Assembly: GCA_024508725.1 (NCBI GenBank)
Contig: JANINS010000004.1
Location: 514,163 to 578,162 of the forward strand
Length of the DNA: 64,000 nt
Direction: 5' to 3'
From: Chitinophagaceae bacterium
GTDB lineage: Bacteria; Bacteroidota; Bacteroidia; Chitinophagales; Chitinophagaceae
Numbering within the stretch: the stretch's first letter is position 1; every line of letters starts with the position of its first letter. Shown here in pieces: positions 1-64,000 of this stretch. The notes below the pieces were generated by a model. It worked only from the letters and a program-made list of their open reading frames with translations, was not told the DNA's origin and did no database searches. The position numbers and the translations under genes were made by a program.

Positions 1-655
1 AGGCGATAAAGCTTTTGAACAGGCTGCAGGTTTTTTACGTATCAAAGAAGGATCAAATCCCCTTGATAAAAGTTCTGTTCACCCTGAAGCTTATGAATTA
101 GTAGAAAGAATTGCTGTAGACAACAATGTGAAAGTTGAAGAGTTGATCGGTAATGAAAAGCTCATCAACCAGATCGATCATAAAAAATTCATTACTGATA
201 AGTTTGGAGAACACACCGTAAGAGATGTGCTGAATGAACTGAAGAAACCGGGCCTTGATCCACGATCAGAAGCTCAACAGTTCGAGTTTGCCAATATCTA
301 TTCAATAGATGACGTTCAGGTTGGAATGGTTGTTCCGGGTGTAGTTACAAACATTACCCGTTTCGGAGCTTTTATAGATATAGGAGTGAAGCAGGATGGA
401 CTGGTGCATGTGAGTGAAATAGCACATCAATATGTCACTGATCCTAATGAGGCCTTGAAACTAAATCAGAAAGTTGAAGTGAAAGTGCTGGAAGTGGATG
501 TGGCTAGAAAAAGAATTGCCTTATCTATCAAACAAACACAGGATGCACCACAGAGGAATAACAGAAGTCCGAAATCAGAAATACGAAATGCGAAAAAAGA
601 ACCAGCTTCTATGGATGATGCATTGGCAGCATTGAAGAATAGATTTAAAAAATAA
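1..655 (+). CDS. tex: Tex-family S1 RNA-binding protein, C-terminal part (5' end outside window)
   Basis: The reading frame is open from base 2, so the gene enters from the left edge and only about 217 C-terminal residues are present. The first residues (GDKAFEQAAGFLRI, then NPLDKSSVHPE) are the conserved helix-hairpin-helix region of Tex/YhgF proteins. They are followed by an S1 domain (around GMVVPGVVTNITRFGAFIDIG and QDGLVHVSEIA) and a short basic tail. Tex is a cytoplasmic nucleic-acid-binding protein linked to transcription and RNA processing. An internal ATG at 128 is not the start, because homology continues upstream of it. A strong hairpin terminator follows the stop. Confidence 0.93.
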   Translation, partial: GDKAFEQAAGFLRIKEGSNPLDKSSVHPEAYELVERIAVDNNVKVEELIGNEKLINQIDHKKFITDKFGEHTVRDVLNELKKPGLDPRSEAQQFEFANIYSIDDVQVGMVVPGVVTNITRFGAFIDIGVKQDGLVHVSEIAHQYVTDPNEALKLNQKVEVKVLEVDVARKRIALSIKQTQDAPQRNNRSPKSEIRNAKKEPASMDDALAALKNRFKK

Positions 656-671
656 GTTTCATAAATAAGAC

Positions 672-695
672 AAGCTGCCAATCGGCAGCTTTTTT
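672..695 (+). terminator. Rho-independent terminator after tex
   Basis: Perfect 8-bp stem AAGCTGCC/GGCAGCTT with an AATC loop, followed by a T run, 16 nt after the tex stop. Confidence 0.85.
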
Positions 696-710
696 CATAA
701 CTGTACCAAT

Positions 711-718
711 TACCTTCG
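711..718 (+). promoter_or_regulatory. Candidate -7 element for mgsA
   Basis: TACCTTCG differs from the Bacteroidota -7 consensus TAnnTTTG at one position and lies 14 nt before the mgsA ATG, just after the tex terminator. The -33 box is not clear. Confidence 0.4.
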
Positions 719-732
719 TAAAAACATCTTTA

Positions 733-1197
733 ATGAAGTTTACTACACGAATTATCGGCAAAAGAAAACGCATCGCTTTAGTGGCGCATGATAATAAGAA
801 GACTGCGTTAGTCAATTGGGCGTTGTCGAACCGTGAAATGCTTGCCAAGCATGAGTTATTTGCTACCGGAACTACGGGTAAACTTTTAGAAGATGCACTG
901 GATAGAACAATCACCAAAATGTATAGCGGTCCACTTGGTGGTGATCAGCAATTGGGAGCCAAAATCGCAGATGGAGCGATAGATGTTATGATATTCTTCT
1001 GGGATCCTATGGAAGCTCAGCCTCACGATAGCGATGTAAAAGCTTTGTTACGTGTAGCTGTTGCCTGGAATGTGATCATTGCCAACGATCCTGCAACAGC
1101 AGATTTCATTATCACTTCTCCTTTTATGAATGCCGAATACGAAGCTTCCGTTCCTGATTATTCTGAATACCTGAACAGGCAAATTGATAAGAAATAA
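733..1197 (+). CDS. mgsA: Methylglyoxal synthase
   Basis: 154 residues, the normal family length. The enzyme converts dihydroxyacetone phosphate to methylglyoxal and phosphate, a bypass of lower glycolysis under phosphate limitation or sugar-phosphate stress. Visible motifs are the N-terminal ALVAHDNKK phosphate-binding segment (His19, Asp20), the FATGTTG loop (about 43-49), the catalytic Asp71 in SGPLGGDQQ, and the DPMEAQPHDSDV segment carrying the conserved His. Cytoplasmic. It has its own candidate promoter. Its TAA abuts the reverse stop of aat, giving TAATTA. It may functionally accompany the sugar-storage genes downstream, but that is inference. Confidence 0.96.
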   Translation: MKFTTRIIGKRKRIALVAHDNKKTALVNWALSNREMLAKHELFATGTTGKLLEDALDRTITKMYSGPLGGDQQLGAKIADGAIDVMIFFWDPMEAQPHDSDVKALLRVAVAWNVIIANDPATADFIITSPFMNAEYEASVPDYSEYLNRQIDKK

Positions 1198-1833
1198 TTA
1201 TTTCAGGTAACTAATAAATTCCTTCCTGGGTATCATTCTGGCTCCCAAACTTTCCAAATGCGGATTGTGCACCTGGCAGTCGATCAGTTCAATTCCATTT
1301 GCAACGAGATGCTGTACATATTTAATAAAAGCATATTTACTAGCATTACTCACTTTGCTGAACATACTTTCACCGCAAAACACTTTTCCTACTCTTATGC
1401 CATATAATCCACCAACCATTTCTCCTTTATCGTAAACAGCAGCACAATGTGCATGACCCATCTTGTGTAAGGTAGAATAAGCCTCAACTATCTCATCGCT
1501 GATCCATGTTCCCCGCTGATCTTTTCTCTCCACCTGCTGGCAGTTCAAAACAACTTCAGTAAAGTGTTCATCAATCCTGAATTCAAATCTGTTTTGCTTC
1601 AGCAATTGTTTCATACTGTGACTGATCTTTAATTCATCAGGAAATATTACACATCTTGGGTCAGGACTCCACCACAACGGTATATCACCATCAAACCATG
1701 GAAAGATTCCATTTTTATAAGCCAGTAAAAGTCTGTCAATACTCAGATCACCACCGGCAGCCAGCAATCCATCTTCCAAAGATTCTTCAACAGGAGGGAA
1801 CCAGAGCTTTTCGTCGAGAATATGTAAGGGCAA
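1198..1833 (-). CDS. aat: Leucyl/phenylalanyl-tRNA--protein transferase
   Basis: 211 residues. Aat transfers Leu or Phe from aminoacyl-tRNA to N-terminal Arg or Lys of proteins, creating N-degrons. Family motifs are visible: the N-terminal FPPVEESLEDGLLAAGGDLS segment, the IFPWF and WWSPDPRCVIFP segments, and the C-terminal GNAT-like core with GGLYGIRVGKVFCGESMFS and NASK. Start ATG at 1833 matches the family N-terminus. It lies about 70 bp downstream of clpS on the same strand, so the N-degron writer and its reader are adjacent. It converges with mgsA with a zero-base gap. The upstream gap holds iterated AT-rich words. Confidence 0.95.
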   Translation of the reverse strand: MPLHILDEKLWFPPVEESLEDGLLAAGGDLSIDRLLLAYKNGIFPWFDGDIPLWWSPDPRCVIFPDELKISHSMKQLLKQNRFEFRIDEHFTEVVLNCQQVERKDQRGTWISDEIVEAYSTLHKMGHAHCAAVYDKGEMVGGLYGIRVGKVFCGESMFSKVSNASKYAFIKYVQHLVANGIELIDCQVHNPHLESLGARMIPRKEFISYLK

Positions 1834-1841
1834 TGAGGATT

Positions 1842-1906
1842 AATAATTAAAAATGAAGAATTAAGAATTAGGTCTATTACTTCTTACTTCGTACCTCGTA
1901 CTTCTG
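1842..1906. repeat. Iterated-word intergenic block between clpS and aat
   Basis: The gap consists of near-repeated words: AATTAAAAATGAAGAATTAAGAATTA, in overlapping parts, then TTACTTCTTACTTCGTACCTCGTACTTCT. The second half is the reverse complement of the GAAGTACGAGGTAAGAA type found after dnaK (24364) and pepT (61867). No gene is visible. Confidence 0.6.
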
Positions 1907-2200
1907 TCATTCCGCCATCACTTCGATCGTTGCACCAATACCTCTTTCAGTAATAGCATCACACATCGGTTTCAGTGTATCATATTCACCTTGCTTCACT
2001 GCATATTTTCCCTGGAAATGTATCAGCATGGCACACTGTTCTGCCTGCTCCTGGGTGTGTTTGCATATTTCCATCAGTGTTTCGATCACCCAGTCAAACG
2101 TATTCACCTCGTCGTTCCAAACGATCAGCGAATAAGGAGATTCGAAACTCACTAATGTGTCAGTCTCTTCTTCTTTCCACGGTTTTGTATCGCCATTCAT
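1907..2200 (-). CDS. clpS: ATP-dependent Clp protease adaptor ClpS
   Basis: 97 residues from the second ATG (2200); an ATG at 2206 would give 99. ClpS binds N-degrons (Leu, Phe, Tyr, Trp) and hands substrates to the ClpA or ClpC unfoldase. The core is visible: YSLIVWNDEVNTFDWVIETL carries the conserved Asn-Asp pair, and AMLIHFQGKYAVKQG carries the conserved His, with the family ending IGATIEV. A consensus -7 element lies exactly 4 nt before ATG 2206, so the mRNA should be leaderless or nearly so and the exact start is uncertain. It sits upstream of aat in the same direction and may be co-transcribed with it. Confidence 0.94.
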   Translation of the reverse strand: MNGDTKPWKEEETDTLVSFESPYSLIVWNDEVNTFDWVIETLMEICKHTQEQAEQCAMLIHFQGKYAVKQGEYDTLKPMCDAITERGIGATIEVMAE

Positions 2201-2210
2201 CCACATCCCG

Positions 2211-2218
2211 CAAATTTA
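2211..2218 (-). promoter_or_regulatory. -7 promoter element of clpS
   Basis: On the minus strand the sequence is TAAATTTG, a full match to TAnnTTTG, followed by CGGG and then ATG (4-nt spacing). This predicts a transcription start at or next to the start codon. Confidence 0.6.
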
Positions 2219-2241
2219 TTATCTATCGGGTTAAATAGAAA

Positions 2242-2324
2242 CCAATTTTGATACCGGCGAAAGTTTTTTCATAGCATCCTCGTTGCGTCGCAAGCACTTC
2301 ATCACCATATCTTTTGGCAGCATC
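2242..2324 (-). repeat. Dispersed intergenic repeat, copy 1 (GACGCAAC subtype)
   Basis: Minus-strand copy of the element described in the findings. The core GTGCTTGCGACGCAACG contains the perfect palindrome TTGCG-A-CGCAA. It is followed by AGGATGCTATGAAAAAAC and a CCGGTATCAAAAT tail. It sits in the divergent clpS/prfC gap. Confidence 0.75.
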
Positions 2325-2382
2325 TTAACACCTGTACATCAATCTGCTTCATTATCAATTCTCATCTAAAACTGCAGAGCCT

Positions 2383-2390
2383 TACCTTTG
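2383..2390 (+). promoter_or_regulatory. -7 promoter element of prfC
   Basis: TACCTTTG is a full consensus match, followed by CCGCCGTTT and ATG at 2400 (9-nt spacing). A TTG at 2388 lies inside this element, so it cannot be the translation start. Confidence 0.65.
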
Positions 2391-2399
2391 CCGCCGTTT

Positions 2400-3989
2400 A
2401 TGAAATATCAAAAAGAGATCGAACGCCGTCGCACATTTGCCATCATCTCACACCCCGATGCCGGTAAAACAACATTAACCGAGAAATTGTTGTTGTTTGG
2501 TGGTGCCATACAGGTTGCCGGAGCTGTTAAAAGTAATAAGATCAAGAAACACGCTACATCCGATTTTATGGAGATCGAAAGGCAACGTGGAATCTCTGTT
2601 GCTACTTCGGTAATGACGTTTGAATACGATGGTCATTTGATCAATTTATTGGATACACCCGGTCACAAAGACTTCGCAGAAGATACTTACAGAACACTTA
2701 CTGCTGTTGACTCAGTTATTCTTGTAGTGGATAGTGTGAATGGGGTAGAGGATCAAACGAGAAGATTGATGGAAGTGTGTCGGATGAGGGATACTCCGGT
2801 GATCGTTTTTATCAACAAAATGGATCGTGATGGTAAGAATCGTTTTGATCTGTTGGAAGAGATAGAAAAGGAGCTGAAGATCTCACTTCATCCAATGACC
2901 TGGCCGATCAACAGTGGTAAAGATTTTAAAGGTGTTTATAACTTAGATAATAAAAGTCTTCGTTTGTTTACAGCCAGTACAAAAGCTGACGATGATGATG
3001 TAATTGCCATCAGCGACATCAACGATAAAGTTTTAGACGAAAAGATCGGAGAAAGAGATGCGGCAACATTAAGAGAAGATGTTGAACTCATCGAAACAGT
3101 TCATGGTAATTTAAATGTAGAAGATTATTTAGCCGGAATGATCGCTCCTGTTTTCTTTGGTAGTGCCGTAAACAATTTTGGTGTAAAGGAGTTGCTCGAA
3201 ACATTCGTAAAAGTTTCACCTTTACCTCAGCCAAGAGAAACAAGCAAAAGAGAAGTAGAGCCGTCTGAAGATAAGTTTAGCGGATTTGTTTTTAAAATTC
3301 ACGCCAATCTTGATCCAAAGCACAGAGACAGGATCGCTTTTATGCGTGTGTGCAGTGGTAAGTTTGAACGAAATAAATATTTTCACCACGTTCGTTTAGA
3401 TAAAGACCTGCGTTTCAGTAATCCCTATTCATTCATGGCGAGAAGCAAAGACATCATCGAAGATGCTTATCCTGGTGATGTAGTTGGTCTGTTTGATACA
3501 GGGAATTTCAAGATCGGTGATACATTAACTGAAGGAGAAGATTTTTACTTCACCGGTATACCTACTTTTTCTCCTGAGATATTTAAAGAGTTGGTGAACA
3601 AAGATCCAATGAAAACAAAACAACTGGAGAAAGGTATTCAACAGTTGACGGATGAAGGTGTTGCACAGTTATTCACCCAGTTCGGTGGAACTAAAAAGAT
3701 CATTGGCTGTGTAGGTGAACTCCAGTTCGAGGTAATTCAGTATCGTTTGCTACATGAATATGGTGCTGCCTGTGAATTCAGAAGCCTACCTTTTTATAAG
3801 GCTTGCTGGCTTACATCAAACAATAAGCAAAAACTGGAAGATTTTCTGCGATTCAAGCAAACAAACTCCGCTGAAGACAAAGATGGAAATCCTGTTTATT
3901 TAGCACAAAGTGAATGGTTCTTAAATACCGAGATCCAGAATAATCCTGATATAGAATTCCACTTCAGCTCAGAGATACATAAAGCATAA
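2400..3989 (+). CDS. prfC: Peptide chain release factor 3
   Basis: 529 residues from ATG 2400. RF3 is a translational GTPase that removes RF1 or RF2 from the ribosome after peptide release. The G domain is clear: SHPDAGKTT (P-loop, about 17-25), the RQRGIS switch I region, DTPGHKDF (G3) and INKMDRD (G4). These are followed by the RF3-specific domains II and III ([20 protein letters not shown]). The start was chosen from the [19 protein letters not shown] family N-terminus and because the promoter overlaps the more upstream TTG. Monocistronic, ending in a strong bidirectional hairpin. Confidence 0.96.
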
Positions 3990-3991
3990 TT

Positions 3992-4017
3992 AAAAAGCCT
4001 CCAAACGGAGGCTTTTT
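3992..4017. terminator. Bidirectional terminator between prfC and the FHS transporter gene
   Basis: Perfect 11-bp stem AAAAAGCCTCC/GGAGGCTTTTT with an AAAC loop. A and T runs on both sides let it serve both convergent genes. Confidence 0.88.
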
Positions 4018-4021
4018 AATT

Positions 4022-5791
4022 TTATACAGTTACATCTAACGATGATTCAGGTGAAGTTGCCAGTGGCTCCAGGTCTTCATCAGGTTTTTTATCGTAATCG
4101 ATTCCCTGTTTTCTAAGAATTCCTCTTACAATAAATCCAAAGAAAGCCAGGTAAGCAAAACAAAGAACAGGAACCCAGTAAGATTGGTGAATACCGTAAC
4201 CTTCAACATCAGATTTTGTTTGTAAATAGTCAGCGATCTTTCCCTGTATCGGAGGAATGATTCCACCACCAAGGATCATCATAATCAGGAAAGCGGAACC
4301 TTGAGTTGTCCATTTACCCAAACCGGCGATCGATAAGGCAAAAATTGCAGGCCACATAATGGAACAGAACAAACCACCACTTAAGAAAGCGTAGATAGCA
4401 ACGGTGCCGGTAGAAAATATACCTATCAACATTGCGATCAATCCTAGTGTAGCAAAGATCAATAGGGTTCTTGCAGGTTTATCCTGGCAGAAGTAAAATG
4501 CTGCGATCTGAACGAGTACACACAATATATAATAGTATAGAGGCGTAACATCATACTGCGATATTGCATTTACACCTATCACTACACCAAAAGCGATCAA
4601 TGGCACAAACAGCATCAGTATCTTCCTGGTAGAAGTTTTTAGATCGAATGCAGAAATAGCACCTGTCCAACGGCCTATCATCAAGCTTCCCCAATACATA
4701 GAGATGAATGGTGCTACCTGTGATGATTGATAGCCACCAAAATCAGGATGCTTCAGTAATTCACTCAAATTACTTACAGTGGTTACCTCCACACCAACAT
4801 ATACGAATATGCCAAGCATACCAAGCACCAGTTGCGGATACCTCATTGCACCCCAGCCATTCGGATTTTTAGATGCACTCATATTAGCAACCAGTAATCC
4901 TACTACAACAACAGCCAAAGCTCCCAGAAGCCATTTCATTCTATAAGTTTCCAGGTCATGCAATTCAGCCGGTGAAGCATTGGAAAGATCACCACGATAA
5001 CTATTGAAAACCGGCACAAACATGATAATGAGCAAACCTGTCATTATCATAAGAGAGTATAAAGCTTTGTTTGCTTTCTCTGTTTTCTCCGTTGAAATAC
5101 CTGATGGAACTTTCTTCGAAAAATAAAACAATGCAGCGGCACCAATGAATAACGCTCCCACACAGCTGTAAAGAATGATCACTTTACTAAGGCTGAGTGA
5201 TTGGATTTTGTCGTCTGTTATTGCTGCCGTAGTACCGAATAAAGCAAAAGCAACTACAATCGGGCCGATGGTGGTACCAAAAGAATTGATTCCGCCGGTA
5301 AGGTTTACACGGCTTGTACCTGTTGCAGGATCACCCAAAGAAATGGCAAATGGTTGTGCTGCTGTTTGCTGTAAAGAGAATCCAAGGGCCACGATAAATA
5401 ATCCGAACAACATTCCATAGAATGTGTTGGCATTAACTGCAATGATCATTGCAAGGGCTCCCAAAGCAGAGAAAAGTAATCCGTAAACAATACTTTTCTT
5501 GAACCCCCATTTTGCTACCAGGTCATTTCCACCGAAAGCACCGTAAGCAAAAAGTCCCAGTGCCCCGATGTAATAAGCCAGGTAAAATGCGAAATCGATT
5601 AACTGGCTTTGAAACTGGTCAAGATGAAAAAAGTGTTTACAAAAAGGGATGAAGACGCTGTTGCCTGCTGCGATAAATCCCCAAAAAAAGAAAACGGTGC
5701 ATAATGTTCCTAATGCACCATAGTTTGTTGGAATGGAAGCCGATCGGCTTAGCCCTGTTTTAGGCTGTAGGTTGCTCATAGAAGTAGCCAT
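4022..5791 (-). CDS. Sugar MFS transporter, fucose permease-like (FHS family), long form
   Basis: 589 residues, a polytopic inner-membrane protein. The N-terminal half ([60 protein letters not shown]) is typical of the fucose/glucose/galactose:H+ symporter family, so the likely role is proton-coupled sugar uptake. The protein is about 150 residues longer than FucP (about 440). The extra length includes a central insertion of roughly 80-100 residues with two added hydrophobic helices between the 6-helix halves. Substrate cannot be read from the sequence. It is divergent from glgA, which fits a supply role for glycogen synthesis, but that is inference. Confidence 0.86.
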
Positions 5792-5902
5792 AACATCGTT
5801 AGTTTTTAATGCACGTAAAGTAAGAAGTTTTAATCAGATAAAAATTAATGTATCAAATTTGCAAGGCAACGAAAGTATTTACAAACAATACGATCAAAAC
5901 TG

Positions 5903-7318
5903 ATGGAAGTCATTCATATTTCTGCAGAGTGTTATCCCGTGGCAAAAGCAGGTGGGCTGGGAGATGTAGTTGGTGCTTTACCAAAATATCAAAGCCAGGC
6001 CGGAGATTATGCCAAGGTTGTGATGCCTATGTATCGCACTAAATTTTTGTATGAGAACGATTGGATAACAGATTTTAAAGGCCAGACCAATATGGGTAAC
6101 TGGTTCTTTGAGTACACTGTTATTAAAGAGAAAACGAATAAACTTGGCTTCGATCTTTACCTGATCGATATTCATGGATTGACCGATCGTGAAAAGATTT
6201 ATGGTTATGATGATGATGTAGAACGATTCACAGCTTTCCAGATCGCTTTTGTTAACTGGCTCAGCACATGGGAACATAAGCCAGATGTGATCCATTGTCA
6301 TGATCATCATACAGCACTCATACCATTCATGTTGCAGCATTGCTATCAATACAGGTGGATGAATGATATTCCAACAGTAGTCACCATACACAATGCTCAA
6401 TACCAGGGTTGGATGGGATGGGATAAGAACTATTACATTCCGGCTTATGATACCTGGAAATCGGGTTTGCTCGAATGGGCCGGAACGATCAACCCACTTG
6501 CATCAGGAATCAAATGTGCCTGGAAAGTAACAACAGTAAGCTGGAGTTACCTGGAAGAACTTCGTTCTGCGGCTAACGGGCTGGAAGCTTTATTTGAGTA
6601 TGAGAAAGGTAAGTGTACCGGTATTCTCAATGGAATTGATTACGATGTCTGGAATCCTCAGACTGACGCAATGCTTAATGGTAAATACACCATCAAATCA
6701 GTAGCTGCGGGAAAGAAAAAGAATAAACAAGCCATTTGTAAACAATTTGGTTTGGATGCCAACAAGCCATTAACTGTTTTCATCGGCAGATTAGTTGGGG
6801 AAAAAGCTGCTGACATTTTACCCGATGCTATTGCCGCATCGATCTATGGAACTGATGGGGCCATGAACTTCTTTGTGCTTGGCAGTGGTGATCCGGCTGT
6901 TGAAGACCGATTAAGAGACCTCAACAACCATTTCCCACATCTTTATAACTCATTTATTGGCTATGATGAAGTGCTTAGCCATAAATTATACGCTGCGGCA
7001 GATTTTTTGCTGATGCCAAGCAGGGTAGAACCTTGTGGATTGAACCAGATGTATGCAATGCGATATGGTACAGTACCAATGGTGAGAAGTACCGGTGGTT
7101 TAATAGATACAGTGGTTGATATGGGAGATCCTGATGGATTTGGAATTCGTTTTAACCATGCAAGTGTCGGTGATATTGTTTACTCAGTACAAAGAGCGGT
7201 TTCGGTGTATAATGACAAGAAGCATATGCTTTGGATGCGTCAGCACATGATGAAGCTTGACCATAGCTGGGAAGGAGCTGTTCAACAATACAGGTTTATG
7301 TATCAAAGTTTAAAGTAA
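5903..7318 (+). CDS. glgA: Glycogen synthase (ADP-glucose type, GT5)
   Basis: 471 residues. The enzyme adds glucose from ADP-glucose to the non-reducing end of alpha-1,4-glucan. The N-terminus EVIHISAECYPVAKAGGLGD carries the Lys15-Ala-Gly-Gly-Leu nucleotide-sugar motif. The starch-synthase catalytic domain (DVIHCHDHHTALIP, TVVTIHNAQYQG) and the GT-B C-terminal domain (VFIGRLVGEKAADIL, PSRVEPCGLNQMYAMRYG with its conserved Glu near residue 376, STGGLIDTV) follow. Cytoplasmic. glgC follows after a 110-bp gap that contains a dispersed repeat. The start follows the family N-terminus; an overlapping ATG at 5848 is in another frame. Confidence 0.96.
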   Translation: MEVIHISAECYPVAKAGGLGDVVGALPKYQSQAGDYAKVVMPMYRTKFLYENDWITDFKGQTNMGNWFFEYTVIKEKTNKLGFDLYLIDIHGLTDREKIYGYDDDVERFTAFQIAFVNWLSTWEHKPDVIHCHDHHTALIPFMLQHCYQYRWMNDIPTVVTIHNAQYQGWMGWDKNYYIPAYDTWKSGLLEWAGTINPLASGIKCAWKVTTVSWSYLEELRSAANGLEALFEYEKGKCTGILNGIDYDVWNPQTDAMLNGKYTIKSVAAGKKKNKQAICKQFGLDANKPLTVFIGRLVGEKAADILPDAIAASIYGTDGAMNFFVLGSGDPAVEDRLRDLNNHFPHLYNSFIGYDEVLSHKLYAAADFLLMPSRVEPCGLNQMYAMRYGTVPMVRSTGGLIDTVVDMGDPDGFGIRFNHASVGDIVYSVQRAVSVYNDKKHMLWMRQHMMKLDHSWEGAVQQYRFMYQSLK

Positions 7319-7330
7319 CTTGTACTTACT

Positions 7331-7409
7331 TTGCTGATAAGAGATATAGTGTACAAGTGAGTGACACAACGAAGATGAGCAACTAACTGAAAGCTGGTAA
7401 AATAATAAC
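7331..7409 (+). repeat. Dispersed intergenic repeat, copy 2 (GACACAAC subtype)
   Basis: Plus-strand copy between glgA and glgC. It has a TTGCTG left end, a GTACAAGTGAGTGACACAAC core followed by GAAGATG, and a GAAAGCTGGTA right part. It ends 20 bases before the glgC start and so would lie in a glgA-glgC transcript. Confidence 0.75.
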
Positions 7410-7428
7410 AGAAAAACTATAGAAGAAG

Positions 7429-8706
7429 ATGTATTCACCTAAGTCCGTTTTAGCAGTTATTTTGGGAGGAGGAGCAGGTACAAGATTATTTCCGTTAACA
7501 TCAAGCAGATCAAAACCTGCCGTACCCATTGCAGGCAAATACAGGTTGGTAGATATACCGATCTCGAATTGCATTAATTCGAACATCAACCGCATGTTCG
7601 TTGTTACACAGTTCAACTCAGCTTCGCTGAACAAGCATATCAAGAACACGTATCACTTCAGCAATTTTAGTACAGGTTTCGTTGATATTCTTGCTGCAGA
7701 ACAAACTCCTGAAAGTACCAATTGGTTCCAGGGAACGGCTGATGCAGTAAGACAAACCATGCGGCACATCTTCAGCTTTAATGCTGATTACATATTAATA
7801 TTAAGTGGTGACCAGCTTTACCAGATGGACTTTGCCGATATGATGACACAGCACATCGAAAGCAAAGCAGACATTAGTATTGCTACTATTCCGGTTGCGG
7901 CGAAAGAAGCTTCTGAGTTTGGTATTTTAAAAACAGACAAGAGTAATAACATTACCTCCTTCATCGAAAAGCCAAAATCAGGATTAGAAGATTGGGTGAG
8001 CGATACCGGTGAAGAAATGAAAGCCAAAGGAAAAGTGTATTTGGCCTCAATGGGTATTTACGTCTTCAACAAAAACCTGTTGAGAGATCTGTTGATCGAA
8101 GAGTTTCCAGATGACCAGGATTTTGGTAAAGAGATCATTCCAAAATCTATTGGTAAATACAAGGTAAACAGCTTTCAGTATGAAGGATATTGGGAAGATA
8201 TCGGGAACATTCATGCTTTCTTCGAAGCGAATCTTGCGTTGACTGATGAACTGCCGCCGTTCAATCTTTTCGATAACAGTAATGTAATATATAGCCGTGC
8301 AAGAATGTTGCCTCCGGCTAAGATCAGCGGAACCACGTTGGAGAAAACTGTACTGGCAGAAGGTTCTATTATTAATGCAAGCCGTGTTGAACGAAGTGTA
8401 ATAGGTATCAGGGCTCGTATTGGTCATGGAACCACGGTGGTAAGCACATACATTATGGGTAATGATTTTTATGAGACGCTGGATGAGATGGCTCATAATG
8501 TTGAACGTGGTATTCCAAAAGTTGGTATCGGCGAAAGATGTTATATAAAGAATGCGATCATCGATAAGAACTGTCGTATTGGTAATGATGTTAGGATCAA
8601 TGGCGGTCCGCATTTGGCCGACCAGGATCACTCACTCTTCACGATCAAAGACGGAATTGTTGTAGTGAAGAAAGGAGCGATATTGGCTGATGGGTTTAAT
8701 ATTTAA
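7429..8706 (+). CDS. glgC: Glucose-1-phosphate adenylyltransferase
   Basis: 425 residues. It makes ADP-glucose from ATP and glucose-1-phosphate, the committed and usually allosterically controlled step of glycogen synthesis. The pyrophosphorylase signature ILGGGAGTRLFPLT (11-24) and KPAVPIAGKYRLVDIPISN (about 29-47) are intact. The nucleotidyltransferase core continues through LSGDQLYQMDF and FIEKPKSG, and the C-terminal left-handed beta-helix through VIGIRARIGHGTTVVS and KNAIIDKNCRIGNDVRING. Same direction as glgA. The stop overlaps the reverse stop of the thioredoxin-TPR gene within TTAA. Confidence 0.96.
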   Translation: MYSPKSVLAVILGGGAGTRLFPLTSSRSKPAVPIAGKYRLVDIPISNCINSNINRMFVVTQFNSASLNKHIKNTYHFSNFSTGFVDILAAEQTPESTNWFQGTADAVRQTMRHIFSFNADYILILSGDQLYQMDFADMMTQHIESKADISIATIPVAAKEASEFGILKTDKSNNITSFIEKPKSGLEDWVSDTGEEMKAKGKVYLASMGIYVFNKNLLRDLLIEEFPDDQDFGKEIIPKSIGKYKVNSFQYEGYWEDIGNIHAFFEANLALTDELPPFNLFDNSNVIYSRARMLPPAKISGTTLEKTVLAEGSIINASRVERSVIGIRARIGHGTTVVSTYIMGNDFYETLDEMAHNVERGIPKVGIGERCYIKNAIIDKNCRIGNDVRINGGPHLADQDHSLFTIKDGIVVVKKGAILADGFNI

Positions 8707-9944
8707 GGAGCCCACTGATTAATTCTTATTTTTTTACCTTCTTTCATTTTTTTTAGTGTTGCCTCTATTGTTGCTTTATCTTCTTCAGTAGCAATAGAGG
8801 CAGCTTTTGTTTCCCATTCGATCGCTTCTTTAGCTCTCCCAAGTTTGTATAAGAGGCAGGCATAAGTATCCAGGTACATTGCGTCCTCCTTTTTACTTAG
8901 CGCAAGTTTTATCCACTTGATTGCTTCTTGCAGCTGAATGGGGTTATTACTTGACTCAAAAACTTCCCATGCATATTGGTTTAGCTGATCATGATTTAAA
9001 TTATCTGAAAAGGACTTAACGTATGAAATCAAAGCAATAAAGTATTGCTTTTTATTTTGCTCCTGTTCGTAATAATACAACTTAGCTAAAGCACTGATTT
9101 CTTTAGCCAGTTTTGGATACTTGATGGATAGCTTTGATTGAACATTAGTAAAATTGGGTTGGTTAATTTTATTAAGTTCAGGCATTACTTCTTCGAACAG
9201 GATCAGGTCTATCAGCTTATTTTCTGCTGCTCTTTTTTCTCCGAGTGCAGAATTGAATTGTTGGGGATTCTTTAGAATTAATTTAAAACCTGTATCTGCT
9301 TTTGAAAAAGTGCAATTGAAAAGAAGCTTTAGATCTTCCTTTGAAGTAAGAGCTGCCTTGGTGCGAAAATATTCTTTAGCCACTTTTGTTCCAAGCGTCA
9401 TTTCGTATGCATCCAATGCTGCATTACTCAGGTCAAAAAGAAAAGAGGAGCTCTTCTCACCATTATTATACTTATTGAGCAAGGTGTAATATTGTGTCTT
9501 TGGGTTCAGTGCTTTTGCTGTTTTTTCAAGGAATTCATCGGCTTCTGCTCCGGCTAAAATTTTGTGAACAGCTTCTCCATTCGCATCGAAAAATAGAAAT
9601 GTTGGATAACCAATTATATTGTATTGTTGCGAGAATTGATGAGCTGTTGCATACCATTGCTTCACCTCATCAGAATCATTTTCGGTTGAATCTATCTGCA
9701 ATTTTACATTGATGAAATTCTTGTTGAAGAAATCACCTACTTTTTCTTGTGTGAATACAGAATTACTCATGTATCTGCAAGGTCCACACCATGTAGTATA
9801 TGCATCTATGAAAATGAATTTGTTTTCAGATTTCGCCTTCTCAAGTATTTGATTCCATAATAATCCATGTTCAAACCTGATTCCTTTGTCTTGACAATAG
9901 CTCGTATAGCTTATAAAGAATAAAGAAATCAGGATAACTTTCAT
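8703..9944 (-). CDS. Secreted thioredoxin-like protein with C-terminal helical (TPR-like) region
   Basis: 413 residues from the ATG at 9944. That start gives a clean signal peptide (MKVILISLFFISYTSYCQ); a longer frame from 10052 adds 36 residues without a secretion signal in front. A thioredoxin-fold domain follows with Cys53-Gly-Pro-Cys56 in AYTTWCGPCRYM and the cis-Pro region IIGYPTFLFF. The remaining 250 residues are helical, with a TPR-like end (QEAIKWIKLALSKKEDAMYLDTYACLLYKLG, in parts). Likely a periplasmic thiol-disulfide reductase. It is encoded against the glycogen genes that flank it and overlaps the glgC stop by 4 bp. Partner unknown. Confidence 0.8.
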   Translation of the reverse strand: MKVILISLFFISYTSYCQDKGIRFEHGLLWNQILEKAKSENKFIFIDAYTTWCGPCRYMSNSVFTQEKVGDFFNKNFINVKLQIDSTENDSDEVKQWYATAHQFSQQYNIIGYPTFLFFDANGEAVHKILAGAEADEFLEKTAKALNPKTQYYTLLNKYNNGEKSSSFLFDLSNAALDAYEMTLGTKVAKEYFRTKAALTSKEDLKLLFNCTFSKADTGFKLILKNPQQFNSALGEKRAAENKLIDLILFEEVMPELNKINQPNFTNVQSKLSIKYPKLAKEISALAKLYYYEQEQNKKQYFIALISYVKSFSDNLNHDQLNQYAWEVFESSNNPIQLQEAIKWIKLALSKKEDAMYLDTYACLLYKLGRAKEAIEWETKAASIATEEDKATIEATLKKMKEGKKIRINQWAP

Positions 9945-10053
9945 GATTTGTAGTTTGGGTATCTTAAAAATAATCAAAGCGAATGATGATAGCACCGGTG
10001 GCGGTTGTTTTAACTTTTTGTGGCATTTCTGAATTTCCCTTAGTTTTACCATC

Positions 10054-10068
10054 GTGTAAATTTTACAC
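10054..10068. promoter_or_regulatory. Candidate operator: 15-bp inverted repeat upstream of the MFS/amylase pair
   Basis: GTGTAAA-T-TTTACAC, with perfect 7-bp arms, lies 26-40 nt before the MFS start codon, where a regulator could block or assist transcription. No local regulator gene is seen, so the binding protein is unknown. Confidence 0.35.
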
Positions 10069-10093
10069 TAACTAATTGCTTTAAACGATTGCT

Positions 10094-11488
10094 ATGGCTC
10101 AGGCAACCCCTTCGAACTTATCTGCTAATAAGCCTCGACTTTCTATCAGTCAGATCATTAATATGAGTGTTGGGTTCTTCGGAATTCAATTCGGCTGGGA
10201 TCTGCAAAGAGCGAACATGGGTCCGATCTATGATGTGCTTGGCGCAAATGCAGAAGATATTCCTTTACTGTTCCTGGCAGCTCCGCTTACAGGTTTATTA
10301 GTTCAACCCATCATTGGTTATCTGAGTGACAGAACCTGGCATCCAAAGTGGGGAAGAAGAAGACCTTACTTTCTTATCGGAGCTATTCTAAGTTCTATCG
10401 CTTTGATCGCAATGCCACATAGTTCTGCACTTTGGATGGCTGCCGGCTTACTTTGGATCATGGATGTTTTTGGAAATGTGGCAATGGAACCTTTCAGGGC
10501 TTTTGTTGCAGATAAATTACCGGACAGCCAACTGAACAGAGGTTTCATTATGCAAAGCCTGATGATCGGTTTAGGAGGAAGTATCGCTTCCTCACTTCCC
10601 TGGATCATGCGTAACTGGTTTGGAATGGAAAATACTGCCGCAAAAGGTATCATTCCAGAGAACGTACGATTATCATTTTATATCGGTGCTTTCTTTTTCC
10701 TTGCTGCTGTGCTGTACACTGTTTTTACTTCAAAAGAATATCCACCGGAAGATATCAGCTATAAAGACAAAGTGAAAGAATCGAATAAAGGTTTCGGTGG
10801 TGGATTGAAAGAGATCTTTACAGCCATGACCAAAATGCCATACCGGATGAAGATCATTGCCCTGGTACAATTCTTTACCTGGCCGGGATTATTTCTTATG
10901 TGGTTTTATTACTCCGTAGCGGTAGCTTATCATGTTTTTGGTGCAGCAAGTGATACTGATCCATTATATGGGGATGGTCGTGATTTTGCCGGATTGACTT
11001 TGGCTTTCTATAACGTGATAACATTTGCCTTTGCCTTTGTTTTGCCTTCCATCGCTGATAAGCTTGGCAGAAAAACAACCCACAGCTTATGCTTACTTGC
11101 TGGTGCTGCAGGATTGATCAGTGTGGCATTTGTTACCAATAAATACATGCTTTATGGGGGCATGACTGGTGTTGGAATCGCATGGGCCAGTATTTTATCA
11201 ATGCCTTATGCGATGTTAAGTCCGGTTTTGCCCAGAAATAAGATCGGTATTTACATGGGAATTTTTAATTTCTTCATTGTTTTGCCGGAGATCATTGCCT
11301 CGCTTGGATTCAAATGGATCATGAAGAATGTTTTGAATAACGATATGCTTTTAGCAGTGCAGATTGGAGGTGTGTTGATGATCATTGCTGCCATCATCTG
11401 TTTCATCTTTATCAACGAAAGAAAAAATGAAAAGACCGATGAAGCAGAAATTGCTGAAATGGAAATTTTAGAACAAAGAACTGTGTAA
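10094..11488 (+). CDS. MFS sugar transporter (GPH/SLC45-like), probably for maltose or maltodextrin
   Basis: 464 residues, about 12 membrane helices. Family marks are GFFGIQFGWDLQRANMGPIYDVLG, the loop IIGYLSDRTWHPKWGRRRPYFLIG (an extended MFS A-motif with GRRRP), and AMEPFRAFVADKLPD. Similar proteins in Bacteroidota lie beside GH13 enzymes and are assigned to maltose or maltooligosaccharide uptake. Here the next gene, 3 bases downstream, is a secreted GH13 amylase, so the pair is almost certainly one operon. The substrate assignment is inference from family and neighbour. A 15-bp palindrome precedes the start. Confidence 0.82.
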   Translation: MAQATPSNLSANKPRLSISQIINMSVGFFGIQFGWDLQRANMGPIYDVLGANAEDIPLLFLAAPLTGLLVQPIIGYLSDRTWHPKWGRRRPYFLIGAILSSIALIAMPHSSALWMAAGLLWIMDVFGNVAMEPFRAFVADKLPDSQLNRGFIMQSLMIGLGGSIASSLPWIMRNWFGMENTAAKGIIPENVRLSFYIGAFFFLAAVLYTVFTSKEYPPEDISYKDKVKESNKGFGGGLKEIFTAMTKMPYRMKIIALVQFFTWPGLFLMWFYYSVAVAYHVFGAASDTDPLYGDGRDFAGLTLAFYNVITFAFAFVLPSIADKLGRKTTHSLCLLAGAAGLISVAFVTNKYMLYGGMTGVGIAWASILSMPYAMLSPVLPRNKIGIYMGIFNFFIVLPEIIASLGFKWIMKNVLNNDMLLAVQIGGVLMIIAAIICFIFINERKNEKTDEAEIAEMEILEQRTV

Positions 11489-11491
11489 CGT

Positions 11492-13324
11492 ATGAAAAAA
11501 TTGATTGCTTTTTTAGGAAGTGCCTTGATTAGTGTAACAGCTTTTAGCCAACACGCTGCTGTTTATCCGGCTAACTGGTGGATCGGGATGAAGATGAACA
11601 AGATTCAGTTGATGATCCATGGGCAAAACCTGTCAGGAGCATCTATCACATATCCGGGTATCCAGGTTACAAAAGTTCAAAAGGCAGAAAACAGCAATTA
11701 CCTGTTTGTTGATATCACCATTCTGCCAACGGCAAAACCTGGTAAGGCAAAAGTTGATATAAAAGGCAGTCCCAATACAACTTCTGAGTTCGAACTGAAA
11801 GCAAGAAGAAAAGGGAACGGAACTTCTTTTGCACAAGGCGTTACTTCATCAGATTTTATCTACCTGCTAATGCCGGATCGTTTTTCGAACGGTGATCCTT
11901 CTAACGACCGTCTTGAGGCCATGAGAGATCAGAGTCTTAACAGGGATTCGATTTATCATCGTCATGGAGGAGATTTCCAGGGCATCATCAATCACCTCAA
12001 TTATCTACAGGATCTGGGTGTAACTACAATATGGATGACACCGGTGATCGAAAATGATATGCCCGACAGAACGGAACATGGATACGCCTTCACCAATCAT
12101 TATAAAATTGAACCAAGATTTGGCGGAGCAGAGAAGTATAAGCAACTCAGCGACTCCTTACATAAAAGAGGAATGAAGCTGATACAAGATGCTGTTTATA
12201 ATCATGTGGGCAGTTATCATTTCACAGTTCTTGATCCGCCAATGAAAGATTGGCTGCATCAATGGCCAAACTTTACTCAAACCACTTACAAAGACCAGGT
12301 GTTGTATGATCCGTATGCAGCAGCATCCGACAAAAAGAAAATGGAAGATGGTTGGTTTACCAGGCAAATGCCCGATATGAACCAGGATAATCCTTATGTA
12401 GCCAATTATCTTATTCAACATGCGATATGGTGTGTTGAAGAATTTGGTGTAGATGGATGGAGGATCGACACTTATCCATACAACGATCTTGAATTCATGA
12501 ATCGTTGTAATAAAGCGTTATTGGATGAGTACCCTAAACTCACCATGTTTGGTGAAACCTGGGTTCATGGTGTACCGGCTCAGGCTTACTTCACCAGGAA
12601 TAAAATGAATATTCCATTTAAGAGTAACTTAACCGGAGTAACAGATTTTCAAACCAACATGTATGGAATTGTCCCTGCGTTAACTGAAAATTTCGGCTGG
12701 ACAGAAGGAGTGAACAAACTCTATAGTACACTTGCTGCCGACTATGTATATGAGAATCCGTTGAACAATGTGATCTTCCTCGACAATCATGATAAGAGCA
12801 GGATTTTTTCTGTAGTAAAAGAAGATGTTGCCAAACAACGTATGGCAATAGGATGGTTGCTCACCAGTCGTGGTATTCCACAAATGTATTATGGCACAGA
12901 AATATTGATGAGAGGCGAAACAAATCCGGATGGTTGGGTGCGTCTTGATTTTCCCGGTGGCTGGAATGAAGATGGTAAAAATGCATTTACAGGTGATGGA
13001 TTAGACGACAGGGAACTGGGCATACAGGATTGGACAAGAAAACTGGCCAACTACCGTAAAAACTCAGCAGCTATCAAAACAGGAAAAATGATGCAGTATG
13101 TTCCGGATGATGGTTTATACGTTTACTTCCGTTACGATGATAAGCAGGCTGTTATGTGCATTATGAATACAAGTGAAAAAACAAAGCACATCAACTTCAA
13201 CAATTATCCAGAGATGTTCAAAAATGTAAAGCAGATAAAAAGTGTTATGGGAACTGAGCGTATTGAAGGCGATAACCTTAACATCGAACCGAAGAAGTTT
13301 GTGATAATCGAGTTCAATAAGTGA
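11492..13324 (+). CDS. Exported GH13 alpha-amylase (cyclomaltodextrinase/neopullulanase type)
   Basis: 610 residues. A signal peptide (MKKLIAFLGSALISVTAFS) is followed by an N-terminal Ig-like domain typical of cyclomaltodextrinases (YPANWWIGMKMNKIQLMIHG). The GH13 barrel has all conserved regions: DAVYNHVG, DGWRIDTY with nucleophile Asp326, FGETW with acid/base Glu355, and FLDNHD with stabilising Asp434. A beta domain ends the protein. It should cleave alpha-1,4 (perhaps alpha-1,6) links in maltodextrins in the periplasm, feeding the adjacent transporter. It resembles SusA in layout; no susC/susD pair is in the window. Confidence 0.9.
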   Translation: MKKLIAFLGSALISVTAFSQHAAVYPANWWIGMKMNKIQLMIHGQNLSGASITYPGIQVTKVQKAENSNYLFVDITILPTAKPGKAKVDIKGSPNTTSEFELKARRKGNGTSFAQGVTSSDFIYLLMPDRFSNGDPSNDRLEAMRDQSLNRDSIYHRHGGDFQGIINHLNYLQDLGVTTIWMTPVIENDMPDRTEHGYAFTNHYKIEPRFGGAEKYKQLSDSLHKRGMKLIQDAVYNHVGSYHFTVLDPPMKDWLHQWPNFTQTTYKDQVLYDPYAAASDKKKMEDGWFTRQMPDMNQDNPYVANYLIQHAIWCVEEFGVDGWRIDTYPYNDLEFMNRCNKALLDEYPKLTMFGETWVHGVPAQAYFTRNKMNIPFKSNLTGVTDFQTNMYGIVPALTENFGWTEGVNKLYSTLAADYVYENPLNNVIFLDNHDKSRIFSVVKEDVAKQRMAIGWLLTSRGIPQMYYGTEILMRGETNPDGWVRLDFPGGWNEDGKNAFTGDGLDDRELGIQDWTRKLANYRKNSAAIKTGKMMQYVPDDGLYVYFRYDDKQAVMCIMNTSEKTKHINFNNYPEMFKNVKQIKSVMGTERIEGDNLNIEPKKFVIIEFNK

Positions 13325-13387
13325 TCTTATTATGCTTCAATAGATGCTTGCTGAATTTACAATGCCAAAATTCTCTATTTTGGTGTT

Positions 13388-15358
13388 ATGGCTAAGGCAA
13401 AGAAAGCAACAGTAAAGGCGAAGCGATATGAACAAACGCATTTTGTTGACACAACAAGATCCGTTTGGAATTATTCATTGTTTGATGAAGAGCAGGTAAC
13501 AAATTTTCAGAACGGTACTCACTATTCTCTATATAATTACTTTGGTAATAAGCAGCTTGAAGTAAATGATGTTGCAGGAACTTATTTTGCTGTATGGGCT
13601 CCCAATGCAACAGCGGTTTATGTGATCGGCGATTTTAATCAATGGGATAAAACTGCACATCCCTTATTTGTTCGATTGGATCAGTCCGGTATTTGGGAAG
13701 GTTTTATTCCAAATATTGGTAAAGGCGAAGCTTATAAATATCATATTCACGGTTATAAAGGTGCGAAACTCGATAAAGGTGATCCTTTCGCTCATTACTG
13801 GCAAAAACGTCCGCAAACCGCTTCTGTTATCTGGGATACCAAGTATGATTGGAACGATAACAAGTGGATGAAGAAGCGAGACAAACTCAATTCACTAAAA
13901 TCTCCTCACTCAGTTTACGAAGTGCATCTCGCCAGTTGGATGAGACCCAACAAGCATGATGAAGAATCATACAACAGTTATGGCTTTCTCGCAGATCGTT
14001 TAGTGAATTATGTAAAGGAGATGGGATTCACGCATGTAGAGTTAATGCCTGTAATGGAACATCCTTTCGATGGAAGCTGGGGCTACCAGGGAACAGGATT
14101 TTTTGCTCCTACTTCACGATTCGGAGAGCCACAGGATTTTGCTTACCTCGTCGATTGTTTTCACCAGGCTGGCATAGGAGTGATCCTCGATTGGGTGCCA
14201 TCTCACTTTCCTTATGATGCTCACGGCTTGTTCATGTTCGATGGTACACATACTTATGAATATGCCGACATGCGTAAAGGATTTCACCCCGATTGGAATT
14301 CTTACATCTTCAATTACAAACGTGGTGAGGTAAAAAGTTTTCTCATTTCCAGTGCAAGGTTCTGGTGCGAACAATTTCATGCAGATGGATTAAGGGTAGA
14401 TGCTGTTTCATCCATGTTGCGTCTTGACTATAGTCGCAATGAAGGAGAATGGGAACCCAATGAGTTTGGTGGAAACGGGAACCTCGAAGCCATTGCTTTC
14501 ATTAAAGATCTCAACGAAACATTGTATCGTGATTTTCATTCTGTGCAAACAATAGCTGAAGAAGCAACAGACTGGCCGGGTATCAGCAAACCAACCTTTG
14601 CCGGTGGATTGGGTTTTGGTATGAAGTGGATGATGGGGTGGATGCATGATACACTTCGTTATTTCAAGAAAGATCCTTTGCATCGTTCGCACCACCAGGA
14701 TGATCTTACGTTCAGCATGATGTATTACTATGATGAGAATTTCATGCTCCCTTTGAGTCATGATGAAGTAGTGCATGGCAAAAGCCCGATGATCTATAAA
14801 ATGCCGGGTGATGAGTGGCAGAAGTTCGCCAATCTTCGTTTACTCTACACGTACATGTTCACTCATCCTGGAGCCAAATTGTTGTTTATGGGAGATGAGT
14901 TTGGGCAAACCAATGAATGGAATTACAAATCAGAATTGCAATGGGAGTTACTGCAGTTCGATCCACATGCAGGAATGCAGCAATGTTTGAAAGATCTGAA
15001 TCATTTGTATAGAGATAATCCCGCTTTGCACGAAAAGCAATTTGACGCTTCAGGGTTTGAATGGGTTGATCTGAATCATAGGGCAGAAGCAGTGATATGT
15101 TTCAAGCGTAAATGCGGAAAGAACAAAGAAGATGTATTGGTGTTGCTGAACATGACACCTGTAGTTCGAACTGACTGGGAAGTATTGGTGCATGGAAAAG
15201 GAGATTGGGAAGAGATTTTCAATAGTGATAACAAGAAATATTGGGGAACAGGAGATGTATTCAATCCAGGGATCAGGAGTGAGTTGATCGATAAGAAATC
15301 AAAAATGTACAAACTGGTACTCAATTTGCCGCCTCTGGCAGGTATCGTTCTAAAATAA
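13388..15358 (+). CDS. glgB: 1,4-alpha-glucan branching enzyme
   Basis: 656 residues, cytoplasmic. It moves an alpha-1,4 segment to a 6-position to branch glycogen. After a short basic N-terminus (MAKAKKATVKAKR) comes a CBM48 domain (GTYFAVWAPNATAVYVIGDFNQW), then a GH13 subfamily 8/9-type barrel: GVILDWVPSHFP, GLRVDAVSSML with nucleophile Asp338, TIAEEATDWP (acid/base Glu in the pair 391/392) and PLSHDEVVHGK. The family C-terminal beta domain is present. The gene follows the amylase by 63 bases and precedes the DUF305 gene by 6. With glgA and glgC it completes a minimal glycogen-synthesis set. Confidence 0.95.
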   Translation: MAKAKKATVKAKRYEQTHFVDTTRSVWNYSLFDEEQVTNFQNGTHYSLYNYFGNKQLEVNDVAGTYFAVWAPNATAVYVIGDFNQWDKTAHPLFVRLDQSGIWEGFIPNIGKGEAYKYHIHGYKGAKLDKGDPFAHYWQKRPQTASVIWDTKYDWNDNKWMKKRDKLNSLKSPHSVYEVHLASWMRPNKHDEESYNSYGFLADRLVNYVKEMGFTHVELMPVMEHPFDGSWGYQGTGFFAPTSRFGEPQDFAYLVDCFHQAGIGVILDWVPSHFPYDAHGLFMFDGTHTYEYADMRKGFHPDWNSYIFNYKRGEVKSFLISSARFWCEQFHADGLRVDAVSSMLRLDYSRNEGEWEPNEFGGNGNLEAIAFIKDLNETLYRDFHSVQTIAEEATDWPGISKPTFAGGLGFGMKWMMGWMHDTLRYFKKDPLHRSHHQDDLTFSMMYYYDENFMLPLSHDEVVHGKSPMIYKMPGDEWQKFANLRLLYTYMFTHPGAKLLFMGDEFGQTNEWNYKSELQWELLQFDPHAGMQQCLKDLNHLYRDNPALHEKQFDASGFEWVDLNHRAEAVICFKRKCGKNKEDVLVLLNMTPVVRTDWEVLVHGKGDWEEIFNSDNKKYWGTGDVFNPGIRSELIDKKSKMYKLVLNLPPLAGIVLK

Positions 15359-15364
15359 GTTGTC

Positions 15365-15994
15365 ATGAAAAAACTTCTTCCATTAGCAGCTATTGTTGTA
15401 CTGTTTGCATGTAATAATAATGACGAGGAACAAGCCAATGGCATCGACTCCACTCATGGCTCTCATCATGCAGCTGCAACGATTGATTCTTCTGATATAA
15501 TGAAGCAGTTGATGGATCAGAACATGCAGCAGATGATGGGTGTTCGTTCAACTGGTAATGCGGATCAAGACTTTGCTGCATTGATGCGAATTCATCACCA
15601 GGGAGCAGTTGATATGGCAAATGCATTACTGAGATCAGGCTCTAACGAAGAGCTGAAGAAAATGGCTCAGCAGATCATTGCCGATCAACAAAAAGAAATA
15701 GCTGTATTTGATAATATACTTGACAATCATTTTGAGGGACGGAATGATACAGCCTTCTATCAAAAGGCAATGCAAGACATGCACAGCATGCATCTGACTG
15801 ATGAGAAAGGCTCAACAGACAGGCAATTCATTCAGATGATGATACCCCATCACGAAGGAGCGATCATTATGGCAAAAACTTACCTGGACAAAGGAGCAAA
15901 AGATGCAACACTTAAAAAGTTAGCTGGTAATATCATCAAAACACAACAGGCAGAGATCAACACTTTTAAGCAGATGCTACCGAATGTGAAATAA
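15365..15994 (+). CDS. DUF305 lipoprotein
   Basis: 209 residues. The N-terminus MKKLLPLAAIVVLFAC ends in a lipobox (LFAC), so this is probably a lipid-anchored periplasmic or outer-membrane protein. Two copies of the ferritin-like DUF305 motif are visible: DFAALMRIHHQGAVDMANALL and MIPHHEGAIIMAKTYL, each with a His pair. The protein is rich in Met and His (MKQLMDQNMQQMMG, QDMHSMH), which suggests metal binding, copper being the common proposal for this family. It starts 6 bases after glgB, so it is likely co-transcribed, although no functional link to glycogen is evident. Its stop abuts the argS stop as TAATTA. Confidence 0.85.
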   Translation: MKKLLPLAAIVVLFACNNNDEEQANGIDSTHGSHHAAATIDSSDIMKQLMDQNMQQMMGVRSTGNADQDFAALMRIHHQGAVDMANALLRSGSNEELKKMAQQIIADQQKEIAVFDNILDNHFEGRNDTAFYQKAMQDMHSMHLTDEKGSTDRQFIQMMIPHHEGAIIMAKTYLDKGAKDATLKKLAGNIIKTQQAEINTFKQMLPNVK

Positions 15995-17785
15995 TTACAT
16001 TCTCTCCGGTACATTGATTCCTAATAATCCCATTCCTGTCTTAATTACCTGTGCAGTAAGTTGAGCAATTTGCAGCCTGAGTTGTTTCTTCTCTTCGCTT
16101 TCCGCATTGGCAATCGAATGTTCAGTATAGAATGAATTAAATGTTTGTGCAAGATTGAAAACATAGATCGCAATCTTCGATGGATTCAATTCTTCACCTG
16201 CTTCTTCAATTACTGATGGAAATCTTTCCAATGCAACGATCAAAGCTTTCTCCAATGGTAACAATTCACCCTTGATTGCTGACGCTTCTGCCAACTGCGA
16301 ACTGTCACCTGTTAACTTCCTGATGATGCTTTTTATTCTTGCATGCGTATATTGAATGAAAGGGCCGGTGAATCCATGGAAATCGATACTTTCCTCAGGG
16401 TTAAAGATCATTTTCTTTTTAGGATCTACTCTCAGCAGGAAGAATTTCAATGCACCTAACCCAATCGTGTTGTACAATTCTTTCAGTTCGTCTGCTGAAA
16501 AGTCTTTGACCTTACCCAACTCTTCCGTTTTTTGTTTTGCGATGTTCACCATCTCACTAACGATGTCATCAGCATCCACCACTGTTCCTTCACGACTTTT
16601 CATTTTGCCGGTTGGTAGTTCAACCATTCCATAACTAAGATGATAAATACCATCAGCCGAAGGCAAACCCAGTTTCTGGCAGATCAGCTTCAATACTTTC
16701 ATGTGATAGTTCTGCTCATCACCGATCACATAAATGTTGCGTTCTGCTTTAAACTCTTCATAACGCTGTTCTGCTAAACCAATGTCCTGTGTGATGTAAA
16801 CAGATGTGCCGTCTCTTCTCTGTACGATCTTCTCATCCAGCCCATCAGCAGTAAGATCTATCCAGACACTTCCATCATCCTTTTGATAAAACACACCTTT
16901 CGATAAACCTTTTTCTACCAGGCCTTTTCCTAAGAGATAAGTATTACTCTCATAATACACTTTATCGAAATCGCTGCCGATGGTTGTATATGTCTGATCA
17001 AATCCTTGGTACACCCAACTGTTCATCTTCTCCCAGAGTTCGATCACTTCAGGCTTACCAGCTTCCCAATCGATCAGCATTTGCTGGGCAGCTTTCATAA
17101 CCGGTGCCTGTTTTTCTGCCTCATCTTTACTCATACCACCCTGTACCAGTTCCTCAACCTCTTTCTTATATTGATCATTGAACTTCACGTAATAATCACC
17201 TACAAAATGATCTCCTTTTACACCTGTGGTTTCCGGTGTTGCTCCATTAGCGAACAACTGCCATGCGATCATACTTTTACAAATGTGAATGCCCCTGTCG
17301 TTCACAATACAGGTTTTTATTACCTCGTTGCCACTTGCCTTTAAGGTTTCTGCGGTACTCCAGCCAAGAAAAATATTTCTGAGGTGACCCAGGTGCAATG
17401 GTTTATTGGTGTTAGGAGAGGCATACTCTACCATTACTTTTTTGCCGCTATGTTGTTTCTGTCCATACGACGCATTTATAGATTGCTGATGCAGAAAATC
17501 CACCCAGTAAGCATCGCCAATGCTCAGGTTCAAAAATCCTTTGATCACATTGAAACCTGAGAACAGTTCTTTATTTTGATTAAAAAGGTGTTCACCCAAC
17601 TCCTGGCCCAACGCATCAGGCGATTTTTTCAACTGCTTTACGAATGCAAACAATACAACAGTATAATCTCCTTCAAATTCGGGTTTTGTTTCATTCACCA
17701 ATATATCCTTATCCTGCAACTGCACATTGTACAATTGCCCGATAGCCTTTACCGTAGCCGTTTTGATCGCTGCAACAACACTCAT
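15995..17785 (-). CDS. argS: Arginyl-tRNA synthetase
   Basis: 596 residues from ATG 17785 (MSVVAAIKTATVKAIG). A frame 11 codons longer exists, but the promoter -7 element overlaps it. It charges tRNA-Arg. Class I marks are ASPNTNKPLHLGHLRN (HLGH signature) and the GKMKSREGTVV loop in place of KMSKS, as is normal for ArgRS. The N-terminal Add-1 domain and the C-terminal DALR anticodon domain (FIQYTHARI to the end, NVPERM) are present. Convergent with the DUF305 gene with no intergenic base. Confidence 0.97.
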   Translation of the reverse strand: MSVVAAIKTATVKAIGQLYNVQLQDKDILVNETKPEFEGDYTVVLFAFVKQLKKSPDALGQELGEHLFNQNKELFSGFNVIKGFLNLSIGDAYWVDFLHQQSINASYGQKQHSGKKVMVEYASPNTNKPLHLGHLRNIFLGWSTAETLKASGNEVIKTCIVNDRGIHICKSMIAWQLFANGATPETTGVKGDHFVGDYYVKFNDQYKKEVEELVQGGMSKDEAEKQAPVMKAAQQMLIDWEAGKPEVIELWEKMNSWVYQGFDQTYTTIGSDFDKVYYESNTYLLGKGLVEKGLSKGVFYQKDDGSVWIDLTADGLDEKIVQRRDGTSVYITQDIGLAEQRYEEFKAERNIYVIGDEQNYHMKVLKLICQKLGLPSADGIYHLSYGMVELPTGKMKSREGTVVDADDIVSEMVNIAKQKTEELGKVKDFSADELKELYNTIGLGALKFFLLRVDPKKKMIFNPEESIDFHGFTGPFIQYTHARIKSIIRKLTGDSSQLAEASAIKGELLPLEKALIVALERFPSVIEEAGEELNPSKIAIYVFNLAQTFNSFYTEHSIANAESEEKKQLRLQIAQLTAQVIKTGMGLLGINVPERM

Positions 17786-17806
17786 GTTATTTAAAACTTT
17801 GAGCGG

Positions 17807-17814
17807 CAAAAGTA
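17807..17814 (-). promoter_or_regulatory. -7 promoter element of argS
   Basis: The minus-strand sequence is TACTTTTG followed by CCGC, a full consensus match, 21 nt before the argS ATG. It settles the start choice at 17785. Confidence 0.6.
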
Positions 17815-17884
17815 GCAAAATAGCGGTGAGGGTTTTAACATAATTCCTGTAAGATTCATCAGGCAGCTTATGTATTCAAATACT

Positions 17885-17892
17885 TATTTTCG
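17885..17892 (+). promoter_or_regulatory. Candidate -7 element of the GtrA-like gene
   Basis: TATTTTCG (one mismatch) is followed by CCACCGTTT and then GTG at 17902. Both the sequence and the 9-nt spacing closely resemble the prfC start region (TACCTTTG, CCGCCGTTT, ATG). Confidence 0.45.
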
Positions 17893-17901
17893 CCACCGTT
17901 T

Positions 17902-18402
17902 GTGAGAAGTCTTCATCATTATACCCGTAATACTATACTTTCTATAGTGGATTTCTTTTATCCGCTCTTCAAACGATTTATGCCCCTGCAGACTTTTCGT
18001 TATGCAGCTTGTGGTGGAGGTAATACACTACTCAACATTTTTCTTTTTTACATCTTTCACAATTACGTATACGATAAACAGGTAGTGGATCTTGGTTTTT
18101 ATGCTTTGGAGCCTTATACAGCCGCATTTCTATCAGCTTTCGTGATCACTTTCCCTATCGGATTTTACCTTAGCATGTATGTTGTGTTTCCGGGAGCTAC
18201 TTTAAGAAGAAGAGTACAATTGTTCAGGTATTTTCTCGTGGTGATAGGTTGCATCATTCTCAATTATATATTCCTCAAAATTTTCGTGGAAGCATTTGGA
18301 TGGTATCCAACTCCTTCGTTGATGTTAACTGCCGTGATCGTTGTTGCTTTTAGCTACTTAAGCCAGCGACATTTTTCTTTTAGTCAGAAGGACAGAGGTT
18401 GA
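17902..18402 (+). CDS. GtrA-like membrane protein
   Basis: 166 residues from GTG 17902. The GtrA family comprises small four-helix inner-membrane proteins implicated in flipping or transfer of lipid-linked sugars in cell-envelope synthesis. The family start FRYAACGGGNTLLNIFLFY is visible near residue 33, with four hydrophobic segments at about 40-60, 72-92, 105-128 and 140-155, ending in a basic QRHFSFSQ tail. The start could also be GTG 17947 or ATG 17980. I favour 17902 because its promoter spacing mirrors prfC. No sugar transferase gene is adjacent, so the substrate is unknown. Confidence 0.8.
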   Translation: MRSLHHYTRNTILSIVDFFYPLFKRFMPLQTFRYAACGGGNTLLNIFLFYIFHNYVYDKQVVDLGFYALEPYTAAFLSAFVITFPIGFYLSMYVVFPGATLRRRVQLFRYFLVVIGCIILNYIFLKIFVEAFGWYPTPSLMLTAVIVVAFSYLSQRHFSFSQKDRG

Positions 18403-18456
18403 TGAAACCTTCATCCTTCTTTCATAACCCACCAAGACAGTTAGATAATACGTAAA

Positions 18457-18488
18457 AATAAAAGCCACCTGGTTGAGTGGCTTTTATT
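18457..18488. terminator. Bidirectional terminator between the GtrA-like and metalloprotease genes
   Basis: 12-bp perfect stem AATAAAAGCCAC/GTGGCTTTTATT with an 8-nt loop, between convergent genes. Confidence 0.85.
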
Positions 18489-18508
18489 GCAAACAATATT
18501 TCGGTAGA

Positions 18509-21500
18509 TTATTGAACGATCAGTTTTTCTGTAAATCTTCCTGATGTATTTTCAATAATTACGAGGTAATAACCTTTGGCCATTTGGCTCACCGGCAATT
18601 CGATCGTTTCACCGGCGATGATCAATGATTTATTGTAGCTGTAAACTGTTTTACCGCTAACATCCATCACTTTTACATTTACATTTACATTTCTCATCTC
18701 TTTATAAATGCTAAGCGTTGTTGTAGTTGTAGCAGGATTAGGAGATAGGCTATACATGCTTCTATCCTGGTCAATAGTAACCTTTGCAACAGAAGAATAT
18801 TTGTATTTACCATCTTTATCAACTTGCTTCAGCCTGTAATAATTTACATCTGCAAAAGGTTTCAGATCATTAAAGATGTATTGCTGAATGCCTGCTCCGT
18901 TTGATCCGGCGTTAACGGTTCCTATTGTTTCGAAGTTCACGCCATCACGGCTTCTTTCAACCTGAAACGCTGCATTGTTTACTTCTGTTGCAGTACTCCA
19001 TTGCAGTTGAACAGCTTTCTCTGCCGTTCTTCTGGCAGTGAAGTCAAGCCATGTTACCGGTAAACTTGAAATTGATTGAATGCATATCTTCAAACCCCAG
19101 CCCGACAAACTTCCACCTTCTCCTAAATAATTGTCTTTAATTGTTAATGTCCATGTACCGGTACTGTTTTGTCCATTAAAAGCGGAGAGAGCCTGCGTTG
19201 GTATAATGGTAAAACCACCCACCGGAGGACAAGGAAATATGCTTGTAGTTGCAGCATCATCAAGATTAAGATTGAAATTATTTTCATCGTTACAGATCTG
19301 GTCAAAAAGCGTTACTGTAGTGGCTGCCGGACTTTTTAGAGAAACTGTCAGATCTGCAATGTAGCTATGTGTTCCCTGTAAACCAATTACATCTACATCT
19401 GTGATAATCCCGCCACTGGCAATAGCGAGAGTTGAAGTAACACTTGGCGTTCCGGATGCAGAGATCGTTTTGGGAACATTCGGGCTTGTAGTATTTCCAC
19501 ATGCGCTGTTAGCTGTAATGAAACTAAACGTTGAAGAACTCACCGTTCCGCAGTTATTACTGCAACTAACTTTCCAGTAAAATCTGGTGTCAACGCCAAT
19601 CGGAACAGGGAAGGTGTAGCTGTTACCTGCTATACCAGAAACCGTTTGAACATTTTGCGTAAATGCTGGATCTGTTGCAAGTGTTAATGTATAATTTGAT
19701 GCTCCAGCCACAGCACTCCAGCTAAGTGTTGGTGTAAAAGATTGTGTATTGGCTCCGTTAGCAGGAGATGAAAGCACTGGTGTAGATAAAGGAGCAGTAA
19801 CCACGAATGTAACGGTACCTGTTTTTGTAGTGGTACCAGATAGGCCGCTGATGTTAATTGTATACGTTCCGGCTGCAACTGTTCCATTCAGGCTAACATT
19901 AACTGAATTGCCAGGCGTTACAGGATTGGTGCTGAATACAACTGTTGATCCAGCAGGATTTCCTGAAGCAGAAAATACGATTGGAGTTGTGTATCCGGCC
20001 AAAGAAGAGGTGTTCAATACCACAGTTGGCGTTCCGCCAGAGCAGGTTGTTGCCTCAGGACTTGCAATCGCAAAATCAGGTGTAGTAGCATTTTGAATAG
20101 TGAAGTTCGTATTTGAAATGTCGAAGAAGATATTTCCTACAGCTTTTACTCTTACCCTTGCATTAGCAGTAATATTATTAGGCACTTTTATTTGTTCAGT
20201 ACCATCATTGGCAGTATTAGCAGCTAAAACGATTGGAAAAGTATTTCCGCCATCTGTAGAAAGTTCGATTGTTACGTTAGAACAGTTGACAGGGCTTGTA
20301 TTCGATGATGCAACATTCCAGGTAACGGTTTGGTAATCGCCAATATTCCATATAGTAGCTGTATTGGGTGATGATACAGCAAACGGACCAGCAGTTCCAT
20401 TCACAGTAACTTTTACATTCGCACTGTTATTGGATCCGGCACCTGCATGATTATCTCTTACTGTTACTTTAAAATTCAATTCTCTGGCAACAGAAGGTAA
20501 GGCTTCCCACATATTAGTTGTTCCACCATTCAATACTGTAGATAATGCCGGGAAAATTCTGTTTGTATTTGCAGTGTAAGTTCTTGATCTGAAAAGGGGA
20601 CCTTTTGTTCTCGTAGCAGTAGGAAATGTACTTGAGCTGCCACTCACATAATCATCGTACTGCTCCCAGCAATAACTTAATACATCTGTGGCATTGGCAT
20701 CTGTTGCGCTTGCATTCAGTTCAAAAGGAGTTGACCTGGGAATAATATAATTAGTTCCTGCAAGGCTTATAACCGGAACGTTATTACCACTATTTGAAAC
20801 AGCAGCACAGGCAGCACCTCCATAACTAACCTTGATATAATCTGTAACCTGTTCTATGCTTTTTGCATGGAAGTAATCATCACTATGAGGCTGTACATCG
20901 GTAGAGCCGGTAATACCTGCATAACCCATGATCGTAGAACCACTTCCGGGTTCCATATTGGCACCAGTTCCTTCAAAGCTGTAAGTGAAAGTATGATTCG
21001 CTCCAAACTGGTGTCCCATTTCATGAGCCCAAAAATCAATTACTAACGGATCACCTTGTACTGTTGGATGAGATGTAAATCCGCTTCCTTTAATACCAGA
21101 ACTGCACACACAGGCAATACAACCTGAATAACCATTCGCATCGTCAAGTGTAGGAGCTTTGGCAAGAAGATGACCGATATCGTAGTTGCTATTGCCAATT
21201 GTACCATCAAGCTCTGTCTGAAGTTCTTCACTCCACGAATCCGTAACATTATTGTCTTCAAATGGATCTGTGGCTGCATTCAAAAAAATGATCCAATCTT
21301 CACTGGCTACATAATTCATGTGCACACCAAAATCTCTTTCATACACGCTATTGGCTCTGTTAAGGTTTGTTGCCAGCACTGCCATTACACTGGCTTTCTT
21401 TTGGGCATCCGTTACTTCGCTACCGTTTAAACAACCTGCTGCAAACTCACCATTCACTGCAACGGCCAGCCTGAAAGTTCTCAGCTTACTGTCATCTGCA

Positions 21501-22075
21501 CCACGGGCTGCTTTTTTCAATAAGTCGTGTGATACAGCTGTGGTTTTACAATTGAATTTGATAGAATCTGAAGCAAGTTGACTTCTATCAAAAACAATAT
21601 GATAATTATTCACTTCGTCAACCGAGTTAATATATATCGTTTGCCTGTCTGCAGAAAGCACTGAAGCATTGAATCCTTTCGGACTAACATCAAAACGTAT
21701 AGTAGATCCAGGATGTGTAATTCCCGATCCCAGATAGGTTTTGATCATTGGAAATTTATCTGCCAGTCCCTGCTCCATTACTGGAGATTCAACAACACGA
21801 TAACTTTCGATCGTTCCATCCGCTGCAGGTAAATTGATGATAACTGGCGATGCAGAAACTTCAATCGTTCCTTGTTTAGGTGCAGCAGAAAGATCTTTTT
21901 TTATTTCCTGCATGTCTAATCTAAAAGCCTTGTAAGATGCCGGCTTATATGTCTTTTCAAAAGACGATGGGCTAATGCTCGAATTTGGAATAGCTGTCCA
22001 GTAATTACCTGTCTGGGCGAATGTTGCTGTAAAGCTGATTGCAAGTAGCGCAAGCAGGGTAGTCTTCAATCTCAT
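18509..22075 (-). CDS. Secreted reprolysin-like zinc metalloprotease with P-domain and T9SS sorting domain
   Basis: 1188 residues. A signal peptide (MRLKTTLLALLAISFTATFA) is followed by a propeptide-like region and an M12B/metzincin catalytic domain with the zinc site HEMGHQFGANH at about 351-361 and a downstream Met-turn candidate (TIMGYAG). Ig/FN3-like beta domains follow, then a proprotein-convertase P-type domain (about 890-1010, ending GWGLKIC) and a type A T9SS C-terminal sorting domain (SLSPNPATTTTTLSI to FTEKLIVQ). It is predicted to be exported by Sec, then moved across the outer membrane by T9SS and released or anchored. Substrate unknown. No T9SS machinery gene is in the window. 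Confidence 0.88.
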   Translation of the reverse strand: MRLKTTLLALLAISFTATFAQTGNYWTAIPNSSISPSSFEKTYKPASYKAFRLDMQEIKKDLSAAPKQGTIEVSASPVIINLPAADGTIESYRVVESPVMEQGLADKFPMIKTYLGSGITHPGSTIRFDVSPKGFNASVLSADRQTIYINSVDEVNNYHIVFDRSQLASDSIKFNCKTTAVSHDLLKKAARGADDSKLRTFRLAVAVNGEFAAGCLNGSEVTDAQKKASVMAVLATNLNRANSVYERDFGVHMNYVASEDWIIFLNAATDPFEDNNVTDSWSEELQTELDGTIGNSNYDIGHLLAKAPTLDDANGYSGCIACVCSSGIKGSGFTSHPTVQGDPLVIDFWAHEMGHQFGANHTFTYSFEGTGANMEPGSGSTIMGYAGITGSTDVQPHSDDYFHAKSIEQVTDYIKVSYGGAACAAVSNSGNNVPVISLAGTNYIIPRSTPFELNASATDANATDVLSYCWEQYDDYVSGSSSTFPTATRTKGPLFRSRTYTANTNRIFPALSTVLNGGTTNMWEALPSVARELNFKVTVRDNHAGAGSNNSANVKVTVNGTAGPFAVSSPNTATIWNIGDYQTVTWNVASSNTSPVNCSNVTIELSTDGGNTFPIVLAANTANDGTEQIKVPNNITANARVRVKAVGNIFFDISNTNFTIQNATTPDFAIASPEATTCSGGTPTVVLNTSSLAGYTTPIVFSASGNPAGSTVVFSTNPVTPGNSVNVSLNGTVAAGTYTINISGLSGTTTKTGTVTFVVTAPLSTPVLSSPANGANTQSFTPTLSWSAVAGASNYTLTLATDPAFTQNVQTVSGIAGNSYTFPVPIGVDTRFYWKVSCSNNCGTVSSSTFSFITANSACGNTTSPNVPKTISASGTPSVTSTLAIASGGIITDVDVIGLQGTHSYIADLTVSLKSPAATTVTLFDQICNDENNFNLNLDDAATTSIFPCPPVGGFTIIPTQALSAFNGQNSTGTWTLTIKDNYLGEGGSLSGWGLKICIQSISSLPVTWLDFTARRTAEKAVQLQWSTATEVNNAAFQVERSRDGVNFETIGTVNAGSNGAGIQQYIFNDLKPFADVNYYRLKQVDKDGKYKYSSVAKVTIDQDRSMYSLSPNPATTTTTLSIYKEMRNVNVNVKVMDVSGKTVYSYNKSLIIAGETIELPVSQMAKGYYLVIIENTSGRFTEKLIVQ

Positions 22076-22105
22076 TAAACTAGGTTATGTTTCAAAAAAA
22101 GTTGC

Positions 22106-22113
22106 CGAATGTA
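22106..22113 (-). promoter_or_regulatory. Candidate -7 element of the metalloprotease gene
   Basis: Minus-strand TACATTCG, followed by GCAAC, differs from consensus at one base, 30 nt before the ATG at 22075. Confidence 0.35.
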
Positions 22114-22446
22114 GTTCTTTGAATGCGTTATTTCATGCTCAGAACCTCCAAACGCCTGATTATAAGGTTATTTTAAAGGAGGAATTTGACCCGGAGGATA
22201 CGGTCTCATTGCTGCCCTGCGTTCGGAACGATAAAGTGCTTGCGACGCAACAGACGATGCTATGTAAAACTAAGGCTGGTATTACGTCTCGTCAATAGTC
22301 ATCATCAATTCTTAGTTGTTATTACGGTCAACTGTCAACCGTCGACGGTCAACTGTAGTCGACTGCCATTTTTTCACCTTTCCCCCTCATGGCATGATGG
22401 TTGAGCCAACAAGAGCATCTAAATTCATTAAAAATCAAAGGATAAT
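22114..22446. other. Divergent intergenic region upstream of dnaK
   Basis: A gap of about 370 bases between the metalloprotease gene and dnaK. It holds one dispersed repeat (22209-22285), then an iterated block of GTCAACTGTCAACC/GTCGACGGTCAACTG words (about 22310-22362). I see no CIRCE-type inverted repeat before dnaK and no clear TAnnTTTG element, so dnaK regulation cannot be read here. A 72-codon frame across it (22186-22404) is made of these repeats and is not called. Confidence 0.55.
22209..22285 (+). repeat. Dispersed intergenic repeat, copy 3 (GACGCAAC subtype)
   Basis: Plus-strand copy with a TTGCTG left end, GTTCGGAACG, the core GTGCTTGCGACGCAACAGACG, then ATGCTATGTAAAAC and a GGCTGGTATTACG right end. 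Confidence 0.75.
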
Positions 22447-24363
22447 ATGGCAAAGATCATTGGAATAGACCTGGGTACTACCAACAGCTGCGTGGCAGTG
22501 ATGGAAGGTAATGAACCTGTTGTGATTGCCAACGAAGAAGGTCGTCGTACAACCCCTTCTGTAGTGGCATTTTTGAAGAACGGTGAAAGAAAAGTCGGCG
22601 ATCCGGCAAAAAGACAGGCTATTACCAATCCTCAAAATACCATTACCAGTGTAAAAAGATTCATGGGTAGAAGGTTCGATGAGGTGACAGAAGAGAAGAG
22701 CCACTGGAGCTATAATGTAGCCCAGGGTGACAATAATACAGTTCGTATTGACATAGACGGTCGTTTGTACACACCGCAGGAAATTTCAGCGATGGTGCTT
22801 CAGAAAATGAAGAAAACAGCTGAAGATTATCTTGGACAGGAGGTGAAAGAAGCCGTGATCACTGTTCCGGCTTATTTTAACGATGCTCAGCGTCAGGCTA
22901 CCAAAGAAGCCGGTGAGATCGCTGGTTTGAATGTTCGTCGTATCGTGAACGAACCTACTGCCGCAGCACTTGCTTATGGTTTGGATAAAAAGCATGCTGA
23001 CCAAAAGATAGCTGTGTTCGACCTTGGTGGTGGTACATTCGATATCTCTATTCTTGAGTTGGGTGATGGTGTGTTCGAAGTAAAATCTACCAATGGTGAT
23101 ACACACCTGGGTGGTGATGACTTCGATAAAGTGATCATGGATTGGTTAGCTGAAGAGTTCAAGAACGAAGAAGCGATCGACCTGAGAAAAGACCCGATGG
23201 CTTTACAGCGTTTGAAAGAAAGTGCTGAGAAAGCAAAAGTTGAGTTGAGCTCTTCTACAGAAACCGAGATCAACCTTCCTTACATCACAGCGGTGGATGG
23301 TGTACCTAAACACTTGGTAAAGAAATTAACAAGAGCAAAGTTTGAAGCTTTGGCTGATACCCTTTTCCAGCGTTGCTTAAAACCTTGCGAGGCTGCATTG
23401 AAAGATGCAGGATATTCAACTTCACAGATCGATGAAGTGATCCTGGTAGGTGGTTCTACACGTATCCCTAAGGTTCAGGAAGTAGTAGAGAAGTTCTTCG
23501 GACGTAAGCCACACAAAGGTGTAAACCCTGATGAGGTAGTAGCAATCGGTGCGGCAATTCAAGGTGCGGTATTGACTGGTGAGGTGAAAGATGTGTTGTT
23601 ATTGGATGTTACGCCGTTAACACTCGGTATCGAAACAATGGGTGGTGTGTTAACTCCGATGATCCCTGCTAATACAACGATCCCAACAAAGAAATCAGAA
23701 GTATTTTCAACAGCAAGTGATAACCAGCCAGGCGTACAAATTCATGTATTGCAGGGTGAACGTTCACTGGCAAAAGACAATAAGAGCTTAGGTGTGTTTA
23801 ACCTTGATGGTATTCCACCAGCTCCGAGAGGTGTACCGCAGATCGAAGTAACATTTGATATCGATGCCAATGGTCTGTTACATGTAAGTGCGAAAGACAA
23901 AGGCACCGGTAAAGAGCAGAAGATCAGAATTGAAGCAGGAAGTGGTTTGAGCAAAGATGAGATCGAGAAAATGAAAGCGGAGGCGAAAGCCAATGAAGCT
24001 ACTGATAAGGCAGCGAAAGAAAAGATCGAGAAACTAAATCAAGCTGATAGCCTGATCTTCCAGACTGAAAAGCAGTTGAAAGAGTTTGGAGATAAGATCC
24101 CGGCTGATAAAAAAGCACCTATTGAATCTGCATTAGAAAAGCTGAAAGAAGCTCACAAGAACCAGGATGTTGCAGCAGTAGATACAGCAATGACTGAAAT
24201 GAACACTGCATGGACTGCAGCCAGTGAAGAGATTTACAAAGCACAAGCTGAACAAGGTGGAGGAAATCCAACAGATGGAGCACAGCAAGGAAATACTGGA
24301 GGTTCACAGGGAGGAAATGCCGGAGATCATGTAGAGGATGCACAGTTTGAAGAAGTGAAGTAA
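22447..24363 (+). CDS. dnaK: Chaperone protein DnaK (Hsp70)
   Basis: 638 residues, the usual length. ATP-dependent cytoplasmic chaperone working with DnaJ and GrpE. The N-terminal ATPase domain has [15 protein letters not shown], the FMGRR loop and [13 protein letters not shown]. The conserved linker ([19 protein letters not shown]) leads into the substrate-binding beta domain and helical lid, ending in a Gly/Gln-rich tail and EEVK, a variant of the EEVD-like end. grpE and dnaJ are not adjacent. Downstream are a terminator and the 21-bp repeat array. Confidence 0.98.
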
Positions 24364-24398
24364 GAAGTACGAGGTAAGAAATACGAAGTACGAAATAA
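24364..24398 (+). repeat. Iterated-word block after dnaK
   Basis: GAAGTACGAGGTAAGAAATACGAAGTACGAAAT, in overlapping words, directly follows the dnaK stop. Reverse-complement relatives lie at 1876-1906 and a same-strand relative at 61867-61905. Confidence 0.6.
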
Positions 24399-24399
24399 A

Positions 24400-24427
24400 A
24401 AAGCCCTTACAGAGATGTGAGGGCTTT
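24400..24427 (+). terminator. Terminator after dnaK
   Basis: Stem AAAGCCCT/AGGGCTTT with a 12-nt loop, followed by CTT and T-rich sequence. Confidence 0.75.
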
Positions 24428-24479
24428 CTTATTTAATAAGTTTTGATTATAGGTTTAAATTCTAATAATGCTTACCATT

Positions 24480-24752
24480 ACCCACCATTATCCACTACCA
24501 TTACCCTCCAATCGATTCAATCATCAACCAATCACAATAAAACTACATCCAACCAAATTAAATGTACACTCAATTAAATAGGCACTGCCACTAATTCGAT
24601 CAGATGTACCCATTAATTGATCGACAGTACGCTGTGTTTGATTGTGAGTTTATATTATCTGATCGACAGTACATCTTATTTGAATCGGAGTACTTCAGAT
24701 CAATCTATAGGTACACATCATTTGATTCAGAATATCATCAATTCGATTCAGC
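24480..24752. repeat. 21-bp phased degenerate tandem array (about 13 units)
   Basis: Units can be written end to end without gaps at 24480, 24501, 24522, 24543, 24564, 24585, 24606, 24627, 24648, 24669, 24690, 24711 and 24732, all exactly 21 bases. Five units (24564, 24606, 24627, 24669, 24690) and the unit at 24711 start with GTAC. GAT recurs at unit positions 14-16 in units 24501, 24585, 24606, 24627, 24648, 24711 and 24732 (GAA in 24669). The best-conserved form is GTAC-nnn-T-n-ATTT-GATCGACA. A frame at 24604-24861 reads it as heptads such as QYAVFDC and QYILFES, but the period continues upstream where that frame is closed, so I treat it as non-coding. Function unknown. Confidence 0.8.
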
Positions 24753-24869
24753 CGACCAATATAAAAGCATTGTGTGCTCTTTAACCGCATTCGCCCCCTT
24801 ACATTGTCGTATTGTCCACCGCCGGGCCATTATATTCAACAGTAGCTTTACAAGTAAATAAATGCCATC

Positions 24870-25358
24870 ATGCAAACCACCAGCACACGTACACAAGCTT
24901 TACTCACTTTATTCGATTATCAAACAACATTTTTCGCTAAAGCACTGGATGGAATATCGGAAGACGATATGTACAACCGTTTGCATACCGAAGCCAATCA
25001 CCCGGCATGGCTGGCTGGTTCTTTGGTGCATCAGCGTTTTATGATGGCTTCAGAAATGCAACACGAGGTAAAACAAACCAAAGGCGAACTATTCCATAAC
25101 AACAAAGGAATTCAGGAAGGAGAACGTTATCCATCCATCCAGGAATACATCAACGACTGGAACAACATCACACCCATAGCCCGTGAAGCACTGGTTAAAA
25201 TTGATGACCAGAAGCTCGACAGCTTATTCGATATGGGCCAGATGCAAATGCCGTATTACAACATGATCTGCTTTACCATTTACCGTGAAGCCAGTATAAT
25301 CGGACAACTGGCTTTATGGAGAAGATTACTGGGTTACCCTGCAATGAAATATGATTGA
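24870..25358 (+). CDS. DinB-family (YfiT-like) protein
   Basis: 162 residues, cytoplasmic. The pattern of a four-helix DinB/YfiT fold is visible: an N-terminal helix with TRTQALLTLFDYQTTFFAKAL, then NHPAWLAGSLVHQRFMMA with His residues in the positions used for metal binding in this superfamily, and a C-terminal helix ending LALWRRLLGYPAMKYD. Members bind a divalent metal and often act as thiol-dependent transferases; no specific reaction can be assigned. It lies just beyond the 21-bp array, with no recognised promoter match. An ATG at 24862 is in another frame. Converges with the next gene 4 bases away. Confidence 0.7.
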   Translation: MQTTSTRTQALLTLFDYQTTFFAKALDGISEDDMYNRLHTEANHPAWLAGSLVHQRFMMASEMQHEVKQTKGELFHNNKGIQEGERYPSIQEYINDWNNITPIAREALVKIDDQKLDSLFDMGQMQMPYYNMICFTIYREASIIGQLALWRRLLGYPAMKYD

Positions 25359-25362
25359 TGCA

Positions 25363-26355
25363 TTAAGGCTTCTCACCAAATACATATTGATGAGCCTCAT
25401 CCATTACATTTTTCTTTAGGTCTCTGTCAAGATTTCTTGCCCATTCAGCTTTTGAAACGTTAGAGCCCGAATAAGAATATTCGGTGATCTCTTCACTATT
25501 ACCTGTCATCAATTTAAATGTATTGATGGCTTTACCTGTTGCAATATCTACAATAGAAGCATTGATAAACGAATATCCCGAGTTATACCCTTTATCAAGA
25601 ACAAGCGGTTCCAGCCTGTTGTATTCTTTAAGTACAAGAATGTATTTGTATTGATCAAGCTTACGAAGCTCATTAAACACTACTGCAGTATCAGTGAAAT
25701 AGCCACTCCATGCTCCTTTATTCAAAGCGGTTTTATAATCATCGGTTAACACCGATGGGCGATCAGTTTTGTCTTTGAAACGTGTTACAACAAGTGTATT
25801 CTCTTTGGTGTAACCTTTTAATGAATCCATACGGGTTAACTGGGCAGAAAAGTATAAAGAGTACAGGCTGTTCTCTGAAGTATCTACCGGTTCTTCTTTA
25901 AATTCATCTTTCTCCAGGGCACTATCCACAAGTGCATTGATGGCACTGAGTTTTTTATCCAGCGGAGCCGTTTTCTTTTTGTTTTTAAAAAACTCGTTCA
26001 GCAGTCCCATATTGGCCTGCATTCTTTTGGCAGAAGCCTGTTCTTCGATCGCACTGCTGATATTAAATAACAACACTGCACCAACAATGATCAATGGAAC
26101 CGACCAAGCCCATATCTCTTTTTTGCCACCGGCTCGTAGTGAACGGAGCGTTTCCAATATATCGGGATTGGGATGATAAAGTTTGCCACCTTGTTTTACA
26201 AACCATTCTTTACCTAAAGGAAAGCACGGGATCCAGAAAAGGTGAAAGTATTTTTGACGGTATTCGAAGGTTACATCACCCTGGTTGTTATACATGCCAA
26301 TCTCTTCGGGCATAACAGATTTCAGGAGGTAGGAGTTCCATCCATAAACGATCAT
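25363..26355 (-). CDS. Conserved hypothetical membrane protein
   Basis: 330 residues. The N-terminus (MIVYGWNSYLLKSVMPEEIG) and the following FEYRQKYFHLFWIPCFPLGKEW segment recall cytoplasmic zinc-ribbon-type membrane proteins, but the paired cysteines are absent. One strong membrane helix is at about 80-100 (IWAWSVPLIIVGAVLLFNIS). A charged coiled stretch follows (about 105-140), then a C-terminal domain of about 190 residues with alternating strands. A role cannot be assigned. It is nearly convergent with the DinB-like gene and divergent from the DUF2911 gene. A weak TATATTGC element precedes the start. Confidence 0.6.
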   Translation of the reverse strand: MIVYGWNSYLLKSVMPEEIGMYNNQGDVTFEYRQKYFHLFWIPCFPLGKEWFVKQGGKLYHPNPDILETLRSLRAGGKKEIWAWSVPLIIVGAVLLFNISSAIEEQASAKRMQANMGLLNEFFKNKKKTAPLDKKLSAINALVDSALEKDEFKEEPVDTSENSLYSLYFSAQLTRMDSLKGYTKENTLVVTRFKDKTDRPSVLTDDYKTALNKGAWSGYFTDTAVVFNELRKLDQYKYILVLKEYNRLEPLVLDKGYNSGYSFINASIVDIATGKAINTFKLMTGNSEEITEYSYSGSNVSKAEWARNLDRDLKKNVMDEAHQYVFGEKP

Positions 26356-26518
26356 AGCAGCAAGTTTGCAGCAATATAATGTAGCTATTCAAGTGCGACA
26401 ACTTGTTTTTAGTACTATGTGTTCAATGTTGAAAATCATTATGCTATTGATGTATGCACGTTTCATTACATTAAATATTCTAATCTGCTTTTCGTTTTCC
26501 TGTTTCACCTGCTTACCG

Positions 26519-26526
26519 TACGTTTG
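26519..26526 (+). promoter_or_regulatory. -7 promoter element of the DUF2911 gene
   Basis: TACGTTTG, full consensus, 15 nt before ATG 26542. It rules out the longer frame that begins at 26419. Confidence 0.6.
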
Positions 26527-26541
26527 CGCAAAACTTGTAAT

Positions 26542-27372
26542 ATGAAAAAGTATTTTTTGATTGTTTGTTGTGTGATAATGATGGCTTCTGCTTTTGGTCA
26601 GCAGATCAAAACACCTGCACCAAGTCCTACACAAACCATCAAACAGGATTTTGGTATCGGCAATATCGAGTTGAATTATAGCCGTCCAGGTGCAAAAGGA
26701 AGAAAGGTGATGGGCAATGTAGTTCTTTATGGTAAAGTTTGGAGAACCGGTGCCAACAGTGCAACGGTGATCACCTTCAGCGATGATGTAAAGATCGGCG
26801 ACTCAACCATCAAAGCGGGTAAATATGGTTTGCTTTCTATTCCTGGTGAGAAAGAGTGGACGCTTATCATCACAAAAGATCTGAATGTAAATTCTCCCTC
26901 ATTGTATAAAGAAGCAAATGATGTGGTTCGCTATACTGCCAGGGTGAAAAAGATCGATGATAAAGTAGAGACTTTCACCATGCAGTTTGGAGATATCACT
27001 AAAGACAGCATTAGTCTTGACCTGGTGTGGGAGAAAACAATGGTAAGTCTTCCTATTACATCTAATACAGATGCAAAAGTGATGAGCCAGATCGAGAGTG
27101 CTATGTTCAAAGACAATCGTCCTTACTATTCTGCAGCTTCTTATTATTACGATAACAATAAGGATATGAAGCAGGCAATGGAGTGGGTGAACAAAGCCAT
27201 CGATAGCAATCCTAAAGCATTCTGGCAACACTTGCTAAAAGCAAGAATAGCATTAAGATTGAATGATAAAGCCACTGCAAAAGCAAGTGCTGAGAAAACA
27301 AAAGAACTTGCCACAGAAGCTAAGAATGATGATTATGTGAGAATGGCGAATGAGTTATTGTCTTCTCTTTAA
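26542..27372 (+). CDS. Secreted DUF2911 protein with TPR-like C-terminus
   Basis: 276 residues from ATG 26542. A signal peptide (MKKYFLIVCCVIMMASAFG) is cut near Gln20. The DUF2911 domain follows: VELNYSRP-type segment IELNYSRPGAKGR, VWRTGANSATVITFS, IKAGKYGLLSIPGEKEWTLI. The last 70 residues form two TPR-like helix pairs (AMEWVNKAIDSNPKAFW, ALRLNDKATAKASAEKTKEL). The family is common in Bacteroidota and of unknown function, probably periplasmic. A frame from 26419 adds 41 residues but starts upstream of the promoter. A strong terminator follows. Confidence 0.82.
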   Translation: MKKYFLIVCCVIMMASAFGQQIKTPAPSPTQTIKQDFGIGNIELNYSRPGAKGRKVMGNVVLYGKVWRTGANSATVITFSDDVKIGDSTIKAGKYGLLSIPGEKEWTLIITKDLNVNSPSLYKEANDVVRYTARVKKIDDKVETFTMQFGDITKDSISLDLVWEKTMVSLPITSNTDAKVMSQIESAMFKDNRPYYSAASYYYDNNKDMKQAMEWVNKAIDSNPKAFWQHLLKARIALRLNDKATAKASAEKTKELATEAKNDDYVRMANELLSSL

Positions 27373-27391
27373 TAGATCGCTTCACTAAGAG

Positions 27392-27420
27392 AAAAGCTAC
27401 AGAACGTTCTGTAGCTTTTT
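27392..27420 (+). terminator. Terminator after the DUF2911 gene
   Basis: Near-perfect palindrome AAAAGCTACAGAAC/GTTCTGTAGCTTTT followed by T-rich sequence. Confidence 0.88.
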
Positions 27421-27462
27421 TATTTATCAGAGTGGTAATAGAAGTAATGGTTTTTATAAACT

Positions 27463-27470
27463 TACTTTTG
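27463..27470 (+). promoter_or_regulatory. -7 promoter element of the DEAD-box helicase gene
   Basis: TACTTTTG, full consensus, then CCGC and ATG at 27475: exactly 4 nt, predicting a leaderless transcript. Confidence 0.62.
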
Positions 27471-27474
27471 CCGC

Positions 27475-28803
27475 ATGGCCGACAATCAATTTTCACTACC
27501 TGATATTCTAGCAGCTCTCGATATAGAAGCACTCAATGAGATGCAACAGGCTTCGTTAGAGGCTACTGCACAGCACGATAATGTGATGATCATCTCTGCA
27601 ACAGGATCAGGAAAAACCCTGGCTTTCCTGTTGCCGGTTTTGCGTTCCATAGTTCCGGGAATGAGATCAACACAGGCAATGATCGTTGTTCCATCAAGAG
27701 AATTAGCATTACAGATAGACCAGGTATTCAGGAACATGCGTACCGGTTTAAAAGTAACATGCTGCTATGGCGGTCATAAAAGAGAGATAGAAGAGAATAA
27801 TTTGTTACAGGCTCCAGCTGTGATCATTGGAACACCCGGAAGGTTAGGAGATCATATTCGTAGAGGGAATATCAAGACAGACCTTATCCATACATTGGTC
27901 TTGGATGAGTTTGATAAGTCGCTTGAAATGGGCTTTACAGAAGAGGTTTCTTTCGTTGTAGGTTCATTAAAAGCTGTAGAAAAGCGAATACTCACCTCAG
28001 CAACCGAAGCTGAGGAGATACCGCAGTTCATCGGTGCAACAGATATTGTTAAGCTGAATTTTTCCAGTGATGAACCTGTAACCGAAGAAGTACTCAGTTA
28101 CAGGAAAGTTTTATCTCCTGAGACGGATAAGATAGAAACATTATTTAAACTGCTTTGTTATATCGGTGATCGTTCCAGCATCATCTTTTGTAACCATCGT
28201 GATGCAGTGGAAAGAACCAGTGCTATGTTGGCAGAGAGAAGCATCACCAATACTTTTTATCATGGAGCGATGGAGCAAAATGAAAGAGAAACTGCTTTGG
28301 CAAAATTCAGGAATGGTAGCATAAACTTTTTAGTGACGACTGATCTTGCTGCAAGAGGTTTGGATGTGCCGAACATCAGGTATGTGATCCATTATCATTT
28401 ACCCGCCACAGAAGAGATATTTACGCATCGCAATGGCAGAACGGCAAGAATGGATGCCAGTGGTACAGTGATATTGATATTAAATGATAAAGAGCAACTG
28501 CCTGGTTATATTGATCAACCCGTTCCGGAAATAGAATTAACGGGTTCTTATCCTTTACCTGAGAAACCAAAATGGGCAACCTTGTTCATCAATGCAGGAA
28601 AGAAAGATAAAGTGAATAAAGTGGATATTGTTGGCTTCCTGTCCAATAAAGGTGAGTTGAAGAAGGAAGACATTGGTTTGATCGAGGTGAAAGACTTCTA
28701 TGCGTTTGTGGCAGTAAGAAGATCAAAAGCCAGTCATGTGTTGCAATTGATAAAAGAGCAGAAGATCAAAGGTAAAAAAGTAAAGATCGCTGTAGCCAAA
28801 TAA
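27475..28803 (+). CDS. DEAD-box RNA helicase with DbpA-like RNA-binding tail
   Basis: 442 residues. ATP-dependent RNA remodelling enzyme, probably in ribosome assembly given its tail. Motifs run in order: Q-motif region, SATGSGKT (motif I, about 43), PSRELALQ (Ia), GTPGRL, VLDEFD (motif II as DEFD rather than DEAD), TSAT (III), IIFCNHRD (IV), TTDLAARGLDVP (V) and HRNGRTARM (VI). Residues about 370-440 (KVNKVDIVGFLSNKG to VKIAVAK) match the DbpA/CsdA-type RNA-binding domain. A 70-codon gene follows 6 bases later. Confidence 0.92.
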   Translation: MADNQFSLPDILAALDIEALNEMQQASLEATAQHDNVMIISATGSGKTLAFLLPVLRSIVPGMRSTQAMIVVPSRELALQIDQVFRNMRTGLKVTCCYGGHKREIEENNLLQAPAVIIGTPGRLGDHIRRGNIKTDLIHTLVLDEFDKSLEMGFTEEVSFVVGSLKAVEKRILTSATEAEEIPQFIGATDIVKLNFSSDEPVTEEVLSYRKVLSPETDKIETLFKLLCYIGDRSSIIFCNHRDAVERTSAMLAERSITNTFYHGAMEQNERETALAKFRNGSINFLVTTDLAARGLDVPNIRYVIHYHLPATEEIFTHRNGRTARMDASGTVILILNDKEQLPGYIDQPVPEIELTGSYPLPEKPKWATLFINAGKKDKVNKVDIVGFLSNKGELKKEDIGLIEVKDFYAFVAVRRSKASHVLQLIKEQKIKGKKVKIAVAK

Positions 28804-28809
28804 TGCGTC

Positions 28810-29022
28810 ATGCAAAAGCAGATCAATTACGGCATTTTGTTTTCCTGCCTGGGAATCGGGTTGGGATTTGCAGTTGGCTTTCCCATCCTCAATCGATTGC
28901 CTTATGAGAAAAGAGGTTACATCGGTGTGCCACTGATGCTGTTCCTATGCATCGTTTTAGGTGTGATGGGAGCGATAGCAGGAGTAAAGATCGCAGGAAA
29001 GAAATTCTCCGACGAAGACTGA
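28810..29022 (+). CDS. Small membrane protein, two helices
   Basis: 70 residues. Two hydrophobic segments (ILFSCLGIGLGFAVGFPIL at about 9-27, VPLMLFLCIVLGVMGAIAGV at about 40-60) with a basic loop between, ending KKFSDED. No family recognised. Start 6 bases after the helicase stop, so it is likely co-transcribed. Its TGA forms TGATCA with the reverse stop of rpe. Confidence 0.6.
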   Translation: MQKQINYGILFSCLGIGLGFAVGFPILNRLPYEKRGYIGVPLMLFLCIVLGVMGAIAGVKIAGKKFSDED

Positions 29023-29670
29023 TCAAAGGCTCTTCAACTTCGCAATCATTCCTTTTGGATCGCTTGCACTAAAAACTGTATTTCCCGCTACCAATACATC
29101 AGCACCGGCTGCAACAATTTCCGGAGCATTTTCAAGCGTCACACCACCATCGATCTCGATCAATACATTCGCTCCACGTTCATCGATCATCTTACGAAGC
29201 TGTTTGATCTTTTCAAGTGTGTGGGGAATGAATTTTTGTCCGCCAAAACCCGGATTCACACTCATCATACACACCACATCAATATCATGTAGAACATCTG
29301 CTAATGTACTAACCGGGGTATGTGGATTGATAGCAACGCCAGCTTTCATTCCCAGGCTTTTGATCTGCTGGATATTTCTATGGAGATGCGTACAGGCCTC
29401 AATGTGTACAGTAAGTATATCAGCTCCGGCTTTCTTAAAAGCTTCTGTAAGATGTTCAGGCGTTAAGATCATCAGGTGAACATCACAAACTTTATTCGTG
29501 GCTTTCCTGATCTTCTCTATCACCGGAATACCGAAACTGATGTTTGGGACAAATTGACCATCCATCACATCTAAATGAAACCACTCTGCTTCACTTTCGT
29601 TAAGCATGGTACATTCTCTTTCAAGATTCAGAAAATCGGAAGCAAGCAAAGAAGGAGCAACAATAGCCAT
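29023..29670 (-). CDS. rpe: Ribulose-phosphate 3-epimerase
   Basis: 215 residues, a TIM-barrel enzyme of the pentose phosphate pathway interconverting ribulose-5-phosphate and xylulose-5-phosphate. Visible: APSLLASDFLNLERE at the N-terminus, the metal-site segment WFHLDVMDGQFVPNISFG, CDVHLMI, the signature VVCMMSVNPGFGGQKFI, and VLIEIDGGVTLENAPEIVAAGADVLV with the phosphate-binding end. Convergent with the small membrane protein gene, with no intergenic base. Confidence 0.96.
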   Translation of the reverse strand: MAIVAPSLLASDFLNLERECTMLNESEAEWFHLDVMDGQFVPNISFGIPVIEKIRKATNKVCDVHLMILTPEHLTEAFKKAGADILTVHIEACTHLHRNIQQIKSLGMKAGVAINPHTPVSTLADVLHDIDVVCMMSVNPGFGGQKFIPHTLEKIKQLRKMIDERGANVLIEIDGGVTLENAPEIVAAGADVLVAGNTVFSASDPKGMIAKLKSL

Positions 29671-29767
29671 TGAGGTTTAAAATTTGAGATTCGAAATTAA
29701 GAAAGGAGAAATAACAACGCAGTATCAATTATTCACTATTCACTAGTCACCATTGATCATTCACCTA
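29671..29767. repeat. Iterated-word block between the TPR lipoprotein gene and rpe
   Basis: The 97-base gap consists of words such as AATTTGAGATTCGAAATTAAG, then ATTCACTATTCACTAGTCACC and GATCATTCACC. No promoter consensus seen for rpe, which may be read from the upstream gene. Confidence 0.5.
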
Positions 29768-30577
29768 CTAACTCACCTGAACACCTAACCTTGTCAGTGC
29801 CTCGGATGATTCTTTCAGACCCGGGTCTAGTCTTAAAGATTGCTCATACATATGAATAGCATCCTGTGTTCTACCCAGGGCTTCCATGCATCTTGCCTGG
29901 TAATAAAATGCATCGGCATAGCTGGGTTCTACCGTTCCGGCAGTCTGGAATATCTTCAAAGCTTCAGGAAACTTCTTCTGATCGAAATACAGCAATCCTT
30001 TTTCAATATACGCTTCCATAAATTTCAGATCCTGCGTAATGCACCTGTCAAAAAGTTGTTCGGCCATTCTCGTATTGCCTTTTCTTGCATGATATATTCC
30101 GGCGATAAAATCGCATTCAGCTAAAGTACGGTTATCGAATATTTGCCTGGCCACAGCATTCACCAGCAATAAAGCAGTATCGCTTTTTCTTTCAGCATAT
30201 AAATTAGCAAGGTAAAGTTGTGCATCAACGGCAGGGTAGATGTTGATCGATCTTGCATAAGCGTAAATAGCTCCACTCGTATCTTTCGCTTTCTCCAGCA
30301 ACATTCCCTTTCTCATCCATACGGCATTATTCGTGCTGTCTCTTTTCAAAACAGAATCTACCTGTGCAATACCTTCCTTGAACATGCCAAGGCTATCGTA
30401 TGCATCAGCCAGTCGTAAACGCAAACCCGTGCTATCAGGAGATTTCTTTAATCTTTCCTGCATGTCTTTTACATATCCAGGTAATTCATTGGCTTTGCCG
30501 TTATCGCCGGTTTCTTTTTCGTCTTTACACGCAACGATCAGCAAAACACAACATACAACAGGTAGGATGTATCTCAT
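29768..30577 (-). CDS. TPR-repeat lipoprotein
   Basis: 269 residues. The N-terminus MRYILPVVCCVLLIVAC ends in a lipobox (IVAC), followed by an acidic linker, so it is a periplasm-facing lipoprotein. At least five TPR units follow from about residue 38 (LRLRLADAYDSLGMFKEG, AIYAYARSINIYPAVDAQLYLANLYAE, FMEAYIEKGLLYFDQKKFPEALKIFQTAG, ADAFYYQARCMEALGRTQDAIHMYEQSLRLDPG, each in part). Probably a protein-protein scaffold in the envelope; partner unknown. The promoter TACATTTG lies exactly 4 nt before the ATG. Confidence 0.82.
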   Translation of the reverse strand: MRYILPVVCCVLLIVACKDEKETGDNGKANELPGYVKDMQERLKKSPDSTGLRLRLADAYDSLGMFKEGIAQVDSVLKRDSTNNAVWMRKGMLLEKAKDTSGAIYAYARSINIYPAVDAQLYLANLYAERKSDTALLLVNAVARQIFDNRTLAECDFIAGIYHARKGNTRMAEQLFDRCITQDLKFMEAYIEKGLLYFDQKKFPEALKIFQTAGTVEPSYADAFYYQARCMEALGRTQDAIHMYEQSLRLDPGLKESSEALTRLGVQVS

Positions 30578-30581
30578 GCAG

Positions 30582-30589
30582 CAAATGTA
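30582..30589 (-). promoter_or_regulatory. -7 promoter element of the TPR lipoprotein gene
   Basis: Minus-strand TACATTTG, full consensus, then CTGC and ATG: 4-nt spacing, predicted leaderless. Confidence 0.62.
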
Positions 30590-30671
30590 CAGTTAAGCGG
30601 TTCAGTTCTAACGAAATTGTGACATGCAAGCTGCGATCAGCCCCTTACTTTTACAAAAATTTCACCCTTCG

Positions 30672-31769
30672 ATGAAAAAAGGTATTCCTGTTGTGCTGGC
30701 TGCAATATGTATCACCGCAACTTCACTTCTTTCGTTTAAAAATGGACAATCTGTTACTGTTACAGAAGATACATTGCACTATGCTGATGAAAAGCATTTT
30801 AAAAATATTCGGCAGCTGACTTTCGGTGGAGATAATGCAGAGGCATACTGGAGTTTCGATGGAAAGTCGATCGTATTTCAACGTACGAATCCCAAAGAAG
30901 GTTTGAATTGTGACCAGATATTTATAGGGCAAATACCTGCTGCAGATGAATCATTTAATTATAAAATGATCAGCAGTGGTAAAGGAAGAACTACCTGTGC
31001 TTATTTCATGAAAGATGGAAAGCACATCATCTATGCTTCCACTCATCTTGGTGCAGACACTTGTCCACCATTGCCCGATCGTTCAAAAATGGGCAATCGT
31101 TACATCTGGCCATTGTATGATAGCTACGATATTTTTATGGCTGATCTTTCAGGTAAGATCGTTAAGCAACTCACCAAAGCAAAAGGTTATGATGCAGAAG
31201 CCACGCTTTCGCCTGATGGAAAAAAGATGATCTACTGCAGTGATAAAAATGGTGATCTGGATCTCTATGTGATGGATTTAAAAACGGGAAAAGAAAAACA
31301 AGTTACCACCGCTTTGGGTTATGATGGTGGTGCATGGTTCAGTCCGGATGGTAAGAAGATCGTTTGGAGAGCCAGCCGTCCAAAAACAGAAGCAGAGATT
31401 AAAGATTATAAAGACCTTTTATCAAAAGGCTTTGTAGCACCCACCAATATGGAAGTATTTGTTGCCAATGCTGACGGAAGCAATGCAAAACAGATCACCA
31501 ATCTTGGACAAGCGAATTGGGCTCCCAATTTCACACCTGATGGCAAGCACATCATCTTTTGCAGTAATCATGAATACAAAAGAGGTTTTCCTTTCAATAT
31601 GTATTTGATCGATCTCGAAGGAAAAGGTTTGGAAAAGATCAGCCGTGATAAAGGCTTTGATGCATTTCCAATGTTCAGCCCTGATGGTAAAAAGATCATC
31701 TTTGCCAGCAATCGAAACAATGGAGGAACAAGAGATACCAATTTGTTCATTGCAGATTGGGTAGAATAG
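30672..31769 (+). CDS. Exported TolB-like WD40/PD40 beta-propeller protein
   Basis: 365 residues from ATG 30672 (MKKGIPVVLAAICITATSLLSF, a signal peptide or anchor); a frame from 30624 adds 16 unlikely residues. PD40 repeats are clear: YWSFDGKSIVFQRTNP, LSPDGKKMIYCSDKNGDLDLYVMD, FSPDGKKIVWRASRP, FTPDGKHIIFCSNHE and FSPDGKKIIFASNRNNGGTRDTNLFIADW, giving about six blades. Such proteins bind partners or act as propeller domains of envelope proteins or peptidases; no peptidase domain is present here. The single-gene setting gives no partner. Confidence 0.82.
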   Translation: MKKGIPVVLAAICITATSLLSFKNGQSVTVTEDTLHYADEKHFKNIRQLTFGGDNAEAYWSFDGKSIVFQRTNPKEGLNCDQIFIGQIPAADESFNYKMISSGKGRTTCAYFMKDGKHIIYASTHLGADTCPPLPDRSKMGNRYIWPLYDSYDIFMADLSGKIVKQLTKAKGYDAEATLSPDGKKMIYCSDKNGDLDLYVMDLKTGKEKQVTTALGYDGGAWFSPDGKKIVWRASRPKTEAEIKDYKDLLSKGFVAPTNMEVFVANADGSNAKQITNLGQANWAPNFTPDGKHIIFCSNHEYKRGFPFNMYLIDLEGKGLEKISRDKGFDAFPMFSPDGKKIIFASNRNNGGTRDTNLFIADWVE

Positions 31770-31838
31770 TTGAGTGAAACGTGAAGCGTGAAAGGGAATT
31801 GTCTTTTCACGTTTGACTTTTCACTTGTTTTCTCTGCT

Positions 31839-31846
31839 ATCTTTGA
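31839..31846 (+). promoter_or_regulatory. -7 promoter element of the four-helix membrane protein gene
   Basis: TATCTTTG, full consensus, 23 nt before ATG 31870. Confidence 0.55.
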
Positions 31847-31869
31847 AGCCACTAACCAAACTATTTATT

Positions 31870-32331
31870 ATGTACGACGGTTTGCTGCATCTACACAACC
31901 TGCTTCGTTGGGTAATTCTTATCTTTTTATTGTTAAGCATCTTCAGGCAAATGACAGCCGGAAATGATCCTTTTGGAAAAAGAGATAAAGCTTTCGGATT
32001 ACCGCTGCTTATTGCTGCCCACATTCAACTACTCATTGGTTTATACCAATACATTACAGGTAGCTGGGGTCTTAAAATGTTGGAAGGCAACGATATGAGT
32101 ACAGTGATGAAGAATGGTGCCATGCGTTTCTGGGTAATTGAACACCCGATAGCAATGTTGCTTGGTGTGATTTTTATCACCATTGCTTACGGACAAAGAA
32201 AAAGTCGTCATACTGCAAGAGTGCAACATAAAAGAGCATTGATATTTTATATCCTCGCTTTATTAGTTATCCTGGCAGCAGTGCCTTGGCCGGGAAGAGA
32301 AGTCGCCAGACCAATATTCCCTGGAATGTAA
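31870..32331 (+). CDS. Four-helix membrane protein (cytochrome b-like)
   Basis: 153 residues from ATG 31870, which lies after the promoter; a longer frame from 31813 starts upstream of it. Four hydrophobic helices at about 10-30, 47-65, 90-108 and 125-142. His residues occur at helix ends (LLHLHNLLRW, AAHIQLLIGLYQY, IEHPIAMLLGV), a pattern that leads similar Bacteroidota proteins to be labelled cytochrome b. Haem binding is not proven by the sequence. The C-terminus is VPWPGREVARPIFPGM. Single gene with terminator. Confidence 0.65.
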   Translation: MYDGLLHLHNLLRWVILIFLLLSIFRQMTAGNDPFGKRDKAFGLPLLIAAHIQLLIGLYQYITGSWGLKMLEGNDMSTVMKNGAMRFWVIEHPIAMLLGVIFITIAYGQRKSRHTARVQHKRALIFYILALLVILAAVPWPGREVARPIFPGM

Positions 32332-32341
32332 TAATATTCAG

Positions 32342-32365
32342 AACCTCCCAAACGGGAGGTTTTTT
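32342..32365 (+). terminator. Terminator after the four-helix membrane protein gene
   Basis: Stem AACCTCCC/GGGAGGTT with an AAAC loop, followed by a T run. Confidence 0.85.
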
Positions 32366-32367
32366 GT

Positions 32368-32375
32368 TATTTTTG
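32368..32375 (+). promoter_or_regulatory. -7-like element before a 30-codon frame
   Basis: TATTTTTG, full consensus, 3 nt before ATG 32379. It overlaps the terminator T-run region, so a chance match is possible. Confidence 0.35.
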
Positions 32376-32378
32376 AGT

Positions 32379-32471
32379 ATGACCTTCAAAAGGAACTTCA
32401 CTTATTGGATAGATAAACGTCAGTGGAAATATGTTTTCCTGCTGACGACTTTGGAACTCTCCGTCTGCTGA
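32379..32471 (+). CDS. Possible 30-residue small protein or gene remnant
   Basis: ATG 32379 gives MTFKRNFTYWIDKRQWKY, then VFLLTTLELSVC and a stop at 32469-32471. Support is only the consensus -7 element 3 nt upstream. The frame ends inside the left end of a dispersed repeat (copy 4), so it may be the 5' remnant of a longer gene. No family recognised; low confidence. Confidence 0.25.
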   Translation: MTFKRNFTYWIDKRQWKYVFLLTTLELSVC

Positions 32472-32541
32472 AAAGTATTGTTACAGTACAAGTGAGTGAC
32501 ACAACAGGAGCTTAATAGTAGCACAACTGTTGGTACAATAT
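32465..32541 (+). repeat. Dispersed intergenic repeat, copy 4 (GACACAAC subtype)
   Basis: Plus-strand copy with a CTGCTG left end, GTACAAGTGAGTGACACAAC core, AATAGTAGCACAACTG middle and TTGGTACAATA right end. It is followed by an AAATCACAAATT-type word block (about 32542-32572) up to the hmgA start. Confidence 0.75.
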
Positions 32542-32572
32542 CAAATCACAAATTTTAAATCACAAATTCGAA

Positions 32573-33730
32573 ATGCCGCATTATTATAAATTGGGAAACA
32601 TCCCACACAAACGTCATACGCAATATCGAAAGCCAGATGGAAAATTGTATTCAGAACAACTTTTCTCTACCGAAGGTTTCAGCAACGATTATTCTTTGCT
32701 GTATCATGTGCATCCTCCAACAACGATCATAGGAACAGATGAACCAATAGATGTTACTCCAAAGATCGCAGAGGAAAAAATGCTGAAGCATAGAAGCCTC
32801 GAAGGTTTTAAAGTAAAACCTGAAGAGGATTACCTGCAAAGCCGTAAGCCGGTGCTGGTGAATAATGATTGCCATATTGTTTTGGCTGCACCACAACAAA
32901 GCATGCAGGGATATTTTTTCAAGAATGCCGATGCAGACGAAATGATCTTTGTGCATGAAGGAAGCGGCACATTAAAAACAATCTATGGTGATCTGCCTTT
33001 TAGTTACGGTGATTATTTGGTGATCCCCAGGGGAACTATTTACCAGATCGATTTTGCAACAGCAGATAACAGGCTGTTCATTGTTGAATCTTTTAGTCCG
33101 ATTCGTTTTCCCAAACGTTATCTGAGTAAGTATGGCCAGTTATTAGAACATTCTCCCTATTGCGAAAGAGACATCAGGCCTCCGCAAAACCTTGTTACAA
33201 TGGATGAAGCAGGAGATTTTGTGATCAAGACAAAGAAGAAAGGCCAGCTTTATAGTATTCATTACGGGTTTCACCCGTTTGATGTAGTAGGGTGGGATGG
33301 ATGTTGTTATCCATTTGCTTTCAGCATTCATGATTTTGAACCGATCACAGGAAGAGTTCATCAGCCACCACCGGTACACCAGACTTTCGATGCAAATAAC
33401 TTCGTGGTGTGCAGTTTTGTTCCAAGGTTATACGATTATCATCCTGAAGCTATTCCTGCACCTTACAATCATAGTAACATCGACAGCGACGAAGTATTGT
33501 ATTATGTTGATGGTGATTTTATGAGCAGGAAGAATGTAACAAGAGGAATGATCACATTGCATCCTGCAGGAATTCCACATGGCCCACACCCAGGAGCTGT
33601 AGAAAAAAGTATTGGTGCAAAAGAAACGAAAGAACTGGCAGTGATGGTTGATACTTTTCATCCGTTGCAGTTAACTGTTGATGCTTTAAACATTGAAAAC
33701 GAAGGATACGTAATGAGTTGGGCCGAGTAG
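32573..33730 (+). CDS. hmgA: Homogentisate 1,2-dioxygenase
   Basis: 385 residues. A non-haem iron enzyme that opens the homogentisate ring to maleylacetoacetate in tyrosine/phenylalanine breakdown. Family marks are PHYYKLGNIPHKRHTQYRKPDG at the N-terminus, DEMIFVHEGSGTL with FSYGDYLVIPRGTIYQI (cupin core), and the iron-site region YNHSNIDSDEVLYYVDGDF with HPAGIPHGPHPG. The bacterial short form is present. No other gene of the pathway (hppD, fahA, maiA) is adjacent. Start chosen as the ATG giving the family N-terminus; upstream is repeat DNA with no clear promoter. Confidence 0.95.
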   Translation: MPHYYKLGNIPHKRHTQYRKPDGKLYSEQLFSTEGFSNDYSLLYHVHPPTTIIGTDEPIDVTPKIAEEKMLKHRSLEGFKVKPEEDYLQSRKPVLVNNDCHIVLAAPQQSMQGYFFKNADADEMIFVHEGSGTLKTIYGDLPFSYGDYLVIPRGTIYQIDFATADNRLFIVESFSPIRFPKRYLSKYGQLLEHSPYCERDIRPPQNLVTMDEAGDFVIKTKKKGQLYSIHYGFHPFDVVGWDGCCYPFAFSIHDFEPITGRVHQPPPVHQTFDANNFVVCSFVPRLYDYHPEAIPAPYNHSNIDSDEVLYYVDGDFMSRKNVTRGMITLHPAGIPHGPHPGAVEKSIGAKETKELAVMVDTFHPLQLTVDALNIENEGYVMSWAE

Positions 33731-33792
33731 CATTAATTTAATTGCCGGGTTAGCTGGAAGTACTTAACTTAAAGTATTAAACCATTTGCTAT

Positions 33793-34197
33793 ATGATCAA
33801 ATTCAATGACATTAAAATCGGCGATTACGTAATGGGTGAGTTTGAAGGCAAGATGTGGGAAGGAGAAGTGATCCGTTTGAATGCTGAAGACAAACAAGTT
33901 TGCGTGGAAACCGATGTACAGGAATTCTGGTTTTCGCCAGACCATTTGCATCCAATTCCACTAAACGATGAAACATTAACGAAACTGAGCTTCGAAAAAG
34001 AAGAACAGGAAGACGGCAGTGTAAAATACAAGAAAGCGTCTTTCAGGATGGTGATTCCGAAGAAAGATGATTTTTCTCACATTGATATCTGGTACAGGGA
34101 AGACAGGAGACACAATCCTGATATTCACTTCATACACCAGTTGCAGAATGCTTACCTGCAAATGACGAAGATCCATCTTACGAGAGAACCAGTCTAG
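33793..34197 (+). CDS. Conserved hypothetical protein with SH3-like N-terminus
   Basis: 134 residues, cytoplasmic. The first 55 residues (FNDIKIGDYVMGEFEGKMWEGEVIRLNAEDKQVCVETDVQEFWFSPDHLHPIPL, in parts) have the short-strand pattern of a small SH3-like or Tudor-like barrel. The rest (KASFRMVIPKKDDFSHIDIWYREDRRHNPDIHFIHQLQNAYLQMTKIHL, in parts) looks like an alpha/beta tail. No enzyme motif is visible and no function can be given. Single gene, followed by a terminator. Confidence 0.6.
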   Translation: MIKFNDIKIGDYVMGEFEGKMWEGEVIRLNAEDKQVCVETDVQEFWFSPDHLHPIPLNDETLTKLSFEKEEQEDGSVKYKKASFRMVIPKKDDFSHIDIWYREDRRHNPDIHFIHQLQNAYLQMTKIHLTREPV

Positions 34198-34218
34198 AAC
34201 TATAGTTTTTTAAATCAC

Positions 34219-34247
34219 AAGCCGCTATTAAACGTGGCGGCTTTTTT
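34219..34247 (+). terminator. Terminator after the SH3-like gene
   Basis: Stem AAGCCGC/GCGGCTT with an 11-nt loop and a following T run. Confidence 0.75.
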
Positions 34248-34305
34248 ATGCTTTTGATATTCCAGAATGGCACAATCCTTTCGAGAATAACCAAAAAGAT
34301 GTACT

Positions 34306-34515
34306 ATGAATAGAAACGAGGATACAAGAAAGCAGCAGCAAACTCAGCCAACTTCTCATCAGCGTACTGATGCTCAAAATACTACGCCTTTATCTGAACG
34401 TATTTCAGAGACTGGGATGGATCAGCTGGAAGAAAAAACAGAGCGTTATACGCATACAAATGAATCTGAAAACAAGGAAGGAACTCCGTGGAGTCCCGGA
34501 CAAGCATCTTCTTAA
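34306..34515 (+). CDS. Small hydrophilic hypothetical protein
   Basis: 69 residues, very polar (MNRNEDTRKQQQTQPTSHQR to ENKEGTPWSPGQASS), with no hydrophobic core, so it is probably disordered. No family recognised. The call rests on the ATG, the coding-like composition and a strong terminator 16 bases after the stop. Real but unassigned is my best reading. Confidence 0.5.
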   Translation: MNRNEDTRKQQQTQPTSHQRTDAQNTTPLSERISETGMDQLEEKTERYTHTNESENKEGTPWSPGQASS

Positions 34516-34531
34516 TCAGTGTAGCGCAAAT

Positions 34532-34563
34532 AAAAAGAGACGGTGGTTAAGCCGTCTCTTTTT
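34532..34563. terminator. Bidirectional terminator between the small gene and the DUF6580 gene
   Basis: 12-bp perfect stem AAAAAGAGACGG/CCGTCTCTTTTT with an 8-nt loop. Confidence 0.88.
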
Positions 34564-34585
34564 TATTTAATCTTCAGGGTAGATA

Positions 34586-35155
34586 TCAAGCTAGTGTTAA
34601 AGCTGCAGTTCTTCTAACCAGGAAGTTATAAGTAAGCAATATTGAAGGAACGAAGATCAGCGTAGCCATCAAAGCATTTTTATAGAATGGAAGACCTGCT
34701 TTATAGCTCGCCATCAATCCTGTGAAATTATCTGGATACAAATTACCTGTATCGATGAGCCATGCACCACAATTCGAGATCAGGAAGAAAACTGATGGCG
34801 CAATCACAGCACTTAAACCAATGCTGCCATAGCTTTTTCCTTTTAAAGCCCAACCCAATAATGTTACCGCAAGCAGCAAGCTATAGTTGAAGATCTGGTA
34901 GGTATAAAAACCTGGATAAGCGAAGTTTCCGCTGAGGTAAAGGGCATGAATGATCATATCACTTGCAAACACAGCGATCAGCGGCAACATGAAGGATCTG
35001 CCTTTATCATTGATCAGCATTCCTGAGAATAAGCTAATGGCGATGATGGGTGAAAATCCAGACCAGTCAAGATTTGGTCCGAATTGATATTTGCAATAAG
35101 TAGTTACAGCTATTAAGATCAGCGTGAATATAACCAGTCTGCTATTGAATTTCAT
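34586..35155 (-). CDS. DUF6580 membrane protein (ECF S-component-like)
   Basis: 189 residues with about five to six membrane helices. Family marks: NLDWSGFSPIIAISLFSGMLI near the N-terminus, SDMIIHALYLSGNFAYPGFYTYQ, and SNCGAWLIDTGNLYPDNFTGLMASYKAGLPFYKNALMAT (in parts). The fold pattern resembles substrate-binding (S) components of energy-coupling transporters, and in some genomes such genes neighbour cobalamin-related genes, but no such neighbour is here. Substrate unknown. A consensus promoter precedes it. Confidence 0.78.
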   Translation of the reverse strand: MKFNSRLVIFTLILIAVTTYCKYQFGPNLDWSGFSPIIAISLFSGMLINDKGRSFMLPLIAVFASDMIIHALYLSGNFAYPGFYTYQIFNYSLLLAVTLLGWALKGKSYGSIGLSAVIAPSVFFLISNCGAWLIDTGNLYPDNFTGLMASYKAGLPFYKNALMATLIFVPSILLTYNFLVRRTAALTLA

Positions 35156-35172
35156 AAGCTCAATTTAGGCGA

Positions 35173-35180
35173 CAAAAATA
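35173..35180 (-). promoter_or_regulatory. -7 promoter element of the DUF6580 gene
   Basis: Minus-strand TATTTTTG followed by TCGCC, full consensus, 17 nt before ATG 35155. Confidence 0.58.
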
Positions 35181-35240
35181 GGCGAATTTGAAGTTTACGA
35201 ACACTGCATTTTATCATTTTTGCTAACCACTGTGCATAAG

Positions 35241-36443
35241 CTATGGCACTGCAGCCCTGAAAATGCATGCTTTATTTGCGGCTTTCAATGTATATTCTGC
35301 CCCGGCAAACGCAATAAAAACATCTCCTTTTGTTAATTCAAGTGTGTTCGCAGCTTCGGCGGTACAATTTCCATCAATACAAATTAATATTTCGGGAGAT
35401 GATGCTTGTGAATGATAAGTATCGGCTTCATTCAGTTCAACTTTACTTATCATAAAATCCTCAACAGGAAAACGGAAAGTTTTTTCAGCACTTTCACTAA
35501 TTCCATCTAAGATCTCAGGCATAACAGCTTCGAACCTCGTATGTTTTATTAGTTCATCGATATCGATGTGTTTATTCGTAAGTCCGGCTCTTAATACATT
35601 ATCACTATTAGCCATTAATTCAATATTCTGTCCCTGCAGGTATGCATGCGGTACACCTGCATCCTGGAAAATAGCTTCTCCAGGTTTTAAGTACACGAGG
35701 TTGAAGAAGTAAATGGAGAAAATTCCTTTATCAATATTCTTTGGTTGTTTGTTCAGGTAATATTCTCCCACCCAGTATCCGGGTTCATCCTTTTCCGATT
35801 CATGAAAACTTCTTCTGCGAACTTCTTTTTGAACAATAGGTAACAATATGGTGTCAACTTCCTGTTGCGGAAGTTCCATTACATACCTGTACAAGCCCTC
35901 ATATCCTTCACTTTCGAGAATAGGGATCAATGATCTGAACTGCGGAACCGAAGAAAGAACTTCTCTTAACGCTTTCTCGGGTTTAAATCCATGCAGCAGC
36001 CAGAAATCACTCAAAGCGATCATCACTTCAGGTTTATGATTCCGGTCTTTGTAATTTCTTTTTGGTGATGAGATATCTACCCCACGTTCTTCTTCTGCTT
36101 CAAATCCTTTTTCAGCTTCTTGTTTCGTAGGATGTACTTGAATAGAAAGCATCTCACGAACATCCAGCACTTTGAATAAATACGGAAGCTCACCAAATCG
36201 TTGCAAAGTTTTATTGCCTAATAATTCCGGTTGGTCTTTTAGAATTTTGTTAAGCAATGTAGGAGCTGAGCCATTCTCAATCGTTGCAGGAGCACCACTA
36301 TGAGCTCCCATCCAGTATTCTGCAAATGGTTTTTTTTCAGTGTTGTCAATACCCAATAGCTGGGGAATATATTCATATCCACCCCAGGCATAATGTTGAA
36401 CAGCACCTTTTAATGTATAGATGTTGCGAGGGTCAATTCTCAT
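35241..36443 (-). CDS. manA: Mannose-6-phosphate isomerase, class I
   Basis: 400 residues, cytoplasmic zinc enzyme interconverting mannose-6-phosphate and fructose-6-phosphate for GDP-mannose supply or mannose use. Class I marks are YTLKGAVQHYAWGGYEYIPQLLG at the N-terminus, AEYWMGAHSGAPA, the zinc-site segment LSIQVHPTKQEAEKGF, NHKPEVMIAL, and the GEAIFQDAGVPHAYLQGQNIELMANSDNVLRAG stretch (in parts). Ends in the cupin-like C-terminal domain. Divergent from yraN across only 27 bases, so the two promoters overlap. Confidence 0.95.
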   Translation of the reverse strand: MRIDPRNIYTLKGAVQHYAWGGYEYIPQLLGIDNTEKKPFAEYWMGAHSGAPATIENGSAPTLLNKILKDQPELLGNKTLQRFGELPYLFKVLDVREMLSIQVHPTKQEAEKGFEAEEERGVDISSPKRNYKDRNHKPEVMIALSDFWLLHGFKPEKALREVLSSVPQFRSLIPILESEGYEGLYRYVMELPQQEVDTILLPIVQKEVRRRSFHESEKDEPGYWVGEYYLNKQPKNIDKGIFSIYFFNLVYLKPGEAIFQDAGVPHAYLQGQNIELMANSDNVLRAGLTNKHIDIDELIKHTRFEAVMPEILDGISESAEKTFRFPVEDFMISKVELNEADTYHSQASSPEILICIDGNCTAEAANTLELTKGDVFIAFAGAEYTLKAANKACIFRAAVP

Positions 36444-36460
36444 TTGTATCTTTTGGTCTG

Positions 36461-36468
36461 CAAAAATA
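36461..36468 (-). promoter_or_regulatory. -7 promoter element of manA
   Basis: Minus-strand TATTTTTG, full consensus, 17 nt before the manA ATG and immediately in front of the opposite yraN ATG (36471). Confidence 0.55.
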
Positions 36469-36470
36469 AA

Positions 36471-36824
36471 ATGGGCAATAAAAGTACAGGTTCTAAGGGA
36501 GAAGAAATGGCTTCAGTTTACCTGCAGCAAATTGGTTTCGAAATTATTGAACGAAACTGGCGTTTCAGGCATTGGGAAGTGGATATTATCGCTTCTAAAA
36601 ATGATCGGTTGCATTTCTTCGAGATCAAAACCCGAACGTCAGATAAATACGGCAAGCCTGAAGAGAGCATTGGTTATAAAAAGATGCAAAATCTAAAGAA
36701 TGCTGCAGAAGAGTATCAATACCAGAATCCCAGTTGGAAATACGTGCAGTTCGATGTACTTGCTATATCAATGTACAACGACGAACCTGTAGAGTATTTT
36801 TATATTGAGGATGTTTATTTTTAG
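36471..36824 (+). CDS. yraN: YraN family (UPF0102) endonuclease-like protein
   Basis: 117 residues from ATG 36471 (MGNKSTGSKGEEMASVYLQQ). A TTG nine codons earlier is less likely because it would sit over the divergent promoter. The restriction-endonuclease-like core is visible: KGEEMA with Glu, then NWRFRHWEVDIIASKNDRLHFFEIKTRTS (in parts), which carries the E-VDII and F-EIKTR catalytic-type residues. The exact cellular role of YraN is unresolved; links to Holliday-junction processing have been proposed. The stop is followed at once by a dispersed repeat. Confidence 0.9.
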   Translation: MGNKSTGSKGEEMASVYLQQIGFEIIERNWRFRHWEVDIIASKNDRLHFFEIKTRTSDKYGKPEESIGYKKMQNLKNAAEEYQYQNPSWKYVQFDVLAISMYNDEPVEYFYIEDVYF

Positions 36825-36892
36825 TCGACCAGCTGCAGTATTACTATTAAACTTCGTTGTGTCACTCTCTTGTACGTTCAGTACAATACTGG
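36825..36892 (-). repeat. Dispersed intergenic repeat, copy 5 (GACACAAC subtype)
   Basis: Minus-strand copy filling the whole convergent yraN/YkgJ gap. On the minus strand it reads GAACGTACAAGAGAGTGAC, ACAACGAAG, TTTAATAGTAATACTGCAGCTGGT. Confidence 0.78.
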
Positions 36893-36893
36893 A

Positions 36894-37445
36894 CTATTTC
36901 GCCAATACGATCCGCTTCACCTTCACCGGAGGAACTTTGATCGTCAGCGGTAACTTCTGCATCATATTCTCCACCATCATATAAGTAGCCGGACAATATT
37001 CAATATTCTGCTGGTGTACATGAATATACTCCTTCATCTTCTTCTTATTCAGGTGTGGAAATCCGGCACAATCATCCGGACGAACTTCATAGATCGAACA
37101 CATATTCGTGGTAAGATTAAGGAACTGGCAAGGCTGCGATTTGTTCATCCAGTCGCCATCTTTTGCATCGTAATACAACCATTTTTCAGTGAAGGCTGTT
37201 GCAGTCATTCCCAAATGAGCTGAGATTCTCCTGATGTCTTTTCTTGTAAAAGTGGGACTCATCTTCTTACAACAATTGGCACAACTCAGGCAATCAACAT
37301 TTTGCCATACATGAGCATTGAGCTCATCAGCTAAAACATCCAGGTGACGTGGTGGATTTTTCTCAATCTTGGAAAGATACTTTTTGAACGTTTTTTTATT
37401 GTGTCTCACCCGTTGTTTAAACGCTCTGAAATTCACTGGTAACAT
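36894..37445 (-). CDS. YkgJ-type cysteine-cluster protein
   Basis: 183 residues from ATG 37445 (MLPVNFRAFKQRVRHNKKTF). ATGs at 37502 and 37535 are in frame, but 37535 overlaps xerD and 37502 directly abuts a -7 element, so the inner start is preferred. The family cluster CLSCANCCKKMSPTFT (C-x2-C-x2-C-C), QPCQFL, NMCSIYEVRPDDCAGFP and YCPATYMM give at least eight cysteines, suited to binding zinc or an iron-sulfur centre. Function of the family is unknown. Cytoplasmic. Confidence 0.8.
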   Translation of the reverse strand: MLPVNFRAFKQRVRHNKKTFKKYLSKIEKNPPRHLDVLADELNAHVWQNVDCLSCANCCKKMSPTFTRKDIRRISAHLGMTATAFTEKWLYYDAKDGDWMNKSQPCQFLNLTTNMCSIYEVRPDDCAGFPHLNKKKMKEYIHVHQQNIEYCPATYMMVENMMQKLPLTIKVPPVKVKRIVLAK

Positions 37446-37502
37446 GTGTGGATATGTCTTTAGATGCTTAGCAAACGAAATAATATTATTATTGTACACC
37501 AT

Positions 37503-37510
37503 CAAAACTA
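37503..37510 (-). promoter_or_regulatory. Candidate -7 element of the YkgJ-type gene
   Basis: Minus-strand TAGTTTTG, full consensus, directly abutting an in-frame ATG (37502) and 57 nt before the preferred start. It overlaps the region just upstream of xerD. Confidence 0.4.
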
Positions 37511-37522
37511 TTCTTTCAACAG

Positions 37523-38425
37523 ATGTGGGAAGCATATAAAAAAGGATTTAAAGCCTGGCTGCAACTAGAGAAATCACTAAGCGATAACTCTGTTGAATCT
37601 TACCTGAGGGATGTGGAAAAGCTCACAGAATACATGCAGGCTTCCGCTAATATGAAGTCTCCTGCAGAAGTAGAGTTAAAAGACCTTCAGCATTTTCTCA
37701 AGTGGGTGAATGAACTTGGAATGACGGCAACTTCGCAGGCACGGATCATTTCAGGTATTCGCAGTTTTTATAAATACTGTTTGATGGAGCAGATTACAAA
37801 TACAGATCCTTCTGCATTGTTAGAAGCGCCAAAAACAAGACGAAAACTACCGGATGTTTTGAATCTCGATGAGATCGAGAACATGCTTTCTAAGATCGAC
37901 CTTAGCACGCCTGAAGGCAATCGCAATAAAGCCATTCTCGAGACGATGTATAGTTGTGGACTGAGGGTGAGTGAAGTGGTGAATCTCAGGATCAGTTGTT
38001 TGTATTTGGATGTAGGTTTTATTAAAGTGATCGGTAAAGGCGATAAAGAAAGATTGGTTCCTATTGGAAGCGATGCAACCAAGTACATCAAGCTTTATAA
38101 AGACACCGTTCGTGTTCACCAGGAAGTGAAAAAAGGCAATGACGACATTTTGTTTTTAAACAGGAGAGGAGCCAAACTTTCAAGAGTGATGATATTTTAT
38201 ATCATTAAAGACCTGGCTGGCAAAGCCGGAATACAAAAAGAAGTTTCGCCACATACATTCCGCCATTCATTTGCAACGCATTTAGTAGAAGGTGGTGCTG
38301 ACCTGAGAGCTGTTCAGGAAATGTTAGGTCATGAAAGCATCACCACTACAGAAATATACACTCACATGGACAGGGATTTTTTAAGAAGTACGTTGCAGCA
38401 GTTTCATCCTGCATTTAAGAAATAA
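37523..38425 (+). CDS. xerD: Tyrosine recombinase XerD
   Basis: 300 residues. Site-specific recombinase acting at dif to resolve chromosome dimers, normally with XerC. The N-terminal SAM-like core-binding domain (WLQLEKSLSDNSVESYLRDVEKL, in part) is followed by the catalytic domain with Arg148 (YSCGLRVSEVV), Lys (IGKGDKERLVPIG), the H-x-x-R box (SPHTFRHSFATHL), the second His (LGHESITTTEIYTH) and nucleophile Tyr279. All catalytic residues are present. It is a housekeeping enzyme, not a sign of an integrated element: no att-like repeats or phage genes flank it. Confidence 0.94.
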   Translation: MWEAYKKGFKAWLQLEKSLSDNSVESYLRDVEKLTEYMQASANMKSPAEVELKDLQHFLKWVNELGMTATSQARIISGIRSFYKYCLMEQITNTDPSALLEAPKTRRKLPDVLNLDEIENMLSKIDLSTPEGNRNKAILETMYSCGLRVSEVVNLRISCLYLDVGFIKVIGKGDKERLVPIGSDATKYIKLYKDTVRVHQEVKKGNDDILFLNRRGAKLSRVMIFYIIKDLAGKAGIQKEVSPHTFRHSFATHLVEGGADLRAVQEMLGHESITTTEIYTHMDRDFLRSTLQQFHPAFKK

Positions 38426-38433
38426 TGAGTGAT

Positions 38434-38450
38434 TCACTCTTCGAGAGTGA
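38434..38450. terminator. Hairpin between convergent xerD and acyP
   Basis: 7-bp stem TCACTCT/AGAGTGA with a TCG loop, 8 bases after the xerD stop. The following T run is weak, so termination efficiency is uncertain. Confidence 0.45.
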
Positions 38451-38456
38451 GCCACT

Positions 38457-38723
38457 CTATTTAACTATTTTAAAGTTCTCAAATTGTTCTGGTTCTTTTT
38501 CGGTTACAGTCACCTTATCCACTTTTGCTTTGCCGGGTCCTTTCTTAGACCATTCAACAAATTCTTTCACCAGGTCTTCGTCACCGGTAACCACAGCTTC
38601 TACATCACCTTCTTTGGTGTTCCTGATCCAACCGGTAATGTCTAATTGTTCTGCCACATCTTTTGCCGCAGCTCTGTAAAAAACGCCTTGTACTTTTCCT
38701 TTGATGAGTAGATGAATGGTCAT
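38457..38723 (-). CDS. acyP: Acylphosphatase
   Basis: 88 residues from ATG 38723 (MTIHLLIKGKVQGVFYR); a longer frame from 38756 runs into the upstream terminator. It hydrolyses acyl phosphates. The catalytic pair is present: Arg17 in GKVQGVFYR and Asn35 in GWIRNTKEGDVEAVVTG. The C-terminus FKIVK completes the ferredoxin-like fold. A TATATTG sequence 4 nt before the ATG may be a weak promoter. Confidence 0.93.
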   Translation of the reverse strand: MTIHLLIKGKVQGVFYRAAAKDVAEQLDITGWIRNTKEGDVEAVVTGDEDLVKEFVEWSKKGPGKAKVDKVTVTEKEPEQFENFKIVK

Positions 38724-38739
38724 GCTGCAATATAAAAAT

Positions 38740-38769
38740 AAAAGCCGGCGACCCATTTCACCGGCTTTT
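38740..38769 (-). terminator. Terminator after the bactofilin gene
   Basis: On the minus strand, stem AAAAGCCGG/CCGGCTTTT with a 12-nt loop followed by ATTTTTATATT, just upstream of acyP. Confidence 0.8.
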
Positions 38770-38796
38770 GACCATTCTGCTAAAAAAAGACAAAGT

Positions 38797-39198
38797 TTAT
38801 ACTGCGGCTTGCATTGTATTTTCTTCTAAAAGCCTGATAGAAGGCTGTGTTCCGGTGATCCTGCAGTTTCCATTGAACTGAACCGTAGGTTCAATGCTTA
38901 ATTTTCCTGCAGTGATATCGCCTTTAACATCAGCTTCAGTTTTTAAACACAGGAGATCTTTTACGATGATGTTCCCTGAAACTTTTCCATTGATGTCGGC
39001 ACGGTGTGCAACAATGTTTCCTTCGATCACACCACCAGAACCCAATACTACTCTTGCAGAGGAATGAATGTTGCCGATGAGTTTTCCATCGATCCTTATA
39101 TCAGCATTTACCGTTAATTCTCCCCTGATCTCCATTTCGCTGCCAATGATGCTGGTTTGACCAATTGCTATTGGCTGTGATTTTTTAGAGTGGAACAT
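38797..39198 (-). CDS. Bactofilin (polymer-forming cytoskeletal protein)
   Basis: 133 residues. The central bactofilin (DUF583) beta-helix is clear: IIGSEMEIRGELTVNADIRIDGKLIGNIHS, VVLGSGGVIEGNIVAHRADINGKVSGNI and EADVKGDITAGKLSIEP (in parts). Bactofilins assemble into cytoplasmic or membrane-associated filaments that organise envelope synthesis or cell shape. No peptidase partner (often M23) is adjacent. Start ATG 39198 gives the short disordered N-terminus usual in the family. Confidence 0.92.
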   Translation of the reverse strand: MFHSKKSQPIAIGQTSIIGSEMEIRGELTVNADIRIDGKLIGNIHSSARVVLGSGGVIEGNIVAHRADINGKVSGNIIVKDLLCLKTEADVKGDITAGKLSIEPTVQFNGNCRITGTQPSIRLLEENTMQAAV

Positions 39199-39276
39199 AA
39201 GTGGTGTTTTTCGGTTACAGGATATTCAATTCTGTCTTAATAACGGCAGTGGTTGAATTTATATTGTGCAGTAAGA

Positions 39277-41047
<1,771 letters not shown>

Positions 41048-41070
41048 TATTTGCGATAAACTAGTAAGTG

Positions 41071-41096
41071 AAAGTCCTGCGAAAGCAGGACTTTTT
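41071..41096 (+). terminator. Terminator after the ABC-F gene
   Basis: 10-bp stem AAAGTCCTGC/GCAGGACTTT with a GAAA tetraloop, then Ts. Its T run overlaps the first TACGTA box of the toxin-antitoxin operator. Confidence 0.88.
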
Positions 41097-41126
41097 ACGT
41101 ATAACTATTTTTCTTTTTACGTATAA
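41091..41126 (+). promoter_or_regulatory. Candidate toxin-antitoxin operator: duplicated 14-bp box
   Basis: CTTTTTACGTATAA occurs exactly at 41091-41104 and again at 41113-41126, a 22-bp start-to-start spacing (two helical turns). Each box holds the palindrome TACGTA. They lie just upstream of the TACTTTTA -7-like element, where an RHH antitoxin could bind and autorepress. Confidence 0.5.
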
Positions 41127-41130
41127 ATTG

Positions 41131-41138
41131 TACTTTTA
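41131..41138 (+). promoter_or_regulatory. Candidate -7 element of the toxin-antitoxin operon
   Basis: TACTTTTA, one mismatch at the last base, 17 nt before the antitoxin ATG. Confidence 0.4.
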
Positions 41139-41155
41139 GGTTGAAATGATGGGAT

Positions 41156-41416
41156 ATGGACAGCAAAATCACATTAAGTTTCAATCAAACAGTTATTGAG
41201 CAGGCAAAGCAATATGCTGAAGCAAATAACATCAGCTTGTCAAGACTGATTGAATTCCTGCTGAAAAAAGTTACTTCAGGTGGTTACAATTCCCTGGAAG
41301 AATTTCCGATCTCAGATTGGGTAAATCAACTTGCCGAAGGTCAGGCAGAATACAAAACGGCTAAAAGAACGAGGAAAGCCGCTAAATCAGCATATTTTTC
41401 AGCTAAACGCAAATGA
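41156..41416 (+). CDS. DUF6364-type antitoxin (RHH-like)
   Basis: 86 residues. The N-terminal half has a ribbon-helix-helix pattern: the strand KITLSFNQ, then VIEQAKQYAEANNISLSRLIEFLLKKV (in part). The C-terminal half (EEFPISDWVNQLAEGQAEYK and a Lys/Arg-rich tail) would wrap the toxin. Its stop overlaps the next start by ATGA, the usual coupling of type II toxin-antitoxin pairs. It probably binds the duplicated TACGTA boxes upstream. Family name is a recognition by pattern; the antitoxin role follows from the PIN neighbour. Confidence 0.75.
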   Translation: MDSKITLSFNQTVIEQAKQYAEANNISLSRLIEFLLKKVTSGGYNSLEEFPISDWVNQLAEGQAEYKTAKRTRKAAKSAYFSAKRK

Positions 41417-41841
41417 GGATTTTCCTTGATGCCAATATTATTGTTTCTGTACTGAATAAGGAGTACCCTTTGTTCACTTATTCTTCAAGAATATTGAGTC
41501 TGGCAGGAAACAAAGGTTTCCAGGTATTTACATCTCCTCTATGTCTTGCCATAGCATGGTATTTTGCCGAAAAGAAATCAGGCGCTAAAATAGCAAAGCA
41601 AAAGATCGAAATTCTTTTGCTGCATCTGCAGATCAGTGGAGTTGATGAGCAGGTTGTTCAGCAAACTGTGAAAAATAAAAAGATCAAAGATTTTGAAGAT
41701 GGACTGGAATATTATTCAGCAATAAAACATAAATGCGAATATATCATCACGGAAGATGTATCTGATTTTTACTTTGCTGATGTTGAAGTCATGCAAAGTG
41801 AACACTTCCTTCAGCATCTTTCAACTTTAAATAGGCGATAA
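41413..41841 (+). CDS. PIN-domain ribonuclease toxin
   Basis: 142 residues. PIN-fold acidic residues are visible: Asp6 in MRIFLDANIIVSVL, the Asp/Glu pair in KDFEDGLEYYSA, and the Asp in CEYIITEDVSDF. VapC-like toxins of this type cut RNA (tRNA, rRNA or mRNA) when the antitoxin is lost. The gene overlaps the antitoxin by 4 bases. The length (142 against about 130) is normal. No second toxin pair is in the window. Confidence 0.82.
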   Translation: MRIFLDANIIVSVLNKEYPLFTYSSRILSLAGNKGFQVFTSPLCLAIAWYFAEKKSGAKIAKQKIEILLLHLQISGVDEQVVQQTVKNKKIKDFEDGLEYYSAIKHKCEYIITEDVSDFYFADVEVMQSEHFLQHLSTLNRR

Positions 41842-41870
41842 TTTTTATCTTCAATCCAAACTTTTGCTTC

Positions 41871-44423
41871 ATGAGAAATCTGCTTGTCGTTGTACTGGCT
41901 GTATGTGCTATCGCTTCTAAAGCACAGGATCTGGATTACTACCTGCCAAAGAATGTTTCTTACAATCCCGCCATACCAACTCCAAAGTCTGTGATCTATC
42001 ATGAAATAGGTGAGTGGCATGTAACACATGATCGATTGGTGAACTACATGAAAGCAGTTGATGCAGCTTCCGACAGGATCACCCTGCAGATAACAGGTTA
42101 TACATACGAAGGCAGACCTCAATTGGCTTTGTTTATTACGTCTCCCTCTAATCAGCAGAAATTAGAACAGATCAGGCAACAGCATATTCAACTAGCAGAT
42201 GCAAATACATCGACTTCGCTGGATGTTGACAAGATGCCGATCGTAGTTTGGATGGGCTATAGCATTCATGGAAACGAATCAAGTGGTGCAAATGCATCCC
42301 TTTTAGCAGCATATTACCTGGCTGCAGCACAGGGAAAAGAAGTAGATAAACTGTTGGAGAATACAGTGATCATTCTTGATCCTTCTTTCAATCCGGATGG
42401 ACTCAATCGTTTTGCTACGTGGGCGAATATGCACAAGAGTAAAACAATGGTCTCAGATCCTAATGCAAGAGAATTTAATGAAGTTTGGCCGGGAGGCAGA
42501 TTCAATCATTATTGGTTTGACTTGAACCGTGACTGGCTTCCTGCTCAGCATGTAGAAAGCCAGAGCAGGTTGAAAGTATTTCATGACTGGAAGCCGAATA
42601 TCCTTACTGATCATCATGAACAAGGAAGCAATGCAACTTTCTTTTTTCAGCCGGGAGTTCCTTCAAGAGTAAATCCCAATACACCAGTTAAAAATCAACA
42701 ACTAACTGCAGCGATTGGAAACTATCATGCAAAATTCTTAGACAGCATCGGCTCACTATATTTTACCAAGGAAGGTTATGATGATTTCTATTATGGTAAA
42801 GGCTCCACTTTTCCTGATATTCATGGTGCAGTGGGAATTTTGTTTGAGCAGGCCAGCAGTCGTGGTCATGCACAGGAAACAGCCAATGGACTACTTACAT
42901 TTCCGTTTACAATAAGGAACCAGTTTGTTACATCTCTTTCAACTTTAGAAGCAGCAAAGAATCTGAGAAAAGAAATGTTGAACTATCAAAGAGATTTTTA
43001 TAAAGATGTGAAAGCTGAGGCGGAAGCTTCACCTATAAAAGCTTATGTTTTTGGTGATGAGAAGGATAAAGGGAAAACGGAAGTATTCGTTGATATGATG
43101 TTGAGGCAGCAGGTGAAGATCTATAAATTGAAAGAGAATATTTCGATCGATGGAAAGCAGTTCAACACAAATTCAACTTATGTCATTCCAACGAATCAAC
43201 CACAATACAAGCTGATCAAAATAGTGTTCGAAAAGACATTTGATTACAAGGATAGTTTATTTTACGACGTAACGGCCTGGACAATGTCGCTGGCATTTGG
43301 CTTGCCTTACGGAGAAGTGAAAACATCTTCCGCAAATCTTTTAGGTCAACAATTGACATCTATAAATGGTGCCTCTGCAAATATGATTGGCGGGTCGAGT
43401 AGTTATGGCTATTTGATCAGGTGGAATGAACTGCTTGCTCCAAAAGTGTTATATAACTTACAGGCAAATGGAATTCAAGCGAAGGTTGCAACTCAGAAGT
43501 TATCTATAAATCTGAATGGTAAAAATGAAGTTTTTGATTATGGAACGATATTCATTTCTGCAAATCAACCAGGTAAATCAACTCAGGATGTTTATCAATT
43601 GATTCAATCAGCAATCAAGGAAACTTCGGTAGATGTGTATGCAGTCAAAAGCAGTTTCGCCTCTGGAGGAATCGATCTCGGCAGCAACAGTTTTTCACCT
43701 GTAAAACAACCTAAGATCATGATGTTTGGAGGAGTAGGAACCAGCGCAACAGATGTTGGTGAGATATGGCATATGCTGGATCAAAGAATGAGCATACCTG
43801 TTTCTATTGTTGATGTAGATCGTTTTAACAGCATCGATCTAAATTACAATGTCATCATTATGTCTTCAGGAAATTATCGCAACCTGGACAAAAGTGCACA
43901 GGATAAACTCAGGAACTGGATCAGTAATGGAGGAACGCTGATTGCTACAGAAGATGCAACAAGATACCTTGCTCAGAACGGATTTACCAAAGTACTGTTC
44001 AAAAGCGATTCAGCAAAACGAGATACAGTCAGAACAATGCCTTATTACCTCCGTTCAGATGAACAAAGAGCCAAGGAAATGGCAGGATCGATATTCGAAG
44101 CAAGGCTTGATCTTACTCATCCCATCTGTTATGGTTACACGCAGCCAACAGTTTCTGTGTTTAAATCAAATACCATGTTCATGGATAAGAACAACGGTTA
44201 TTACGATGCTCCGGTGATCTATACAGAAGATCCTTTGCAAAGTGGTTATTTGTATCGTGGATATAAGAACGTAATAAAAAATAGCGCTGTTATCAATATT
44301 GATCAGCTGGGCAGAGGAAAAGTAATATCCATGGTAGACAACCTTAATTTCAGGGCGTTTTGGTTGGGAACTTCAAAACTCTTCATGAATTCAATTTATT
44401 TCGGAGATATAATTCGCTTGTAA
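41871..44423 (+). CDS. Secreted M14 zinc carboxypeptidase with C-terminal amidotransferase-like domain
   Basis: 850 residues. A signal peptide (MRNLLVVVLAVCAIASKAQ) leads into an M14 domain: H-x-x-E zinc ligands in GYSIHGNESSGANAS, DPSFNPDGLNRFATWAN, DLNRDWLPAQHVESQ with the third His ligand, and an ILFEQASSRG segment likely to hold the catalytic Glu. After a linker, about residues 610-740 (IMMFGGVGTSATDVGEIWHMLDQ, in part; DKLRNWISNGGTLIATEDATRYL, in part) resemble a GATase1/ThuA-like fold. Exported peptidase of unknown substrate. AACTTTTG, one base from consensus, stands exactly 4 nt before the ATG. Confidence 0.85.
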   Translation: MRNLLVVVLAVCAIASKAQDLDYYLPKNVSYNPAIPTPKSVIYHEIGEWHVTHDRLVNYMKAVDAASDRITLQITGYTYEGRPQLALFITSPSNQQKLEQIRQQHIQLADANTSTSLDVDKMPIVVWMGYSIHGNESSGANASLLAAYYLAAAQGKEVDKLLENTVIILDPSFNPDGLNRFATWANMHKSKTMVSDPNAREFNEVWPGGRFNHYWFDLNRDWLPAQHVESQSRLKVFHDWKPNILTDHHEQGSNATFFFQPGVPSRVNPNTPVKNQQLTAAIGNYHAKFLDSIGSLYFTKEGYDDFYYGKGSTFPDIHGAVGILFEQASSRGHAQETANGLLTFPFTIRNQFVTSLSTLEAAKNLRKEMLNYQRDFYKDVKAEAEASPIKAYVFGDEKDKGKTEVFVDMMLRQQVKIYKLKENISIDGKQFNTNSTYVIPTNQPQYKLIKIVFEKTFDYKDSLFYDVTAWTMSLAFGLPYGEVKTSSANLLGQQLTSINGASANMIGGSSSYGYLIRWNELLAPKVLYNLQANGIQAKVATQKLSINLNGKNEVFDYGTIFISANQPGKSTQDVYQLIQSAIKETSVDVYAVKSSFASGGIDLGSNSFSPVKQPKIMMFGGVGTSATDVGEIWHMLDQRMSIPVSIVDVDRFNSIDLNYNVIIMSSGNYRNLDKSAQDKLRNWISNGGTLIATEDATRYLAQNGFTKVLFKSDSAKRDTVRTMPYYLRSDEQRAKEMAGSIFEARLDLTHPICYGYTQPTVSVFKSNTMFMDKNNGYYDAPVIYTEDPLQSGYLYRGYKNVIKNSAVINIDQLGRGKVISMVDNLNFRAFWLGTSKLFMNSIYFGDIIRL

Positions 44424-44512
44424 ACAGGCAGCTAATCTTATTGTTAATGTGTCTCAGTTAAGTAACGAAAAGAATATTTTTATGGGTTGAATGCTACTTA
44501 TCTGAAATAGAA

Positions 44513-47500
44513 TTGATCCGAGCTCCATACATATTCTTTTTATGCCTGCTGTTTTGCTCTTTGGCTGCTGATGCACAGCTAAGCAAAAGTTCAAATCTTA
44601 AGCGAAAAAAGATCGCTGCATCCGGTATTGTAAAGCTGGATTCACTGAGTATTGTACCACAATCATTGCAAATAGCTGGATATGACTCATCATTCTATTC
44701 CCTTGATGTAATAGATGCGATTCTTGCGTGGAAGAAAGCATTACCCGTAGATAGTGTTCAGGTTTCTTATAGAACTTTTCCTTTCCGACTGAATGCTGAA
44801 ATATTTCGATTTAACTATGATAGCATCAGGCGATCAACTGTATTTACTCCCTATGTTATCGAGAAAGTTGATAAACGCTCCACATCGAATGGTGTTTTTG
44901 ATTTTGGCGGTATCAATTATAACGGAAGCTTTGGAAGAAGCCTGAGTTTTGGTAATAACCAGGATGCAGTGTTCAATTCTCAACTCAATCTCCAGATGAA
45001 TGGGTACATTGGTGATAGTATTGAGATCGCTGCAGCTATTACAGACAACAATCTACCAATTCAACCAGATGGAACAACCCAGCAGTTAAATGAATTTGAT
45101 AAGATATTGCTTCAGTTTCGAAAGAAGAATTGGGAAGTGAGTTTGGGTGATATTGACCTTCGACAAAATCAATTCTATTTTCTAAATTTTTATAAAAGAT
45201 TACAAGGTGTTTCTTACCAGCAATCGACTGCCGTTGGAAAAAACGGAACTAATAAACTGTTGTTGAGTGGAGCAATTGCAAAAGGAAAGTTCACCCGTAA
45301 TATTTTCCAGGGACAGGAAGGAAACCAGGGGCCGTACAGATTGCAGGGAGCCAACAATGAATTCTTTTTTATCATTCTCGCCGGAACAGAACGGGTTTTT
45401 ATTGATGGCGAAATGATGCAAAGAGGAGAAGACCAAGATTATGTTATTAACTATAATACTGCGGAAGTTACTTTCACACCCAGGAGAATGATCACGAAAG
45501 ATCGCAGGATCCAGGTAGAATTTGAGTATGCCGATCGTAACTACCTTAATTCAATGCTCTATGGAAATAATGAGTTTACAGTGAACAAAAAATTCAAGGC
45601 ATTTATTTCTGTTTACAGCAATGCTGATGCAAAGAATTCTCCGATCAATCAAACACTGGATGCAAAGCAAAAACAATTCCTCAGCAATCTTGGAGACAGT
45701 ACTCAGCTGGCCTTTTATCCGGTAGCGTCAATAGATACATTCTCCACTTCCCGGATTTTGTACCAGAAAAAAGATACCACTTATAACAGCATTACAGAAT
45801 CCATTTATCTCTATTCAACCGACCCGGATAGTGCCAAATACAATCTTAATTTTATTGAAGTGGGATTTGGTAAAGGGAATTATGTTCCCTTGTTCAATGC
45901 AGCAAATGGTAAAGTCTTCAAATGGGTGCAACCCGTAAACGGAGTTAGACAAGGAAATTTTGAACCAGCCAGTTTCCTTGTAGCTCCAAAAAAACAGTTG
46001 GTGATCAGTGGAGGAGTTTCATACCAGGTAAATTCCAGAACATTACTTACGACTGAAGCTGCAGTTAGTAATTATGATGTAAATACTTTTTCTTCTAAAG
46101 ACAAATCAGATAATAAAGGCTTTGCCGGAAAATTCATTCTACAGCGAGACGATCGTTGGCATACTAAAAAAAAGCAATGGCAATTCGCCACTAAATTAGG
46201 ATATGAATTTGTGCAGCAACAATTCAAACCGGTTGAGCGTTTACGACCTGTTGAATTTGGAAGAGATTGGGGATTGAATTATCTCTATGCACCTGCTGAT
46301 GAACATTTGCCTTTCGTTTCACTGAAACTAAGTGATGAAAAAAATAACGCACTTCAATACACTTTCAGTAGTTATATCAGAAGCGATAAATACAAAGGCT
46401 TTAGACATGAGTTCCAGCAATTGAATAATATTTATGGATGGCAGTTAAGGTCTGCGATTAATCTTACCAATAATAATTCGCCACTTGAACATGGCTATTT
46501 CTTAAGGCCTTCGGTAGAACTTTCGAAGAAGTTACCCCATTTCAAGAATTACATCATTGGTGGAAGTTATTCACTGGAACAAAATCAACAGCGTAGTAAG
46601 ATCAATGATACGCTTACTCCATTAAGCTTTTCTTTCGATGTAGTTTCTGCTTTCATACGAAGCAATCCAGATCAAAATAATCGTTGGTCATTCACTTATT
46701 TTACTAGGAGAGATAAGTTACCGTATCAAAAAGATCTTGAACAAACAGATCAAAGCCATAACTACAATCTTTCGTTTGAATTATTGGAAAGTCGGAAACA
46801 TCAGATCCGGTCGACAATCACTTATCGGCAACTGAATGTGTACAATAAACAACTTACTTCACAAACTCCAGATAATAGTTTACTTGGTAGAGTAGAATAC
46901 ATGATCAACGAATGGAACGGCTTATTAACTGGATCAATTTTGTATGAGTTGGGAGCAGGGCAGGAGCAAAGAAGAGATTTCTCTTACATAGAAGTGCCTG
47001 CAGGTCGTGGAGAATATGCATGGATCGATTACAATGCCGATGGCATTCCGCAATTGAATGAATTTGAAGTAGCACAGTTTATAGACCAGGCCAAATACAT
47101 CAGGATATTTACCCCAACGAATGAATTTATAAAGGCCAATTATACCCAGTTCAATTACAGTATTGCTCTTGATCCAAGATCAGTGGCTTCGCAGATCAAA
47201 AATGAAGGCTGGAAAAAATTAATCACTCGTTTTAACGCACAAAGCTCATTGCAAACCGGCAAGAAAGTAATGAGTGATGGAAACCCTCAGTTCAATCCCT
47301 TTAAAGGCAACATTACAGACCAGGATCTGATCACTTTAACTTATGTACTCAGCAATACGATCTCGTTCAACAGGTACAGTAGTAAATGGGGTTTGGATGC
47401 TACCAATATCATTAATTACAATAAAGCCTTACTTACATACGGTGTAGAAAGTCGCCAGTTGAATGATTGGATATTAAAAGCAAGAATAAATGTATCCAGG

Positions 47501-47983
47501 CAGTACACTGTTGAACTCATTCAAAAGTTTGGGACGAATAACCTGCTCACACCGAAGTTTGCGAATCGCAATTATGAGCTGGAAACATATACTACCGAGC
47601 CACGAATCACATATACTCAGCTTACAAAATACCGGCTGCAGGCTTCCTATCAAGTCATAAAAAAACAGAATGCAGCCATTTTTGGAGGAGAAAGAAGCAT
47701 CAGTAATGTGCTGAACTTAGATGCGAAATTCAATGCAGTGCAGAATACGAGTTTGGCTGGCAGATTTAGCTATAACAATATTTCTTATAATGGTGCAATA
47801 AACAATACCATCAGTTATATAATGCTGGATGGTTTGTTGCCAGGTAAAAATCTGCTTTGGACGATTGATCTTACCAAACGATTTGCCAATAATCTCGAGT
47901 TCAGTATTCAGTATGAAGGAAGAAAGCCTGGGGATACAAGAACGATTCACATTGGAAGAGCTTCTATACGAGCATTACTTTAA
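44513..47983 (+). CDS. Large envelope protein, predicted outer-membrane beta-barrel, unknown function
   Basis: 1156 residues from TTG 44513, which gives a clear signal peptide (MIRAPYIFFLCLLFCSLAADA). The rest is beta-rich and built from short alternating strands. An early region (FGGINYNGSFGRSLSFGNNQDAVFNSQLNLQMNGYIGD, in part) resembles barrel strands. FIDGEMMQRGEDQDYVINYNTAEVTFTPRRMIT (about 300-335, in part) resembles a beta-sandwich repeat of surface proteins. The end (LEFSIQYEGRKPGDTRTIHIGRASIRALL, in part) looks like terminal barrel strands. No catalytic motif or T9SS signal is seen. I do not recognise a named family. Confidence 0.7.
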   Translation: MIRAPYIFFLCLLFCSLAADAQLSKSSNLKRKKIAASGIVKLDSLSIVPQSLQIAGYDSSFYSLDVIDAILAWKKALPVDSVQVSYRTFPFRLNAEIFRFNYDSIRRSTVFTPYVIEKVDKRSTSNGVFDFGGINYNGSFGRSLSFGNNQDAVFNSQLNLQMNGYIGDSIEIAAAITDNNLPIQPDGTTQQLNEFDKILLQFRKKNWEVSLGDIDLRQNQFYFLNFYKRLQGVSYQQSTAVGKNGTNKLLLSGAIAKGKFTRNIFQGQEGNQGPYRLQGANNEFFFIILAGTERVFIDGEMMQRGEDQDYVINYNTAEVTFTPRRMITKDRRIQVEFEYADRNYLNSMLYGNNEFTVNKKFKAFISVYSNADAKNSPINQTLDAKQKQFLSNLGDSTQLAFYPVASIDTFSTSRILYQKKDTTYNSITESIYLYSTDPDSAKYNLNFIEVGFGKGNYVPLFNAANGKVFKWVQPVNGVRQGNFEPASFLVAPKKQLVISGGVSYQVNSRTLLTTEAAVSNYDVNTFSSKDKSDNKGFAGKFILQRDDRWHTKKKQWQFATKLGYEFVQQQFKPVERLRPVEFGRDWGLNYLYAPADEHLPFVSLKLSDEKNNALQYTFSSYIRSDKYKGFRHEFQQLNNIYGWQLRSAINLTNNNSPLEHGYFLRPSVELSKKLPHFKNYIIGGSYSLEQNQQRSKINDTLTPLSFSFDVVSAFIRSNPDQNNRWSFTYFTRRDKLPYQKDLEQTDQSHNYNLSFELLESRKHQIRSTITYRQLNVYNKQLTSQTPDNSLLGRVEYMINEWNGLLTGSILYELGAGQEQRRDFSYIEVPAGRGEYAWIDYNADGIPQLNEFEVAQFIDQAKYIRIFTPTNEFIKANYTQFNYSIALDPRSVASQIKNEGWKKLITRFNAQSSLQTGKKVMSDGNPQFNPFKGNITDQDLITLTYVLSNTISFNRYSSKWGLDATNIINYNKALLTYGVESRQLNDWILKARINVSRQYTVELIQKFGTNNLLTPKFANRNYELETYTTEPRITYTQLTKYRLQASYQVIKKQNAAIFGGERSISNVLNLDAKFNAVQNTSLAGRFSYNNISYNGAINNTISYIMLDGLLPGKNLLWTIDLTKRFANNLEFSIQYEGRKPGDTRTIHIGRASIRALL

Positions 47984-47994
47984 TTGAAGGAATA

Positions 47995-48026
47995 AAAAAA
48001 AGCCGCTCAAATGAACGGCTTTTTTA
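47995..48026. terminator. Bidirectional terminator between the envelope protein gene and tRNA-Leu
   Basis: Stem AAAAAAGCCG/CGGCTTTTTT, extended by two pairs after one mismatch, with an AAAT loop. Confidence 0.85.
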
Positions 48027-48029
48027 TTG

Positions 48030-48116
48030 TGCCCCGGAACGGACTTGAACCGTTACTCGCATTGCTGCGAACAGGATTTTAAGTCCTGCGTGTCTACCAA
48101 TTCCACCACCAGGGCA
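48030..48116 (-). tRNA. tRNA-Leu (anticodon UAA)
   Basis: 87-nt class II tRNA on the minus strand. The acceptor TGCCCTG pairs with CGGGGCA (one G-U). The D arm has TGGTAGACA, the anticodon loop is ACTTAAAAT with TAA, there is a long variable arm (TTCGCAGCAATGCGAG region), and the T arm is GGTTCAAGTCC. CCA is not encoded. Confidence 0.95.
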
Positions 48117-48124
48117 ACTTTTTG

Positions 48125-48156
48125 AAAAAAAATCCCGCAATTAAGCGGGATTTTTT
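48125..48156 (-). terminator. Terminator between the two tRNA genes
   Basis: Stem AAAAATCCCGC/GCGGGATTTTT with an AATTAA loop and flanking A and T runs, so tRNA-Gly is terminated before tRNA-Leu. Confidence 0.8.
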
Positions 48157-48160
48157 AAAG

Positions 48161-48233
<73 letters not shown>

Positions 48234-48301
48234 TTTTCTTAAGAACTAATGGGCTGCAAATATAGGATGCAGAAACTTTCTGCAAAATTTTTACAGCAAT
48301 T

Positions 48302-48505
48302 TTATTTGTATTTCGGTGTATAAAGTGTGTTATCCGGCACTTCTACTTTTGGTTTGCCGGGATAGCTTTGATGATACAAACGATAGCAACCACCTAAAAT
48401 AAAAGCGATGATGCAAAATACCTGCAGGTAAAACAAAAATCTTGACGAGTTTACCCAGTTGTGCTTTATGTCTTTTTCTTGTGGATTATCGATCTCGTAT
48501 TCCAT
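48302..48505 (-). CDS. Small single-pass membrane protein
   Basis: 67 residues from ATG 48505 (MEYEIDNPQEKDIKHNW). One membrane helix (FLFYLQVFCIIAFILGGCYRL at about 23-43) is followed by a short Pro-rich tail ending TLYTPKYK. No family recognised. The frame could start at 48544, but the inner ATG gives the natural soluble N-terminus. Confidence 0.55.
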   Translation of the reverse strand: MEYEIDNPQEKDIKHNWVNSSRFLFYLQVFCIIAFILGGCYRLYHQSYPGKPKVEVPDNTLYTPKYK

Positions 48506-48599
48506 AGTTTGAAATTGCAGTCGCAAAAATAAGTTTCCCGGCAATATCTACACAGCATTTTGTTAACAATTTTCAATTTGTAGATATTTCCATGGCAGA

Positions 48600-49430
48600 T
48601 CATTTACTGTAAGTGTATTCGATTCTTCCTACAATGCGTTTATTTTTATCGAGAAGCTGCTCTGATTGCTTCAAACCGCTTTCATTATAAGTGTATTTCC
48701 AGATAAGGTAATTCGTTGTTCCGGCGATGATCTGTGTCATCTGGCTGAGTTTGCCATCTGAATAATCGAAAATATAATCCGGAAGCAACTTTTTTGCTTT
48801 GCTATTATAGCGAACGATATCCGTTAATTGATTGGCTTCGTTATAATAGTAGTAATAAGAATTAAGTGTACGATTCTTCCACTTCCATGTTTCTTCTGCA
48901 ACATTTCCTTTTTCATCGAGTGAGAATTCTACTCTAACTGTATCAGCGTGGTTCTTGATCTTAAGCATATGATCAGGCGTTCCATTTTCTTTATAAAACC
49001 ACTGATGTACCTCTGAAGTATTTCCATTATGATCAGGATCGAGGCTTTGAGTGGTGATCTGGCTCAAACGTCCATTCGCATCGTATGAATAATCTACAAT
49101 ATTGCTAACTGTTCCAAGTGTGTCGGTAGTTCGTTTGATCAGATCACTTTCAAACTGGCTTACAGTAACAGTTGTAACATTGTTGGTGCTGGTAGAAGAA
49201 GTGATCAGCTTTTTTTTATCCCTGCTTAATTCCTGGCGTAAACCAAAATTATCTGTAAGCGAATTGTCGGCTTCGTAACTCACTCCTTTAACCTGTTTCA
49301 CATTAGCCTGCTTCAGCAATTTATAGTTTGTATTGCTTTGCTGGGTAGAGATAATATCATTATAATAGTGCTGTGAATAGCTAAAGCTGCAAATCATCGA
49401 ACCAAGCAAAAGGGCAAAGCATCTTTTCAT
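48600..49430 (-). CDS. Secreted protein with YD/RHS-like beta repeats
   Basis: 276 residues from ATG 49430 (MKRCFALLLGSMICSFSYSQ, signal peptide). In-frame ATG 49445 directly abuts the -7 element and would lie upstream of the transcript start. The mature part has tandem beta motifs of the YD/RHS kind: VDYSYDANGRLSQITTQ, EFSLDEKGNVAEETWKW, YYYYNEANQLTDIVRYN, FDYSDGKLSQMTQI, WKYTYNESGLKQSEQL and RIEYTYSK. Similar Bacteroidota proteins are periplasmic or surface proteins of unknown role. Far too short for an RHS toxin, and no toxin tip is seen. Confidence 0.72.
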   Translation of the reverse strand: MKRCFALLLGSMICSFSYSQHYYNDIISTQQSNTNYKLLKQANVKQVKGVSYEADNSLTDNFGLRQELSRDKKKLITSSTSTNNVTTVTVSQFESDLIKRTTDTLGTVSNIVDYSYDANGRLSQITTQSLDPDHNGNTSEVHQWFYKENGTPDHMLKIKNHADTVRVEFSLDEKGNVAEETWKWKNRTLNSYYYYYNEANQLTDIVRYNSKAKKLLPDYIFDYSDGKLSQMTQIIAGTTNYLIWKYTYNESGLKQSEQLLDKNKRIVGRIEYTYSK

Positions 49431-49445
49431 CAAGGGAATTTTCAT

Positions 49446-49453
49446 CAAAAATA
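49446..49453 (-). promoter_or_regulatory. -7 promoter element of the YD-repeat protein gene
   Basis: Minus-strand TATTTTTG, full consensus, 15 nt before ATG 49430. It decides between the two candidate starts. Confidence 0.58.
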
Positions 49454-49539
49454 CTTGTACTAAGAGCTTAGTGCAAAAACAGCTTGTTAACAAACTTGCC
49501 TCTTATTTTTAGTTGTGTATTTTTAACTCAAACTTTAAC

Positions 49540-50634
49540 ATGTCTCACCTCCACGAAAGAAAGGAAAAGATCTGTTTGAACTGCAAGTCTGTTATCTACG
49601 GAAGGTTTTGCCATGTTTGCGGTCAGGAAAATATAGAGCCTAAAGAAACCTTTTGGGGGCTGCTCACTCATTTCGTTTACGATGTAACTCACTTTGACGG
49701 GAAGTTCTTTGATACAACAAAGTATCTTTTATTCAGACCCGGATTTCTTGCGTTGGAATACCTGAGAGGCAGAAGAGCCAGTTATCTGAACCCTATAAGG
49801 ATGTATGTATTTACTTCTGCTTTCTTTTTCATTATTTTTTTCAGTTTTATTCTACCAAAGGAAGACGAGCAGACAGAAGAAAAAGAACGTTCTGAATTGA
49901 TTGCTGAAAAAGTAACACTGGAACAGCAGATCGTAAAAACAACTGACCCCAAAGAGAAAAAGAAGCTGGAAAAAAATTTAAAGAAACTAAACAACCGGAT
50001 CCGGTACTACGGGCAAAATGGAATTCTAAAAGTGGGTGATGATGATATAGATTCATCAGGCAATTTCAATTTTATTGGAGGAGATAAATTCCCTAAAACA
50101 GTCAGGGCTTATGATTCCATTCAAAAGTCTCTGCCAGAAAATAAAAGAGACGGCTGGTTAAACAGGAAGACGACACGGAAGATCATCTCGATAAATGATA
50201 AATACCGATATAATGGAAAAGCGTTCTGGCATGATGTAAATGAAAAATTTCTTCACTCTGTTCCGCAGATGATGTTTGTTTCTTTACCGCTGGTGGCGTT
50301 GATATTCCAACTATTGTACTTGAGACGGAAACAGTTCTATTATGTAAATCATTTGATCTTTACCATTAACCTGTACATTGCTACTTATATCTTACTACTT
50401 ATACAATATGGTTTTTCAGGCTTATATGGTTTAACAGGCATCAAACTATTTAGTGTAATTGCATTCTTTGTGTTAATGGCAATCTACTTTTATATATACA
50501 AAGCGATGAGGAATTTCTATCAGCAAAGACGAGCTAAAACGATTTTAAAATTCCTGCTTTTTGTTTTCATTTTCATGCTGTTGATGGTGTTCCTCATGGG
50601 TATTTACTTCTTTACTTCGGCACTTCAAATATGA
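49540..50634 (+). CDS. DUF3667 zinc-ribbon membrane protein
   Basis: 364 residues from ATG 49540 (MSHLHERKEKICLNC); a TTG at 49513 is less likely. An N-terminal zinc ribbon (CLNC, then FCHVCGQ) is followed by the DUF3667 core (YDVTHFDGKFFDTTKYLLFRPGFLALEYLRGRRASYLNPIRMY, in parts) and a membrane helix at about 85-105. A charged coiled coil spans about 108-150, and there are four more helices in the C-terminal half. The role is unknown. It starts a three-gene string with mazG (4-base gap) and the histidine kinase, so it may be co-transcribed with both. Confidence 0.8.
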   Translation: MSHLHERKEKICLNCKSVIYGRFCHVCGQENIEPKETFWGLLTHFVYDVTHFDGKFFDTTKYLLFRPGFLALEYLRGRRASYLNPIRMYVFTSAFFFIIFFSFILPKEDEQTEEKERSELIAEKVTLEQQIVKTTDPKEKKKLEKNLKKLNNRIRYYGQNGILKVGDDDIDSSGNFNFIGGDKFPKTVRAYDSIQKSLPENKRDGWLNRKTTRKIISINDKYRYNGKAFWHDVNEKFLHSVPQMMFVSLPLVALIFQLLYLRRKQFYYVNHLIFTINLYIATYILLLIQYGFSGLYGLTGIKLFSVIAFFVLMAIYFYIYKAMRNFYQQRRAKTILKFLLFVFIFMLLMVFLMGIYFFTSALQI

Positions 50635-50638
50635 TCTT

Positions 50639-51403
50639 ATGCAGAACGTTTCAGATGCTTTTTTAAAATTGGTTAAGATAATGGATGAGTTGAGAGAAAA
50701 ATGTCCGTGGGATAAAAAGCAAACCATTCATACACTCAGGTCCATGACCATTGAAGAGACTTATGAACTGGCTGATGCAATTATAGAGGAAGATTGGAAA
50801 GGCATCAAAGAGGAACTCGGTGATCTTTTATTACATATTTTATTCTACTCAAAGATCGGAGCAGAAGAGGATCAATTTAAACTGGAAGAAGTCATCAATA
50901 CGATATCTGAAAAGCTGATAGTAAGGCATCCTCATATTTATGGAGATGTGAAAGTTAGTTCTGATGAAGATGTAAAACGTAATTGGGAAAAGATCAAGAT
51001 AAAAGAAGGTAAGCAATCCGTTTTAAGTGGTGTGCCTAAGTCTCTGCCTTCAGTGGTTAAAGCAACCCGTATCCAGGAAAAAGCAAAACAGGTAGGTTTT
51101 GAATGGGATAATAAAGCTGATGTATGGAAAAAAGTGGAAGAGGAGATGAATGAACTAAAGGAAGCCGAGACCATTTCTTTGGAAAGAACGGAAGAGGAAT
51201 TTGGTGACCTCCTCTTTAGTCTTGTTAACTATGCACGGTTTTTGCATATTGATGCCGAAACTGCTTTGGAAAAAACCAATAAAAAATTCATTCACAGATT
51301 TCAATCCATGGAAGCAGAAGCAAGGGCTCAGGGTAAAGAGCTTAGTGAAATGAGCTTGCAGGAAATGGATGATATCTGGAATCGCATTAAACGAAAAAAC
51401 TAA
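50639..51403 (+). CDS. mazG: Nucleoside triphosphate pyrophosphohydrolase MazG
   Basis: 254 residues, cytoplasmic. It cleaves (d)NTPs to NMP and pyrophosphate, cleaning the nucleotide pool. Two MazG domains are visible. The first has LREKCPWDKKQTIHTLR and the metal ligands in IEETYELADAIIEEDWKGIKEELGDLLLHILFY (in part). The second has VEEEMNELKEAE and EEEFGDLLFSLVNYARF. Full length for the family. It sits 4 bases after the DUF3667 gene and 3 before the kinase gene; no mazEF pair is present, so no toxin link is implied. Confidence 0.95.
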   Translation: MQNVSDAFLKLVKIMDELREKCPWDKKQTIHTLRSMTIEETYELADAIIEEDWKGIKEELGDLLLHILFYSKIGAEEDQFKLEEVINTISEKLIVRHPHIYGDVKVSSDEDVKRNWEKIKIKEGKQSVLSGVPKSLPSVVKATRIQEKAKQVGFEWDNKADVWKKVEEEMNELKEAETISLERTEEEFGDLLFSLVNYARFLHIDAETALEKTNKKFIHRFQSMEAEARAQGKELSEMSLQEMDDIWNRIKRKN

Positions 51404-51406
51404 TAC

Positions 51407-54400
51407 TTGAACGGATCACTGAAACAGGCACTTAATACCAAACGTTACCTGCTGCTCACTGCTGTGTGGCTGTTCGTGATCTCTTTTCTGTTCAGCACTT
51501 TTTTTTCTTATCAAACATCTGTAAAGAGAGCAACCAGCCAGGTTCAATCGCATCTCCAGGAGAGCCAGCGATCTTATCATGAGCTAATTGCTGATACAAC
51601 TTTACTCTACGAACTATATAGAGAACAATACAGGAAAACCAATCCTACAGATTTATTCAATAAGAACTATGGTTTTTTTCTTTACTCAATCAACGATCTG
51701 GGTAATCCTATTTTAAATTTTTGGAGCACACACACCAGCGAACCCTTATTGTCTGATGTAAGTGGAAAAGACGGCAGTAAACTCGTAGAATACAAGAATG
51801 GTTTTTTTGTTCTGGAGAAACACTCAGTAAAGGTCAGGAACATTCGGGTGATCGCTGTTGCATTGTACCCTGTTAAATGGAAATATTTTCTTGAGAATCG
51901 TTACCTGCAATCAGAGTTTGAAGGATTAAAGGGAATCGGTCAATTATATGACGTAACGAAAGTTTCTCCTGATCATGTTGTTAAAGACATACATAAAAAA
52001 CCTGTGTTCTCGCTTGTAAAACTAGATAACAGAAGTCTTCCAGAGTTTGATACATTCTCTATTATTCTTTGGATCCTTGGTACGCTTTGCTTGTTCCTGT
52101 ATGTGAATGCTGTTGTAAATGTGATTGCAAAATCATTAGGATTGCGTTATGCCATTGGTGCTTTATTGGGGTTTATCGTGCTGTACAGGTTTTTGACGAT
52201 CTATATTCCTTTCCCTTTTAATTATAGAAAACTTGAACTGTTCGATGCTTCTGTATATGCATCATCAACTTTATTTCCTTCATTGGGAGATCTGTTGCTA
52301 AACAGTTTATTGGTTTTCTGGATCATCATATTCTCTAAGAATCATTTCATCAAAAGAGTATCTTTTCCGCTTAAGGTTACGCAGCAACAATCGTGGGTCA
52401 TACATTTTGCCGCTTCAATGATGTTCGTATTGTCTGCTTTTTTCATTGCTGATATTGTAAAAAGTCTCGTTGCAGATTCGCAAATATCTTTCGATGTTAC
52501 AGACTTCTTTAGCCTGAGCATTTATACAATAGTCAGTTTTTTAATATTGACTGTACTGTTGATCAGTTTTTATCATGGTAGCCAGTTATTACTTCATTTT
52601 CTGCGGTTATTACCACAGGTTGAAACATTATATTGGTTTTTTGGAACTGCACTGATCGGATTGATCGTTTTATTGTTCAGCCCTTTTGATACTGAGAATA
52701 GCATCAATGTAATCGTACTGGTGTGGCTGATAATCTATTTATACATCATTACACAGCGACAAGGAGATTGGGGACGTCCCATCATTCGTTCTTCATTATT
52801 CATCTTCTGGTTAATGTTCTTTGCTTCTTCGGTTACTGCATTGTTGATGCACCAGAACAGTAAAACGGAAAGACAAAAGAGAAGATCTGTAGCTGAAAGA
52901 CTGGCTTTGCAAACAGATCCTTCCGGCGAAAATCTGATGGGCATTACCATCACAAGCTTGGATGATAAGTGGTTAGCAGAAAATTATCATCGCTTCGCTG
53001 TTGAGAATAATAATGTGTTTTTGAAAGACAGTCTTATCACAGACAATTTTGCCGGTTACCTCAATAAATTCGATACAAGGATCTACACATTTGATAGTTT
53101 ATTTCACCCATTGCATAATGAAGATTCATCGTCTTATGCAACGATCAAATCGCTTATTCAAACGCAAGGACAGCCAACAAAAACAGAAGGATTATATTAT
53201 TATGAAAGATCTGCAGACCGGTTTAGTTATTTATATGAAAAACAAATAAAGGCACAGGATGAACATATCCTCGGTTATATATTCATCATTGCAAAACCCA
53301 AACGCTATAAAAGTGAAGCACTGTATCCTGAATTATTTAACCAGGTAGCAGATATTTCATCAGACCTAAATACCAATTATGCTTATGCGGTTTATAGTAA
53401 TGGTAAACTGATCAATAGTTTCAATGATCTCAATTTCTCAAGAGAAATATCCTCAAGGCAAATACCTGTTTTAGAAGAAGAATGGCGGAAAACCGGCGAC
53501 AGATCCGAACTCTGGTACAAAGCAAGCAGCAGCAAGATTGTTCTCGTTGTAAAGAAGGAATCTTTCAGCCTCGAAGCGGTTACATTGTTTGCCTATTTCT
53601 TCTTTTCATTTTTGTTCATTGTATTGCTTTCGCATGCCGGAAGATACCTGATGAGCCAAAATTTCAAATGGCAGAACATCTGGAATATTCCTTCGATCTC
53701 TATTCGTAACCAGATACATCTTACGATCATTTTCATCAGCCTGTTTTCATTCATCATCATTGGCGTTGCAACCATCTCATTTTTTGTTATCAGGTTCAAT
53801 AAAGCCAACACCGAACGTTTAGCAAGAACCATACAGGTGATGGCAAATGAAATAGAATCAAGAGTAAACGTTTTAAAAGTAGCAGATGACAATATCTCGA
53901 TCTATGATCTTGGTTTGGCAAATGAGTTGGATAAAACATTGGCCGAGGTTTCAGACATTCACAACGTTGATGTTAATTTCTACGATAAGAACGGAGAATT
54001 GAGATTGTCCACCATTCCATACCTGTACAATAAAGGCATCATGAACAGGAGAATGGATCCACAGGCTTATTTCCAGATGTCGAACAACAAACGAGTGGAA
54101 TGGCTACAGAAAGAAACCGTTGGGAAGTTCTCTTACCTGAGTATTTATGTTCCAATAAAAGATGAAAATCAAAACACGTTTGCTTACCTCAATATTCCTT
54201 ATCTCAATTCACAACGTGAACTGAACGAAGAGATATCCAACTTCCTGGTAACATTGATCAATCTCAATGCTTTCATCTTCCTGCTTGCTGGTGCTATAGC
54301 ATTTTTCCTTGCAAATAAGATCACTTCTTCATTTAGTTTGATCAGTAAAAAAATGAGGGAAGTGAATTTGGGTTCTGTTAACGAAGAAATTCATTGGACA

Positions 54401-55162
54401 AACAGAGATGAAATAGGTGCGTTGGTAGATGAATATAATACGATGGTGAAAAAACTCGAAGCCAGTGCCAATGCATTAGCAAGAAGTGAAAGGGAAGGAG
54501 CCTGGAGAGAAATGGCAAGGCAGGTTGCACATGAAATCAAAAACCCGCTTACTCCAATGAAGCTGAGCATTCAACATTTGCAACGTGCAATTGATGCCGA
54601 TTCACCAAACGTAAAAGAGCTTTCTCAGCGAATGGCAGCTACACTTATAGAGCAGATAGATCAATTGGCAAAGATCGCTGCCGATTTTTCGCAGTTCGCA
54701 AATATTGGCAACATTAAACCTGAAGTGGTGGATGTTGAGCAGGTATTGCAATCATTGATTGGCTTATATAGTTCAGACGGAAATCTCTCTTTACACTTTA
54801 CTTCAAGCACTAATCAAACAAAAATATTTGCAGATAAAACGCAGGTGAATAGGTTATTCACCAATCTTATTAAAAACGCTATTGAAGCAAGTGGTGAACA
54901 AACGAATATCAATATCTATATTAACATTCAGGAGCAGGATAATGATATCATGATCGCTGTACGTGATGAAGGCTCTGGAATTCCTGCAGAGATGCAGCAA
55001 AAGATATTCTCACCAAACTTTACTACTAAATCATCAGGAACAGGCCTGGGCCTTGCCATCTGTAAAGCAATCGTTGAAAAAGCGAATGGCAATATCTGGT
55101 TTGAAACAGAAGAAAGCAAGGGAACAACGTTCTTTGTTGTATTCCCTACTTACCAGGAATAG
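51407..55162 (+). CDS. Large multi-pass sensor histidine kinase (NtrY-like core), orphan
   Basis: 1251 residues from TTG 51407, 3 bases after mazG. TM1 is at about 13-33, then a 180-residue extracytoplasmic part, a block of about seven to eight helices (about 215-480), a second extracytoplasmic domain (about 485-720), helices near 725-745 and 770-795, a third sensor-like domain (about 800-945) and a last helix near 950-975. HAMP follows, then HisKA with His1042 in ARQVAHEIKNPLTPMK, and HATPase_c with N box (LFTNLIKNAIEAS), G1 (DEGSGIP) and G2 (GTGLGLAI). No response regulator is adjacent. The kinase core resembles NtrY, but the long membrane part is unusual. Confidence 0.85.
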   Translation: MNGSLKQALNTKRYLLLTAVWLFVISFLFSTFFSYQTSVKRATSQVQSHLQESQRSYHELIADTTLLYELYREQYRKTNPTDLFNKNYGFFLYSINDLGNPILNFWSTHTSEPLLSDVSGKDGSKLVEYKNGFFVLEKHSVKVRNIRVIAVALYPVKWKYFLENRYLQSEFEGLKGIGQLYDVTKVSPDHVVKDIHKKPVFSLVKLDNRSLPEFDTFSIILWILGTLCLFLYVNAVVNVIAKSLGLRYAIGALLGFIVLYRFLTIYIPFPFNYRKLELFDASVYASSTLFPSLGDLLLNSLLVFWIIIFSKNHFIKRVSFPLKVTQQQSWVIHFAASMMFVLSAFFIADIVKSLVADSQISFDVTDFFSLSIYTIVSFLILTVLLISFYHGSQLLLHFLRLLPQVETLYWFFGTALIGLIVLLFSPFDTENSINVIVLVWLIIYLYIITQRQGDWGRPIIRSSLFIFWLMFFASSVTALLMHQNSKTERQKRRSVAERLALQTDPSGENLMGITITSLDDKWLAENYHRFAVENNNVFLKDSLITDNFAGYLNKFDTRIYTFDSLFHPLHNEDSSSYATIKSLIQTQGQPTKTEGLYYYERSADRFSYLYEKQIKAQDEHILGYIFIIAKPKRYKSEALYPELFNQVADISSDLNTNYAYAVYSNGKLINSFNDLNFSREISSRQIPVLEEEWRKTGDRSELWYKASSSKIVLVVKKESFSLEAVTLFAYFFFSFLFIVLLSHAGRYLMSQNFKWQNIWNIPSISIRNQIHLTIIFISLFSFIIIGVATISFFVIRFNKANTERLARTIQVMANEIESRVNVLKVADDNISIYDLGLANELDKTLAEVSDIHNVDVNFYDKNGELRLSTIPYLYNKGIMNRRMDPQAYFQMSNNKRVEWLQKETVGKFSYLSIYVPIKDENQNTFAYLNIPYLNSQRELNEEISNFLVTLINLNAFIFLLAGAIAFFLANKITSSFSLISKKMREVNLGSVNEEIHWTNRDEIGALVDEYNTMVKKLEASANALARSEREGAWREMARQVAHEIKNPLTPMKLSIQHLQRAIDADSPNVKELSQRMAATLIEQIDQLAKIAADFSQFANIGNIKPEVVDVEQVLQSLIGLYSSDGNLSLHFTSSTNQTKIFADKTQVNRLFTNLIKNAIEASGEQTNINIYINIQEQDNDIMIAVRDEGSGIPAEMQQKIFSPNFTTKSSGTGLGLAICKAIVEKANGNIWFETEESKGTTFFVVFPTYQE

Positions 55163-55232
55163 ATTTTTTAACGAACTGCAGCTCTTTACTCATCGTCTGT
55201 TGTGTCACTCACTTGTACGTTCTGAACATTAA
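55163..55232 (-). repeat. Dispersed intergenic repeat, copy 7 (GACACAAC subtype)
   Basis: Minus-strand copy occupying the complete 70-bp gap between the convergent kinase and polX genes: GTTCAGAACGTACAAG, TGAGTGACACAACAGACGATG, GAGCTGCAGTTCG. No ordinary terminator is present here. Confidence 0.78.
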
Positions 55233-56900
55233 TCATCTTTTTTGCCTCTGACCTTCCAGCCACTTCTCAAATTCAACAAGTGAAAAGCTACTTAGGTTCT
55301 TCTCTTTCGGTAATCCTGCTTTTTGTGCAGACAAAACACCATAACGGGTATCATCAAAACCTGCAATACTATGAGCATCCGGATCAATAGAGATCAATAC
55401 GCCTTTCTCTAAAGCATAATCTATGTGTCTCCAATCCATATCCAATCTTCTCGGATTTGCATTGAGTTCAACAACAACATTATTTGCTGCACAGGCATCT
55501 ATGATCTTCTTATGATCAACAGGATAACCATTTCTGCTGAGCAATAATCTGCCTGTCATATGACCAAGAATAGAAGTGTAAGGATTTTCAATCGCTTTGA
55601 TCAATCGCATCATTGCTTTTTCCTGGTTCATGTACAGGTTCGCATGTACAGAAGCAATCACAAGATCGAAAGTTGCTAAGACATCATTCGAATAATCAAG
55701 ATTTCCGTCTCCAAGAATATCCGATTCTATGCTCTTGAATATTTTAAAAGGCTTGAGCTGTTCATTCAGCTTATCAATTTCTTTATGCTGTGTAACGATC
55801 TGCTCTTCGGTTAAACCTTGTGCATACGCTGCAGTTTTAGAATGGTCACTGATCACCAGGTATTCTAAACCTGCTTTTTGCGCTGCTTTTGCCATTGCTT
55901 CAATCGTATCAACACCATCACTCCATTTGCTATGTGTATGAATGATGCCTTTGATATCTGTAGGCTGAATAATATTGAAGGTTTGTTGTAATGCTGAAGC
56001 AATCGTTGTTGCATGTTCTCTATGATAAGCCGGTATCGCATTTACTTTGTTTGTTGAGAATATATCCTCCTCACAGCCATAACTGGCAGTTTCATAATTA
56101 GCGAACTGCTCTTTCCAGCAGGTAAGAAAATCTTCGCTGCAACTCGTTTCAAAAAGCTTCTTGCAGAAATTCGTTTTATCTGCGAGATAAAATCCTAACT
56201 CAACATTTTCGGGTCCTTTCAAAGAGAAGTAATCTGCTTTGTCCTGGACTTTCTCATACAGTTCTCCAAAAAAGCTTTTGATATTTTCTTTTTTACCTGT
56301 TGTAACCCATTCCAGTTTAGTGATCACTTCAAGTTGTCGTCTAAACTCACCTGTTAAACCAAATTGTTCTGCAGGATAGGCTTTTTGCAATTTGCTGTCT
56401 AACGCCAATGCATAAGTTTCTATTTGGGCATACAGGTAACTACCCAAGCTTCTCATATAAAATTCAATGCCTTCCCTGATCTTCTCCTGTGTTTTCTCAC
56501 CAAAACCTTTGTATCTCGTTAAACGATTTTCATTACAGGCATATAAAAGTTCTCCCAGATTTTGGATGTCCATTTCTTTCCAAACCGTTGCGATCTTTTT
56601 AGGGCCAAGCCCTTTTATGTTCAGCATTTCCAAAACACCTTCAGGAGTTTTTTGCATGTAGTCGTCTAATGCAGTAAGTCTTCCCGTATTCAGCATCTCA
56701 ATAATTCGCTTTCCCATTCTGTCACCAATTCCTTTCACAGCGAAAATTTCCTGTGTTTCCATCTCTGCCAGGTTTTGTTCCAGTTTCTCAATGGTAAATG
56801 CAGCAATGGAATAGCTTTTCGCTCTAAAGCTATCATCTCCATGTATGTCCATCAGTTTAGAAAGAAGCGAGAAATTTTCGGCTATTACGTAGTTATCCAT
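55233..56900 (-). CDS. polX: PolX-type protein: HhH/Pol X region plus PHP phosphoesterase
   Basis: 555 residues. N-terminal Pol beta-like 8-kDa/HhH domains (SIAAFTIEKLEQNL, AVKGIGDRMGKRI, LNIKGLGPKKIATVW) come first. The nucleotidyltransferase palm-like segment reads TGEFRRQLEVITKLEWV, where active family members have G-S-x-R-R followed by D-x-D; both metal-binding Asp are lost (Lys and Glu instead). The C-terminal PHP domain is intact: GIIHTHSKWSDGVDTIEAM, YLVISDHSKTAAYA, SIESDILGDGNLD, VIASVHANLY, GHMTGRLL and DPDAHSIAGFDD. Probably a DNA-repair 3'-5' exonuclease or phosphatase rather than a polymerase. The promoter lies 4 nt before the ATG. Confidence 0.88.
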   Translation of the reverse strand: MDNYVIAENFSLLSKLMDIHGDDSFRAKSYSIAAFTIEKLEQNLAEMETQEIFAVKGIGDRMGKRIIEMLNTGRLTALDDYMQKTPEGVLEMLNIKGLGPKKIATVWKEMDIQNLGELLYACNENRLTRYKGFGEKTQEKIREGIEFYMRSLGSYLYAQIETYALALDSKLQKAYPAEQFGLTGEFRRQLEVITKLEWVTTGKKENIKSFFGELYEKVQDKADYFSLKGPENVELGFYLADKTNFCKKLFETSCSEDFLTCWKEQFANYETASYGCEEDIFSTNKVNAIPAYHREHATTIASALQQTFNIIQPTDIKGIIHTHSKWSDGVDTIEAMAKAAQKAGLEYLVISDHSKTAAYAQGLTEEQIVTQHKEIDKLNEQLKPFKIFKSIESDILGDGNLDYSNDVLATFDLVIASVHANLYMNQEKAMMRLIKAIENPYTSILGHMTGRLLLSRNGYPVDHKKIIDACAANNVVVELNANPRRLDMDWRHIDYALEKGVLISIDPDAHSIAGFDDTRYGVLSAQKAGLPKEKNLSSFSLVEFEKWLEGQRQKR

Positions 56901-56904
56901 TATT

Positions 56905-56912
56905 CAAATGTA
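56905..56912 (-). promoter_or_regulatory. -7 promoter element of polX
   Basis: Minus-strand TACATTTG, full consensus, then AATA and ATG: 4-nt spacing, predicted leaderless. Confidence 0.62.
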
Positions 56913-56930
56913 GGAGAGTGGTGTAAAATA

Positions 56931-56957
56931 AAAAGTCCCGGAAGAACCGGGACTTTT
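56931..56957 (-). terminator. Terminator after the histone-like gene
   Basis: 11-bp perfect stem AAAAGTCCCGG/CCGGGACTTTT with a 5-nt loop, 19 bases beyond the gene on the minus strand. Confidence 0.86.
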
Positions 56958-56975
56958 CTATTCGCTTTGCGAAGA

Positions 56976-57158
56976 TTACTTCTTCTTAGCGGCTTTCTTA
57001 GCAGCTTTTTTAGGAGCGGCTTTCTTAGCGGCTTTTTTAGGAGCAGCTTTCTTTGCAGCCTTCTTAGGAGCAGCTTTCTTTGCAGCTTTTTTAGGAGCAG
57101 CTTTCTTTGCAGCTTTTTTAGGAGCAGCTTTCTTAGCGGCTTTCTTTGCAGTTGCCAT
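56976..57158 (-). CDS. Lys/Ala/Pro-rich histone H1-like protein with 27-bp repeats
   Basis: 60 residues composed almost only of Lys, Ala and Pro. After MATAKKAAKKA come five copies of the nonapeptide unit A-P-K-K-A-A-K-K-A, ending AKKAAKKK. It resembles the C-terminal tail of histone H1 and bacterial Hc/AlgP-type proteins, and should bind DNA or RNA non-specifically. The DNA repeats with a 27-bp period, so copy number could vary by slippage. It sits between rpmA and polX on the same strand, with its own terminator. Reverse-strand frames across it are repeat artefacts. Confidence 0.78.
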   Translation of the reverse strand: MATAKKAAKKAAPKKAAKKAAPKKAAKKAAPKKAAKKAAPKKAAKKAAPKKAAKKAAKKK

Positions 57159-57234
57159 GTTGTTTGAATTTAATGGTTAGTTAATAATGGCTTAAAAATA
57201 AGCACTTTATTCAAACTGCAAAAAAAATTTTTTC

Positions 57235-57501
57235 TTACGCCGTTGCTTCTACTGCTTTTACAGATACAGTAGTCTTATCATCTTTGGCTTTTCTGAACTC
57301 AACAACACCATCAGTTAAAGCGAAAAGAGTAAAATCTTTTCCCACTCCTACGTTCTTACCAGGATGATAAACTGTACCTCTCTGGCGAACGATGATGTTA
57401 CCAGCGATAGCAGGCTGTCCGCCAAATATTTTTACACCAAGGCGTTTGCTTTGTGAATCTCTACCGTTCTTTACCGAACCTTCACCTTTTTTGTGTGCCA
57501 T
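57235..57501 (-). CDS. rpmA: 50S ribosomal protein L27
   Basis: 88 residues. [48 protein letters not shown] (in parts) is the family N-terminus, beginning directly at Ala-His-Lys-Lys without a cleaved leader. L27 sits at the peptidyl-transferase centre. Downstream of rplU by 47 bases in the conserved rplU-rpmA order, so the two are almost certainly co-transcribed. The short gap is built of iterated AATCCGAATTTCG words. Confidence 0.97.
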
Positions 57502-57506
57502 AACAA

Positions 57507-57545
57507 TTTCAAATTTTTAGAAATCCGAATTTCGAAATCCGAATT
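57507..57545. repeat. Iterated-word block between rplU and rpmA
   Basis: Words TTTCAAATTTTTAGAAATCCG and AATTTCGAAATCCGAATTT fill the rplU-rpmA gap. Same style as the blocks before hmgA and rpe. Confidence 0.5.
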
Positions 57546-57548
57546 TAT

Positions 57549-57848
57549 TTATGCGATACTTTCAATTTTGATCTGTGTGTACTGTGTTCTATGACCATGC
57601 TTTTTCCTGAAGCCTTTTCTTCTCTTCATTTTAAAAGCGATCACTTTATCACCTTGTACAAACTCATTAACGATCTCAGCTTTCACAACTAAACTTCCGC
57701 TAGTTGATACTTTGTTGTCGTTTGAACTCAACAATACATCGCTGAATTCTACTTTGTCTCCGTTTTTACCTGACAGGTGAGGTACATACAGGCTTTGACC
57801 TTCCTGTACTCTGAATTGCTGACCTGCGATTTTTACTACTGCAAACAT
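57549..57848 (-). CDS. rplU: 50S ribosomal protein L21
   Basis: 99 residues. MFAVVKIAGQQFRVQEGQSLYV at the N-terminus and KVIAFKMKRRKGFRKKHGHRTQYTQIKIESI (in parts) at the C-terminus are family signatures. Structural protein of the large ribosomal subunit, binding 23S rRNA. First gene of the rplU-rpmA operon, with a consensus promoter 23 nt before the ATG. Confidence 0.97.
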   Translation of the reverse strand: MFAVVKIAGQQFRVQEGQSLYVPHLSGKNGDKVEFSDVLLSSNDNKVSTSGSLVVKAEIVNEFVQGDKVIAFKMKRRKGFRKKHGHRTQYTQIKIESIA

Positions 57849-57871
57849 GGCTATTCCAAAATTAAGGACGG

Positions 57872-57879
57872 CAAAGGTA
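57872..57879 (-). promoter_or_regulatory. -7 promoter element of rplU-rpmA
   Basis: Minus-strand TACCTTTG followed by CCGTCC, full consensus, 23 nt before the rplU ATG. Confidence 0.62.
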
Positions 57880-57913
57880 GGAGTTTCAAGCTTAAAACAG
57901 AAAGGATTAGCAG

Positions 57914-57994
57914 AAGTTTTTTGTTAACCAGCACCAAAATTACAATTTGGCTTCCGTTGCGTCGCACTCTTGTACAGATATATCGCTATTGAAC
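57914..57994 (-). repeat. Dispersed intergenic repeat, copy 8 (GACGCAAC subtype)
   Basis: Minus-strand copy: GTTCAATAGCG left part, GTACAAGAGTGCGACGCAACG core, then AAATTGTAATTTTGGTGCTGGTT right end. It is in inverted orientation to copy 9 in the same gap. Confidence 0.72.
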
Positions 57995-58061
57995 AAAGAA
58001 AATCCCAACGCAGATAATGCGGATAATTATGATCTACACTGATTTTCAATGTTTAAGGCTT

Positions 58062-58145
58062 TCCTGATGCCCAAAGATCCAACAGGTGAAGTGCTTGCGA
58101 CGCAACGAAGATGCTATAAAAAACTGGTGCTGGTATTAGAATAAT
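58062..58145 (+). repeat. Dispersed intergenic repeat, copy 9 (GACGCAAC subtype)
   Basis: Plus-strand copy: CCTGATGCCCAAAG left part, core GTGCTTGCGACGCAACGAAG, then ATGCTATAAAAAACTGGTGC and TGGTATTAGAATAATG. Confidence 0.77.
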
Positions 58146-58188
58146 GCTGTGATTATCCGTCGAATCCATGTCATCTGTGTTCCTATCG

Positions 58189-58196
58189 TACATTTG
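58189..58196 (+). promoter_or_regulatory. -7 promoter element of the GH3-family gene
   Basis: TACATTTG, full consensus, 16 nt before ATG 58213. It excludes the longer frame from 58168. Confidence 0.6.
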
Positions 58197-58212
58197 CCCA
58201 CTATTTTATTTC

Positions 58213-59709
58213 ATGAACCTGAAATCACTACTGGCAAAACCTTTTGCCAATTATATATACAAGCAGATCCAGAAAAGCAAGCAAACGGCTGTTCACGACC
58301 AGGAAGAGATATTCAAAAACCTGGTTAAGGCCGCAAAGGCTACTGAATTTGGTAAAGACCACGACTTTGAGCACATTAATAGTTATGAAGACTTCAAGAG
58401 ACAAGTGCCGATCCGAGATTACGAGCAGTTGAAGTCTTACATCGAAAAGATAAAACAAGGAAAACAAAATGTACTCTGGAAAGGCAAGCCCATTTATTTT
58501 GCCAAAACCAGTGGAACCACAAGTGGTGTGAAGTATATTCCAATCACAAAAGATTCTATTCCCAACCATATTAATACAGCCCGTAATGCGCTGCTTTGTT
58601 ATATGGCAGAAAGTGGTAATTACGATTTTGCCAATGGTAAGATGATCTTCCTGAGTGGATCACCTGAGTTGGAAAGAGTGGCCGATATTCCAACAGGCAG
58701 GTTAAGTGGAATTGTAAATCATCATATACCAAAATATTTACGGGGCAATCAACTACCATCGTACGAAACGAATTGCATTGAAGATTGGGAAACCAAACTA
58801 GATAAGATCGTTGATGAAACGTCGAATCAAAACATGACGCTCATCTCTGGAATTCCACCCTGGATGCAGATGTATTTTGACCGCTTGAAAGAAAAAACCG
58901 GTAAGACCATAGCAGAATTATTTCCCAAGTTTTCAGTGATGGTCTATGGAGGTGTAAACTTTGAGCCATACAGGGCAAAATTGTTTGATACAATTGGTAA
59001 GAAGATCGACTCTATTGAAACTTTTCCTGCTTCTGAAGGTTTTTTTGCTTTCCAGGATTCTCAAACGGAAAAAGGTTTACTGCTGAACACCTGCTCAGGA
59101 ATTTTCTTCGAGTTTGTTCCGGCTGCAGAGATATTTAATGAAACTCCAACTCGTCTTTCGTTGAAAGATGTAAAAGTGGGAGAGAACTATGCTCTTATCA
59201 TAAATAATAATGCAGGACTTTGGGGTTATAACATTGGCGATACGGTAAAGTTTGTAAGTACCAATCCTTACCGACTCGTTGTTTCGGGAAGAACCAAACA
59301 TTATATTTCTGCTTTTGGTGAGCATGTGATTGGTGAAGAAGTAGAGCAGGCACTAATGAAAGCTGCTGCTGAAGAAAATCTTCACATAACTGAATTCACA
59401 GTTGCACCTTTTGTTTCTTCCGGTGATGGAAAGAGTTACCATGAATGGTTTATCGAATTTGAAACTTCGCCAGTCAACCTGGAGAGTTTCAGGCATAAGG
59501 TAGATAATTATTTAAGGGAAAAGAATGTGTATTACGATGATCTCATCAGTGGAAATATTCTTGATATACTGAAGATATCACCTATCAGGAAAAATGGCTT
59601 TATTGATTATATGAAATCAATCGGTAAACTTGGTGGACAGAATAAAGTGCCTCGTTTGAGTAATGATAGAAAACTGGCAGATGCATTGCAGGAATTCCTG
59701 GTTAAGTAG
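58213..59709 (+). CDS. GH3-family acyl-adenylating protein
   Basis: 498 residues from ATG 58213 (MNLKSLLAKPFANYIYKQIQ). The GH3 family (auxin-responsive promoter family, named from plants) belongs to the adenylate-forming enzymes that join acids to amino acids. Visible: the phosphate-loop-like YFAKTSGTTSGVKYIPIT (about 105-120), FSVMVYGGVNFEPYRAKLFDTIG, PASEGFFAFQ, YNIGDTVKFVS and VVSGRTKHYISAFGEHV. The bacterial substrate is unknown. Single gene. Its stop overlaps the reverse end of the CPBP gene by 8 bases. Confidence 0.88.
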   Translation: MNLKSLLAKPFANYIYKQIQKSKQTAVHDQEEIFKNLVKAAKATEFGKDHDFEHINSYEDFKRQVPIRDYEQLKSYIEKIKQGKQNVLWKGKPIYFAKTSGTTSGVKYIPITKDSIPNHINTARNALLCYMAESGNYDFANGKMIFLSGSPELERVADIPTGRLSGIVNHHIPKYLRGNQLPSYETNCIEDWETKLDKIVDETSNQNMTLISGIPPWMQMYFDRLKEKTGKTIAELFPKFSVMVYGGVNFEPYRAKLFDTIGKKIDSIETFPASEGFFAFQDSQTEKGLLLNTCSGIFFEFVPAAEIFNETPTRLSLKDVKVGENYALIINNNAGLWGYNIGDTVKFVSTNPYRLVVSGRTKHYISAFGEHVIGEEVEQALMKAAAEENLHITEFTVAPFVSSGDGKSYHEWFIEFETSPVNLESFRHKVDNYLREKNVYYDDLISGNILDILKISPIRKNGFIDYMKSIGKLGGQNKVPRLSNDRKLADALQEFLVK

Positions 59710-60580
59710 CAGGAAGGATTTTCTTTTCTCTTGAAGAATAATATTGCCATAGAAGCACACAGGCAATAGTATTTAAAATAAGACAGATCAAAGATCCTTC
59801 AAAACCAAAATCTCCTCCGGTAAGTAATGCTGGTCCTTTAAGTGTTTGCTGAAACAATGATGTAGCGGCAAAGCCACTCACTTCATAGCCAAGTATCGGT
59901 CCCTGGAAAAAGTTCCATGCAAAATGTAATGCAATAGCGAACCAAAGATTTTTGGTGTAGATGTAATTGATGCCTAAAAGATAGCCGGCAACAAATATGT
60001 TCAGCATGGGTAAAATGCTGTTTCCTCCTGGATTGGTAAAATGAAACAAAGCGAAAGCGATTGCAGATATCGTTAACGCAATCCAACGACTGGTGCTTTG
60101 CATCAGGTTATTGAGTATGTAACCTCTGAAAGCAATTTCTTCAGTGAAAGCAACGATTAGAAACAGTAAGAACGAGTACAGCATGTCTGTAATATTCAAT
60201 ACAGCACCGGTGAAGAACAGGAACTTGAATAGAACCAATATCAATGAACCAATACTCAATAGCAATAAAGCAATAAAAAAACCGGAAGCGGCCTGGCTTG
60301 CAAAACCTTTCCAACGAAAACCGAGAGAAATGATGCTTTGTTGGTCGAGAATCTTTCGCATCAGCAAAGCAAACCCGATCATGAAAATTGCGATAATGGA
60401 ATAGGTAAGAAGAAAGCTCTTGATCGATTGCTCTCCATCCTCAATAATATCTTTTCCTCCGTTCATGCCGATCATAACACCGGCAACCACCAATGCAATA
60501 AACATTGATACAACAGAAGCAATGATGTACAGCAATGCTCTCAGCCAGCCATGAGTAATCAATGGTTTCTTCTCGGTCAT
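59702..60580 (-). CDS. CPBP-family intramembrane glutamic endopeptidase
   Basis: 292 residues, about eight membrane helices. The Abi/CPBP motifs are present: E-E-x-x-x-R in AFTEEIAFRGYILNNL (near residue 146), F-x-x-x-H in FALFHFTNPGG, and the third His in FAIALHFAWNFFQG. Such proteins are Rce1-like membrane proteases, sometimes linked to bacteriocin self-immunity. No bacteriocin gene is nearby, so the role is open. Divergent from pepT with only 32 bases between starts. Confidence 0.88.
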   Translation of the reverse strand: MTEKKPLITHGWLRALLYIIASVVSMFIALVVAGVMIGMNGGKDIIEDGEQSIKSFLLTYSIIAIFMIGFALLMRKILDQQSIISLGFRWKGFASQAASGFFIALLLLSIGSLILVLFKFLFFTGAVLNITDMLYSFLLFLIVAFTEEIAFRGYILNNLMQSTSRWIALTISAIAFALFHFTNPGGNSILPMLNIFVAGYLLGINYIYTKNLWFAIALHFAWNFFQGPILGYEVSGFAATSLFQQTLKGPALLTGGDFGFEGSLICLILNTIACVLLWQYYSSREKKILPAT

Positions 60581-60612
60581 TTCTTCTTTACTTTGCTGCT
60601 CAAATTAAAGCT

Positions 60613-61869
60613 ATGTTGGCGAATTACCATTTTACTGCAGCAGAACGATTGATGAGGTATGTTCAGATAGACACACAAAGTGATCCGCAAAGCAGTACAC
60701 AACCTACCACGCAAAAGCAAAAAGATCTTTCAAAGCTTTTAGCCGATGAACTAAAGCAAATAGGAATTGCAGATGCTCACTTGGACGAGTTTGGATATGT
60801 ATATGCAACTATTCCATCCAATACAAATAAACAGGTTCCGGTGATTTGTTTTTGTGCTCATGTTGATACTGCACCTGATGCCAGCGGCACGAATGTGAAG
60901 CCAATACTGCACGAACAATACGATGGAAAAGATATTGTGTTGCCCGATGATAGTTCGCAAGTCATCAGCACATCTGTTTATCCATATTTGAAAGAACATA
61001 TTGGTAACTCAATCATAACAGCAAGTGGGTTGACATTGCTTGGTGGAGATGATAAAGCCGGCGTTTCTGTGATCATGGATATGGCAAACTATCTCATTGA
61101 TCATCCTGAAGTGAAACACGGAACGATTAAAATACTTTTCACACCTGATGAAGAAGTTGGAAAAGGAACTGCAAAAGTTGATCTGAAAAAATTAGGAGCT
61201 GATTTTGGCTACACGCTAGATGGTGGTGCTTTGGGTGATTTTGAAGATGAAACTTTCAGTGCTGATGGTGTAACGATAGATATTCACGGTGTGATCTCTC
61301 ATCCCGGAACTGCAAAAGATAAATTGGTGAATGCCTTAAAGATTGCAGGAGAGATATTGGCTGCTTTACCAAAGAATGAGTTTAGTCCGGAAACAACAGA
61401 AGGCAGAGAAGGCTTTATACATCCTGTTCGTGTGAATGGCATTGCAGAAAAAGCAACAATAGAATTCATTGTTCGTGATTTTATCACAGCTAAGCTGAAA
61501 GATCATGAAGACAGGCTAAGATCAATTGCAGAAGCAGTAATGAAGAATTATCCAAAAGCTTCGATGGAGTTTAAAGTGCAGGAGCAATATAGAAATATGA
61601 AAGAAGTGCTGGATAAGCATCCACAGGTTTCTGCCAATGCAGCAGAAGCATACAAACGTGCTGGTGTTACATTAAAGAATGAACCAATACGTGGTGGAAC
61701 GGATGGCAGCCGATTGAGTTTTATGGGACTGCCTTGTCCGAATATTTTTACTGGTATGCAGGCAATTCACAGCAAACACGAATGGATCGGAGTAAGAGAT
61801 ATGAACAAAGCTGTTGAGGTATTGGTAGAACTGGTGAAAGTTTGGGAAGAGAAAGGGGAGAAGAAGTAA
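60613..61869 (+). CDS. pepT: Peptidase T (tripeptide aminopeptidase)
   Basis: 418 residues from ATG 60613 (MLANYHFTAAERLMRYVQID); a frame from 60562 would overlap the divergent gene. M20 family cytoplasmic di-zinc aminopeptidase releasing the N-terminal residue of tripeptides. Metal-site motifs: CAHVDTAPD, LGGDDKAGV, FTPDEEVGKG, YTLDGGALGDFEDE, and the C-terminal RGGTDGSRLSFMGLPCPNIFTG with IHSKHEW. Length normal. TACTTTG (one base short of consensus) lies 13-20 nt before the ATG. An iterated-word block and a dispersed repeat follow. Confidence 0.95.
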   Translation: MLANYHFTAAERLMRYVQIDTQSDPQSSTQPTTQKQKDLSKLLADELKQIGIADAHLDEFGYVYATIPSNTNKQVPVICFCAHVDTAPDASGTNVKPILHEQYDGKDIVLPDDSSQVISTSVYPYLKEHIGNSIITASGLTLLGGDDKAGVSVIMDMANYLIDHPEVKHGTIKILFTPDEEVGKGTAKVDLKKLGADFGYTLDGGALGDFEDETFSADGVTIDIHGVISHPGTAKDKLVNALKIAGEILAALPKNEFSPETTEGREGFIHPVRVNGIAEKATIEFIVRDFITAKLKDHEDRLRSIAEAVMKNYPKASMEFKVQEQYRNMKEVLDKHPQVSANAAEAYKRAGVTLKNEPIRGGTDGSRLSFMGLPCPNIFTGMQAIHSKHEWIGVRDMNKAVEVLVELVKVWEEKGEKK

Positions 61870-61905
61870 GAGGTAAGAAGTAAGAAGTAAGAAGTAAGCA
61901 TTCTT
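61867..61905 (+). repeat. Iterated-word block after pepT
   Basis: AAGAGGTAAGAAGTAAGAAG and its continuation AAGTAAGAAGTAAGC form a 7-bp (AAGAAGT/GTAAGAA) iteration straddling the pepT stop, related to the block after dnaK. Confidence 0.6.
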
Positions 61906-61921
61906 AATAGGAACCGTTCAC

Positions 61922-62000
61922 TTGCTGAATAGCGATGAGAACGTACAAGTGAGTGACACAACGAAAGCAAAATAGTAGCACTTCAGTTTGTGTAAAAATC
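61922..62000 (+). repeat. Dispersed intergenic repeat, copy 10 (GACACAAC subtype)
   Basis: Plus-strand copy: TTGCTGAATAGCGATGAG, AACGTACAAG, core TGAGTGACACAACGAAAGC, AATAGTAGCACTTCAG, then TGTAAAAATC. Confidence 0.78.
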
Positions 62001-62049
62001 ATTTCCTATTCATCCAATTCGTAACTTCAAATTCTAAATAAGCCCCCAT

Positions 62050-62985
62050 ATGGATTTTATTAGTTATTGGTGGATATTACTTATCCTATTTATCGTTTTC
62101 AGCGGACTGGTTACAGTGAACCAGGCTACCATCGCAGTAGTAACAATGTTTGGGAAATACCAGCGTATCCTGCGTCCTGGATTGAACTTTAAAATTCCGA
62201 TCCTCGAGCAGATATATAAAAGGATCAGCGTTCAAAACCGAAGTGTTGAACTCGAATTCCAGGCTGTAACACAAGACCAGGCAAACGTTTATTTCAAAAG
62301 CATGTTGTTATATGCTGTAATAAATGCTGATGAAGAAACGATCAAGAAGGTTGCATTCAAATTCGTGAGTGAAAAAGACCTGATGCAGGCTTTGGTAAGA
62401 ACCATCGAAGGTAACATTCGTTCTTATGTTGCTACAAAGCGACAAGCTGAAATATTAGGGTTGAGAAAAGACCTGGTTGAAAGTGTTAAAGGTGAGGTGG
62501 ACCATGTGCTGGAAGATTGGGGATATCACCTGTTAGATCTCCAGATCAACGATATCACTTTCGATAAGGTGATCCTTGATTCGATGAGTAAAGTGGTAGC
62601 TTCAAACAATTTAAAAGCTGCTGCTGAAAATGAAGGTCAGGCTTTATTGATCACCAAAACCAAAGCGGCTGAAGCTGATGGTAATGCCATCAAGATTGCC
62701 GCTGAAGCAGAAAGAGAAGCAGCAAGACTTCGTGGCCAGGGTGTTGCTTTGTTCCGTGAAGAGGTGGCACGTGGTATGAGCCAGGCTGCTGAACAAATGA
62801 AACAAGCAAACCTGGATACCAATGTCATCCTGTTTAGCATGTGGACAGAAGCCGTTAAGAACTTTGCAGAATACGGTAAAGGCAATATGTTGTTTCTAGA
62901 TGGTAGTCCTGATGGAATGCAGCGATCTATGCAGCAGATCATGGGGATGATGAAGATGCAAACTGAGGCCAACGCCAAACGATAA
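62050..62985 (+). CDS. SPFH-domain (stomatin/prohibitin-like) membrane protein
   Basis: 311 residues. An N-terminal membrane anchor (MDFISYWWILLILFIVFSGLVTV) is followed by the SPFH/band-7 domain (NQATIAVVTMFGKYQRILRPGLNFKIPI to DLQINDITFDKVILDSMSKVV, in parts) and a long Ala/Glu-rich coiled coil (about 195-265). Such proteins oligomerise in membrane microdomains and often regulate FtsH-type proteases; no partner gene (nfeD or protease) is adjacent. The upstream gap holds repeat copy 10 and no clear promoter. Confidence 0.9.
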   Translation: MDFISYWWILLILFIVFSGLVTVNQATIAVVTMFGKYQRILRPGLNFKIPILEQIYKRISVQNRSVELEFQAVTQDQANVYFKSMLLYAVINADEETIKKVAFKFVSEKDLMQALVRTIEGNIRSYVATKRQAEILGLRKDLVESVKGEVDHVLEDWGYHLLDLQINDITFDKVILDSMSKVVASNNLKAAAENEGQALLITKTKAAEADGNAIKIAAEAEREAARLRGQGVALFREEVARGMSQAAEQMKQANLDTNVILFSMWTEAVKNFAEYGKGNMLFLDGSPDGMQRSMQQIMGMMKMQTEANAKR

Positions 62986-63002
62986 GCTTACTATTAGCAT
63001 TT

Positions 63003-63028
63003 AAAGCCGGTTAATGACCGGCTTTTTT
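63003..63028 (+). terminator. Terminator after the SPFH gene
   Basis: 9-bp stem AAAGCCGGT/ACCGGCTTT with a TAATG loop, then a T run. Confidence 0.87.
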
Positions 63029-63111
63029 TATTATATGAATGCAATCCTTTAACATTTAGCAGTTTAACTATAAGCTTCGCCGAAAGTCTTACTGAGCAAA
63101 TCCATAGATAT

Positions 63112-63119
63112 TATATTTG
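63112..63119 (+). promoter_or_regulatory. -7 promoter element of the LolA-like gene
   Basis: TATATTTG followed by CAACC, full consensus, 18 nt before ATG 63138. A TTG start at 63117 would lie inside it. Confidence 0.62.
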
Positions 63120-63137
63120 CAACCTGAAAAATTTAAA

Positions 63138-63764
63138 ATGAAGAAATTATACAGCTTGATATTAGCCGTTCTGGCGATCGCAACAGTGAGTTACGGACAG
63201 GATGCTAATGCCAAAAAAATATTAGACGGTGTTAGCGCAAAAGTAAAAGGATTGAAAGGGATCACTGCTAATTTCAGCATACAATCAACTACGAGTAAAG
63301 GCAAAAGCAACGGAACAAAATCTGGTAATATATCAATCAAAGGGCAGAAATATTTTTTGAAGCAGGGTAAAACTGAGATCATCAGTGATGGTAAAACAGT
63401 TTGGAATTATGATGGTTCTAAAACGGTTACAGTTTCATCTGCAGATGATAATACTAATACATTAAGTCCGCAAAACCTGCTTTCTAATTTTTACGATAAA
63501 GATTTTACTTACAAACTGGTGTCTTCTGCAGGAGGTTATCATCAGATAGAAATGACGCCAACTGATAAAAGAAAGAATTTCGAGAAAGTAACGGTATATG
63601 TAGACAAATCTCAGAACCTGATCACTAAAGCTACAATTGTTGATAAGGCTAAGAATACAATTAAATTCAGTCTGAGCAATCTCAAGACTAATGTTGCTTT
63701 AAGCGACAATACATTCACATTTAACAAAGCGAAATATCCGAAAGATATAGAGATCATAGATTAA
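63138..63764 (+). CDS. LolA-like outer-membrane lipoprotein carrier protein
   Basis: 208 residues from ATG 63138 ([20 protein letters not shown], signal peptide). The mature part has the LolA half-barrel pattern: [66 protein letters not shown] (in parts), [24 protein letters not shown], and [20 protein letters not shown]. LolA shuttles lipoproteins through the periplasm from the LolCDE complex. In Bacteroidota this family may be one of several paralogues, so the exact cargo is not certain. A terminator follows. Confidence 0.85.
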
Positions 63765-63786
63765 TAAGTCTGGTTTAGAATATACG

Positions 63787-63815
63787 AAAGTCCTGCCGCT
63801 GGCGGGACTTTTTTA
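63787..63815 (+). terminator. Terminator after the LolA-like gene
   Basis: 11-pair stem AAAGTCCTGCC/GGCGGGACTTT (one G-T pair) with a 3-nt loop, then Ts. Confidence 0.87.
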
Positions 63816-63846
63816 TTTTACCTACTTGCTGCATCTTTACACCGGC

Positions 63847-64000
63847 ATGCAAAAGATCATCATTACAATAGATGGATTCTCCAGCTGTGGTAAAAGCACA
63901 CTGGCAAAACAATTAGCCCGTGAGCTGAATTATGTTTTTATCGATAGTGGTGCCATGTATCGGGCTATTACTTTGTATTTCCTCCGTAATCATGTTGATT
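63847..64000 (+). CDS. cmk: Cytidylate kinase, N-terminal part (3' end outside window)
   Basis: The first 51 codons are present. [23 protein letters not shown] carries the P-loop (GFSSCGKST, normally GPxxSGKST), followed by [29 protein letters not shown], where DSGAMYRA matches the CMP-kinase DTGAMYRA motif. The enzyme phosphorylates CMP and dCMP. Cys for the usual second-position Gly/Ser within the loop is seen in this phylum. The gene runs off the right edge. Confidence 0.92.

Follow-up and report, generated by a model that had tools for sequence, protein, structure and literature searches.

A diverged array of 21-bp units downstream of dnaK and its dispersed intergenic counterparts in a Bacteroidota genome

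The window, a 64,000-nt stretch of a Chitinophagaceae genome (contig C4, positions 514163-578162; 3.88 Mb in 8 contigs), carries on its plus strand a dnaK gene (HSP70; 22447..24363), the product of which is ~80-90% identical to DnaK of family relatives. Its stop codon is overlapped by a 7-bp array of GAAGTAA, GAAGTAC and GAAATAC units (24357..24398, plus strand), which was found by Tandem Repeats Finder and belongs to a short-period class common in this genome and in the family, and this is followed by a likely intrinsic terminator of dnaK, as read from the sequence (24398..24434, plus strand; AAAAAAGCCCTTAC...GTGAGGGCTTTCTT). The array of 21-bp units studied here (24499..24750, no strand given; C4:538661-538912) sits past this terminator. 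Its downstream neighbour is a 162-aa gene (24870..25358, plus strand) with no significant match in Pfam or NCBIfam, and a search of genome contigs with this gene led to one Pedobacter locus, uninformative for the array. Short 7-bp arrays are present at several places in the window (1819-1905, 22327-22356, 24357-24398, 29661-29770 and 61861-61898), with units as varied as GAAGTAA, GTCAACT, TATTCAC and others, and they are frequent in intergenic DNA, both in this genome and in relatives from the family, G011 for example. Tandem Repeats Finder also detected a 27-bp tandem array at 56983-57151 (AGCAGCTTTCTTAGCAGCTTTTTTAGG), which is probably coding on the minus strand (Ala/Lys-rich, with a period divisible by three).

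The array after dnaK is real, a row of 21-base DNA units that have worn down. Starting at 24499+21k, 12 units of exactly 21 bp follow one another with no indel needed, and in their consensus, unit positions 3-6 read GTAC and 12-18 read ATTTGAT. The original prediction had laid out 13 gapless blocks from 24480; the gapless, exact register holds, while the number and extent had to be corrected to 12 units at 24499-24750, because the block at 24478-24498 scores -10.4 and does not fit the array. All six GTAC tetranucleotides that had drawn attention to the region (24564, 24606, 24627, 24669, 24690 and 24711) are present. The self-match of 24480-24752 amounts to 0.480 at lag 21, 0.489 at lag 42 and 0.452 at lag 63; at lag 21, dinucleotide shuffles give 0.277 (z=7.1) and reached the observed value in 0 of 2000 cases, so the 21-base autocorrelation peak that had been proposed as a check is borne out, and the best lag of 5-40 was likewise never reached by shuffles. 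When each unit was scored with itself left out, 11 of the 12 fell at offset 0 of 21 possible. The sole exception, the unit at 24688..24708, carries its hexamer as the reverse complement (ATCAAT for ATTGAT), with a best forward offset of 3 and a reverse-complement match at dyad offset 8. Mean pairwise identity of the units is 0.47, with 38% of positions off consensus, and because units average only 47% alike, Tandem Repeats Finder did not report the array. A DNA similarity search of the same genome and 40 relatives returned nothing beyond the window itself, and an Rfam search of the array yielded nothing near the gathering score. Within the 64-kb window, it is the only strong noncoding 21-bp array.

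Twenty-one bases equal seven codons, and one open frame of 85 aa (24604..24861, plus strand) spans the last seven units, which would be compatible with a decayed or small gene for a heptad-repeat protein. We consider this very improbable. None of the six frames of the dnaK array is free of stop codons, and the same is true of most of the other arrays described below; the best-conserved columns include the wobble positions C6, A12 and T18; a flip from TTTGAT to ATCAAA would turn Phe-Asp into Ile-Lys; and the frame has no Pfam or NCBIfam match. Moreover, the 21-bp phase runs on upstream of the frame through three stops, confirming what had been noted from the sequence at the outset. With stops in every frame and wobble columns among those best conserved, the 85-aa frame is judged not to be a gene, and the feature is, as originally proposed, one of the DNA and not of a repeat protein.

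The dnaK array is best explained as a member of a family of arrays that are spread over the intergenic DNA of this Bacteroidota genome. In a periodicity scan that ignores sequence, covering 2.075 Mb of the 3.88-Mb genome with 248 kb of noncoding DNA, noncoding arrays fall into discrete periods: 25 of 7 bp, 8 of 8 bp, 7 of 11 bp (one of them mixed 10/11) and 6 of 21 bp, with one or two arrays at each of a few other periods; the array on contig C2 is counted among both the 7-bp and the 21-bp arrays, its strongest period being 21. Markov-resampled intergenic DNA (351 kb) contained no array of period 9-35. The suggestion that the same genome be searched for other 21-bp phased arrays thus proved fruitful, with at least six in the genome, all six of those found being intergenic, with 6-12 units each and an exact 21-bp period. 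Besides the dnaK array, these are the groEL array (C4:592246-592434), where groEL converges with a YhhN gene; the sdaA array (C4:634267-634477), after a serine dehydratase gene and between converging genes; the L108 array (C4:735477-735750, L108:15477-15750), after an AHSA1-domain gene; the GH20/prfB array (C4:925101-925289), flanked by two converging genes, prfB and one for a GH20 hexosaminidase; and the C2 array (C2:281541-281687), between diverging genes. Weak 21-bp regions at C4:390k, 449k, 721k, 941k and 1004k, which are heptamer- or coding-like, were left out. The L108 array consists of inverted halves, its first four units being opposite in orientation to the last eight; the idea that this inversion meaningfully keeps the 21-bp phase was dropped, as the offset depends on the chosen frame. 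A profile built from the dnaK array (R1) retrieved two further arrays from the genome with E below 0.005, those at GH20/prfB and on C2, and its weak third match is a different 21-bp array, that of sdaA; a model built from the latter (R2) found only itself above noise in the same genome and 30 relatives. Together, the six arrays span 1239 bp, with about 379 mismatches to consensus and one indel, a 1-bp insertion in the sdaA array, an indel count that is biased because the scan seeks ungapped periodicity.

Several further features of these repeats were recorded. Three of the six 21-bp arrays adjoin genes of chaperone type (dnaK, groEL and the AHSA1-domain gene, at C4:538.7, 592.3 and 735.5 kb), which may be chance. 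The 11-bp arrays (C4:1040781, L163:781; C1:11102, L202:1102; C1:110298, L204:298; C4:968359, L120:8359; and others, including the mixed one) include some in which the units switch to the reverse complement halfway, and this class is absent from the sampled relatives. A noncoding array of about five units of about 31 bp, with the palindromic core CCACGACCTGAAGGTCGTGG, lies at C2:243740 (L218:3740-3930).

Four of the arrays, dnaK, groEL, GH20/prfB and C2, share the unit GTAC-N5-ATNNNAT-N5. With GTAC set at positions 1-4, their consensus units are gTACa....ATT.GATT.a.A for dnaK, GTAC.c...ATcAaATt..a. for GH20/prfB, GTACtcTTtATtT.ATa..a. for C2 and GT.G.TaATAt..GAT.gGAa for groEL. Against column-permuted arrays, which retain periodicity and composition, the sharing is significant for every pair in both directions (p<=0.03, most <=0.001); with respect to these four, sdaA is borderline and L108 unrelated. 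The arrays also agree in which columns resist change. Under a realigned null, column conservation is correlated between dnaK and GH20/prfB (r=0.67, p=0.003) and shared between dnaK and groEL (p=0.025) and between C2 and groEL (p=0.035), the remaining three pairs of the four giving p of about 0.09, and the spread of conservation from column to column exceeds that of a neutral star model (p=0.049 for dnaK, 0.009 for GH20/prfB and <0.001 for groEL). A few columns are held while the rest drift, and the held columns are identical between arrays. Hence, the original formulation that spacing rather than sequence is kept is right about the register and too strong in making spacing the only thing kept, as the GTAC and AT---AT columns are kept as well. 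The coincidence of conserved columns between arrays is the strongest argument that each unit is recognized, and part of this agreement could come from duplication history.

The units of these arrays are, in addition, partly symmetrical. Those of dnaK and GH20/prfB match the reverse complement of their consensus at one nearly constant offset, with dyad centres at GTAC and ATNNNAT, 10.5 bp apart, and in GH20/prfB the central hexamer flips at the dyad, some units reading TTTGAT and others ATCAAA. By column permutation, dyad symmetry is significant in dnaK (p=0.006), GH20/prfB (p=0.0002), C2 (p=0.042) and sdaA (p=0.013), and was not found in groEL (p=0.41) or, at significance, in L108 (0.09). Constant phase and conserved dyad columns, as in a phased multi-site array, therefore coincide in dnaK and GH20/prfB, and groEL has the former features without the dyad.

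Self-complementary units of this kind would also suit structured RNA, with the arrays transcribed as 3' regions that fold into long or serial hairpins. L108 does fold as one giant hairpin (z=-5.0/-3.7 for the two strands), and GH20/prfB (-2.5/-3.2) and sdaA (-1.9/-3.1) tend the same way, but folding is weak or absent in dnaK (-2.0/-0.4), groEL (-0.6/-0.7) and C2 (-0.3/-0.2), the array after dnaK is downstream of that gene's terminator, and Rfam offers no match near the gathering score; we regard an RNA role for the arrays as improbable. Intrinsically curved or bent DNA, which had been raised as one possible meaning of a period of two helical turns (21 bp), fares worse. A/T steps are phased at 10.5 bp in sdaA (p=0.004) and in the right half of L108 (p=0.005, both against shuffles), but show no significant phasing in dnaK, groEL, GH20/prfB and C2 (p=0.16-0.77), and no array rises above the column-permuted null. 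In the dnaK array, WW power at 10.5 bp is 0.50 (p=0.59 against shuffles), and because its A/T steps are unphased at this spacing, it is not curved DNA; for the arrays at large, curvature is an explanation that we find hard to credit.

The reading we favour, to which we assign a little less than an even chance, is that the arrays form a family of scattered sites, phased and weakly palindromic, to which a putative dimeric protein binds cooperatively. The exact 21-bp register over 12 units despite 38% divergence from consensus speaks for it, as does the number of 21-bp arrays, six in 248 kb of noncoding DNA, where any other period above 11 has one or two at most and the null has none. A unit of the dnaK family would be a weak palindromic site with two dyads 10.5 bp apart, and this spacing, together with the 21-bp period, would place all sites on one side of the helix, where a dimeric DNA-binding protein could occupy adjacent units cooperatively. 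Poor single sites would be tolerated because spacing sums the binding energy, and selection would purge phase-breaking indels while tolerating most substitutions. The most likely role of such arrays would be architectural, as nucleoprotein patches in intergenic DNA, often between converging genes and mostly in the terminus half, and not the regulation of single genes. For the dnaK array, candidate protein boxes on one DNA face, as first suggested, are still the best reading. Against this reading, the units of sdaA and L108 differ, which makes it hard to see a single sequence-specific protein acting at every one of the six arrays; the groEL array has no dyad (p=0.41) and retains a residual 7-bp period; and neither the dnaK nor the groEL site of family relatives has an array, nor does the genus relative G001 (76% complete) show a family member.

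The abundance of 7-, 8- and 11-bp arrays in the genome points to a general array-making tendency as an alternative. In the main rival reading, the 21-bp arrays would be functionless, decayed minisatellites, their units multiplied through slippage or unequal exchange; a few would have been copied elsewhere, and all would since have drifted. We hold such a neutral origin and decay to be nearly as likely as protein binding, and a serious contender that falls well short of an even chance. It would account for the many noncoding arrays of periods 7, 8 and 11 here and of periods 7 and 8 in relatives, for the groEL array merging in phase with a heptamer stretch, for the residual signals of 7 bp in groEL (p=0.017) and of 10 bp in sdaA (p=0.001) and in the left half of L108 (p=0.009), which are what higher-order repeats built from shorter units should leave, and for the lack of conservation of the arrays in relatives. 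Heptamer arrays are, moreover, known from Bacteroidetes and other bacteria (PMC4679880, PMC4692102). What a minisatellite leaves unexplained is why the length is 21 rather than 14, 28 or another, why separate arrays agree in the columns that resist change, and why there is one indel per about 379 substitutions. The two readings are compatible, as amplification may create arrays and binding may keep them.

Relatives bear on the age of the arrays. In the family members examined, dnaK is not followed by an array, and none lies downstream of groEL in 24 loci; period-21 matches near groEL in relatives are on the upstream (groES) side. A scan of about 111 kb of relatives' noncoding DNA plus the groEL loci gave noncoding arrays of period 7 (16) and period 8 (7), and none of 11 or 21. 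In the one genus relative, G001 (76% complete), profile R1 finds no family member, and none beside prfB; its prfB is 94% identical, and a different contig carries the GH20 gene there. As no counterpart occurs in the relatives examined, the arrays are either recent on the scale of the family or evolving too fast to be followed.

The chromosomal position of the arrays offers a further lead. Leading strands usually carry an excess of G, so that a peak of cumulative GC skew would mark the terminus; on C4, the skew has its maximum at about 600-680 kb, and of the dif-like sites in the 1.675 Mb searched, the best (CTTTCTTATAATTTATATTATGTTAAAT) is intergenic at C4:809,741 (L112:9741). The skew turn and the dif-like site suggest that this is the terminus side of the chromosome, and with dnaA on another contig (C1), the earlier idea of an origin-like site is not upheld; an iteron origin is excluded, the units being too diverged and no initiator gene being adjacent. 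Of the six 21-bp arrays, five are no more than 271 kb away from the dif-like site (C4:538-925 kb, in a sample of 53% of the genome), compared with 8 of 39 arrays of other classes in the same stretch, a contrast with p of about 0.005 by hand calculation for a stretch chosen post hoc, which makes the clustering a suggestive lead. A bolder proposal, which we think unlikely, is a chromosome-organizing system of this Bacteroidota lineage, in which a putative dimeric protein would assemble on two-turn-phased weak palindromes near the terminus, spacing holding most of the information and sequence being free to drift.

Arrays that keep spacing and lose sequence evade both similarity searches and repeat finders, as Tandem Repeats Finder's silence on the dnaK array illustrates. 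Should a protein read them, they would reveal a bacterial nucleoprotein patch coded mainly by phase and provide an entry to Bacteroidota chromosome architecture; should they be neutral, a mutational mechanism would still have to account for the preference for a length of exactly 21 bp.

Among known systems, iterons are direct repeats of plasmid origins, about 17-22 bp long and bound by Rep on one DNA face. The 21-bp arrays resemble them in consisting of direct repeats in phase, each about two helical turns long. Iterons are, however, nearly identical to one another, confined to one origin and next to a rep gene, whereas the arrays are found on the chromosome at six or more places beside ordinary genes, and the units of the dnaK array, which is flanked by dnaK and the 162-aa gene without family match, have a mean identity of 0.47. 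The matS sites of the MatP system are dispersed over a macrodomain, the terminus region of Escherichia coli. The arrays may resemble these in that their short palindromic sites lie dispersed near the terminus (five of six close to the dif-like site, a post hoc observation from 53% of the genome), whereas matS are single short sites and not arrays. REPs are high-copy intergenic palindromes of 20-40 bp with a shared tag (PMC3733652); they resemble the 21-bp arrays as palindromic repeats in intergenic DNA, but the latter have weak dyads, a phased arrangement and array-specific sequence. Direct repeats of the TAACTGA heptamer form arrays in intergenic DNA of Beggiatoaceae, Cyanobacteria and some Bacteroidetes (PMC4679880), and in the genome studied here, too, heptamer arrays occur beside 21-bp ones. 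The dnaK array stands apart from the 7-bp class, its lag-7 match of 0.224 being below background (column-permuted p=0.94), and among the 21-bp arrays a significant 7-bp residue is seen in groEL only (p=0.017). As in the heptamer arrays (PMC4679880), the 21-bp repeats are intergenic, tandem, dispersed in a bacterial genome and patchy among relatives, but their units are 21 bp long and strongly diverged, and whereas the heptamers lie just before start codons, several of the arrays described here lie between converging genes.
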